DNA of 34,363 bases, taken from a virus. Under the pieces are notes generated by a model. That model worked only from the letters and a program-made list of their open reading frames with translations, did not search any database and was not told where the DNA came from. Below are positions 1 to 34,363 of this stretch, in pieces. The stretch's first letter is position 1, and every line of letters starts with the position of its first letter. Location of the stretch: positions 1-34,363 of IMG/VR virus record IMGVR_UViG_3300010160_000132. One strand, 5' to 3'. The translations under genes were made by a program, and so were the position numbers.

Positions 1-21
1 AGTCGTTTGGACTAACAGTAA

Positions 22-53
22 ATAAATGGGCGTTGACAACAGCGCCCATTTAT
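22..53. repeat. 11-bp inverted repeat enclosing the -35 hexamer
   Basis: Perfect 11-bp inverted repeat: arms at 22-32 and 43-53, loop 33-42. The loop begins with the TTGACA of the promoter for the AAA+ gene. It could be an operator covering the -35 region, or the tail hairpin of a gene to the left; no T tract follows it, so it is not a typical intrinsic terminator. Confidence 0.6.
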
Positions 54-61
54 GTTATAAT
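33..61 (+). promoter_or_regulatory. Consensus sigma70 promoter
   Basis: TTGACA at 33-38, a 17-base spacer and TATAAT at 56-61: both hexamers match the bacterial sigma70 consensus exactly. Transcription would begin near 68, about 22 bases before the ATG at 90, which has GGAG at 81-84. This is the expected form of a strong early phage promoter read by unmodified host RNA polymerase. Confidence 0.85.
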
Positions 62-89
62 ATTAACTTATTAACACACAGGAGCGTGT

Positions 90-974
90 ATGACTAAAGG
101 GTATAGAGTTTTGAGTTTAGAGACTGCAGGTGCTGACAAGGGCACTGTAAAGAGCCTTGAACAATTGGCTGTTGAGAAGAACTTGACAGAAACAGATGAC
201 GAGATCATGACTCGTTTGGCTGAACGCTTTGACATCTTAGAAGACATGACACGTGCCGTAAAGAAGGGTGACGTTCGTGCTATGATCGTCACAGGCCCTC
301 CGGGTGTGGGCAAGAGCTTTGGCGTGGAAAAAGTACTAAGCAAGCATGATGTGTTCGCAGACATTGCAGACGATCAAAAGCTGAAGAAGTATGAAGTAGT
401 CAAGGGTGCTATGAGTGCCATTGGTTTGTACTCTAAGCTATACGAGTTCTCAGACAAGAAGTCAATACTGGTCTTCGATGACTGCGACTCAGTACTGTTA
501 GATGACTTGAGCTTGAACATTTTGAAAGCCGCATTAGACAGCTCAAAGAAGCGTATGATCCATTGGAATACGGACAGTCGTCTATTGCGTAGCGAAGGTG
601 TACCTAACTCATTCGAGTTCAAAGGCGGTGCTATCTTTATTACCAACATCAAGTTTGATCACGTTAAGAGCAAGAAGCTTAAGGATCACTTGGAAGCCTT
701 AGAGTCACGCTGTCACTATCTAGACTTGACTATTGATACAGAGCGTGAGAAGCTCCTACGTATACGTCAAGTGGTCAGAGACTGTGGTATGCTTGATGAC
801 TACGATCTTAGTGATGAAGCTAAGGTAGAAGTAGTGGACTTTATTAATGCTAATGCTAAACGTATGCGTGAGCTCAGCTTGCGTATGGTGCTTAAGATAG
901 CAGACCTACGTGCTAGCATGCCGCGTAACTGGGCCCGTGTAGCAGAGCTCAGCTGTATGCGTAGCGGCCGTTAA
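90..974 (+). CDS. AAA+ family ATPase
   Basis: A 294-aa P-loop ATPase. Walker A is GPPGVGKS at residues 69-76, Walker B is ILVFDD at 126-131, a sensor-1-like asparagine sits in IFITNI (N186) and a candidate arginine finger in LESR (R207). The family makes oligomeric rings that remodel protein or nucleic-acid partners. The sequence does not show which partner, and I do not equate it with clamp loader gp44, whose neighbours gp45, gp62 and gp43 are not seen beside it. The ATG has a good GGAG five bases upstream, a consensus sigma70 promoter and a hairpin terminator after the stop, so it is probably a single-gene early transcript. N-terminal 60 residues are helical and charged, with no membrane segment. 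Confidence 0.85.
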   Translation: MTKGYRVLSLETAGADKGTVKSLEQLAVEKNLTETDDEIMTRLAERFDILEDMTRAVKKGDVRAMIVTGPPGVGKSFGVEKVLSKHDVFADIADDQKLKKYEVVKGAMSAIGLYSKLYEFSDKKSILVFDDCDSVLLDDLSLNILKAALDSSKKRMIHWNTDSRLLRSEGVPNSFEFKGGAIFITNIKFDHVKSKKLKDHLEALESRCHYLDLTIDTEREKLLRIRQVVRDCGMLDDYDLSDEAKVEVVDFINANAKRMRELSLRMVLKIADLRASMPRNWARVAELSCMRSGR

Positions 975-985
975 CGTTTAGCCTA

Positions 986-1015
986 CCCGGAGGGGCGCTG
1001 TGTATGTGCTCCGGG
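986..1015 (+). terminator. GC-rich hairpin after the AAA+ gene
   Basis: Seven-bp stem CCCGGAG (986-992) with CTCCGGG (1009-1015), 11 bases after the stop codon of the AAA+ gene. No T run follows directly; it precedes a second, better terminator and may act with it. Confidence 0.45.
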
Positions 1016-1018
1016 GGG

Positions 1019-1072
1019 ATCCTCTAAGCCCTAAGTCCGATTCGCTCCCGGCATGCTTAGAGGATTTTTTTT
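1019..1072 (+). terminator. Intrinsic terminator with long loop
   Basis: Perfect 11-bp stem, ATCCTCTAAGC at 1019-1029 with GCTTAGAGGAT at 1055-1065, followed by an uninterrupted T run ending at 1072. The 25-base loop is longer than usual. It ends the AAA+ transcript. Confidence 0.85.
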
Positions 1073-1346
1073 GAGGTGGTCGGGGTTATAAAAATAAAAA
1101 AATATTTTCGGTGGGGTGGGGTTATATAAATTAATTATTGTTGTTGCGCTACAACAGCGTAGTCCAACAACCCCAGTGGTGCAAAATCACCAGGCCAGTG
1201 GAAAAATACCCGTATATTAAATTTTTTACGCGAATCCTCGTGCTAACTCTCTAGGACCCATTCGGGGCAGTATATTAGTGTGTTTTCTTTAACGAAGTCC
1301 GGCCCAATAAGGGCGGCCGTTTACGGCCTTGATGATATATAATAAT
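1073..1346 (+). other. Structured non-coding stretch
   Basis: About 270 bases without a convincing ORF. It holds GTTGTTG (1140-1146) facing CAACAAC (1165-1171) around an inner CGCT/AGCG stem (1147-1150, 1156-1159); TGGTG (1177-1181) with CACCA (1188-1192); two direct copies of CCAGTGG (1173-1179 and 1195-1201); a promoter-like module at 1221-1271; and a GGCCG-TTTA-CGGCC hairpin at 1315-1328 just before the small gene at 1347. It could be a leader or a small RNA; no tRNA cloverleaf was recognised. Confidence 0.4.
1221..1271 (+). promoter_or_regulatory. Copy 1 of a repeated promoter-like module
   Basis: ATTTTTTA, then CGCGAA (1229-1234), 20 bases, GACCCATTCGG (1255-1265), two bases and CAGT (1268-1271). 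The same parts with the same 20-base spacing recur at 2152-2204, where a TATAAT lies between them. Here the matching place reads GCTAAC, a weak -10. It precedes the two small plus-strand genes. Confidence 0.45.
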
Positions 1347-1508
1347 ATGAATAGAATAGAACACAATGGACACGAGTACGAATACGATGCAGATTTTGAT
1401 GTATTTAGGCGTGTGCCAGAACCACATGAGTTTACACACATGAGCCAGTTTGGATGGATATACTTTAGCATCATTGCTCTAGTCATAGGCTACTTTGTCA
1501 CACGATGA
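1347..1508 (+). CDS. Small putative membrane protein (53 aa)
   Basis: A 53-aa ORF. The N-terminal half is polar and acidic (HNGHEYEYDADFD); the C-terminal part, from about residue 38, is a hydrophobic segment (IYFSIIALVIGYFV) long enough for one membrane helix. An in-frame ATG at 1332 would add five residues; neither start has a clear Shine-Dalgarno sequence. The stop overlaps the next ATG in ATGA, typical of translational coupling, which supports its being real. The function is unknown. It could be a small early protein acting at the host inner membrane, but that is inference from topology alone. Confidence 0.6.
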   Translation: MNRIEHNGHEYEYDADFDVFRRVPEPHEFTHMSQFGWIYFSIIALVIGYFVTR

Positions 1509-1684
1509 AATCCATTACTTATAATGATCGTAACTATACTCGCTTTTGGGCATGGTTCCCTACACGCAGTACACAAGGTTGCCTACTATGGCTACAACGC
1601 TATTACATCCGTCCCGGATCGAATGGGCAAGGCGTTATCTTAAGCCACAGGGACATGCTAACGGACAGTCAAACCAACTCCTAG
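1505..1684 (+). CDS. Small aromatic-rich hypothetical protein (59 aa)
   Basis: A 59-aa protein starting in the ATGA overlap with the gene before. It is rich in aromatic and basic residues (RFWAWFPTRSTQG, LWLQRYYIRPG), with no signal peptide or membrane helix, and looks like a compact globular phage protein of unknown function. Its TAG stop (1682-1684) shares the tetranucleotide CTAG with the stop of the convergent gene on the minus strand. The overlap at both ends and its protein-like composition argue that it is a true gene. Confidence 0.6.
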   Translation: MKSITYNDRNYTRFWAWFPTRSTQGCLLWLQRYYIRPGSNGQGVILSHRDMLTDSQTNS

Positions 1685-2106
1685 TCCCACATGCTACGAA
1701 AGCCAGCTCTAGCGTGTATGGCAGTCCAGCAGACTTCGCATGTAAATTCAAAGTGATCTCTAATCTTACGCACAGTGGGATGTGCTGTTTTTGTCACCAC
1801 TTGATCAAAGCAAGCAGTGCCCATGTCAACATAATAACTACTCTTAATACCACGCCGTTCCATCAGTTCTGGAAATACAGCACGAGTAAACCAACATTCA
1901 TTACCCAATGAGATATATTGCTGTACAGTACGCACAGTCATGAATTGTTCTGCGTATGAGGGTTGGGGTTGCCAATTGGGCTTTGAGACATGATCTGCCA
2001 ATACCATTGTACAGTAGTTAACTATGTCTTCTGGTAGAATCCAACCTTGACGATCACAGCAGTCAACCAACAGCTGACGGATCATGGGAGTGCTTGTTTC
2101 ATGCAT
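1681..2106 (-). CDS. Conserved-looking hypothetical protein (141 aa)
   Basis: A soluble 141-aa protein with many aromatic residues and a run ECWFTRAVFPELMERRGI-x-SSYYVDMG that looks like a structured core; I cannot name its family. It is the only minus-strand gene in the early plus-strand region. A T4-late-type box TATAAATA (2119 down to 2112) lies only five bases before the ATG at 2106 and there is no Shine-Dalgarno sequence; a second in-frame ATG at residue 8 also lacks one. The late box suggests expression with structural genes, unlike its neighbours. The reading frame is sound; the function is unknown. Confidence 0.7.
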   Translation of the reverse strand: MHETSTPMIRQLLVDCCDRQGWILPEDIVNYCTMVLADHVSKPNWQPQPSYAEQFMTVRTVQQYISLGNECWFTRAVFPELMERRGIKSSYYVDMGTACFDQVVTKTAHPTVRKIRDHFEFTCEVCWTAIHARAGFRSMWD

Positions 2107-2111
2107 ATGAA

Positions 2112-2119
2112 TATTTATA
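2112..2119 (-). promoter_or_regulatory. T4-late-type promoter box
   Basis: TATAAATA read on minus, identical to the T4 late -10 consensus, five bases before the ATG of the 141-aa gene. Confidence 0.65.
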
Positions 2120-2151
2120 AAACTACCATGGGGCCACTCATTCTGTGGTTT

Positions 2152-2204
2152 GAAATTTTTGCGCGAAATTTTTCTATAATCGCACTAGACCCATTCGGTA
2201 CAGT
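2152..2204 (+). promoter_or_regulatory. Copy 2 of the promoter-like module, with TATAAT
   Basis: GAAATTTTT (2152-2160), CGCGAA (2162-2167), a consensus -10 TATAAT at 2175-2180, GACCCATTCGG (2188-2198), two bases, CAGT (2201-2204). GAAATTTTT repeats directly at 2165-2173. No good -35 lies 17 bases from the -10 (TTGAAA at 2150-2155 gives a 19-base spacer), so the CGCGAA-centred element could be an activator site, as the MotA box is in T4 middle promoters. That comparison is inference. Confidence 0.5.
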
Positions 2205-2234
2205 TAAATACTTGTTACTACAAGGAGCGATGGT

Positions 2235-2510
2235 ATGCAGGCATTAGAACGTGTTGAACTTGAGGTAACAGAAGAAGAACTAGCAGAGTTAGCAGGCTGT
2301 TCAGCTGATATGGTAGGTGAGTACATTATAGATCGTATACACGACTATTGCGACAGCCTAGACGCTCTAAAACTCAATCCCGAAATCATGATGGCCGCAC
2401 TACTACAGGTCTACTGTGATAGAGCCTGCGACTATGGTGATCGAAGCATCTATACAGAACAGTTGGAGTTTGCTCTAGAAGATGAGTGGGAAGAGCATAT
2501 AGTACACTGA
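2235..2510 (+). CDS. Acidic hypothetical protein (91 aa)
   Basis: A 91-aa strongly acidic, helical, soluble protein (ELEVTEEELAELAGC near the N-terminus; EDEWEEHIV at the C-terminus). AAGGAG at 2222-2227 lies seven bases before the ATG, an excellent ribosome binding site, so the start is firm. A TATAAT-containing promoter module lies upstream and a strong terminator follows 23 bases after the stop, so it is probably a single-gene transcript. The N-terminal segment with AELAGCSADMVGEYI could form a small helical hairpin; this is too weak to claim DNA binding. Small acidic early proteins often bind host enzymes or mimic DNA, but no such role can be shown here. Confidence 0.75.
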   Translation: MQALERVELEVTEEELAELAGCSADMVGEYIIDRIHDYCDSLDALKLNPEIMMAALLQVYCDRACDYGDRSIYTEQLEFALEDEWEEHIVH

Positions 2511-2532
2511 TATAAAGACTTTTTAAATATAG

Positions 2533-2565
2533 AAATAGGTGCTGAGTTAATGCACCTATTTTTTT
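2533..2565 (+). terminator. Strong intrinsic terminator
   Basis: Perfect 10-bp stem AAATAGGTGC (2533-2542) with GCACCTATTT (2552-2561), 9-base loop, T run 2559-2565. It ends the plus-strand early block, just before the convergent fibre operon. Confidence 0.9.
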
Positions 2566-2609
2566 GCTTTTGACCGCTCCGCGGCTTCGCCGCTACGGAC
2601 TCTGGGGCC

Positions 2610-3575
2610 TTAGATGCCTGCCGTATCACCGTTATAGAAATAAAGGCCAGTGCCGTCATTACTAAATGCACCGCCCGCATAACTCCATTGTAGTGCCTGT
2701 CCACCTGCACCACCGTTATTACCAGTTATGTATCTAATGGGATAATAGACTCCAGCCTGTAGTAGAATGTTGCGGCTGTAGCTGTAGCTCTGCCCTCTTA
2801 GTCCGGGCTGTGCAATAACGGCATTGCTAGTGGTATAGCCCGTGGCGGCAGTGGAGCCAAACCATAGATAGCCCGCATCATCTGAACTTATGCCAAATCT
2901 ATATACACCTGTATTGGCAGGTAAAAAGTAACCCGCATAGTAATAACTGGTAGTAACTGTAGATAGTGTTGAGTTAATGTTACTGGTAGGGCCCGTGGCA
3001 GTTGGTGATGTAAAGAAGTTAACGTCTTCATTCCAATAGCCAGTTTGTGTATACTGATAAAGTCCAGCCACAGGATAGATTGTTCCTCTAACAACTATGG
3101 CATCAATTTGAAAACTATCTAAAGATGTAGAGCCAAGATCAATTCTAATGCCAGTGATAATGTTGTCTGTCCAATCGGTTCCACCTGCAGTCAATGTTCG
3201 CATGTCCACTGTTATCCACTGAAATGCGCCACCATAGGTTGGTTCAGTCATCTGAGCATAATATGATGCGCTTTCGCCATGCCCGCCAGTGGTATAAAAT
3301 ATCTTTCCATCCCAGCCTGTACCCGCTGTTCTTAACAGTCTAATCTGTACATAGGGATATTGACTACCGCTAAAGCTAACAGTACGTCTTATGATAGGAT
3401 CTATACTAGATGATGTAACTGTAAGATATGTAGAACCATTGGTCAATGTTGCACCAGCGGCGGTGAATGATTCTGCAGTATTGGTAAAATCATAATAGAA
3501 AGGTGCTGCCGCTGTAGTTACTGCGCCACTACCTACTATGGCAAAATTGTTTCTATGCCAAAGAGCCGGTCTCAT
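2610..3575 (-). CDS. Tail fibre tip / adhesin with PA14 (GLEYA)-like domain
   Basis: A 321-aa protein with two likely carbohydrate-binding parts. Residues about 25-165 look like a beta-sandwich (DFTNTAESF to IDAIVVRGTIYP). Residues about 175-315 carry the pattern of the PA14/GLEYA fold: YYYAGYFLPANTGVYRFGIS, then SDDAGYLWFG with a paired-aspartate Asp-Asp at 232-233, and LLQAGVYYPIRYITGNNGG. In that family the paired Asp and a later loop bind calcium and sugar. The start ATG overlaps the stop of the large fibre gene by one base (TAATG), so the two are coupled and probably assemble together, this protein being the distal receptor-binding part. It is the last gene of the minus-strand transcript. 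Its exact ligand is unknown. Confidence 0.7.
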   Translation of the reverse strand: MRPALWHRNNFAIVGSGAVTTAAAPFYYDFTNTAESFTAAGATLTNGSTYLTVTSSSIDPIIRRTVSFSGSQYPYVQIRLLRTAGTGWDGKIFYTTGGHGESASYYAQMTEPTYGGAFQWITVDMRTLTAGGTDWTDNIITGIRIDLGSTSLDSFQIDAIVVRGTIYPVAGLYQYTQTGYWNEDVNFFTSPTATGPTSNINSTLSTVTTSYYYAGYFLPANTGVYRFGISSDDAGYLWFGSTAATGYTTSNAVIAQPGLRGQSYSYSRNILLQAGVYYPIRYITGNNGGAGGQALQWSYAGGAFSNDGTGLYFYNGDTAGI

Positions 3576-6304
3576 TAGGCAAATCCTGTTACTAGGCTGG
3601 CATAGTAGGTTGTGCCTATGTAACTGATAGTCAACATGTCTATGGCGTTGGCCGCTGTGCTCAGTGTTTTAAATCCGCCAGCAAACTTCATAGTGCTGGT
3701 CAATGTGTAGGGTCCACCACTAGCTGGTTGTGTGATAATCAGAGTTAAACTCTGTCCCGTTACTGGACTTGCTAATGCGTTCAGTGTAATGCTACCTGTT
3801 AGGGTAATGGTCTGCACGTTACCGTTGGCCACGTTTGGTGTTATAGTGCCGGTTGTGGCACCTGCGGCATATATGGTGTCACGTAGTTCTTTGGGTGTAA
3901 ACGCACCTGCGCCGCTCAGTGTTGCCGCAACCGTTGTGCCACCGTACCATAAGAACTGTTGACCGGTAGTTGCTACACTGCTCCACATCGTACCACTTTC
4001 AATACCAATTGCATAGTCAACTGCGGCAGCACCCACTTGTGGATATAATACAAGTTTTGTGCCGGCACTGCGAGTAGTAAATGCCGGAGCCGCAACTCCG
4101 CTGGCCACAAAGTCAATACGAGCATTAGTGGCATTGCTGAGGTATATGGTTCCACCGCCGTCTGCTGTAGTAGATTGAAAAGTTGTTGTAAATCTGTTAC
4201 TAGCACTGATAGTAGTAAACGCACCAGTGCTTGCTGTTGTAGCACCAACGCTCATGTTGTTAATAGTACCAGCAGTAGTTGGTCCAATAGTTACTGTACC
4301 AGAACCTGTTGGGCTTAGTGTAACAGCACTGGTACTGGCTGAGTTAACTGTCAGTATGGTAAACGCACCAGTGTTAGGTGATGTGCTACCAATAGCCGGT
4401 GGACTTGCTAAACTTAGTGTACCGCCCAGTGTTATGTTGCCCGAACCGGTAACTGTACCAGACAAGCTAAGACCACTTACGGTACCAGTGCCAGTTACTG
4501 AAGTTACTGTACCACCAGTAGCACCCGAAACTGCGGCAAATGCAAACGATGATCCGTTCCATGTCAAATATGTTCCTGCTGTTACAGGTGCTACAACAAA
4601 TCCGCTGGTATCAATACCAGTTTGTACGTGAAGTCTGTTGGCAGCGCCGCCTGCTAAGTTTGTTGCTGTAGTGGCTGATGCTACTGTACCCCATGCAATA
4701 CCACCCGCTGTGGTATATTTTAAATAGGTTCCGTCTGCAGGGGCGGCAACAAATGCTGTGGTATCTAGGGCAGATTGATAGGGCAATCTATTGGCTGCGC
4801 CACCTAATAAGTTAGTGGCAGCACCCGCTGTAGTTGCACTAGTTGCAGAAACTGCGGCGCCCGCTGTTAAACTGCTGGCTGTACCTGAAAAGTTTGTTCC
4901 TACAAATGTCGGACTAGCACCTGATGCCACATTTTGATTTAGTGTACGACTAGCACCTGATATAGTCAGTGTAAATGTTCCGTTATTAACACCGGTACCC
5001 CCGTATGTTGGGCTGATAATATCAGCATTCCATGTGCCAGTGCCAACAGTGCCAACAGTGGTCAAACTTGATGACCCTGCTAGGGGGCTTGCCCCGATTG
5101 AGTTGTAACTAAGCGTAATTGGAACTGAACCGTTAAATGTTGACCCAGATACAGCACCCGAACCACTGTTATCAATAGTTAATACACTGTTAACTGTACC
5201 AGAACTTGATCCAATTGGAATTTTGACCCATTTAACACCGTCATAAATTACGTTATCGCCAACGGCAAATGACACGTTACCTGCGCCAAAGTTAACAGTA
5301 CCTGCTGCCGTACAAACAAATTCAAAACCGTTGGTGTTATAAGCACTGGATGCATTGTTCAACGTTGGGGTATTTGTTGCCGCTGACCAACCGCCCTGGA
5401 ACACAATGGCTCCTGTAATGTTAGCGGCAATAACACCTGAACCGTTAATAGTAATGGTAACACCGTCGACTTTGACCCCACCTAACTGAGTAGTAGTTGC
5501 TGTGGCTAAACGAATAGAACCTGAGGTATTTACTAGTCCTGAGCTAACTGTTGCTGGAATAGTTACTCCGCCAAGTTGTGATGTAGTAGCAGTAGCTAGG
5601 CCAATAGTGCCACTTGAGTTAGTAATACCGCTAGTAGCCACAGCTGGAATAATTACTCCACCTTTTACAGTTGTAGTTGCTGTGGGTAATACATATTGAT
5701 TAGCACCGCTAATAACACCAGTTAATGAGTTGATAAGGATTGTAGTTCCGTCCACTTTGACGCCGCCCAATGCACTGGTTGTTGCTATAGGTAATGTGTA
5801 TTGATTGCTTCCGCTAATAACTCCAGTAACAGGATTGATAGTAATACTGGTGCCGTCTGGTCGAACTCCGCCGATTACACTGGTTGTTGCTATAGGTAAT
5901 GTGTATTGATTGCTTCCGCTAATAACTCCAGTAACAGGATTGATAGTAATACTGGTGCCGTCTACTTTAACGCCACCTTTAACAGTTGTTGATGCAGTGG
6001 GTAATGAATAAATTGGTATTGCAGAAATAGCTGAATTTACATCTGTTGTAAGTGCATACGGTGCTAGGTCTACAGTTTTAGCGTATGGTGCTAATGCCGA
6101 TGTTAAATTTGATGCTAAGTTAACAGTAGTAATAGCATTGGTTTGAACATACTGCTGGGTGGCAATTTTAAAACCACCAGGAGTTGAACCATCCATTAAT
6201 CGGATAGTTTTATTAGTTGTGTCGTTAACTAAAACACCGTTGGAATAACTTAATCTGTCTAAATCAGTTGCGTCATATCCCGGTAATCTTACTTGATTGC
6301 TCAT
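3575..6304 (-). CDS. Repeat-rich tail fibre protein (909 aa)
   Basis: A large beta-rich protein low in Cys and rich in Thr, Ser, Gly, Ala and Val, typical of phage fibres. The N-terminus (MSNQVRLPGYDATDLDRLSY) may attach to the baseplate. Residues about 95-300 hold tandem units of roughly 35 residues with the pattern TTSxxGGVKVDGTSITI-NPVTGVIS; two are nearly identical in DNA. Later parts have TGTVTSVTGTGTVSGLSLSG-type repeats, and the C-terminal 100 residues form a module with TITLTGSITL and YIGTTYYASLVTGF. It should be a trimeric fibre shaft. Two late-type promoter boxes precede it and AAGGATG gives the ribosome site. Repeats suggest it can change length by recombination. Confidence 0.8.
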   Translation of the reverse strand: MSNQVRLPGYDATDLDRLSYSNGVLVNDTTNKTIRLMDGSTPGGFKIATQQYVQTNAITTVNLASNLTSALAPYAKTVDLAPYALTTDVNSAISAIPIYSLPTASTTVKGGVKVDGTSITINPVTGVISGSNQYTLPIATTSVIGGVRPDGTSITINPVTGVISGSNQYTLPIATTSALGGVKVDGTTILINSLTGVISGANQYVLPTATTTVKGGVIIPAVATSGITNSSGTIGLATATTSQLGGVTIPATVSSGLVNTSGSIRLATATTTQLGGVKVDGVTITINGSGVIAANITGAIVFQGGWSAATNTPTLNNASSAYNTNGFEFVCTAAGTVNFGAGNVSFAVGDNVIYDGVKWVKIPIGSSSGTVNSVLTIDNSGSGAVSGSTFNGSVPITLSYNSIGASPLAGSSSLTTVGTVGTGTWNADIISPTYGGTGVNNGTFTLTISGASRTLNQNVASGASPTFVGTNFSGTASSLTAGAAVSATSATTAGAATNLLGGAANRLPYQSALDTTAFVAAPADGTYLKYTTAGGIAWGTVASATTATNLAGGAANRLHVQTGIDTSGFVVAPVTAGTYLTWNGSSFAFAAVSGATGGTVTSVTGTGTVSGLSLSGTVTGSGNITLGGTLSLASPPAIGSTSPNTGAFTILTVNSASTSAVTLSPTGSGTVTIGPTTAGTINNMSVGATTASTGAFTTISASNRFTTTFQSTTADGGGTIYLSNATNARIDFVASGVAAPAFTTRSAGTKLVLYPQVGAAAVDYAIGIESGTMWSSVATTGQQFLWYGGTTVAATLSGAGAFTPKELRDTIYAAGATTGTITPNVANGNVQTITLTGSITLNALASPVTGQSLTLIITQPASGGPYTLTSTMKFAGGFKTLSTAANAIDMLTISYIGTTYYASLVTGFA
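5773..5963 (-). repeat. Perfect 86-bp tandem repeat in the fibre gene
   Basis: Bases 5773-5858 recur exactly at 5878-5963, a period of 105 bp or 35 codons, with a 19-base divergent segment between the copies. It codes two adjacent fibre-shaft units. Other units in the gene share the protein pattern but have drifted, so this pair is a recent duplication or was homogenised. Confidence 0.9.
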
Positions 6305-6326
6305 GGGTTTACATCCTTGCGTTAAT

Positions 6327-6334
6327 GTATTTAT
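6327..6334 (-). promoter_or_regulatory. Late-type promoter box for the tail fibre gene
   Basis: ATAAATAC on minus, 22 bases before the ATG at 6304. A transcript from it would carry a short leader with AAGGATG as ribosome site. Confidence 0.65.
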
Positions 6335-6354
6335 CGACCCAGAACTCGTTAGGT

Positions 6355-6379
6355 CTAGTCTTTGTAGACTAGTATTTAT
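6355..6379 (-). promoter_or_regulatory. Second late-type box with adjoining hairpin
   Basis: ATAAATAC on minus at 6379-6372, just after the helicase stop codon. It overlaps a perfect 7-bp hairpin CTAGTCT/AGACTAG (6355-6361, 6366-6372, loop TTGT). The hairpin lacks a T run and could be a weak terminator or a 5-prime stabiliser of the fibre mRNA. Confidence 0.5.
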
Positions 6380-6382
6380 TGA

Positions 6383-7831
6383 TTATTCTGAGCTGTCCCC
6401 AAGATTATTTAAAAACTGTCGTAGTTTAGTTGAGTCAGTTTGTGCTCGAATTTTAGGTATTGCCACTCCCTGATTAGGATCACTAATTTCACCGGTTTCT
6501 GTATCTATTGTAGCGGGTGCGGTATTTTGACGTTTGATGTTGTCTAAAATAGCACTAGACTTAGGACGGTAATCTCCGTCGCCTTGACCATCTTCCCCAG
6601 CGTCTGTAATACGTAGTGTATCCACATCAAACTCTAAATCAATCTTCATACCAACACCGCTTGAACTACGAGTTTTCATCAGTTGAATTTGATACTTGCC
6701 ACGCTCACGCATGGCACGGCTTGTAAAGATACCAAACACGTTATCTGCCGTTTGAATCTTACTCAATCCGCCTGAAATATGACTGTGATCAAACTCAACT
6801 TCTTCTACAGCACCACGATTCAACTGCGCGGCTGTAACACATACCACGTTCTTTTCCATAGCCAAATTACGCAATTCTTCACTTACAAACTTGTCTTTAA
6901 TGAACAAATTTTCTGCTGAGATCTTCTTAGAGATAGGCATCAACAAGTCCAAATAATCTACTAAAAGTATGTCTACCTTCTTGCCTGTTTTGATTTCAAA
7001 CTCTTTCATGTAGCTACGAATGTCGTTTACAGTCTTACCTGATGGCATGTATTTGACCTGATAAGCACCGGCTTTCTTGCCAATCATGCGAACTTTCATA
7101 TCCAAATTATCTATGTCTTTAAATATCTCTTTTGTTGATATACCAGTGGTCATACTATCAATTCGCATGGACACCAGTGGTTCTGACAATTCTAGAGTCA
7201 GATAGATAACATTCAGTCCTGCCAGCGCAAAATTCACGCCTAGATTGGCCAAAAACAGCGATTTTCCAGCTCCAGAACCGCCTGCAAAAATATTTAATTC
7301 TCCGCGATTAAATCCGCCGAACAGCCGCTTATCTACAGTTTCCCAACCAGTCTTAACTTGTCCATTTTTATCTTTCAAGCCCATTAGACGTGCTTTGGGA
7401 TCTGCCCAATAGTCAGTGCCCATGTCTTTTTGTAGACCAATTTGTACGGCTTTCTTGATCAAATCTTCAACAGGACCGTAGTCACCTTTTTCCAGCATGT
7501 CCGCAGATTCTAGAATAGCTCGCTCTAGTCCTTTGTGTTTGGTAAAGGTTTCAAACTCTGCTAACAACCAATCTAGGTGCTCATCTTTGATCATGCCAGG
7601 GTCTTTAAGATCCACGTGTGTTGCCGCATTGACCATGTCAAAAGTTGGAATAGCATTATGTTCAGTTACATAGTTGTTGATAAACTCTGCAGGGTTCTGT
7701 AGCTTGCGATCAAATAGAGTATGATCAAAAATACTTTGGCAACGTACAAATGTTGCCGCATCTGCCATCATCATTTCCAAGTATAACTTCTGGATGTCGT
7801 AACCGTAATCTGTGTTTTGTCTTGTTGTCAT
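6383..7831 (-). CDS. 41: Replicative DNA helicase (T4 gp41-like, DnaB family)
   Basis: A 482-aa ring helicase that unwinds the replication fork 5-prime to 3-prime. Walker A is GGSGAGKS at residues 184-191, after GGFNRGELNIFAG; Walker B is ILLVDYLDLL with Asp 292; CVTAAQLNRG later is the DnaB-type motif with the sensor Gln. The N-terminal 150 residues would be the helical primase-interacting domain. Length agrees with T4 gp41 (475 aa). It lies one base after the primase stop, so the pair is co-transcribed and coupled; the ribosome site is a GGAA about six bases before the ATG. The C-terminal tail beyond residue 420 is polar and probably disordered. Confidence 0.92.
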   Translation of the reverse strand: MTTRQNTDYGYDIQKLYLEMMMADAATFVRCQSIFDHTLFDRKLQNPAEFINNYVTEHNAIPTFDMVNAATHVDLKDPGMIKDEHLDWLLAEFETFTKHKGLERAILESADMLEKGDYGPVEDLIKKAVQIGLQKDMGTDYWADPKARLMGLKDKNGQVKTGWETVDKRLFGGFNRGELNIFAGGSGAGKSLFLANLGVNFALAGLNVIYLTLELSEPLVSMRIDSMTTGISTKEIFKDIDNLDMKVRMIGKKAGAYQVKYMPSGKTVNDIRSYMKEFEIKTGKKVDILLVDYLDLLMPISKKISAENLFIKDKFVSEELRNLAMEKNVVCVTAAQLNRGAVEEVEFDHSHISGGLSKIQTADNVFGIFTSRAMRERGKYQIQLMKTRSSSGVGMKIDLEFDVDTLRITDAGEDGQGDGDYRPKSSAILDNIKRQNTAPATIDTETGEISDPNQGVAIPKIRAQTDSTKLRQFLNNLGDSSE

Positions 7832-7832
7832 A

Positions 7833-8801
7833 TTATTCCGTAAACCAATTTTTCATTCGTAATCTAATCTTAAGTTCCATAGACTCTGCCGCCTGCATAA
7901 TCAAGTAAGCAGTCCAAAGTTCTCCGTGTTTTCTTAGTGCATCGTTACAGTCTTTGACGCCATCTGCCCACTCGGGCATACTAACTGACCAGCCTAGTTC
8001 TATAGCTCGTTCTACTGTTCTTGCGCCATCTGCATCTCTATCTGGTACGACAATAACTCTCTTGCCCAGTCGATTAATCAGCATGGCCTGCTTGTCCATA
8101 ATGTCTGCACCTAGTATAGCAACACCGCCTATGCTTAGTGCATCTAGCGGACCTTCTGCTACTAATACGATAGGCCTATCTGTATTTTGTGCATCTAAGT
8201 TGAATACATAACCTGGCGTTTGTTCACTTAGATACTTGGGCTTGCCATCTGTTATTTTGCGGCCAGTGTAGCCTACAATACGTCCTTCAAAGCGGAAGGG
8301 TATTATCAATCTATCGGCCAGTTCCGGACTCCACATCCAGTCGCCTCTAATGTCAAAGCCTCTGCTTAATATGTAGTCTGCTACGCCAATGACTGCCTCG
8401 GGATTTGACATTAGGGCCTGCTCAAGTGTTTGACAATCTGCAGGCAAATCCTTATCGGGTAGTGTAGGAAGGCTGACTGCTTCTAGGACTTTTTGGTCGC
8501 CTTCTACCTTAAGTGCTTCTAAACTTATCTTAGTAATAGCATCATCAGGTGCACCGCACCATTCTAAGAACTGTTTCATCTTGCGAGTAAGATGACGTCC
8601 ATTTACATAACTGGCTTTAAATCCGCAATTAAAACAATGGTAACTTACACCATCTCCATGCCGTATGATTCCGCCGCGCTGGCGTGTATCTGGAGTGTTT
8701 CCATTATGTGGGCAACAAACCGCATTGAACTTTGTCCAGCCACTTGGTGTGCTTTTGCGTTTTGCAGGAAGGTACGAATAGATTGCGTCAACTATACTCA
8801 T
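7833..8801 (-). CDS. 61: DNA primase (T4 gp61-like)
   Basis: A 322-aa primase that makes RNA primers for lagging-strand synthesis in complex with the gp41 helicase. The N-terminal CHC2 zinc ribbon has C30-x-H32 and C56-x-x-C59. The Toprim core shows VLVAEGPLDALSIGG with Glu 216 and VIVVPDRDADG with Asp 254, 256 and 258, the metal-binding residues. Length is close to T4 gp61 (342 aa). It lies just upstream of the helicase on the same transcript. A sigma70-type promoter (TTGACA, 17 bases, TAAAAT) ends eight bases before the ATG and no Shine-Dalgarno sequence is present, so its mRNA may be essentially leaderless. Confidence 0.92.
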   Translation of the reverse strand: MSIVDAIYSYLPAKRKSTPSGWTKFNAVCCPHNGNTPDTRQRGGIIRHGDGVSYHCFNCGFKASYVNGRHLTRKMKQFLEWCGAPDDAITKISLEALKVEGDQKVLEAVSLPTLPDKDLPADCQTLEQALMSNPEAVIGVADYILSRGFDIRGDWMWSPELADRLIIPFRFEGRIVGYTGRKITDGKPKYLSEQTPGYVFNLDAQNTDRPIVLVAEGPLDALSIGGVAILGADIMDKQAMLINRLGKRVIVVPDRDADGARTVERAIELGWSVSMPEWADGVKDCNDALRKHGELWTAYLIMQAAESMELKIRLRMKNWFTE

Positions 8802-8809
8802 GTATAGTT

Positions 8810-8838
8810 ATTTTAGTTTCTTATGATGATTTTGTCAA
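8810..8838 (-). promoter_or_regulatory. Sigma70-type promoter for primase-helicase
   Basis: On minus: TTGACA (8838-8833), 17-base spacer, TAAAAT (8815-8810). The predicted start lies near 8803, only about two bases before the primase ATG at 8801. It sits inside the 3-prime end of the upstream structural gene, letting primase be made early although that gene has a late promoter. Confidence 0.7.
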
Positions 8839-9646
8839 GATTTCCGGTAAGAGTGCGATAAGGCTCTACAGGCTCGATATACTTCTTATATTTGAAACGA
8901 ACATAGTTATATTCGCCAGATACTGTAACGGCATCGTCAACTGGATCCCATGTGCTAGCATTAACGACAACTGTATTAACTAGTGTCCATTTTACATCAC
9001 CTGCATTACTCTTATTGGCGGTGACATAGATTAATACATTACCGTTAAATCCTGTTTTAGGATATATTTCACATGTGATTGAGCGTGTTGGTGCGTCTTC
9101 ATAATCTTCGTTTATTCTAGTGCCAAACTGTCCAATCTCACTAAAATAGGCGTTGGCATCAAACTCATAATTGAATACGTTAAGCACATCTGTAAAGTCT
9201 GGAGCTTCATTATACCCGTTTAACAAATCACAAGTGGCAACTAGACCAAACTGACTATCTGAATATAAAGGATAATCTACGGCATTCTTAGTCATTTTAA
9301 CTGCAACACCAAGTTGTTGAGGATCAATCTTAGCAATAGTCTCTGCAGGTATTACTACTGACATAGTTCCTACAAGATAGTTACCGTTCATATCTCGTGC
9401 CATTGTACCAGCTACTTCAAATAGTTTTTTACGATCGTAATCAAAGAACATGGCTGTGATAGTTGCGCCACTAACGTCATAACGTCGTTGGTCTGAGTTT
9501 CTAATCTCAAACTCTATAGTATTTCTAATACCTTTGTATAACTTAATTGTTCTTGTGTACACTTGTCTAAACTCCGTGGTAAATCCCGCCATATCTGTCG
9601 TGACCGTGATCCGATTTGGTACTAAATAAAATTGAATTTTTTGCAT
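8813..9646 (-). CDS. Putative virion structural protein (277 aa)
   Basis: A 277-aa protein of beta-rich, soluble character. The N-terminal half contains RTIKLYKGIRNTIEFEIRN, then SGATITAMFFDYDRKKLFEV, a pattern that resembles the immunoglobulin-like beta-sandwiches at the start of phage baseplate or fibre-anchoring proteins; the C-terminal half (EIYPKTGFNGNVLIYVTAN to GEYNYVRFKYKKY) also looks like a beta domain. I cannot name a T4 homologue. A late-type box 33 bases before the ATG fits a structural role. The primase promoter lies within its end. Structural role is inference from composition and promoter class. Confidence 0.6.
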   Translation of the reverse strand: MQKIQFYLVPNRITVTTDMAGFTTEFRQVYTRTIKLYKGIRNTIEFEIRNSDQRRYDVSGATITAMFFDYDRKKLFEVAGTMARDMNGNYLVGTMSVVIPAETIAKIDPQQLGVAVKMTKNAVDYPLYSDSQFGLVATCDLLNGYNEAPDFTDVLNVFNYEFDANAYFSEIGQFGTRINEDYEDAPTRSITCEIYPKTGFNGNVLIYVTANKSNAGDVKWTLVNTVVVNASTWDPVDDAVTVSGEYNYVRFKYKKYIEPVEPYRTLTGNLDKIIIRN

Positions 9647-9678
9647 TGGACTATTTTTTCACTTATGAAGGTCATACA

Positions 9679-9686
9679 GTATTTAT
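9679..9686 (-). promoter_or_regulatory. Late-type box overlapping a divergent start codon
   Basis: ATAAATAC on minus, 33 bases before the structural gene at 9646. The same bases on plus read into the ATG (9685-9687) of the divergent 124-aa gene. Confidence 0.6.
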
Positions 9687-10059
9687 GGTAAAACTTACGG
9701 AAGAAATCAGAGAAAACTTCCCTTTTATATCGGTTGTTCACTATGGCGGCATTGAATATGTCGGTGTAGTAATTAATCAAGATCAATATGTAACTAGCAT
9801 CTATAACTACGAAGAGTTACGTACTGAATCGGATCGTAAGGTCTTTTTAGAACTAGGAGAAGTATGGTGGTGGGAATCAAATCGTACTATTCCAATCAGC
9901 ATATTTCTAAAGAGCGAAATGGAAGCATTTCGCTACAGCATTATGACCATGAATACTAAGGATGTTACCGTAGTATTTGGGCCAACTGTTAATCTACATA
10001 ATATGAGTATCAAACGTGTAAAACGTAAAATGATACAGCTAGTACGTCCTAAGCGTTAA
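9685..10059 (+). CDS. Hypothetical protein (124 aa)
   Basis: A soluble 124-aa protein with a compact alpha/beta look: VVHYGGIEYVGVVINQD, a notable LGEVWWWESNRTIPISIFL segment with three consecutive tryptophans, and a basic C-terminus (IKRVKRKMIQLVRPKR) that might contact nucleic acid. I do not recognise its family. The ATG at 9685 is preferred to a TTG at 9616 that would overlap the divergent gene; AAGG at 9668-9671 is rather far for a ribosome site. It is the only plus-strand gene for many kilobases. Its TAA shares TTAA with the stop of the convergent mini DnaE-like gene. A TTGCAT-17-TATGAA match (9642-9670) is a weak candidate promoter. Confidence 0.7.
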   Translation: MVKLTEEIRENFPFISVVHYGGIEYVGVVINQDQYVTSIYNYEELRTESDRKVFLELGEVWWWESNRTIPISIFLKSEMEAFRYSIMTMNTKDVTVVFGPTVNLHNMSIKRVKRKMIQLVRPKR

Positions 10060-10634
10060 TTATACCCGTAACTAACGCCTTCGCAAATTAAATTCATCTG
10101 TACTACTATTGCCATTGCATAGGCTACAGCATGGGCTTTCTTAAAATAGTAATCGTCATTCACGGGTTTCGTCCACACTTCCTTCATAATCGTCATCCAA
10201 TCCTGCCCAATCAGGTGCCTCTTGGCAGGCCGAATCATAGCGAGGACCGCACTTAATTGTTCCACGGAAGTAGGGCAAGTCTTCTTCAGTACCGTCCCAT
10301 GCCCGTTCAAATGAAATAACAGATTCACAAACTCGTCTTGTAAAAGTAAATCCCATAGTGGCTCAGTCTCCATTAATTGTTTCAAATGTTCTTCACTACG
10401 TACACCTTCATAAACTCCCACATTTAGAAAGTCTATTTTAAAATACCCTCTTTCTTCTGCTGTCTTGTATTCTATTGTTGATAAGTTATTGCGCTCGTCT
10501 TTAGGTATACTAGTAACATATATACCAGTATTATGAGGCTTTACTTGTCCGTTGTCAATCCTACTAGCAGTAGTATGATTAAATAGTTCAAGCGCCTTGG
10601 TTCTGTCACTAAAGTCAATGTCAATATCAGGCAT
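10056..10634 (-). CDS. Miniature DnaE (DNA polymerase III alpha)-like protein
   Basis: Only 192 aa, yet segments follow bacterial DnaE in order. MPDIDIDF at 1-8 matches the palm motif PDFDVDF that carries two catalytic aspartates; PHNTGIYVTSIPKD (33-46) matches the HAGGVVIAP region; YFKIDFLNVG (64-73) matches KFDFLGL with the third catalytic aspartate (D68); LLFHLNGHGTVLKK (105-118) matches VFQLESRGMKDLI; LSAVLAMIRPA (127-137) matches the IALVALFRPGP segment; YYFKKAHAVAYAMAI (162-176) matches GFNKSHSAAYALV. The PHP domain, most of the fingers, the beta-binding and OB parts are absent (DnaE is about 1160 aa). Alignment is by eye. It may be a reduced nucleotidyltransferase, a decoy, or a DNA/clamp-associated scaffold; activity is unknown. 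It overlaps the gene before by eight bases. Confidence 0.75.
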   Translation of the reverse strand: MPDIDIDFSDRTKALELFNHTTASRIDNGQVKPHNTGIYVTSIPKDERNNLSTIEYKTAEERGYFKIDFLNVGVYEGVRSEEHLKQLMETEPLWDLLLQDEFVNLLFHLNGHGTVLKKTCPTSVEQLSAVLAMIRPAKRHLIGQDWMTIMKEVWTKPVNDDYYFKKAHAVAYAMAIVVQMNLICEGVSYGYN

Positions 10635-10821
10635 CGTTACCGTCCTTGTCCCATGTGGCTATCTTCTTCCATTGCAGTTTTCCTTCAGTTGTATACGGTA
10701 CATACACTTCTCCAGTCTCTTTATCTGCCAACATCCACTTTCCAGGGCACTTGGTTTTAATAGTTAGTGTCTTGGCTTTTTTCAATTCTTCTGCTGTTGT
10801 TCCGTCTAGCAGTTTTCTCAT
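10627..10821 (-). CDS. Small basic hypothetical protein (64 aa)
   Basis: A 64-aa Lys/Thr-rich protein: a helical start (MRKLLDGTTAEELKKAK) then a beta-rich part with CPGKWMLADKETGEVYVPY, which looks like a small sheet domain. The function is unknown. It starts in an ATGA overlap with the zinc-finger gene upstream and its stop lies in an eight-base overlap with the start of the mini DnaE-like gene, so it is coupled at both ends. This placement suggests that it works with, or is dosed with, the DnaE-like protein. Confidence 0.7.
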   Translation of the reverse strand: MRKLLDGTTAEELKKAKTLTIKTKCPGKWMLADKETGEVYVPYTTEGKLQWKKIATWDKDGNDA

Positions 10822-11555
10822 AATGATCCTTCATCGATTACCTGTTTAACTAAAGTTAAGTCTGCCGGGTAAGTTCTAAAACGTTTAGCCCAAAAGTCAG
10901 GATTCATTACTTCAAAAATAATATTTAACTGTTCATCGTTAAATTTACTTAACATACACCGTCCACTTTCACTGTTCAATACTAACCACGGACTAATTTT
11001 ACCGTCTTTAATATCATACACTGACCGATTTAAACTGACATATTTAAAATAGTGGTTCCATTGGCTGTTGTTAATATCGGCCCAATCCATCATTGTGGCA
11101 ATACTTCGTTGTAGTGCTACTTCAGCAGGTTCTTTCTTGATTAGGTCTAATACATACTGATAATATAGTTCTTCTCTGCACCAATGGTCAAGTTTAACTC
11201 CACTAGTAACTACAAAATCAATATATCGATCTAAGTACAACGGATTAACATTGTGTAAGAAACTACCAAATTTTACAAATGCATTGTAGTATTGACTCTT
11301 GGCAAATTCCTCATAAGTTTTTGTAGTTTTTGCCTTTTGACTTAGTTGAAAAAATCTAACATAAGTTTGATAACCTAGCTGAACATGTTTTTCAGTTTTG
11401 GCCATGTGCCGTCTTTTTTGTTCGCACATATGTACTGCCAGTGTGGATTCCTTAACATAGGCACTGTTACAATATTGACATACATATGGCTTGTCTACGG
11501 CACTCAACTTAAATTTTATTCCTTTGTGTTGTTTTTCAAATACATCTAAATTCAT
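10818..11555 (-). CDS. Protein with N-terminal C2H2-type zinc finger (245 aa)
   Basis: A 245-aa protein. Residues 24-50 fit a classical C2H2 finger: C26-x2-C29, Tyr 33, Leu 39, H42 and H50, with an extra Cys 44. The rest is helical and aromatic (residues about 60-245) and belongs to no family I can name. Finger proteins of this type are uncommon in phages and usually bind DNA or RNA. It sits between two unknown genes with ATGA overlaps on both sides, within the cassette ending in the DnaE-like gene. A role in nucleic-acid recognition for that cassette is plausible but is inference. Confidence 0.7.
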   Translation of the reverse strand: MNLDVFEKQHKGIKFKLSAVDKPYVCQYCNSAYVKESTLAVHMCEQKRRHMAKTEKHVQLGYQTYVRFFQLSQKAKTTKTYEEFAKSQYYNAFVKFGSFLHNVNPLYLDRYIDFVVTSGVKLDHWCREELYYQYVLDLIKKEPAEVALQRSIATMMDWADINNSQWNHYFKYVSLNRSVYDIKDGKISPWLVLNSESGRCMLSKFNDEQLNIIFEVMNPDFWAKRFRTYPADLTLVKQVIDEGSL

Positions 11556-12019
11556 AACAGCTTTTTAATTTCTGCCTCACTCATCCCCAGATCTCTAGCT
11601 AACTCTTTAGCCTCTGCTGTGGTCATAAGCGTTGCTTGTAATTCTAATTCGTCGTCTTTCATTTGTGGATATACTGACTCTAAAAACTTGTATATTTTTC
11701 CATCACCGGACTTTTTCTTGTGTCCAATCCATTCATGAAAATAAATCTTTTTCTCATCATTGCCGCACATAGCAAGCAAATACCATAGTAGTTTAGGATG
11801 TTTACTTAAACTAAAATAGTGTTTATTAAAGTATTCATTTGTTTTAAAAACTGCTAGTTCTTGTACATCTCTGTTGCTAGTTTTAATAGAACTAGCATAT
11901 CTATTCAATAAGAAAAAACTCACCTGCTTTCGTTGTTCTTCGTCAAGGTCGTTCCATAGATCTCTTGCGCCCATATCAATTGCGCCAGTTAAGTCTTTGA
12001 TTGCTAGTTTGTCACTCAT
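11552..12019 (-). CDS. Hypothetical protein (155 aa), remotely clamp-loader-small-subunit-like
   Basis: A mostly helical 155-aa protein with FFLLNRYASSI, HPKLLWYLLAMCG, FHEWIGHKKKSG and a C-terminal EAKELARDLGMSEAEIKKLL. The order of an N-terminal helical part, a basic KKK segment and an acidic helical end reminds me of the small clamp-loader subunit gp62 of marine T4-like phages, but the match is by memory and weak, and gp44, gp45 and gp43 are not next to it. Treat it as unknown. It overlaps its neighbours at both ends by ATGA, so it belongs to the coupled cassette. Confidence 0.6.
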   Translation of the reverse strand: MSDKLAIKDLTGAIDMGARDLWNDLDEEQRKQVSFFLLNRYASSIKTSNRDVQELAVFKTNEYFNKHYFSLSKHPKLLWYLLAMCGNDEKKIYFHEWIGHKKKSGDGKIYKFLESVYPQMKDDELELQATLMTTAEAKELARDLGMSEAEIKKLL

Positions 12020-12288
12020 AATGGTTTGTCTTTGCTAAGTCGATATATCATTATAGCACGATCCAGAGCCTTTTGTAAAGTCACATTGGTCTTTGCTTCT
12101 CGCCGAATCTCGCCCCAGAGTTTACTATCCATTATGTGATCGTGCAATGGTCTTCCGTCCTCAGTTCTTGGATCGTGATTCCACCCAACTTCTTTACGAG
12201 TGCTCGGATTAGCGCCAATTTCGCGAGCATAAACTGTGCCGCCATCACGCTCGTATATGTAGGTTGCTCCTGGTTTAAGACTGCCCAT
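12016..12288 (-). CDS. Hypothetical protein (90 aa)
   Basis: A 90-aa protein starting at MGSLKPGATYIYER. The open frame extends 33 codons further upstream, but those codons overlap the gene before and read poorly as protein, while the ATG at 12288 lies one base after that gene's stop. It contains TYIYERDGGTVYAREIG and WNHDPRTEDGRPLHDHIMD, then a helical basic end. The function is unknown. It ends in ATGA with the next gene, so it is part of the coupled cassette. Confidence 0.7.
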   Translation of the reverse strand: MGSLKPGATYIYERDGGTVYAREIGANPSTRKEVGWNHDPRTEDGRPLHDHIMDSKLWGEIRREAKTNVTLQKALDRAIMIYRLSKDKPL

Positions 12289-12289
12289 A

Positions 12290-12796
12290 TTACAATAACT
12301 TATAGTGATCGATAACTTCGCTTTGACGACTAATATCTTTACAGAAAAATGCACACATGGGCTTTTCGCCTTCGTGTAATGGAACACTGAGTAATTGATT
12401 ATTTTTCATCTTTGGAAAATACCATTTAACATCATTGTAGACGTTTACAATTTCAATGTTTGCATAACCGTGTCTAAAAGCACTTAGGGGATTAAACAAA
12501 AATGCTTCAAAGCCTCTATCATTTAAACTAGTAAGTGGTAACACTTCAACTTCACTACCGCATTCACTGTCCCCTACTGCTATACTCCAATCAACCGGCA
12601 TAGTAACTTCATGTCCGCCAATATTTAAAACCATTGCAGGACTATTAAAACTCTCTAAGAATATTAACGGTATAAAAAAGAAATCGGGATTTTGTGGATC
12701 ACTGTTATCTAGTACGCTAAAACGTATATCATCTTCTAATTCGTCGGGCATTTTAGACAGATCAAATGTCTTGTCGTCTAGTGTTAAAATCATCAT
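12290..12796 (-). CDS. Hypothetical protein (168 aa)
   Basis: A 168-aa soluble protein with a well-folded look: MPVDWSIAVGD, EVLPLTSLNDRGFEAFLFNP, EIVNVYNDVKWYFPKMKNNQLLSVPL and CAFFCKDISRQSEVI. No known motif; the function is unknown. Two ATGs stand in tandem at the start. AAGGA lies about 14 bases before them with an A/T-only gap, a long spacing; the same AAGGAAAAATAA leader stands before the oxygenase gene at better spacing. It opens the coupled cassette that ends in the DnaE-like gene. Confidence 0.7.
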   Translation of the reverse strand: MMILTLDDKTFDLSKMPDELEDDIRFSVLDNSDPQNPDFFFIPLIFLESFNSPAMVLNIGGHEVTMPVDWSIAVGDSECGSEVEVLPLTSLNDRGFEAFLFNPLSAFRHGYANIEIVNVYNDVKWYFPKMKNNQLLSVPLHEGEKPMCAFFCKDISRQSEVIDHYKLL

Positions 12797-12813
12797 ATTA
12801 TTATTATTTTTCC

Positions 12814-13443
12814 TTATTGTTGTTCTTTTGGAACTAGTATAGCATCAAATGCCATCACAGTCCTATGCCCAATTCCTTTCCACGGATAGACAGTATGCGG
12901 TAAGTGACTTGGGAATACTACAACAGTACCGGGGGTAGGTGTGTATTTCCAAACATCATTCATTATAAATTTACTAATATCTTTTGTCGCCGGCAATCTA
13001 AATAATATTTGACTGTCGCTAGGTTTGCTATTTTCTTCTAGCTCCGGTGCGCTAATATACATATTTCCGCTAAGGTGGCCGCCTGGGTGTGTATGCATTT
13101 CCTGGTAGTCACCTTCGTACTGTCGAATAGTCCAAATACTAACTACTTTAGGTTTGCAATGTTTTAGCTCTTCAGTGCCTGATTGGCTAGATATAATCTC
13201 CATGTATCCTTGACAGATAGTTTCTAACCATGTGACTAACCAATCAACACCTAAGTTAATAGAATTAGGATAAACTTGAATTTGCTGGCCGCCACGGATG
13301 CTTATCATTGGATTATCTGCATCATTTAAATCAGGCCGACCGTGTAACGATTCTGCTAGGCTATATATCTTACTAAACTCAACAGGGGGGATTTGATCAA
13401 TAGCTAATACTGTTGGTTGAAAATAGGCTACTTTTAATGACAT
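12814..13443 (-). CDS. 2-oxoglutarate/Fe(II)-dependent oxygenase-like protein
   Basis: A 209-aa double-stranded beta-helix protein of the putative 2OG-Fe(II) oxygenase group common in marine phages. The pattern EMHTHPGGHLSGNMYI (H117, H119) with GTVVVFPSHLPHTVYPW (H183) and HRTVMAFD (R194 as 2-oxoglutarate-binding arginine) fits the iron and cosubstrate sites, although the usual acidic ligand is not evident. Such enzymes hydroxylate nucleic acids, proteins or small metabolites; the substrate is not known. The ribosome site AAGGA lies seven bases before the ATG. It sits between UvsW and the cassette, so modification of DNA or a replication protein is conceivable. Confidence 0.75.
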   Translation of the reverse strand: MSLKVAYFQPTVLAIDQIPPVEFSKIYSLAESLHGRPDLNDADNPMISIRGGQQIQVYPNSINLGVDWLVTWLETICQGYMEIISSQSGTEELKHCKPKVVSIWTIRQYEGDYQEMHTHPGGHLSGNMYISAPELEENSKPSDSQILFRLPATKDISKFIMNDVWKYTPTPGTVVVFPSHLPHTVYPWKGIGHRTVMAFDAILVPKEQQ

Positions 13444-13456
13444 TTATTTTTCCTTA

Positions 13457-14917
13457 TTATTGCCACGTTACTTTTTCTAAAGTAAACGGATACTTTGCTT
13501 CTTTATAAAACTTTTTGCGTTCAGTAAGATGACGCTTGGCATACTTGCATGAACTTGTTAGATCCCAGATCTGTACGAAGTCTTTGTCTTCTGCTTTTCT
13601 AATACCTCGCCCAATGCTTTGTATAACTCGGACAAAGCTCTTTCCGGGTTCCAAAAGAACCAGATTAAAAATGCGGGGGATATTAAGACCCACAGCGGCC
13701 ACACCGTAAGTCGCCACAATAACCTTATTAGTGCTTGTTTTAATTTCATCATATTCTTCTTTACGTTCAGTTAATTTTACATCCCCACTGACGAACACAG
13801 CATCCGGAATATGATCAATAATAAACTTTCCAGACTCAATTCTATTGACTAGAATCAAGGTGTTACCACTTTCTTTAATGTTACTGCACAGGTTAGAAAT
13901 GTATGTCATTCTATCACTGTCTGTTACCAAATATTTCAATTCGTCCTGGTAACTACGAAATTCTTGTACGTCTACCATTTGCACAACGTTCACATGACAT
14001 TGACTTAGCACACCTTTTTCTTGTAAGGCGTGTGCAGAAATTCTGTTAATGACAGGACCAATAGTAGCTAAAATACTTTGAAATTCAATGTCTGCTTTAG
14101 GAACTGTGCCCGTTAGTCCCCAGCGTATTGGAGCATTGGCAAAGTTCATTGATAGTAGTTTTTTCAGTACTTCAGCTTTGGCTTGATGTACTTCGTCAAT
14201 AATAACACATACTACTCCTTCAATAAACTCTGCTAGAGAGAGTGCTTCATTTTCAGCACCTTTTTTCTCTAAAATATTCAAACTTTGCCATGTGCAGATA
14301 GTGTGCGTCCTGCCTATTTCTTTACGGTCGCCAAAGTAAACACCAACATCTAAACCCACGTTAACATAGTCTTCTTCAGTTTGAACTACTAGACTCTTGT
14401 TAGGTACAATGACCAGTGTACGTCCATAAGGTTCACATAATTTGCTCAATGTAGCAGTGATAATGGTCTTACCAGCACCAGTTGCTAGCTCTTGTAGACC
14501 TTGTGGATGTTCCATGAACCCGTTAACTGCCGCAAGCTGATAGTCTCGCAATACAATAGGCTGTCCTTCAATTGGATGTCCTTTAGGCCATACTTTGCCT
14601 TGATCGGCCCAATAATTTTCTGTGATCTTTTCAAACTCAAATTTGTGATTTTCTCGTAAATCTTCTACTTCTGCAACATCGACACCACACTCATCAAGGA
14701 TAGGTAGTATGACGTCTAAGTGATTGAGATAACCATTACCACCAAGGCCAAAGAAGGTGGTTGTACCGTCCCATCTACCTAGTTTATACTGAGGCATGTG
14801 TCTTGCATAAGGCAATTCAAATTTTAATTTGTTAGAAATTTTACGCCTAACTTCAACACTTAGGCCTTCAATTTTTATATTGACTTCATCTCTAATGATT
14901 ATTTTACAACTGGGCAA
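13457..14917 (-). CDS. uvsW: UvsW-like SF2 helicase
   Basis: A 486-aa superfamily-2 helicase that in T4 branch-migrates Holliday junctions, unwinds R-loops and switches origin replication to recombination-dependent replication. Seen here: an N-terminal UvsW-type domain (residues 1-110, with MPQYKLGRWDGTTTFF), Walker A ATGAGKT (145-151), DEVH box (241-244), motif III LTGTVP (268-273), and near the C-terminus GVAAVGLNIP and QSIGRGIRK (motifs V and VI). T4 UvsW has 503 aa. The likely start is TTG at 14917 with AAGGGAG about nine bases upstream; it overlaps the end of the upstream gene by 14 bases. Confidence 0.92.
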   Translation of the reverse strand: MPSCKIIIRDEVNIKIEGLSVEVRRKISNKLKFELPYARHMPQYKLGRWDGTTTFFGLGGNGYLNHLDVILPILDECGVDVAEVEDLRENHKFEFEKITENYWADQGKVWPKGHPIEGQPIVLRDYQLAAVNGFMEHPQGLQELATGAGKTIITATLSKLCEPYGRTLVIVPNKSLVVQTEEDYVNVGLDVGVYFGDRKEIGRTHTICTWQSLNILEKKGAENEALSLAEFIEGVVCVIIDEVHQAKAEVLKKLLSMNFANAPIRWGLTGTVPKADIEFQSILATIGPVINRISAHALQEKGVLSQCHVNVVQMVDVQEFRSYQDELKYLVTDSDRMTYISNLCSNIKESGNTLILVNRIESGKFIIDHIPDAVFVSGDVKLTERKEEYDEIKTSTNKVIVATYGVAAVGLNIPRIFNLVLLEPGKSFVRVIQSIGRGIRKAEDKDFVQIWDLTSSCKYAKRHLTERKKFYKEAKYPFTLEKVTWQ

Positions 14918-16151
14918 TTTGTCTTGCTCCCTTAACTTTATTATTTCTTACTACGATTGAATTGTTATAATAATACACAGTAGACAGGTCGTCTAAAAAT
15001 GCTGACGTTTTTCCAAAGTCATGATTGCTTAACATTATAGCAGTGTTAGGATGCCAGTCTGCTTTTAACAAAGGCTTTGGTATTTTATTTTTTGCAATGA
15101 ATACAACCTTTGTGTCTGGCCCTATATAATTATTTAAGTGGTTATCCTTGACCATTTGGTTAAATTCGTTGTAATTTTTTTGTCCATTATCTATTCTAAA
15201 AAATACAGTAATCTCACTATTGGAAATTTTACCAGATAATGCTGAAAAAATACCGGCAACTTGCTCTAATGCTTTATGATCATCATCAACTAATACCAAC
15301 ACCGGCCACTGATTTAAATTTTCAATGACTTCAATTAAATCAATAACCGGAACTGTCTCGGGACTAATTCTAAATCTAGTTGACGAATTGACTAGTATGT
15401 TTTTTGTTAAATCGTTGGGTGCAATTTTTCCAATTTTTTCAAGAATTTTTGCATCTTTATGGTAGATACCACATTTTTTTAATTTGTCAATATAGCTGAG
15501 GAAGTTGCCTTTTATGTCATTGGAGATTTTTGTCTCAATATAGTCAACACAATGTTTGTTGGCATTTCTTATGACCACTTGGTCATCCTCTAAATCTACG
15601 TATGGGACAAATTTTTCAGGATTTTCTTGGATTTTTTCAATTTCTTTAAAAATCATTAAAAGTTCTGGATCAATGATAAAGTCACTGTCTTGAAATTCTG
15701 ATACTACTACAGCAATATTGATTTCATTGAACGGAAATTCTTTTACTGTTCCGTGCTCGGTTATCGAACCCACTAATTTTTCCTGAATTTTTGGCCATTT
15801 TTCCTGAAATGTCTTGGCTCTAATACCTTTTACTGAAATTAACTTTTTATTTTCATCGTCAGTTGATATTAAAATCATTTGTGAGCGATCAATTTCTCGC
15901 AAAGGCAACCTTAATGATTTTGTTGCCAACAGCGAGGTCACGTCAATGTTGTTTTTTTCCAAATTTGACTGGTATTTTTTGATTTTTTTCAGGGATAGCT
16001 CAAGTTGACGATCAGTCAGTGCTAGTCCATTGGCAACTTGCCGGCCAATACTTTTTATAAGATTTTTTTCGTTGTAGTCTATTCGAATATTAATAATTCG
16101 TGGACGTACACCGGCTAAAATTTCAATGGCATCTTCAACTGTTTGTGTCAT
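14904..16151 (-). CDS. Hypothetical protein (415 aa) upstream of UvsW
   Basis: A 415-aa Lys/Ile/Asn-rich protein of no family I recognise. N-terminal helical segment with RIINIRIDYNEKNLIKSIGRQ; central part polar and helical; C-terminal part alternates strands and helices (WPVLVLVDDDHKALEQVAGIFSAL, TKVVFIAKNKIPKPLL, NTAIMLSNHDFG), like a Rossmann-type or degenerate helicase domain without a Walker A. It overlaps UvsW by 14 bases and shares its transcript, suggesting a partner of UvsW. A sigma70-type promoter stands directly before the ATG with no Shine-Dalgarno sequence. It looks richer in A/T and in TTTTT runs than its neighbours. Confidence 0.75.
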   Translation of the reverse strand: MTQTVEDAIEILAGVRPRIINIRIDYNEKNLIKSIGRQVANGLALTDRQLELSLKKIKKYQSNLEKNNIDVTSLLATKSLRLPLREIDRSQMILISTDDENKKLISVKGIRAKTFQEKWPKIQEKLVGSITEHGTVKEFPFNEINIAVVVSEFQDSDFIIDPELLMIFKEIEKIQENPEKFVPYVDLEDDQVVIRNANKHCVDYIETKISNDIKGNFLSYIDKLKKCGIYHKDAKILEKIGKIAPNDLTKNILVNSSTRFRISPETVPVIDLIEVIENLNQWPVLVLVDDDHKALEQVAGIFSALSGKISNSEITVFFRIDNGQKNYNEFNQMVKDNHLNNYIGPDTKVVFIAKNKIPKPLLKADWHPNTAIMLSNHDFGKTSAFLDDLSTVYYYNNSIVVRNNKVKGARQIAQL

Positions 16152-16158
16152 ACTATGT

Positions 16159-16186
16159 ATTATACAGCCTTATTTTGTAAAGTCAA
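16159..16186 (-). promoter_or_regulatory. Sigma70-type promoter for the 415-aa gene and uvsW
   Basis: On minus: TTGACT (16186-16181), 16-base spacer, TATAAT (16164-16159). The predicted start near 16152 is one base before the ATG at 16151. It begins right after the uvsY terminator. Confidence 0.7.
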
Positions 16187-16196
16187 GAGAATAAAC

Positions 16197-16226
16197 AAAA
16201 AAAGGTTATTATTTCTAATAACCTTT
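16197..16226 (-). terminator. Intrinsic terminator after uvsY
   Basis: On minus: AAAGGTTATT, loop AGAAAT, AATAACCTTT (stem arms 16226-16217 and 16210-16201), then a T run to 16197. It ends the gp32-uvsX-uvsY block five bases after the uvsY stop. Confidence 0.88.
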
Positions 16227-16230
16227 ATGT

Positions 16231-16683
16231 TTAAAGAGAAGCGTCTTCCATACCTGCCACTCTAAGTTTTATAATGTTGGTGATTTGCCATTGCTTTTGG
16301 TCAAGTGCCTTGGTAATGCCTAACCATTTGTTGCGTAATAAGGCAAATTCATTGATAATTTTTTCCATATCAACAACATCTGCTTCACCTTCAACATATT
16401 TTTCAACGTCTCTACTACTTAGTGCGCGAGCATAGCTTTCTAGGTATTTTCTAAAATGACTACTTTTTAATCGACGCAATTCTATGTTTAAATATTCTAA
16501 AATTGCCTCAATTTCCTGTAACTGTGAAAATCGTTGTTCCACAACACCGGGCATACTGGCTGCGGCTTTTTCTAAATTTCCTGTTATACGGCATTCGTAT
16601 CTTGCAGAAATTAATTCAGCCTCAAAATATTCCACGGCGTCTGGAATGTTACTAATATCCTTAGCAACTTTGTTATACCACAC
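16231..16683 (-). CDS. uvsY: UvsY-like recombination mediator
   Basis: A 150-aa all-helical protein. In T4, UvsY (137 aa) helps load UvsX on gp32-coated single strands. Support: size, a central YLNIELRRLKSSHFRKYLESY, a later ALLRNKWLGITKALDQKQWQITNIIKL that follows the pattern of UvsY C-termini in marine T4-like phages, and its place two genes after uvsX. The start is GTG at 16683 with GAGGA about eight bases upstream. The terminator follows directly. The family assignment is from pattern and context, not strong identity. Confidence 0.6.
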   Translation of the reverse strand: MWYNKVAKDISNIPDAVEYFEAELISARYECRITGNLEKAAASMPGVVEQRFSQLQEIEAILEYLNIELRRLKSSHFRKYLESYARALSSRDVEKYVEGEADVVDMEKIINEFALLRNKWLGITKALDQKQWQITNIIKLRVAGMEDASL

Positions 16684-16685
16684 AG

Positions 16686-16937
16686 TTATTCCTCATCGCT
16701 GTCGTAATCTTCACTTTCGTAATCGATTTCGTCCTCGCCATCCCAGTCATCTAGATAATATTCAATGGCAGCATCAAGGTCTTCATCACCACCAATGGCG
16801 GCTTTGAGTACGTGATCACTTACACCGTTATCAGCTAGGATGTCAATGTACTTGCTTGCGACAGTTTCAATGGCTTTTTTGTCAAAAAACTCTTTCATGC
16901 CTGTCCAGATATCAATAATATGGTCTTCAGTCAACAT
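16686..16937 (-). CDS. Small acidic hypothetical protein (83 aa)
   Basis: An 83-aa protein with a helical N-terminal part (DIWTGMKEFFDKKAIETVASKYI) and an extremely acidic C-terminal tail (from about residue 58, almost only D, E, Y and S). It overlaps the end of uvsX by 11 bases and precedes uvsY by two bases, so the three are coupled. Acidic tails of this kind often bind basic DNA-binding surfaces; a role in tuning UvsX or UvsY is possible, but no function is known. Confidence 0.75.
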   Translation of the reverse strand: MLTEDHIIDIWTGMKEFFDKKAIETVASKYIDILADNGVSDHVLKAAIGGDEDLDAAIEYYLDDWDGEDEIDYESEDYDSDEE

Positions 16938-18015
16938 TTTCTAAGATCTCTCCCGTGTCTTGATCAATAGTTGGTTTTACATTTTTGTTAGCAACAGCTT
17001 GGTTAAACTCAAGCATGATCTTATCCAGACCACCCTCTTCATTACGGTCCCATTCCTTGCGATACATTTTAATTTCTGTACCATCTATTGAAACGTATTT
17101 AAGTCTATTACCATCTTTTACCAAGATACCCTTAGCCTCACATAAGTCAACCATACCGCTATATGGGCTCATGCCTGTTTCATAAGGAATCTCAACTTGA
17201 ACTGACTCGAAAGGTTTAGCATAACGTGTTTTCATGATCTTACATGCGGCACGAATACCATTTACTGTTGTAGTCTTATTACCATCAGCATCTGTTTTTA
17301 ATTTTAGTTTACGCATGGCAATAACAATACTTGATGCATAGATAAAGCCTTGTCCGCCACTAATCTTGTCATCTGGATCGAACATGTCCTGGCTTGCGTA
17401 TGTGTGATTAGTACAAACTAGTCCAACATTATAGCTACCAAACATGTTTACACAGTTACGAACAAGACTTGTAAGTGCTTTAGGTTTACGACCCATATCA
17501 CCTTTCATTTCGCCTGCTTCGAACTGATTTACGTCTGTTGGTGTTAACAACATGCCCAATGAATCAATTACAAATAATACCTTAGGACGAGTTGCTTCGT
17601 CCATTGTTTTGTATTCTTTCATGAATTCACTGATAGTTTTTGCCACATCATCAATCATAGCCATGTTAAGTTTTAACAACTTATCTTCACTAGTATCAAC
17701 ACCTAGTGCGTGTAACCATGCTTCATCAAGAGCATTTTCACTGTCAACTAGTACAACATAAATGCCTTGTTGTTGTGCGGCTTTGATCAAGTTACCGGAA
17801 CAAATATATGATTTTCCTGCACCGCTTTCGCCTGCAAGTACAGTAACCTTACCCAACGGAACACCTTTGTTAAAGTCACTGCTAATTAGATAGTTTAAGG
17901 CATAATTGCCTGTACTGATCCAGTCTGTTGGATCATTAAAACCGACACCAAGCCCATCAATACTTTTTGTCAGAGTCTTTCTGAATTTTGAAAGGTCAAA
18001 TGCTTTCGTAGCCAT
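16927..18015 (-). CDS. uvsX: UvsX RecA-like recombinase
   Basis: A 362-aa recombinase that forms filaments on single-stranded DNA and drives strand exchange and recombination-dependent replication. Walker A GESGAGKS at residues 62-69; the RecA-type strand VLFVIDSLGML; a DNA-binding loop region with DDKISGGQGFIYASSIVIAM. T4 UvsX is 391 aa. AAGGAG stands about six bases before the ATG. It lies directly after gp32, whose product it must displace with the help of UvsY. Confidence 0.93.
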   Translation of the reverse strand: MATKAFDLSKFRKTLTKSIDGLGVGFNDPTDWISTGNYALNYLISSDFNKGVPLGKVTVLAGESGAGKSYICSGNLIKAAQQQGIYVVLVDSENALDEAWLHALGVDTSEDKLLKLNMAMIDDVAKTISEFMKEYKTMDEATRPKVLFVIDSLGMLLTPTDVNQFEAGEMKGDMGRKPKALTSLVRNCVNMFGSYNVGLVCTNHTYASQDMFDPDDKISGGQGFIYASSIVIAMRKLKLKTDADGNKTTTVNGIRAACKIMKTRYAKPFESVQVEIPYETGMSPYSGMVDLCEAKGILVKDGNRLKYVSIDGTEIKMYRKEWDRNEEGGLDKIMLEFNQAVANKNVKPTIDQDTGEILENVD

Positions 18016-18041
18016 ACGTTCTCCTTGTGTTTGTAGTTATG

Positions 18042-18063
18042 AAGGGGCACCGAAGTGCCCCTT
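18042..18063 (-). terminator. UUCG-capped hairpin between gp32 and uvsX
   Basis: On minus: AAGGGGCAC, loop TTCG, GTGCCCCTT (arms 18063-18055 and 18050-18042). The C(UUCG)G tetraloop is exceptionally stable. No T run follows, so it is probably a partial terminator or an mRNA-stabilising or processing element that separates abundant gp32 message from uvsX. Confidence 0.65.
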
Positions 18064-18071
18064 ATATGTGA

Positions 18072-19043
18072 TTACTGCTTTTGACGATTACGAATCATCG
18101 CAAGGATGTCTTCTGCACGACCACTACCACTTGCTGGAGCGGCTTCTGCTTTTGGAGCAGATTGTACAGGAGCACTAACACGAGGTGTTGGCTCGTCTGG
18201 ATCGATGTTATCGATTGCAGAGCTAGTTGCCTTGTTTGGATCACCAGTTGCGGCGCCCATACCTGCTGGACGGAAATATTGTCCCCATGCTTCTTTGTCA
18301 AACGGCTCGCCGTCAACACTTGCTTGGAACATTTCCTTAATAACCTTAAGTTCAACATCACCTGGCTTCTTAGGCAAGAAGTCGTTTAAGTTAAACAAAC
18401 CATGTGCCTTAACTGAGTCAAGTTCTGCATCAGTTAATGGACGCTCACGACGGCTCCACTTACTTGTAGAGTAGTCTGCGTATCCACCTTTACTTGTCTT
18501 GACAAGTTTAAAGTCAACGCCACGTGCAAAGTCTGTTGGCAATTCTTCCAACTCTGGATCAACCAATGCTGATTTGATCAACTGGAAAATCTGAGGTCCG
18601 ATGATGAATCTACGAACTGGATTTTCTGGGTGTCCATCTTCCTTCAAGCCGTCTTCAACAACAAAACCTTGGAAAATGTAACTACGCTTTTTCCAATATT
18701 TACGACCCATGTCTTCTAAAGACTTGTCTTTAAACCAACCGCGAACTTCGCTAAGGATTGGACATGTTTCGCCGTACATTTCCATACAAGGTACTTGCAC
18801 TTGTACTGGACGTGAGTCAGTTTCACCTTTGATTCCTGCGAATGGCAGTTTAATCATTAGGCGTTCTGCCCAGAAAAATGTATTATCGGAATTGCCGTCT
18901 GGTAAAAATCTTACTGTAGATTCTTTGCCCTGCTCGAGGTTCCAGAACGGATAGATTGCGTTGTCTCCAACGGGGCGATCACCGCCGCTTGATTTTGTTT
19001 CTTGTGCCTGAAGTTTTGCACGAATTTCTGCTAATGTGGCCAT
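18072..19043 (-). CDS. 32: Single-strand DNA-binding protein (gp32-like)
   Basis: A 323-aa protein resembling T4 gp32 (301 aa), which coats single-stranded DNA and organises replication and recombination. The N-terminal helical part (MATLAEIRAKLQAQ) corresponds to the cooperativity domain; the core has YPFWNLEQGKESTVRFLPDG and the zinc-region-like VPCMEMYGETCPILSE (C86, C94). The C-terminal 75 residues are Pro/Ala/Ser-rich and end in RAEDILAMIRNRQKQ, less acidic at the very end than T4 gp32. AGGAG precedes the ATG. The upstream region contains a palindrome that may be its control site. Confidence 0.92.
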   Translation of the reverse strand: MATLAEIRAKLQAQETKSSGGDRPVGDNAIYPFWNLEQGKESTVRFLPDGNSDNTFFWAERLMIKLPFAGIKGETDSRPVQVQVPCMEMYGETCPILSEVRGWFKDKSLEDMGRKYWKKRSYIFQGFVVEDGLKEDGHPENPVRRFIIGPQIFQLIKSALVDPELEELPTDFARGVDFKLVKTSKGGYADYSTSKWSRRERPLTDAELDSVKAHGLFNLNDFLPKKPGDVELKVIKEMFQASVDGEPFDKEAWGQYFRPAGMGAATGDPNKATSSAIDNIDPDEPTPRVSAPVQSAPKAEAAPASGSGRAEDILAMIRNRQKQ

Positions 19044-19084
19044 AATGTTTCTCCTATTGTTATGCCTATGTACTGCTTTTTTGC

Positions 19085-19114
19085 CTTATATTTGTTTTAC
19101 ACCGTGTAAAACAA
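19085..19114 (-). promoter_or_regulatory. Candidate gp32 promoter with internal palindrome
   Basis: On minus: TTGTTT (19114-19109), 18-base spacer, TATAAG (19090-19085), a modest sigma70 match. A perfect inverted repeat with 11-bp arms (19091-19101 and 19105-19115, centre CCG) fills the spacer, the position of a repressor operator. Predicted leader about 35 bases. Confidence 0.4.
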
Positions 19115-19145
19115 AAAGTGCATACATGTTATTGTACGCACTTTT
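19114..19145. terminator. Bidirectional-looking terminator before gp32
   Basis: 13-bp stem with one G-T pair: 19114-19126 with 19133-19145, 6-base loop. On minus it is followed by TTTTTGTTTT, ending the 529-aa gene upstream; on plus it is followed by TTTTATTT. No plus-strand gene ends here, so the minus direction matters. Confidence 0.8.
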
Positions 19146-19196
19146 ATTTAGTATTGCAACATCAAACCACGTTAAAATGTGGTCAGTTTTACCGTT

Positions 19197-20786
19197 TTAA
19201 TATTTTGCTAGTTCTTTAATACGAGCCAACGGATCTACGCTTTCTTCTTCCTCTTCTTCTGGGTCAGTCAGTTGGTCTCCAGCGGCTGCACCAGTTAGTG
19301 CGCCCAGTGGGCCACCTAACGCGGCACCTGCTACTCCGCCTGCTATTGTCCCAAGGATACCTTCATTTCCGGGTGCGGCTATAGTCTTAGTACTTAATTT
19401 TTCAACTACGTAGTGAGCAAACTGTCCGGCTTGTTCACCAAACTTCTTCTCACAGGCAATCTTAACACCTTCTTCACCACGTGGGAATGTACCGGTCTGA
19501 CTGTCATACATTGATTGAATAAACTCAACTACTTCTTTAGGAATAGCTTGTTTAGCTAGATGTCTTGCACGGCTTTGTCCAGTATGTACTGCACCACTTT
19601 TATCTTTTACATCACCGGAATCTTTTGAGTACGGGCCATCAAATGGCGGCTCTTCTTCAGAATCTTTTTGGTGATCTAACTCGCCTAACTCATCAATTTG
19701 AGTTTCAAAATCTTGGAACATGCTGTGCTCTTTTACATCTTCTTCATCATCACATTCACATGGATCTTTGTGGCATACTGAGCATTCGACTTCTTCAGCA
19801 ACTAGATCTTCATAACCTAACTCGCCTTCACGTTTTTCACTTACTAGTTTATAAATGTATGGGAATACACCTTTTAGTTCTTCGTTGAATGTACGAATAG
19901 TTAGGGCATCTACCCAACTGTTGATCATATCTTCTGGAACTACTTGTGCTTCTGTTGGAGCAAATGATTCACGGAAACTTTCATAATGAGCTTGCTTTTG
20001 TAGGCTAGCGACTTCGTGTTTAACTGCTTCAATGCGTTCCATAACACGCTCGCTAATATCACCCATAGCTTCTGCCATAACGCCACTACGTTGTGTATAG
20101 TTTTTAAACTGACGAAGTTTGCTTAGTTCTTCGCTTAGTCCACTAATATGATTGCCAATGCCGTCATATGGATTGCCGCCGTTAGCCACGTGAACAGCCA
20201 TTGCACGAGCACCATTCAAATGCTTTGCAGGATAACGGAAACGTTCGCCTGTTGAGCTTTCAATGTAGATGCTTTCGATACGCTGTGTACGACCAGCTGG
20301 GTTTGCATAGTTAACAGGTGCGCTGTGCTTGACAATAATCTTTGCTTCGCCCACATCTTGGTAACTAGTCTTACTTGTACCAAATAGTTTTGATTCACTC
20401 ATTTTTTCTTCTCCGTTCCTTTGTGCTAGATAAGCATAATCTCTTTTTTCTAAGTTTGATTTAGCAATATCGCGTGTGTCAAACTTTAGTAAATTCTTTC
20501 TTGCAAATTGTCTTAACTCTTTTAAAAAGTCAAACCATTCATCTTTAACTTCATCAGTATGTGCATCTAGCATAGATTCATCATAGATAACAGTTAGTGC
20601 ATCGTCGTCTATTTGCAAGTTAATACGACCTAATTCATCGCCTTGTACTTTATAACTTACATCAAAGAATCTAGCTGTCTCTGGGTCTGTGGTTAATGTA
20701 CCATCCTCGGCACCCATTTTTACATTAGAGAAGCGGCTACGTACTTTGTTAAAAAGGTCAGTCGATATTGTAGTTAAGTCTTTCAT
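19197..20786 (-). CDS. Hypothetical late protein with Cys cluster and glycine zipper (529 aa)
   Basis: The frame is open further upstream, but the ATG at 20786 (MKDLTTISTDLF) follows a late-type box and is preferred. The N-terminal 270 residues look globular; residues 335-345 carry C-x2-C-x4-C-x-C (CSVCHKDPCEC), a possible metal site, followed by a long acidic stretch. Residues about 472-502 (ILGTIAGGVAGAALGG and on) form a glycine zipper able to insert in or associate with membranes, followed by EEEEEE. The order gp17, this gene, gp32, and the late box suggest a virion or assembly protein. The function is unknown. Confidence 0.65.
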   Translation of the reverse strand: MKDLTTISTDLFNKVRSRFSNVKMGAEDGTLTTDPETARFFDVSYKVQGDELGRINLQIDDDALTVIYDESMLDAHTDEVKDEWFDFLKELRQFARKNLLKFDTRDIAKSNLEKRDYAYLAQRNGEEKMSESKLFGTSKTSYQDVGEAKIIVKHSAPVNYANPAGRTQRIESIYIESSTGERFRYPAKHLNGARAMAVHVANGGNPYDGIGNHISGLSEELSKLRQFKNYTQRSGVMAEAMGDISERVMERIEAVKHEVASLQKQAHYESFRESFAPTEAQVVPEDMINSWVDALTIRTFNEELKGVFPYIYKLVSEKREGELGYEDLVAEEVECSVCHKDPCECDDEEDVKEHSMFQDFETQIDELGELDHQKDSEEEPPFDGPYSKDSGDVKDKSGAVHTGQSRARHLAKQAIPKEVVEFIQSMYDSQTGTFPRGEEGVKIACEKKFGEQAGQFAHYVVEKLSTKTIAAPGNEGILGTIAGGVAGAALGGPLGALTGAAAGDQLTDPEEEEEESVDPLARIKELAKY

Positions 20787-20790
20787 AGTT

Positions 20791-20798
20791 GTATTTAT
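20791..20798 (-). promoter_or_regulatory. Late-type box four bases before an ATG
   Basis: ATAAATAC on minus; four bases separate it from the ATG of the 529-aa gene at 20786. It overlaps the first base of the terminase stop codon. Confidence 0.65.
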
Positions 20799-22393
20799 TA
20801 GAAACTGCTGGAAACGAATATAGGCATAGGCGGTTCCCAATCTTCAAAGTTTTCATCTAAACTGTTAGACATTACTTCAAAAACCCTAGTATCCCAGTCG
20901 GCTAAAACTGCGCTCATACGTACTGCTAGTAACATAGCACTAACTAAATCGTCAGTTTCTCCTACTTTTGCTTTAAACGTAATGCCATTAGCAATAAACG
21001 CTTTGAGCTCACTAATAAGCGGTCTACTGTTGATTTTCATCTTGTTTGTTTCAATAAGGTGTTTTAATCGACTACAAATTGCAATTTTACTGCGGTGTGT
21101 GGTATTAAATCCCTTGCGGAATTTACGTACATGTCCTTTACGTATAGGTTCTGAAGTAAATAATCCAGGTATGTTTTCTTCGCCCACATTCTTAACAACA
21201 ATAAGAGCGGCTTCACCTAGTGTGTTGTTTTCAACTGACCAATAGATATTAGAACCATTCATTTTTGGACAACATTCAGCAATGTACTTGTTAATGTCCA
21301 TAAGGATTTTAATCTGTCCTTCTACTGCGGTGGTATTATGTTGCCACTCTGCTACCTGTATCATTGACGGTAACTCTATGACTTGTATGGCCGCATAGTT
21401 GCCGCCGGTTCCTAATGCAGGGTCTAATGCCACGGCGTAAATCATATCATCAGTTGGTTTCTTATACCAACGTACTTGTCCCATTTTAAGGATAGGCTCT
21501 TTACCTTCCATTCCTGCGAGGCACAAACTATTAATCAGTGTTTCTTCATAAACTAAGAACTCGCATCCGTATTCTCGACGAAAACGTTCTTCACCAATGC
21601 GTCCTAATTCTACTTGTTTCCATGCATCGTCGCGATCTGGATGCTCATGCCATTCTGCACGGAATCCGTGAAACCCATTAACACCTAATGCTGTTTCATT
21701 TCCGTGTTCGTCAAATTTCTTTTGGCTTTCTTTCCAAATATTGGCAAATGTATCTTCGTCACTGTTAGGTGTGCTTGTAATAATAGCGCGGCCACCAGTT
21801 GCTAGTGTTGGCGATATGGAAGTCCAAAATTCTTCAGCAATGTTAGGTTGTACGAAAGCAAACTCATCGCAATATAGTAAGGATATGGACATACCACGAC
21901 CGGTGTTACCAGTAGTAGTAGCTGATACAATTCTTGATCCGTTGTCAAATTCAATACTCCCCTTGTTATAGTTTGTTACTCCGCATCTAATATGATCCGG
22001 ACAGTCTTCATATGCATAACGAATACGTTGCATAATTTCCTGTGCGCCTGTATATTTGTGTGCGGCAACAAGAACTGTTTGATCAGGATGAAACATAGCG
22101 TACCAAAGTAAGTAACCTGCCGCGCAGGTAGTTTTACCACTTTGTCGAGGCAACATGTTGATGTTGAAACGATGATCATGATAACTGTGTAATAATCTTA
22201 CTTGATAGTCATATGGATCAAACAGTAGTTTACCTTTTACCGGATGCTGAATATAGAAAAAGTTTTTTGCAAAATGAATGTAGCCAATTTCGGAGTCAGC
22301 GCAAAGCATCAGATCCTGAATGTGTTTTTCAGTGAACGTTTCTTGCCTATTGGCTTTTTTAATTAATACGCCATCTAATGATTTGCTTGCCAT
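20798..22393 (-). CDS. 17: Terminase large subunit (gp17-like)
   Basis: A 531-aa packaging motor with ATPase and nuclease. Walker A-type PRQSGKT (residues 82-88), Walker B SLLYCDE (171-177) with catalytic Glu 177, coupling motif STPN (207-210). The nuclease domain has the expected acidic triad in ALDPALGTGG (D324), SVENN (E388) and TDDLVSA (D481/D482). T4 gp17 has 610 aa. It translocates DNA into the prohead through the portal and cuts the concatemer. It has its own terminator-box-ATG junction upstream, where the late-like box GTTAAATA stands five bases before the ATG and no Shine-Dalgarno sequence is visible. Confidence 0.95.
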   Translation of the reverse strand: MASKSLDGVLIKKANRQETFTEKHIQDLMLCADSEIGYIHFAKNFFYIQHPVKGKLLFDPYDYQVRLLHSYHDHRFNINMLPRQSGKTTCAAGYLLWYAMFHPDQTVLVAAHKYTGAQEIMQRIRYAYEDCPDHIRCGVTNYNKGSIEFDNGSRIVSATTTGNTGRGMSISLLYCDEFAFVQPNIAEEFWTSISPTLATGGRAIITSTPNSDEDTFANIWKESQKKFDEHGNETALGVNGFHGFRAEWHEHPDRDDAWKQVELGRIGEERFRREYGCEFLVYEETLINSLCLAGMEGKEPILKMGQVRWYKKPTDDMIYAVALDPALGTGGNYAAIQVIELPSMIQVAEWQHNTTAVEGQIKILMDINKYIAECCPKMNGSNIYWSVENNTLGEAALIVVKNVGEENIPGLFTSEPIRKGHVRKFRKGFNTTHRSKIAICSRLKHLIETNKMKINSRPLISELKAFIANGITFKAKVGETDDLVSAMLLAVRMSAVLADWDTRVFEVMSNSLDENFEDWEPPMPIFVSSSF

Positions 22394-22398
22394 ATGAT

Positions 22399-22406
22399 TA
22401 TTTAAC
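22399..22406 (-). promoter_or_regulatory. Weak late-like box before gp17
   Basis: GTTAAATA on minus, five bases before the gp17 ATG and just after a strong terminator. It is one or two bases off the late consensus, but position and spacing match the other abutting boxes. Confidence 0.45.
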
Positions 22407-22435
22407 GAAAAAAATAGACCCCGGAGGGTCTATTT
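22405..22435 (-). terminator. Intrinsic terminator before gp17
   Basis: On minus: AAATAGACCC, loop TCCG, GGGTCTATTT (arms 22435-22426 and 22421-22412), then a continuous T run to 22408. It separates the upstream late genes from gp17. Confidence 0.9.
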
Positions 22436-22470
22436 GGCACCAATTATGCAAGGTGCTAACTGCCGACGAA

Positions 22471-23478
22471 TTACTCAGCACCCTTACCGCTGTAGTTTTT
22501 ACCAGCTGTGTGTTTAATGCCTGTTTTTGTCTTTTCAATAGTACCGCCTGTACTAGATTTCTTTTTCTCGCCTTGCTTCATTCCTGCTGTACCTTGTGCA
22601 TTTTTCTTTGCATCGTCAACAGTTGGAAAGCCTTCTTTAACTTTTTTATCAGCTACTGCTTTCTTAAAAGGTTCTTTCTTATTGCCATCTTTGTCCATAT
22701 CTAAGAAGTCTGGTTTAGCCTTTGCTTCTTTGATTGCTTTATAACGTGCGTCTAGTTGTTTACGGATGCTTTCCATTGGATTGCCACCGCCATTAACTTT
22801 CTTGGCCTCGTCGCCTTTGCTTGCTAGATCATCGCCTGTTGGGGTTACTGTGTTTACATCGCCATACTTTTCATTTGGTGCTGTAGTTGCATCGCCAAAG
22901 CCGCCATCTTGATTTTCATCGGCTAGTGTATCAGCCATGCCGCGAACTTCATCAGCTACTTTGTTCATTTCGTCTTTAGGAGCAGGATCTTTGCTACCTA
23001 CTGGAGATTTTTCGCCTGCTTCATCACCACCTTTTTCTGCGCCAGGACCTTCGTCACCTGCTGGTGCTTTAGGGGCCATTGCAATTCCTGCTTTCTTAAC
23101 TAGTGCATCTAATGGGTCCATTCCGCCTTCGGGTTCGCCACCAAAGCCCGGCTCATCTAAACTTAAAGCAGGCATATTCATTGGTGCAGGAGGAGCCATA
23201 GTTGGCATTGGAGCTTGTGGCATTAATGGAGAACCTACTGGTCCTGCTGCCAACGGGCTTTCTGCCTTGTGCATTAGATCTAACAAGCTCTTGATTTGAT
23301 CAATACCTTGTGCGTTTAAGTTAACACTCATAGATACTGGAGGAGCAGATGGAATGTTGCTCATTGTGTCTGGCATCATGCCACACTCTGCTAGAGTAGA
23401 TTCTGTTACTGGCTTTTTACCTTGATCTATATCTCTGATACGACCAAATAGTTTATTAAAGTCTAAATCTGATTTCAT
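22471..23478 (-). CDS. Low-complexity late protein with EF-hand-like loop (335 aa)
   Basis: Rich in Pro, Met, Ala, Gly and Lys (MPQAPMPTMAPPAPMNMP near 85-102), probably mostly disordered. One clear motif, FLDMDKDGNKKEPFKKA, has Asp at 260, 262 and 264, Gly 265 and Glu 269, the spacing of a calcium-binding DxDxDG loop; related segments occur in prohead-core or scaffold-like proteins of marine T4-like phages. AAGGAA precedes the ATG and the gene starts two bases after its neighbour. It lies between gp16 and gp17 genes, so a head-assembly role is likely but unproven. Confidence 0.65.
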   Translation of the reverse strand: MKSDLDFNKLFGRIRDIDQGKKPVTESTLAECGMMPDTMSNIPSAPPVSMSVNLNAQGIDQIKSLLDLMHKAESPLAAGPVGSPLMPQAPMPTMAPPAPMNMPALSLDEPGFGGEPEGGMDPLDALVKKAGIAMAPKAPAGDEGPGAEKGGDEAGEKSPVGSKDPAPKDEMNKVADEVRGMADTLADENQDGGFGDATTAPNEKYGDVNTVTPTGDDLASKGDEAKKVNGGGNPMESIRKQLDARYKAIKEAKAKPDFLDMDKDGNKKEPFKKAVADKKVKEGFPTVDDAKKNAQGTAGMKQGEKKKSSTGGTIEKTKTGIKHTAGKNYSGKGAE

Positions 23479-23479
23479 A

Positions 23480-24058
23480 TTATTTTCCTTTTACCGGTGA
23501 TGGTATTGTATTTTGTTTAGAACCCACCGGGCTAATACCTACACTAGCTTCGGGCATTGGAGATTCTTTTTCTTTAGGTTGTCCTGCACACAAATCTTTT
23601 GAATCTTTTGCAAGATCTTTTAAGAAACTACTAATGTGCTTTTCTCCCACTAGATTCTGTGCTGTCTTATCAACTTCAGATTCTTGTGGCTCTCCTAAAA
23701 CTGGAGTCATCTTTTCATTCATTTCTGCTTCATATTGTTCGCTTGGTTCATTAGCAGTTCTTACAACTACTTCACAACCGCAAACTTGTTTGATGTAAGC
23801 TTCTAATACTTGGGGAGTTGTTGGATAGTGACACTCTAAATCAAACACTGTTACATGCGAGTTCTTTAAATTTGGAAAGTCTAAAGGAACATCTTGAATA
23901 GGTGTACGTTTGCCCTTGCTTAGTTTAACAACGGCAAACTTTTCCATTGCTGAGTTTAATTCAGAAGAAAAATCTTCAGATAAGTCTCCTGCGACTTTGA
24001 TCTTAAATTCATAAGTCTTTTTGCTTTCTGTTAGATATTCTGTAAATGATTTCATCAT
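23480..24058 (-). CDS. Late hypothetical protein (192 aa)
   Basis: Start MMKSFTEYLTESKKTYEFKI at 24058; GGGGA stands five bases upstream and a late-type box 14 bases upstream. Residues 1-110 look like an alpha/beta domain (HVTVFDLECHYPTTPQVLEAYIKQ); the rest is polar and rich in Lys, Glu and Pro. The LTE near the N-terminus fits the [IL]-x-E cleavage rule of the T4 prohead protease, so it may be processed in the prohead. The function is unknown; context points to head assembly. Confidence 0.65.
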   Translation of the reverse strand: MMKSFTEYLTESKKTYEFKIKVAGDLSEDFSSELNSAMEKFAVVKLSKGKRTPIQDVPLDFPNLKNSHVTVFDLECHYPTTPQVLEAYIKQVCGCEVVVRTANEPSEQYEAEMNEKMTPVLGEPQESEVDKTAQNLVGEKHISSFLKDLAKDSKDLCAGQPKEKESPMPEASVGISPVGSKQNTIPSPVKGK

Positions 24059-24071
24059 GGTCCCCACTGTA

Positions 24072-24079
24072 GTATTTAT
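24072..24079 (-). promoter_or_regulatory. Late-type box
   Basis: ATAAATAC on minus, 13 bases before the ATG at 24058, overlapping the end of the gp16 gene (stop 24076-24078). Confidence 0.65.
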
Positions 24080-24579
24080 TTCATTTGCTTTAATTTTTCC
24101 AGCAGGCTATTACGGTCAGTTATTAGCATACCTTCACCAGCTATCATGCCTTCTTCGCCTTGTGGCTTAGAATCTTGGTCAAGTTTGGCTTTTTTAATCT
24201 GTAATTCAATCATTTTTAGCTTTTTATCAATTTTAGCTGACTTTGCATCAATGGCGTTTTTTAATGCAGACTGTGCTACCTCAAAAATCCTGCTAGAGTA
24301 ACGTGCTTCTACATTCATACCTAAATCCATTAGATCGTCGTAAGCATCAGTAGCACGTTGCGCTAGACTATCAAATTCTGCATCGCTAGCATCACCTAAT
24401 CCTTTTACACTAGGTAATGCTGTGGCAATTTTATCAATTTCTTCAATATCTCGAAAGAAATTATCTGCAGGCATTTTACTGCGAGCTTCTTCTATTTCAG
24501 CTCGACTTGCACTAGCGGATTTTTTAGCAATATCCTTACTTTCAGGAAGGTTTAGTAGTTCTTCAAGTTTCTTTGTCAT
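24076..24579 (-). CDS. 16: Terminase small subunit (gp16-like)
   Basis: A 167-aa helical protein. MTKKLEELLNLPE at the start, EEIDKIATALPSVKGL, YDDLMDLGMNVEARYSSRIFEVAQ and KIDKKLKMIELQIKKAKLDQ are the pattern of the T4-like DNA-packaging small subunit in marine phages; T4 gp16 has 164 aa. It forms a ring that recognises concatemer DNA and regulates gp17. It follows gp4. An ATAAGTAT box overlaps the gp4 stop and stands four bases before this ATG. Confidence 0.75.
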   Translation of the reverse strand: MTKKLEELLNLPESKDIAKKSASASRAEIEEARSKMPADNFFRDIEEIDKIATALPSVKGLGDASDAEFDSLAQRATDAYDDLMDLGMNVEARYSSRIFEVAQSALKNAIDAKSAKIDKKLKMIELQIKKAKLDQDSKPQGEEGMIAGEGMLITDRNSLLEKLKQMK

Positions 24580-24583
24580 ATGA

Positions 24584-24591
24584 ATACTTAT
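24584..24591 (-). promoter_or_regulatory. Variant late-like box before gp16
   Basis: ATAAGTAT on minus, one base off ATAAATAT, four bases before the gp16 ATG. The junction reads ATTCATATG, as at the 141-aa gene (2112-2104). Confidence 0.4.
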
Positions 24592-25022
24592 CGTTTGTCG
24601 TTATGAAAAATATCGTTTTCTGAGACAACTCTAAAGAATATGCCGGTTTGTTTGGCCCATGCTCTTGCGGCTTCCCATTTAGCCATATTTAATACTGCAT
24701 GGGCTTGACTGTGTTTGCTACGACCTGCTTCTTTAAGACTAGTTTGTTTTAAAGGTTTTACTTCAATAATCTCAGCATGAGCTTTGCCGTTTTTGTCAAC
24801 ATAGTTGATAAAGAAATCCGGGACATATACTGTTTGTTTACCGGTAAACGGATTACGATAGGGAATTTTAATTGCTTCGCTTGACCAATTTTGCACGGCA
24901 GGGTTGTTATCACAAAATTGCATGAAGGCCCATTCCCACGAGCTACGGTATGTTGGATTTTTATTTCCTATATACTTTGCTGGGTTTTTAGGTATAAACT
25001 TTCCCTGTACAAACTGCTTCAT
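24588..25022 (-). CDS. 4: Head completion protein gp4-like, PD-(D/E)xK fold
   Basis: A 144-aa protein with the gp4 signature: FVQGKFIPKNPAKYIGN, YRSSWEWAFMQFCDNNPAV and WSSEAIKIPY. It also shows nuclease-type residues, Glu 30, Asp 69 in VPDF and Glu 87-x-Lys 89 in EVK, the order of a PD-(D/E)xK active site as in TnsA-like enzymes. In T4 gp4 is needed to finish heads after packaging and may trim DNA ends. ATGA overlap with the gene upstream. Confidence 0.8.
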   Translation of the reverse strand: MKQFVQGKFIPKNPAKYIGNKNPTYRSSWEWAFMQFCDNNPAVQNWSSEAIKIPYRNPFTGKQTVYVPDFFINYVDKNGKAHAEIIEVKPLKQTSLKEAGRSKHSQAHAVLNMAKWEAARAWAKQTGIFFRVVSENDIFHNDKR

Positions 25023-25393
25023 ACTACAATATTTCTTTTCTCAAGTAAATCAGTTGTATCGGGTCTCTTATATCCTAGTGTGGATATTTTTTGTCTATTA
25101 TAGTTGAGAACTTGTGCAATCACTGCTGATATCTTAATTTCTTCTAATTTACCTAAAGTATCTAATAAAGTAAAAACATTAACATTATCTATCTTAGCTT
25201 GTTGTAATAGAATAATTGCAGTTGAATTACTAGCTAGGTCGTCAAAGCCGCGTTTCTGAAAAAATCCAACTACGGCATCTATCTCTGCGGCTGGGAAGAC
25301 AACTGGCTCAATAAAATACATGTCAAAGAAATGTTTGACTTCATCGCTAGAGTCTGCGTTAATAATATTTAAGGGTAGATTAGACGTTGCCAT
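25019..25393 (-). CDS. Late hypothetical protein (124 aa)
   Basis: A helical 124-aa protein (FFDMYFIEPVVFPAAEIDAVVGFF, STAIILLQQAKIDNVNVFTLLDTLGKLEEI, VLNYNRQKISTLGYKRP). It lies between the tail tube initiator-like gene and gp4 with overlaps on both sides, which suggests a neck, tail or virion-assembly protein conserved in this group. I cannot assign a T4 number. AGGTGA before the ATG is a reasonable ribosome site. Confidence 0.65.
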   Translation of the reverse strand: MATSNLPLNIINADSSDEVKHFFDMYFIEPVVFPAAEIDAVVGFFQKRGFDDLASNSTAIILLQQAKIDNVNVFTLLDTLGKLEEIKISAVIAQVLNYNRQKISTLGYKRPDTTDLLEKRNIVV

Positions 25394-26843
25394 TTATCAC
25401 CTGTGATTTAATTAATTGATATTGACTTTGCACCTCCGGTGCTCCGTTAATTACTTTTTCCAATGTTGTAGCTTTATATTGTGCTTGGGCCGATGCACTT
25501 AATGCGTTCCACCTAGTGTTTATTTCAGTAAGGTTTCCGGCACCAATGGCCTTGCCAAACACTGCTGTCCTAGCTAATGAATCTAAAGATCCAGGTCGAG
25601 CATCAAAGAATGACTTTACTTTAGCCGCAGGTAATGGTCCTAGACCTTGTGTTATTTGTGTTTGATTTGCCGCAGTAAAATCTCCTTGACCTGTACCACC
25701 AGTCTTTGGAAATAACACATTAGCAACTCCGCTAACGTTCACCCCGGTTGCAGAACTCAGTGCGCCAGTTAATAAATTAAACCCTTCTTGACGTATGCCT
25801 TCCGATGTTAATTTTTTAGAATTATTAACTACTGCCGCACCTTTAATTAATGTACCTAGCAATGCTCCTGCACTACTAAATGCTGATCCACTCGAAATAG
25901 CTCCAACAATATCAACTGCTCCGCCTAGAATACCGCCTTGGCCAAATAAGCCAACTTTGCCGCCGCCTAATAATGATAATGGGCTAGGTGATTTATCATA
26001 AAATTCTTTTGCAAATCCATCAGGGTTGCCAGTACTAACCTGACCTTGTCCGTAAATCACAGCTTCATACATAATGCTCATTTTATTTGCAGATGTATCT
26101 GATCCGTTACTATTATCCATATTATCATGTTGCCAACCAGTTATAATAGGGTTAACTAATGTATAACTTTGATACTGTTGTTTACTCAATTGAAATATTT
26201 GTATGGTACTAAAGAACGGAACTGATTGATCTCTATCAAGTCCGTATCTATAAGGATTGAATCCTTGAGTGTTATCCAAACGACTGTAGCCAGGTGGCAC
26301 AGCTGAAGAACTTGATCCAGACGTATCTGATGCACTACCAAATAATTTTGTTATTCCTGGAACTACAGTATTAGCCAATGTTGAGAAAAATCCTGTTGCT
26401 CCTGCTCCACCTGCACCCCCAGCAGAACTATTATGACTAGAGTCAGCAAAATAATACCCGTAGTATAGACTCCATAATGCTGTAGTGACGCCAAGGTTAT
26501 CATCGTGAAATGCAATATTAATTGGCTCGTATTCTAATTTTGTTTGTGTTGCTCGTTTTCTATTGTATTGTTGTGCAACATCTACTTGAATTTTAAATTT
26601 AGGTAAGTCAATTGATTTAACTAATAATCCAACAGTTCGTTGATGTTGTTCTTTAAAGTTAGTACCAGCTAACGGCACATCATTAAAGTTAAAAACCACA
26701 TGATATAGAAATTTTGTTTTAGGTGCAAGTCTAAACGCACTAGTATTATATAATCTAGCCGCATGTGCAAAATCGCCAAGGTTACCCTTTGGGTGGCCAA
26801 GGCCGTTACCTAAATTATCTAAAAAGCCGTCTAATATACTCAT
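25380..26843 (-). CDS. Tail tube initiator / baseplate-tube junction protein (gp54-like)
   Basis: A 487-aa protein whose first 150 residues (TKFLYHVVFNFNDVP, VGLLVKSIDLPKFKI, YNRKRATQTKLEYEPINIAFHDDN, LWSLYYGYYFAD) have the tail-tube-like fold pattern of gp19-related tube-initiating proteins (T4 gp48/gp54). The remainder is Gly/Ser/Ala-rich with hydrophobic, low-complexity parts (GLFGQGGILGGAVDIVGAIS). It is longer than T4 gp54 (320 aa). The gene follows gp19 after a terminator; a late-type box stands four bases before the ATG and there is no Shine-Dalgarno sequence. The assignment to gp54 rather than gp48 is uncertain. Confidence 0.6.
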   Translation of the reverse strand: MSILDGFLDNLGNGLGHPKGNLGDFAHAARLYNTSAFRLAPKTKFLYHVVFNFNDVPLAGTNFKEQHQRTVGLLVKSIDLPKFKIQVDVAQQYNRKRATQTKLEYEPINIAFHDDNLGVTTALWSLYYGYYFADSSHNSSAGGAGGAGATGFFSTLANTVVPGITKLFGSASDTSGSSSSAVPPGYSRLDNTQGFNPYRYGLDRDQSVPFFSTIQIFQLSKQQYQSYTLVNPIITGWQHDNMDNSNGSDTSANKMSIMYEAVIYGQGQVSTGNPDGFAKEFYDKSPSPLSLLGGGKVGLFGQGGILGGAVDIVGAISSGSAFSSAGALLGTLIKGAAVVNNSKKLTSEGIRQEGFNLLTGALSSATGVNVSGVANVLFPKTGGTGQGDFTAANQTQITQGLGPLPAAKVKSFFDARPGSLDSLARTAVFGKAIGAGNLTEINTRWNALSASAQAQYKATTLEKVINGAPEVQSQYQLIKSQVINGNV

Positions 26844-26847
26844 AGTA

Positions 26848-26855
26848 ATATTTAT
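26848..26855 (-). promoter_or_regulatory. Late-type box four bases before an ATG
   Basis: ATAAATAT on minus, four bases before the ATG at 26843, following the gp19 terminator by 27 bases. Confidence 0.65.
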
Positions 26856-26881
26856 CGATTAGAATAAAGTGGAGAGATAAT

Positions 26882-26907
26882 AAAAAAGGACACCAAAGTG
26901 TCCTTTT
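26882..26907 (-). terminator. Intrinsic terminator after gp19
   Basis: On minus: AAAAGGACAC, loop TTTG, GTGTCCTTTT (arms 26907-26898 and 26893-26884), T run to 26882. Confidence 0.9.
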
Positions 26908-26930
26908 AGAGCTCCCGGAATCAGTAGGGT

Positions 26931-27554
26931 TTAAGCACCGCCAGTTACGAATGTGCCTAAGCTACGTCCGACTGCTGTTCCAATACCTGTTCCTACTGGG
27001 CTTTGGATAGCATTATCATAACGAATAGCCAACTGGATAGTTACTGGTTCGTTATTTGCGTATGCTAGAGTTTGATAGTTTGCGTTCTTTACATAGCAAC
27101 CATAAATTTCCCATGTTTCAAGAACGTTAGCTGTGTTAGCACCGTTACCACCGTCTAGAATTTCAATTCTAGTTGTGAATTTGTAATCGATACCAGAAGC
27201 CGCAGAACTTTGCTCATAGAAGTCAAATTGTTTCTGTAGTTGTTCGCCAACAAGTTTCTGCACTTGACCTGTAACGTCATCACGTAAGTTAATAGTGATG
27301 TCGTTCCATGTGTGCTTGCCTGCTAGACGTACTGTTGAGTTATAAACATGAATATCTACATCAGCAAAATCCAATGTTGGTCTTGTGATGTCGACAACTT
27401 GTTTTGTCAACTCAGTTGTTGGTGTTGATACGCCAAAGTTTTCTAGTGATACTCTAAAACGATATTGCAGTTTAGGCATCAACAAGCCTTGAGTGCTTGC
27501 TGATTGATCACTTACTAAGGGTACTGTTAGTTTGCTTAATGTTGAAATAGACAT
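26931..27554 (-). CDS. 19: Tail tube protein (gp19-like)
   Basis: A 207-aa protein forming stacked hexameric rings of the inner tail tube. LLMPKLQYRFRVSLENFG, KQVVDITRPTLDF and HTWNDITINLRDDVTG are the marks of T4-like tube proteins; C-terminal NYQTLAYANNEPVTIQLAIRYDNA is the usual end strand region. T4 gp19 has 163 aa. AGGGAG lies seven bases before the ATG and a late-type box before that; a strong terminator follows. The product is needed in high copy, which fits its own promoter and terminator. Confidence 0.92.
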   Translation of the reverse strand: MSISTLSKLTVPLVSDQSASTQGLLMPKLQYRFRVSLENFGVSTPTTELTKQVVDITRPTLDFADVDIHVYNSTVRLAGKHTWNDITINLRDDVTGQVQKLVGEQLQKQFDFYEQSSAASGIDYKFTTRIEILDGGNGANTANVLETWEIYGCYVKNANYQTLAYANNEPVTIQLAIRYDNAIQSPVGTGIGTAVGRSLGTFVTGGA

Positions 27555-27572
27555 TTGTTGTCTCCCTTATTT

Positions 27573-27580
27573 GTATTTAT
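27573..27580 (-). promoter_or_regulatory. Late-type box for gp19
   Basis: ATAAATAC on minus, 18 bases before the ATG at 27554, sharing a base with the gp18 stop codon (27580-27582). Confidence 0.75.
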
Positions 27581-30489
27581 TATTTGCCTAACCCTGCAAT
27601 CTCACCAGTGTTCTTCAAACGCACTGGAATGTAAATAAATTCCACTGCTTTTACTGGTTCAATAGCAATGTCTACGTGTAGTTCGCTACGATCAATTCTG
27701 TTAGGTGTATTGTTACTTTCGTCACAAACAACTAGGTAATCGTATAGAGCACGTTGACCAACTAGTTCTAGCAATAGGCTTTCAACCTGTTGTTTGATTT
27801 CGTCACGTGTAATCTTATCGTTAGGTTCAAAGATATAAGGTTTAGCCAACTTGTTCAACTGATTACGTAGGAAAATTACCAAACGTGCTACGTTGATACG
27901 ATCTAAAGCACTTGCACCTTTAGCACGAGTCTTTTGACCAAAGTTAACTAGACCTGCACCTGTAAAGTATGTAATTGGATTAACTTTTACATTATACAAT
28001 GTGTCACGCTGTCCGTCATTTAGTGCAACTGATTTGAACTCGCCTTCTGCTGTAACATAACCAACTGCTGTTGCGTTTGTAACATTACCACGACGTGTTC
28101 CTGCTGGAGCAAACCATGGATAAGCAACTTGGTCGTTTAGAGCAATAGTTCTTAAGATCATGTGGCTTGGAGGAACTGCGATATTCTTTCCAAAGTTATC
28201 ACTTGTGTAACCCCATGGATAGAATACACCTAAATATTCATCAAAGCTAACTAGACCATCATCGTTATCTTCTAATGCACCCATTAAGTTAGTGCCCCAG
28301 TTGTTTAAGTTAGTAGCACTTGGCTCTAATCTAGCTGGAGTATCACCAACAACAAATGCTGTTAGTCCACGATCGTAGTTTAGGTTAACTAGTTCGCCAA
28401 TTAGCTCAGGATATCCTGGGCAAGCTAACAGGTTAAAGCTATTACGTTCATTGTCACGAATTTCTTCGTTATTATTAACCGTGTGTTGTAGACTCTGGAT
28501 AATAACTTTACGCTGTGCATGACGACCAAATGAACCGCTGCCGTCTGTTTGATTTGCACTTTCTGTTACCCAACGATCAGCAAAGTAATCAGTCATTGTT
28601 TCGCCGTCGCCAGCGCCAAAGCGTCTGTTAATTGCTGTTTGATCAATGTAGTTACGAACATAACGCTTGACATTAAATCCGCTACGACGAGTATTCCATA
28701 GCAACATACCTTCTGGATATAGTGCAGGATCTGGACAATCAAAATCAACAAAGTCGCTTTCTAATAATGCTGTAATTGATGCTGGCATGTCAAGATCGCC
28801 GGCGGTTGACCAACGTGCGTCAGCAAACACAATACCGTTTTCTGTTGTTTGATCAGTTACATCAATTAGATCCCAACGCTTGAAGCTGTTGTTCCAACGC
28901 TTTAACAATGGATAGTGTTCTAGATCACTAGTATCAACCCATAGATCAAGATCGGATGGATCAGCTGGAGATGTTGGGCTAACTGTTGGACCGTCTGCAT
29001 TAGTGTCTTCTGTTGGAACATAATTTAAATAACCAACCCAATCTGTACCATTGTTGATCATGATATCAACTTCGTCTACTACAGAGCTATACCATAATTT
29101 GCCATCTGCTGTTTTAGTAGTTGGCGCAGTATCGCTAATGAAGTACATGATACCAACTGGTATGTTACTCCATGATGTAGTTGTATCTCTATATTTTACT
29201 ACGAAATATGCTTCTGGAGTATCATCATACTGTACATATACTGTGTTAACTTTAATGCCTGAACCTGTATAATTACGGTTAGCATCAGAAGTAGGATCTC
29301 CTGCAGGATTTATTAGAGTATAGTTTAGTGGATCAAGAGCCTTGTTTGCCACTTGATCATTGGCATACACTGGAGCAGTTAATTGTTCCCATAAACGTGT
29401 TGCACTGTTATAGACCTTAACACGCCATCTTGCACCAGCATTTGGCTCAGTAGTTTTGATCCATACAGAACCTGTTGGACGATTATCTAAAGAAGCCTTA
29501 TATTGTGGAACTTGTGTATGCTTGCTGATCTGTAGTTTAGGTGCCATGTATTCTTGGGCTATAATACCAAGTGCTCCTAGTAGATTGCCCCCACCAGATT
29601 GACTAATTGTTAAACTGTCACGACTTGCACTAACTGTAAAGATTTCTAATTTGCCTGCGGAATTTTTTCTAGCACCAAATGGGCCATCTTGATTATTAAT
29701 ATCAGTAACTAGACCGTCTACTGTAGTACCAGATGTTGCAAAAGGTGGTGCGCCTGATATTGTTAATGTTGTTGTTGGTAGGCCAGTTGTTGTTCCGCTG
29801 GTTTGACTGATTGTAGGCCATGCTCTTACCCACTGGTCTGATCCAATAACTACCCATGCGCCGTTGCCTTCTGGAGGTATACCGTTTGCATCGTATGCGC
29901 TCTTGTAGTAAATTTCAACATATTCATCGTCTAAGGCCAGTCCATATGAGCCTGCGGCTGCGTTATTATCGAGTATGTCTAGATATACTGTTGGAACTTG
30001 GTTGGTAAATGACTGGCCGCCAGCTGTTGCTGAACGTCCGTCCCATTGGAAAATACCGTAGGTTGAGCTTGCAGTATCTAGCCAGAAAGTACCATCTTCT
30101 GGTTCTCCGCCTGGGGCTTGTGCTCGTGCTTCTAGTTCGTTTAGGTCAATATCTGCACGAACAACTAGTGCAGAGTTACTTATTCCTAAGAATGAATATG
30201 CGGCTTGCAGGCCGTATTCGTTTAGTTCACCAGCATGAATTGGATTGTTGTTTGTATCTTTCTTGAATACTGGATCGCCAAATGTCTCAGCGAGTTCACG
30301 CTGACTTGTAATTGTATATACTGTGCCTGTTTTCGAAGCTGTAGTTCCTAATGCTGTTCCCGATCCTGATGATGGGACCTTGTTCGCACCTGTCGCCACA
30401 ACAAATAGTGGACGGGTGCCTGGTTCAGCGGTTGTGTAAAAACTTTCGTCGATTACAGAAACCTGTACGCCTGGTGATATTAAAGCCAT
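27580..30489 (-). CDS. 18: Tail sheath protein (gp18-like), enlarged
   Basis: A 969-aa contractile sheath protein; T4 gp18 has 659. The N-terminus MALISPGVQVSVIDESF and the C-terminal third (RTIALNDQVAYPWFAPAGTRRG, NVARLVIFLRNQLNKLAKPYIFEPND, then strands ending in EFIYIPVRLKN) are conserved sheath parts. The extra length lies in the middle, residues about 130-560, with repeated Trp-containing units: GTFWLDTASSTYGIFQWDG, GSVWIKTTEP, DGKLWYSSVV and DLDLWVDTSDLEHYPLLKRW. These probably form surface domains on the sheath. AAGGAG precedes the ATG; the leader holds a late-like CTAAATAT. Confidence 0.92.
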   Translation of the reverse strand: MALISPGVQVSVIDESFYTTAEPGTRPLFVVATGANKVPSSGSGTALGTTASKTGTVYTITSQRELAETFGDPVFKKDTNNNPIHAGELNEYGLQAAYSFLGISNSALVVRADIDLNELEARAQAPGGEPEDGTFWLDTASSTYGIFQWDGRSATAGGQSFTNQVPTVYLDILDNNAAAGSYGLALDDEYVEIYYKSAYDANGIPPEGNGAWVVIGSDQWVRAWPTISQTSGTTTGLPTTTLTISGAPPFATSGTTVDGLVTDINNQDGPFGARKNSAGKLEIFTVSASRDSLTISQSGGGNLLGALGIIAQEYMAPKLQISKHTQVPQYKASLDNRPTGSVWIKTTEPNAGARWRVKVYNSATRLWEQLTAPVYANDQVANKALDPLNYTLINPAGDPTSDANRNYTGSGIKVNTVYVQYDDTPEAYFVVKYRDTTTSWSNIPVGIMYFISDTAPTTKTADGKLWYSSVVDEVDIMINNGTDWVGYLNYVPTEDTNADGPTVSPTSPADPSDLDLWVDTSDLEHYPLLKRWNNSFKRWDLIDVTDQTTENGIVFADARWSTAGDLDMPASITALLESDFVDFDCPDPALYPEGMLLWNTRRSGFNVKRYVRNYIDQTAINRRFGAGDGETMTDYFADRWVTESANQTDGSGSFGRHAQRKVIIQSLQHTVNNNEEIRDNERNSFNLLACPGYPELIGELVNLNYDRGLTAFVVGDTPARLEPSATNLNNWGTNLMGALEDNDDGLVSFDEYLGVFYPWGYTSDNFGKNIAVPPSHMILRTIALNDQVAYPWFAPAGTRRGNVTNATAVGYVTAEGEFKSVALNDGQRDTLYNVKVNPITYFTGAGLVNFGQKTRAKGASALDRINVARLVIFLRNQLNKLAKPYIFEPNDKITRDEIKQQVESLLLELVGQRALYDYLVVCDESNNTPNRIDRSELHVDIAIEPVKAVEFIYIPVRLKNTGEIAGLGK

Positions 30490-30513
30490 TTTATGGTCTC
30501 CTTCTTACTGTTA

Positions 30514-30521
30514 ATATTTAG
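30514..30521 (-). promoter_or_regulatory. Late-like box for gp18
   Basis: CTAAATAT on minus, 24 bases before the sheath ATG, one or two bases off consensus. AAGGAGA lies between it and the ATG. Confidence 0.5.
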
Positions 30522-30579
30522 CAGGTATTTGGTAAAACAGCTACTTATAAGTCAGAGAAAAGGGCAGAAAAAGGGCTAG

Positions 30580-30587
30580 TATAAATA
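30580..30587 (+). promoter_or_regulatory. Consensus late-type box on plus
   Basis: TATAAATA, four bases before the ATG of the HNH-like gene at 30592, with no Shine-Dalgarno sequence between. It diverges from the sheath promoter. Confidence 0.65.
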
Positions 30588-30591
30588 TAAG

Positions 30592-30927
30592 ATGCGACCA
30601 CTATGTAATATATGCAAAGAACGGCCTTGTGCAGTCAACTACTATAAGGATAAGAAACCTTTTTATAGGCGCAAGTGTGACGGATGTGCTAGAGGCACTA
30701 CACCTAGCCAACCTCGGTGGTTTCAATTAGGCTATCGTAAGAAAGATGCCTGTGAGAAATGCGGATATAAGAGCCGACACTCTGAGCAGTTCAATGTATT
30801 TCACATAGACGGCGATCTTAACAACTGCCGTCCTGCAAACCTTAAGACAGTGTGTGCAAACTGTCAGCGAGTCCTACATAAAGAGGGCGTTCGTTGGCGT
30901 CAAGGTGATTTGGTACCAGATTTCTAA
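30592..30927 (+). CDS. HNH-like zinc-ribbon protein (111 aa)
   Basis: A Cys-rich 111-aa protein. Cysteine pairs C5/C8, C29/C32, C54/C57 and C88/C91 suggest structural zinc sites. FHIDGDLNNCRPANLKTVCANCQRV-L-H has the H-x-D, N and H order (H71, N83, H96) of the HNH nuclease motif. Such proteins cut or nick DNA, as homing endonucleases or in packaging. It stands alone on plus between gp18 and the kinase. The last 86 bases overlap the convergent kinase gene. Confidence 0.7.
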   Translation: MRPLCNICKERPCAVNYYKDKKPFYRRKCDGCARGTTPSQPRWFQLGYRKKDACEKCGYKSRHSEQFNVFHIDGDLNNCRPANLKTVCANCQRVLHKEGVRWRQGDLVPDF

Positions 30928-31537
30928 CCTGAAGATATAGGTCATCTATAGTGGCATTGTTGTCTAGGATATGATCAAACTTAGTGCCTACCCATGCTGT
31001 TTCGCTAGCATGAATTTTAAGTCGTTTTATACGCTCACTGCTGATAGCATAGCTTAGGTTGCGATCGCCTTCATTCATGTTAACAGCATCTTGATACCAT
31101 TCAGGTAGTTGTCCACGCTGTACCCATACAATTTCGCCACCTGCGGCTCTAATTGATTTGATTTCGTTAGGAAAGCGACAATCGCTAATAACAATGTCAT
31201 CTTTTGAATTACGGAGTTTATTCTCTAAGCTGGCAATCCATATATCGTCATGGAATGCTTTACGGCATACTTCTGTGCCCCAATATTGCAGGATCCAACG
31301 TGGTGTAAGATTGGGCATGTTTAGGCGTTCGCTCCACCACGGATCTACTTGTTCACGCCATTCACGAGCACTTTTTGTACGGCCTTCTAGCATGGTTCGA
31401 TCCCAGCCAAATACCTGTGCTACTGCGTCTTTGAGACTGTTGGCAAAACTTTCTCGTCGAAATCCGTGAAAGTTAGTAAGATAATCAGCAACAGTGTCCT
31501 TGCCTGAACCAATAAAACCGCACACACCTATAATCAT
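30842..31537 (-). CDS. 1: Deoxynucleoside monophosphate kinase (gp1-like)
   Basis: A 231-aa P-loop kinase that phosphorylates dNMPs for phage DNA synthesis (T4 gp1, 241 aa). P-loop GFIGSGKD at residues 7-14; RRESFANSLKDAVAQVFGWD and LTPRWILQYWGTEVCRK are typical of the family; VISDCRFPNEIKSI is the later core strand-loop. The body appears to end near IDDLYLQVRNLV; the final 25 residues are coded opposite the HNH-like gene. AGGAG precedes the ATG and a sigma70-type promoter lies upstream, in keeping with early expression amid late genes. Confidence 0.88.
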   Translation of the reverse strand: MIIGVCGFIGSGKDTVADYLTNFHGFRRESFANSLKDAVAQVFGWDRTMLEGRTKSAREWREQVDPWWSERLNMPNLTPRWILQYWGTEVCRKAFHDDIWIASLENKLRNSKDDIVISDCRFPNEIKSIRAAGGEIVWVQRGQLPEWYQDAVNMNEGDRNLSYAISSERIKRLKIHASETAWVGTKFDHILDNNATIDDLYLQVRNLVPNHLDANERPLYVGLADSLHTLS

Positions 31538-31558
31538 AGCGTCTCCTAAAGTAACGCT

Positions 31559-31587
31559 AGTATATAACAGTTTTATTACAAGGTCAA
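31559..31587 (-). promoter_or_regulatory. Sigma70-type promoter for the dNMP kinase
   Basis: On minus: TTGACC (31587-31582), 17-base spacer, TATACT (31564-31559); predicted start near 31552, leader about 15 bases with AGGAG. Confidence 0.75.
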
Positions 31588-31641
31588 ATAATTTTTAGCC
31601 AAAAGCAAGTTTAACATTAAGTCGAGTTAGCCGCAATAGTA

Positions 31642-32415
31642 TTATCCAATAATAAATGTATAGCCGTGGCCGCCTGCTACCTGTTGCATTAGATCTGTTT
31701 CTAACTTTTCTATTTCAGCTGTACCTTCGCCTTTGATTGCTGTACCGTTTAGGCTAGTTCCGCCCTGTGGTCCTGCTATCTGTGCAAATTTTTCACGAGC
31801 ATTACCCAGCATGACTTTACAGTTGGCCAGTGTGTAATCTTTAACCCATTGTGCCGCATAGACATCATTTAAAATACCAATGTCCGGGCGATAGTTGTAG
31901 CAGTATAACATTAGTTCTTCGTCGTTAGTACGTGGACGTTGTAGTAGTGTTAGTTTGTGCGTTTGTGCATGCCACTTGAACTCAATAAATGCACCAAACA
32001 TTTTACCAATCATTTCTTGATACTGTGCAAATAGTTCATAGGTCAGTATGCCGCCCATGTTACTACTTGCTAGCAAATAGGTGTTAGAATAGGCCAAGTT
32101 GAATGGTTCAAAAATAGTGCCACCTGTACCTGAACCTGTTCTTGATCCTACCGAACGTCTAAAAATACTGCGAACTTCCACAACTTCTTTGGGAAGTATG
32201 TAGGTATTTTGGTCTGCTACTGTGGTCAAAAACATATAGCTTTCTTCTACACTACTGTCGCCGCGTTGACGATATTTTGCCAGAGCTCGTTGTAGTGCTG
32301 TTTCGTAATGTATGGGGTCAAGCTCAACATCAACCATGCCTTCGCCTAACATGGCTTTACAATAAGTGTAAACTTCTGTACGTGCTTGCTGTAGTTCGTT
32401 AATTTCTTGTGGCAT
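31642..32415 (-). CDS. Neck protein (gp13-like)
   Basis: A 257-aa protein with ARTEVYTYCKAMLGEGMVDVELDP and HYETALQRALAKYRQRG near the N-terminus, YILPKEVVEVRSIFRR in the middle and ILNDVYAAQWVKDYTLANCKVML then GPQGGTSLNGTAIKGEG near the end. This follows the order of gp13-type neck proteins in cyanophage-like phages, which join the portal to the tail. T4 gp13 has 309 aa. The late-like box CTAAATAC lies 15 bases before the ATG. gp14 was not recognised beside it, so the assignment is moderate. Confidence 0.65.
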   Translation of the reverse strand: MPQEINELQQARTEVYTYCKAMLGEGMVDVELDPIHYETALQRALAKYRQRGDSSVEESYMFLTTVADQNTYILPKEVVEVRSIFRRSVGSRTGSGTGGTIFEPFNLAYSNTYLLASSNMGGILTYELFAQYQEMIGKMFGAFIEFKWHAQTHKLTLLQRPRTNDEELMLYCYNYRPDIGILNDVYAAQWVKDYTLANCKVMLGNAREKFAQIAGPQGGTSLNGTAIKGEGTAEIEKLETDLMQQVAGGHGYTFIIG

Positions 32416-32430
32416 AAGTGTCTCTTTAGT

Positions 32431-32438
32431 GTATTTAG
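32431..32438 (-). promoter_or_regulatory. Late-like box for the neck gene
   Basis: CTAAATAC on minus, 15 bases before the ATG at 32415, following the stop of the 30-aa ORF. Confidence 0.5.
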
Positions 32439-32445
32439 CGGTTTA

Positions 32446-32538
32446 TTAAGTTGGTCCGTCTGTTACTACCGGCACCTTTACAGTAACTCCTGCTCTTATA
32501 GTTACACCTGGCCCTATGGTTAATATTGTAGCACTCAT
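32446..32538 (-). CDS. Tiny ORF between fibre and neck genes (30 aa)
   Basis: A 30-codon ORF, MSATILTIGPGVTIRAGVTV and on, whose strand-forming G-x-T-I alternation resembles phage structural peptides. It starts three bases after the stop of the fibre-like gene; AGG lies eight bases upstream. It fills otherwise empty space. It may be a genuine small structural protein or a remnant of a fibre gene; the evidence is composition and position only. Confidence 0.4.
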   Translation of the reverse strand: MSATILTIGPGVTIRAGVTVKVPVVTDGPT

Positions 32539-32541
32539 AGA

Positions 32542-34363
32542 TTAACCTAACCTAGTATAACCGTAATTCACAATCACAGGGCCTACACTGTTGTTGGTGA
32601 TACCAAAGGTAAAGGTCCGAGATGCATTTCCCACAGTGGTTCCTCCTGTAGTTATTTGACCGGCAGTGCCCGTAATCTGAGCGGGCATAGTGTCGAGCAC
32701 TAACATGTTTCCCGTATCGTAATACCAACCGTATTGGCTTCCTAGGACAGGAACATTTACATTAGTCACAACCACTGTGGCTGTATATGTAACTATACCA
32801 TTGTCACATGTTCCATTCACCCATAGGGTATAGGTGCCTGGTCCAGGCACACTGAAGTTTTTAGTGTTGGCACCTGTGGCTAATGTCCAACTGTTTGTAT
32901 AGGATGCAAACTTGCTTGCGGTAACTGTTCCATTAGTTGGCGCAGACAAGTTGCCACCTACGCCAAATGTCCAGCCTTGTGAATTGTCCACATCGGTCAT
33001 TATCACTATGTCAGCATTGTCTGATTGGAGTGAGAATGCACCCCAGGTTTGTGTTCTAATAATACTTTGATCCGGCAACTTTGTTGTACCATCTGTGCCA
33101 AAGGTCCATTCGTTTTTATTACCACTAAAATCAGTAGTTAATTTTATATCTTGTGGAGTTACTTCAAACTGTGTAGTTCTATCATTGTCAAGGTCTACCT
33201 GACGATTTTGTACAACAAAACTTACACCGCCTTGAGCGTCAGGATTGAAAACTTGAACGGCTAAATCATTTCCTTCTTGGCCGAGAATATCTCCGGGAAC
33301 AGTTAAGTTGCCAGTATTACCAAGATGCCATTCGTTGCTATTTGAAACAAGAGCTATGTAACCATCAACGCCGATTGAGGTAAGTTTTATTGCGCCGCCT
33401 GACTCGCCATCTGCGGTGATTCTCATTTCTGCTAAATTACCTGCACGATGCGTTGATATCGAATCTATTGGAGTACCACCTAATGAGTATCTTTGATAGG
33501 TTAATCCGTTGTCAGCACTATTTCCACCAATAGTAACACCGTGACCATCTAATGCGACTCGCATTACCTCTAACGGAGTAGTAGGACCAACTGTAATAAA
33601 ACCACTTGAATGAATAGCAGACTGACCACTGTTTGTAGGCAATGTTAGATTACCATCTGTGCCAAAGGTCCAATTTTTGGTATCAGCTGATAGTTTGATA
33701 GTTGCGGTAGATTTAACAGTTGATGGATATTCTGGACCTGGACCTGTAGCGAAATTAGCAGACCACTGACCCCCGCCAAGGTCGTTCACAACGCCAAGTG
33801 TCAAGGTAAATGTATATCCTGGAATACCGTGATCAGCTTGGGTAAAGTTCCAAGAATCGCCTGATTGATAACCTGTATTGTGATCCCATACTGTGTCGCC
33901 ACCACTGATCATTGTTTCATAACCATCACCGTTTGCAAGAGGTTGGAATATCACTGTATAATGCCAAGCATTACCGCCGCCGCCTGCGTGATAAACAGGC
34001 ACTAGGTTTGCTGTAAATGTTATAGGTGCTGATGCGGGTAGTGTCAAACTACCGGTTGCGCCAAAGTTCCAAGACTGACCATATGCAGAAGATAGTGAAA
34101 CTGACTTGGTGTTGGCATCATAACTGTCACGTATGGCAATGAGTGAGGCTCTCATGTCATTATAGAATTGAACTGTCATTAGTGGCAGAATAATCAATGT
34201 TGCACCAGGAGTACTTTGTAGAGTATAGGCAGTGGCTAAGAAGTCAATATAGCCTTGAGCAGTGGTGCCAGTTGGATACCAGTCGACCATTGGCCAACCG
34301 CCAGGCGGTACAAGACCGTTGTTAATTGTGGCTGTTATATAGCCACCACGAATAAATTCCCAT
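32542..34363 (-). CDS. Fibre-like structural protein, 5-prime end outside the window
   Basis: The frame is open from 34363 inward (WEFIRGGYITATINNGLVPP and on), so the gene starts outside; an internal ATG at 34290 is not likely to be the true start. At least 606 residues are seen. Five copies of a W-x-[FL]-G-x-x-G-x-[LT]-x-x-P unit occur (SWNFGATGSLTLP, NWTFGTDGNLTLP, EWHLGNTGNLTVP, EWTFGTDGTTKLP, GWTFGVGGNLSAP). The C-terminus has beta-rich segments (NTKNFSVPGPGTYTLWVNG, TYTATVVVTNVNVPVLGS). It is probably a tail fibre or other surface protein. Confidence 0.7.
   Translation of the reverse strand, partial: WEFIRGGYITATINNGLVPPGGWPMVDWYPTGTTAQGYIDFLATAYTLQSTPGATLIILPLMTVQFYNDMRASLIAIRDSYDANTKSVSLSSAYGQSWNFGATGSLTLPASAPITFTANLVPVYHAGGGGNAWHYTVIFQPLANGDGYETMISGGDTVWDHNTGYQSGDSWNFTQADHGIPGYTFTLTLGVVNDLGGGQWSANFATGPGPEYPSTVKSTATIKLSADTKNWTFGTDGNLTLPTNSGQSAIHSSGFITVGPTTPLEVMRVALDGHGVTIGGNSADNGLTYQRYSLGGTPIDSISTHRAGNLAEMRITADGESGGAIKLTSIGVDGYIALVSNSNEWHLGNTGNLTVPGDILGQEGNDLAVQVFNPDAQGGVSFVVQNRQVDLDNDRTTQFEVTPQDIKLTTDFSGNKNEWTFGTDGTTKLPDQSIIRTQTWGAFSLQSDNADIVIMTDVDNSQGWTFGVGGNLSAPTNGTVTASKFASYTNSWTLATGANTKNFSVPGPGTYTLWVNGTCDNGIVTYTATVVVTNVNVPVLGSQYGWYYDTGNMLVLDTMPAQITGTAGQITTGGTTVGNASRTFTFGITNNSVGPVIVNYGYTRLG

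Follow-up and report, generated by a model that had tools for sequence, protein, structure and literature searches.

Late promoter boxes abutting start codons in a clade of uncultured giant T4-like phages, and the leaderless late mRNAs they predict

Late promoters and leaderless messages in described systems

The late genes of phage T4 are the textbook case of late messages with a Shine-Dalgarno (SD) leader. T4 late promoters, which are served by gp55, gp33 and gp45, consist of an 8-bp TATAAATA-type box without a -35 element (PMC2988020, PMC7892883). The box is numbered from T(-13)A(-12) (PMC2988020), and gp55 contacts A(-12), A(-9) and A(-8) (PMC7892883). Bacterial leaderless mRNAs of the lambda cI type have a 5'-terminal AUG and no SD (PMC4611024), and leaderless mRNAs in phages are usually single genes. 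In huge phages carrying translation factors, S1-domain genes have been linked to missing SD sites (PMC7162821); the sections of that paper that bear on the matter do not describe a promoter abutting a start codon. In the open-access literature searched, leaderless late genes have not been reported for T4-type phages, although this absence is not proof.

The sequence analysed here, referred to as the window, is a genome fragment of 34,363 nt (positions 1 to 34,363 of IMG/VR record IMGVR_UViG_3300010160_000132). Compared with phage records by megablast, the window gave no match, and searching bacterial genome contigs with gp17 gave no lead to the host. Together with 80 related contigs the window forms a comparison set of 81 loci. 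As in T4, the late boxes of this clade stand upstream of virion genes, lack a -35 element and are accompanied in relatives by a gp55 homologue; the consensus differs, being GATAAATA. In contrast to the clade, T4 and cyanophage S-RSM4 have no genes with a box 4–5 bases from the start codon, their boxes lying further upstream, and RaK2 does not show the box-adjacent arrangement as a pattern. Judged by gp17, the closest relative in culture is the Pseudomonas phage PA5oct (Arenbergviridae; 55% identity), which has T4-type late boxes, a gp55 homologue and a 5-base gap in three genes. Two of these three have MS-detected products, noted in the record for gp331 and gp262, and their 5' ends are unknown. 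However, PA5oct has no genome-wide class (2 TAAATA genes at 4–5 bases versus 17–27) and its gp17 lacks the arrangement. Likewise, while the lambda cI type is an isolated gene, the class in this clade is conserved, specific to certain genes and part of a single phage late regulon; a 5'-terminal AUG is predicted for it, and the 5' ends are unmapped.

Box-adjacent and leadered late genes in the window

The first-pass annotation had claimed that six genes carry a late box 4–5 bases before their ATG, and this held for all six (Table 1). With k denoting the number of bases between box and start codon, five of them have k = 5 and the sixth, at 30592, has k = 4. The 141-aa product of gene 1681–2106 has no PHROGs match, and the 111-aa product of the gene at 30592 aligns by eye with a homologue in relative G003 that itself matches HNH endonucleases. 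A gene starting at 24058 had been assigned a normal leader; its box does lie 14 bases before that ATG, but only 5 bases before a GTG at 24067, on whose G the T4 numbering would place +1. Including this GTG site, the core motif TAARTA occurs at k = 4–5 in 7 of the 32 curated starts of the window, whereas 3000 dinucleotide shuffles of the same upstream regions gave a mean of 0.19 such starts and a maximum of 3.

Table 1. Late boxes and terminator-like hairpins in the window. SD, Shine-Dalgarno site.
Feature	Position	Strand	Gap to start (bases)	Sequence	Downstream gene
Late box, exact	2112..2119	-	5	TATAAATA-TTCAT-ATG	ATG 2106, gene 1681–2106
Late box	20792..20799	-	5	AATAAATA-CAACT-ATG	ATG 20786, virion structural protein (19197–20786)
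Late box	22399..22406	-	5	GTTAAATA-ATCAT-ATG	ATG 22393, gp17 terminase large subunit (20798–22393)
Intrinsic-terminator-like hairpin and T run	22408..22431	-		agaccctccggggtctattttttt	Immediately upstream of gp17 box
Late box	24073..24080	-	5 (GTG); 14–17 (ATG)	AATAAATA	GTG 24067 or ATG 24058/24055, virion structural protein
Late box	24585..24592	-	5	GATAAGTA-TTCAT-ATG	ATG 24579, gp16-like small terminase (24076–24579)
Late box	26849..26856	-	5	GATAAATA-TTACT-ATG	ATG 26843, tail-tube-like protein (25380–26843)
Intrinsic-terminator-like hairpin and T run	26882..26903	-		ggacactttggtgtcctttttt	Upstream of the box of the 26843 gene
Late box, exact	30580..30587	+	4	TATAAATA-TAAG-ATG	ATG 30592, HNH-endonuclease-like 111-aa protein (30592–30927)
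Late box core, leadered	6328..6333	-	23	TAAATA	6304
Late box core, leadered	27574..27579	-	19	TAAATA; SD AGGGAG	gp19 (27554)
Late box core, leadered	30515..30520	-	25	TAAATA; SD AAGGAG	gp18 (30489)
Late box core, leadered	32432..32437	-	16	TAAATA; AAAGAG-like site	Head-tail adaptor Ad2-like gene (32415)

The further claim that two classes of late genes coexist is also supported, both by the leadered boxes of gp19, gp18 and 6304 and by the bimodal distances described below. Among the leadered genes, gp19 and gp18 have a clear SD site, and 6304 and 32415 a weaker one. Across the relatives, the gp19 family is leadered in 36 of 55 loci and the gp18 family in 23 of 52, and neither has a box at k = 4–5 in any locus. 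One claim was not upheld: the TATTCATATG string shared by the 2106 and 24579 junctions is real, but it is not itself a conserved element, because the wider set keeps only the box with its preceding G/A and the T residues at -4 and -1. The shared ATTCATATG junction was dropped as a special element on the same grounds.

Spacing, gene specificity and signatures across relatives

That the box abuts the start codon by consistent genome design, and not by chance, is shown by the distances. Counts of unique TAAATA-to-ATG sites in the 81 loci at k = 0 to 12 are 2, 1, 0, 1, 36, 124, 3, 5, 1, 0, 1, 1 and 1, which is a peak at k = 5 and k = 4 with 0–5 sites at adjacent distances. Pooled distances are bimodal, with 441 sites at k = 4–8, 0–4 per base at k = 9–13 and a second class at 16–35 bases that goes with SD sites. 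Three relatives, taken as whole genomes, have 27, 17 and 21 genes with k = 4–5, while anagrams of the box average 2.0–2.6, and about one third of the gene-linked late boxes in such genomes adjoin a start codon. A distance tally over relatives and shuffled controls were the checks that the first-pass annotation had proposed, and both are clearly positive.

The arrangement belongs to particular genes. It is carried by gp17 (k = 4 or 5 in 71 of 81 loci, k = 6 or 7 in most of the others), by the virion protein family of 20786 (k = 5 or 4 in 49/57), by the gp16 family (k = 5 or 4 in 34/63), by the tail-tube-like family of 26843 (k = 5 in 56/59) and by the small HNH-like family (k = 5 in 9 and k = 4 in 16 of 25 loci), whereas the relatives' gp32, UvsX, UvsY and dNMP kinase families have k = 4–5 in no locus. 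It is conserved over about 160 contigs, mostly of uncultured giant T4-like phages, and on the gp17 tree it clusters by lineage in one gp17 clade, with 9 changes versus 22.4 after shuffling.

The starts also share a sequence signature. In a profile of 165 non-redundant sites, for which the TAARTA core but not the flanking G/A was the selection criterion, the box is preceded by G/A and followed by T at both -4 and -1, and no -35 element is seen (information between -40 and -25 does not exceed 0.07 bits per base). A pyrimidine occupies -1 in 97% of box-adjacent starts versus 46–66% in other gene classes, and an initiator this sharp was not seen in the leadered class. Among genes with k = 4–8, SD-like motifs occur in only 9% of set A and 1% of set B, the box occupying the SD position, and a terminator lies just upstream in 44% versus 0–6% in other classes (set A) and in 15% versus 4–9% (set B). 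The start codon is ATG at 304 box-adjacent genes and GTG at 7; this is weak evidence for a leaderless class, because leadered late genes are also nearly all ATG (190 versus 1 GTG). An A-rich coding start was considered as a leaderless signature and dropped, the difference in A content of nucleotides 4–18 being small (0.45 versus 0.39–0.41 in others).

Homologues of gp55 (phrog_234) are present in relatives G001, G002, G003, G006 and G011. None was found in G004, G005 and G012 (202 kb), which are incomplete contigs, nor in the window, itself a fragment. A search for the sliding clamp gp45 with PF02916 matched T4 only, with no match in PA5oct or the relatives; the model is possibly insensitive, because it also missed PA5oct.

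A putative leaderless class and competing explanations

We hypothesize that the late genes are driven by T4-type promoters that have a GATAAATA/TATAAATA box but lack a -35 element, and that host RNA polymerase reads them by means of a gp55-like late sigma factor; recognition by the gp55 homologue is inferred. As the T4 box lies at -13 to -6, a 5-base gap sets +1 on the A of ATG. For a defined set of virion and packaging genes, transcription would thus begin on the start codon itself, with a pyrimidine just before it, and the mRNA would begin 5'-AUG, with 1–3 extra bases in the k = 6–8 variants. Sites with k = 4 would require initiation one base earlier than the T4 numbering. An mRNA beginning at AUG would be translated without SD pairing, by the leaderless route; this too is inferred; the host is unknown and its leaderless capacity untested. 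The terminator often found directly upstream would block read-through, so that the gene would depend on its own leaderless message. In gp18 and gp19 the same box 16–35 bases upstream of an SD-bearing start would give the second translational class of one regulon. The architecture, its statistics, gene specificity, conservation, coding start and the presence of gp55 in relatives are shown. The division of the regulon into leaderless and SD-leadered mRNAs, the former predicted by the first-pass annotation, is very likely, being supported by the k = 5 spike, the T4 numbering, the -1 pyrimidine, the terminators, the absent SD, the specificity and the conservation; no RNA 5' ends have been mapped, and the 5' end at AUG is inferred from the T4 numbering and the initiator signature.

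Two alternatives are very unlikely. The first treats the TAAATA that adjoins the ATG as a signal for translation, an A/U-rich element that binds the ribosome or S1 independently of SD, on a transcript starting further upstream. The absence of SD sites at box-adjacent genes speaks for it, as does the use of A-rich upstream elements instead of SD in some bacteria. Against it, the same extended box, GATAAATA, also stands 16–35 bases upstream of SD-bearing genes and is absent from replication genes, the constant spacing of 5 bases and the pyrimidine at -1 fit a transcription initiator, terminators often separate upstream genes from the box, and box and late sigma factor match the T4 system. The second accepts the boxes as promoters but moves the true start to an in-frame codon further downstream that has an SD, giving an ordinary leader. 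This is plausible for 23480–24067, where ATG 24058/24055 has GGGG upstream and most relatives of this virion protein family have an SD leader. However, in the gp17, gp16, 20786 and 26843 families codons 2–12 after the box-adjacent ATG already show codon-position periodicity, a downstream start would not hold ATG at +1 and a pyrimidine at -1 over the 165 sites, and the annotated PA5oct starts at 84079 and 144985 are the box-adjacent ATGs. Chance, by which short intergenic gaps in AT-rich, compact genomes bring TATA-like boxes near ATGs, is all but excluded by the shuffles, the anagram controls and the counts at neighbouring distances, and by the lack of such a class in PA5oct, RaK2 and T4, which are equally or more AT-rich.

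A bolder version of the leaderless reading is unlikely: that the split is deliberate, with phage IF1, bS21 and an initiator-type tRNA-Met biasing initiation between leaderless and leadered mRNAs, so that the leaderless messages of virion and packaging genes would profit from a late change in the state of the ribosomes. Like the huge phages of PMC7162821, the relatives encode translation parts (IF1, bS21 and many tRNAs). IF1 is present in all four long genomes with the leaderless-type class; among 14 named phages without the class, only Phosso has it. PA5oct, also without the class, lacks IF1. The association is suggestive but not independent, because the four genomes are related.

If the leaderless reading is correct, a T4-type sigma system has apparently been set so that +1 is the start codon in conserved virion genes of a broad uncultured jumbo-phage clade, and leaderless translation would be a regular part of the lytic programme. 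The clade would then offer dozens of natural paired comparisons of the same promoter with and without a leader, and gene callers that rely on SD sites may misplace starts in these genomes.

Late promoters abutting start codons

For a specific group of late genes it is strongly predicted, without RNA data, that the mRNAs begin at the AUG or at most 3 bases from it; this would join the T4 late promoter with the leaderless mRNA, each already known, in a new way. The window is a 34.4-kb fragment of an uncultured T4-superfamily myovirus from IMG/VR, with PHROGs matches to replication-type proteins (gp41, gp61, part of gp43, a helicase, UvsY, UvsX, gp32 and dNMP kinase) and to packaging and structural proteins (gp16, gp17, gp18, a head-closure protein, a head-tail adaptor, and tail tube proteins, gp19 among them), nearly all encoded on the minus strand. 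By gp17, Pseudomonas phage PA5oct is the closest named phage (55%), and many IMG/VR contigs match at 72–98%; some exceed 300 kb, and the lineage is therefore one of jumbo phages.

The first-pass annotation had predicted that late boxes 4–5 bases before ATG in six genes yield leaderless late mRNAs. All six sites were found, with gaps (k) of 5, 5, 5, 5, 5 and 4 bases, and a seventh box lies 5 bases ahead of GTG 24067. In 3000 dinucleotide-preserving shuffles of 32 window upstream regions, 0.19 sites turned up on average and never more than 3, against the 7 observed, which speaks against chance placement. The start of the gene behind the seventh box, virion gene 23480, remains ambiguous between the GTG at the predicted +1 and ATG 24058 or 24055 behind GGGG. 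The plus-strand ORF at 30592 is probably a genuine gene, because its 111-aa family occurs in 25 loci, always at k = 4 or 5, and its homologue in the long relative G003, identified by sequence comparison, matches HNH endonucleases. A TAAATA-CTGT-ATG box (9675) also starts a 17-aa ORF overlapping, in another frame, the start of a 277-aa gene at 9646, whose G003 homologue has a box 8 bases from its own ATG.

The tally across relatives also held. In 81 loci (1.06 Mb), TAAATA-to-ATG distances peak sharply at 5 (124 unique sites) and 4 bases (36), with only 0–5 sites at 0–3 and at 6–12 bases and a broad second class at 16–27. In 80 further loci found via PA5oct gp17 (set B; gp17 ~55–69% identical to the window's), TAARTA counts were 94 at k = 5, 17 at k = 4, 16 at k = 6 and 8 at k = 8; a second peak at k = 7 (43 sites) leaves a subgroup with 1–3 base leaders possible. 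Pooled distances are bimodal, with 441 sites at 4–8, 11 in total at 9–13 and then a class at 16–35. Relatives of 330, 354 and 358 kb carry TAAATA at k = 4–5 in 17, 21 and 27 genes, and letter-permuted boxes gave means of 2.0–2.6 genes in the same genomes; those permutations with high counts are likely one-base shifts of the true box.

Predicted transcript start

The T4 late box is numbered T(-13)A(-12) (PMC2988020), with gp55 contacts at A(-12), A(-9) and A(-8) (PMC7892883); this fits TATAAATA at -13 to -6 and would put +1 five bases on. By this analogy, and without RNA data, the A of the ATG at k = 5 is likely +1 in the clade. A pyrimidine just before +1 is the usual initiator pattern, and one directly precedes ATG in 97% (set A, from the 81-locus sample) and 91% (set B) of k = 4–8 genes versus 46–66% in other classes. 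No -35 signal was found in the position profile of short-gap sites. SD-like motifs are almost missing from k = 4–8 genes, the box filling their position. Intrinsic-terminator-like hairpins lie within 100 bases upstream of 44% of leaderless-type genes in set A versus 0–6% in other classes, and of 15% versus 4–9% in set B; in the window, gp17 and 26843 have one. Codon periodicity begins at codon 2 after the box-adjacent ATG (third-position mismatch 0.18–0.51 versus 0.00–0.07 at second positions), so coding starts there. The leaderless claim thus holds as a strong prediction for this gene set; RNA 5' ends have not been shown.

Homologues of gp55 were found in five long relatives. In phage Phosso, the open frame that holds the gp55-like match spans 602 aa and has a single TAA within the match, unlike the 281–300 aa frames of the clade and its neighbours.

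Gene families and cultured relatives

Across loci, k = 4/5 boxes were absent from the gp32, UvsX, UvsY, dNMP kinase, gp4-like and 22471 families; in G003 they precede genes for virion, baseplate wedge, tail tube and tail fibre-like proteins, among others. On a quickly built gp17 tree of 102 rows, whose long branches leave the deepest joins uncertain, the short gap requires 9 changes versus 22.4 with shuffled labels and is gathered in one group (77/92 rows). PA5oct sits inside this group, having apparently lost the gap at gp17. The gap is absent at gp17 in T4, S-RSM4, phiM7, RaK2, Serratia phage BF, Vibrio phage 2.275.O, Phosso and Atu_ph07. Genome-wide, TAAATA precedes genes at k = 4/5 in none of T4 or S-RSM4, 1 of RaK2 and 2 of PA5oct (3 counting TAAGTA), so that a cultured phage is available for testing.

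Features and gene families discussed
Feature	Position	Strand	Observation
Virion gene 23480, start	window 24055-24067	-	
17-aa ORF	window 9685-9625	-	
Phosso gp55-like match	W02:222719-223072	+	
Initiator-like tRNA-Met, G003	L097:8519-8593	-	
Initiator-like tRNA-Met, G011	L283:16060-16134	-	
Initiator-like tRNA-Met, PA5oct	L247:10167-10243	+	
PA5oct head maturation protease gp331	annotated start 84079		box-adjacent start; MS-detected
PA5oct structural gp262	annotated start 144985		box-adjacent start; MS-detected
PA5oct gp213			third short-gap instance
gp17 family			k4/5 in 71/81 loci
Tail-tube-like 25380 family			k4/5 in 56/59 loci
Virion 19197 family			k4/5 in 49/57 loci
gp16 family			k4/5 in 34/63 loci
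111-aa family			k4/5 in 25/25 loci
gp19 family			k4/5 in 0 loci; SD leader in 36
gp18 family			k4/5 in 0 loci; SD leader in 23

Phage-encoded translation components

IF1 (PF01176) is encoded by all four relatives longer than 200 kb with the arrangement (G002, G003, G011 and G012; L310–L313) and by Phosso (L314); PA5oct and 13 further named phages gave no match. The same four relatives and PA5oct encode bS21, and IF3_C had no match in any of nine records searched. Initiator-like tRNA-Met genes (C1:A72 mismatch, GG:CC in the anticodon stem) occur in G003, G011 and PA5oct. It is conceivable that phage IF1, bS21 and initiator-type tRNA favour leaderless messages, a suggestion resting only on co-occurrence in related genomes. 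The tRNA genes of G003 (L083, L097, L099) number 27, and this genome also has a tmRNA whose tag is VAVNDNNFALAA.
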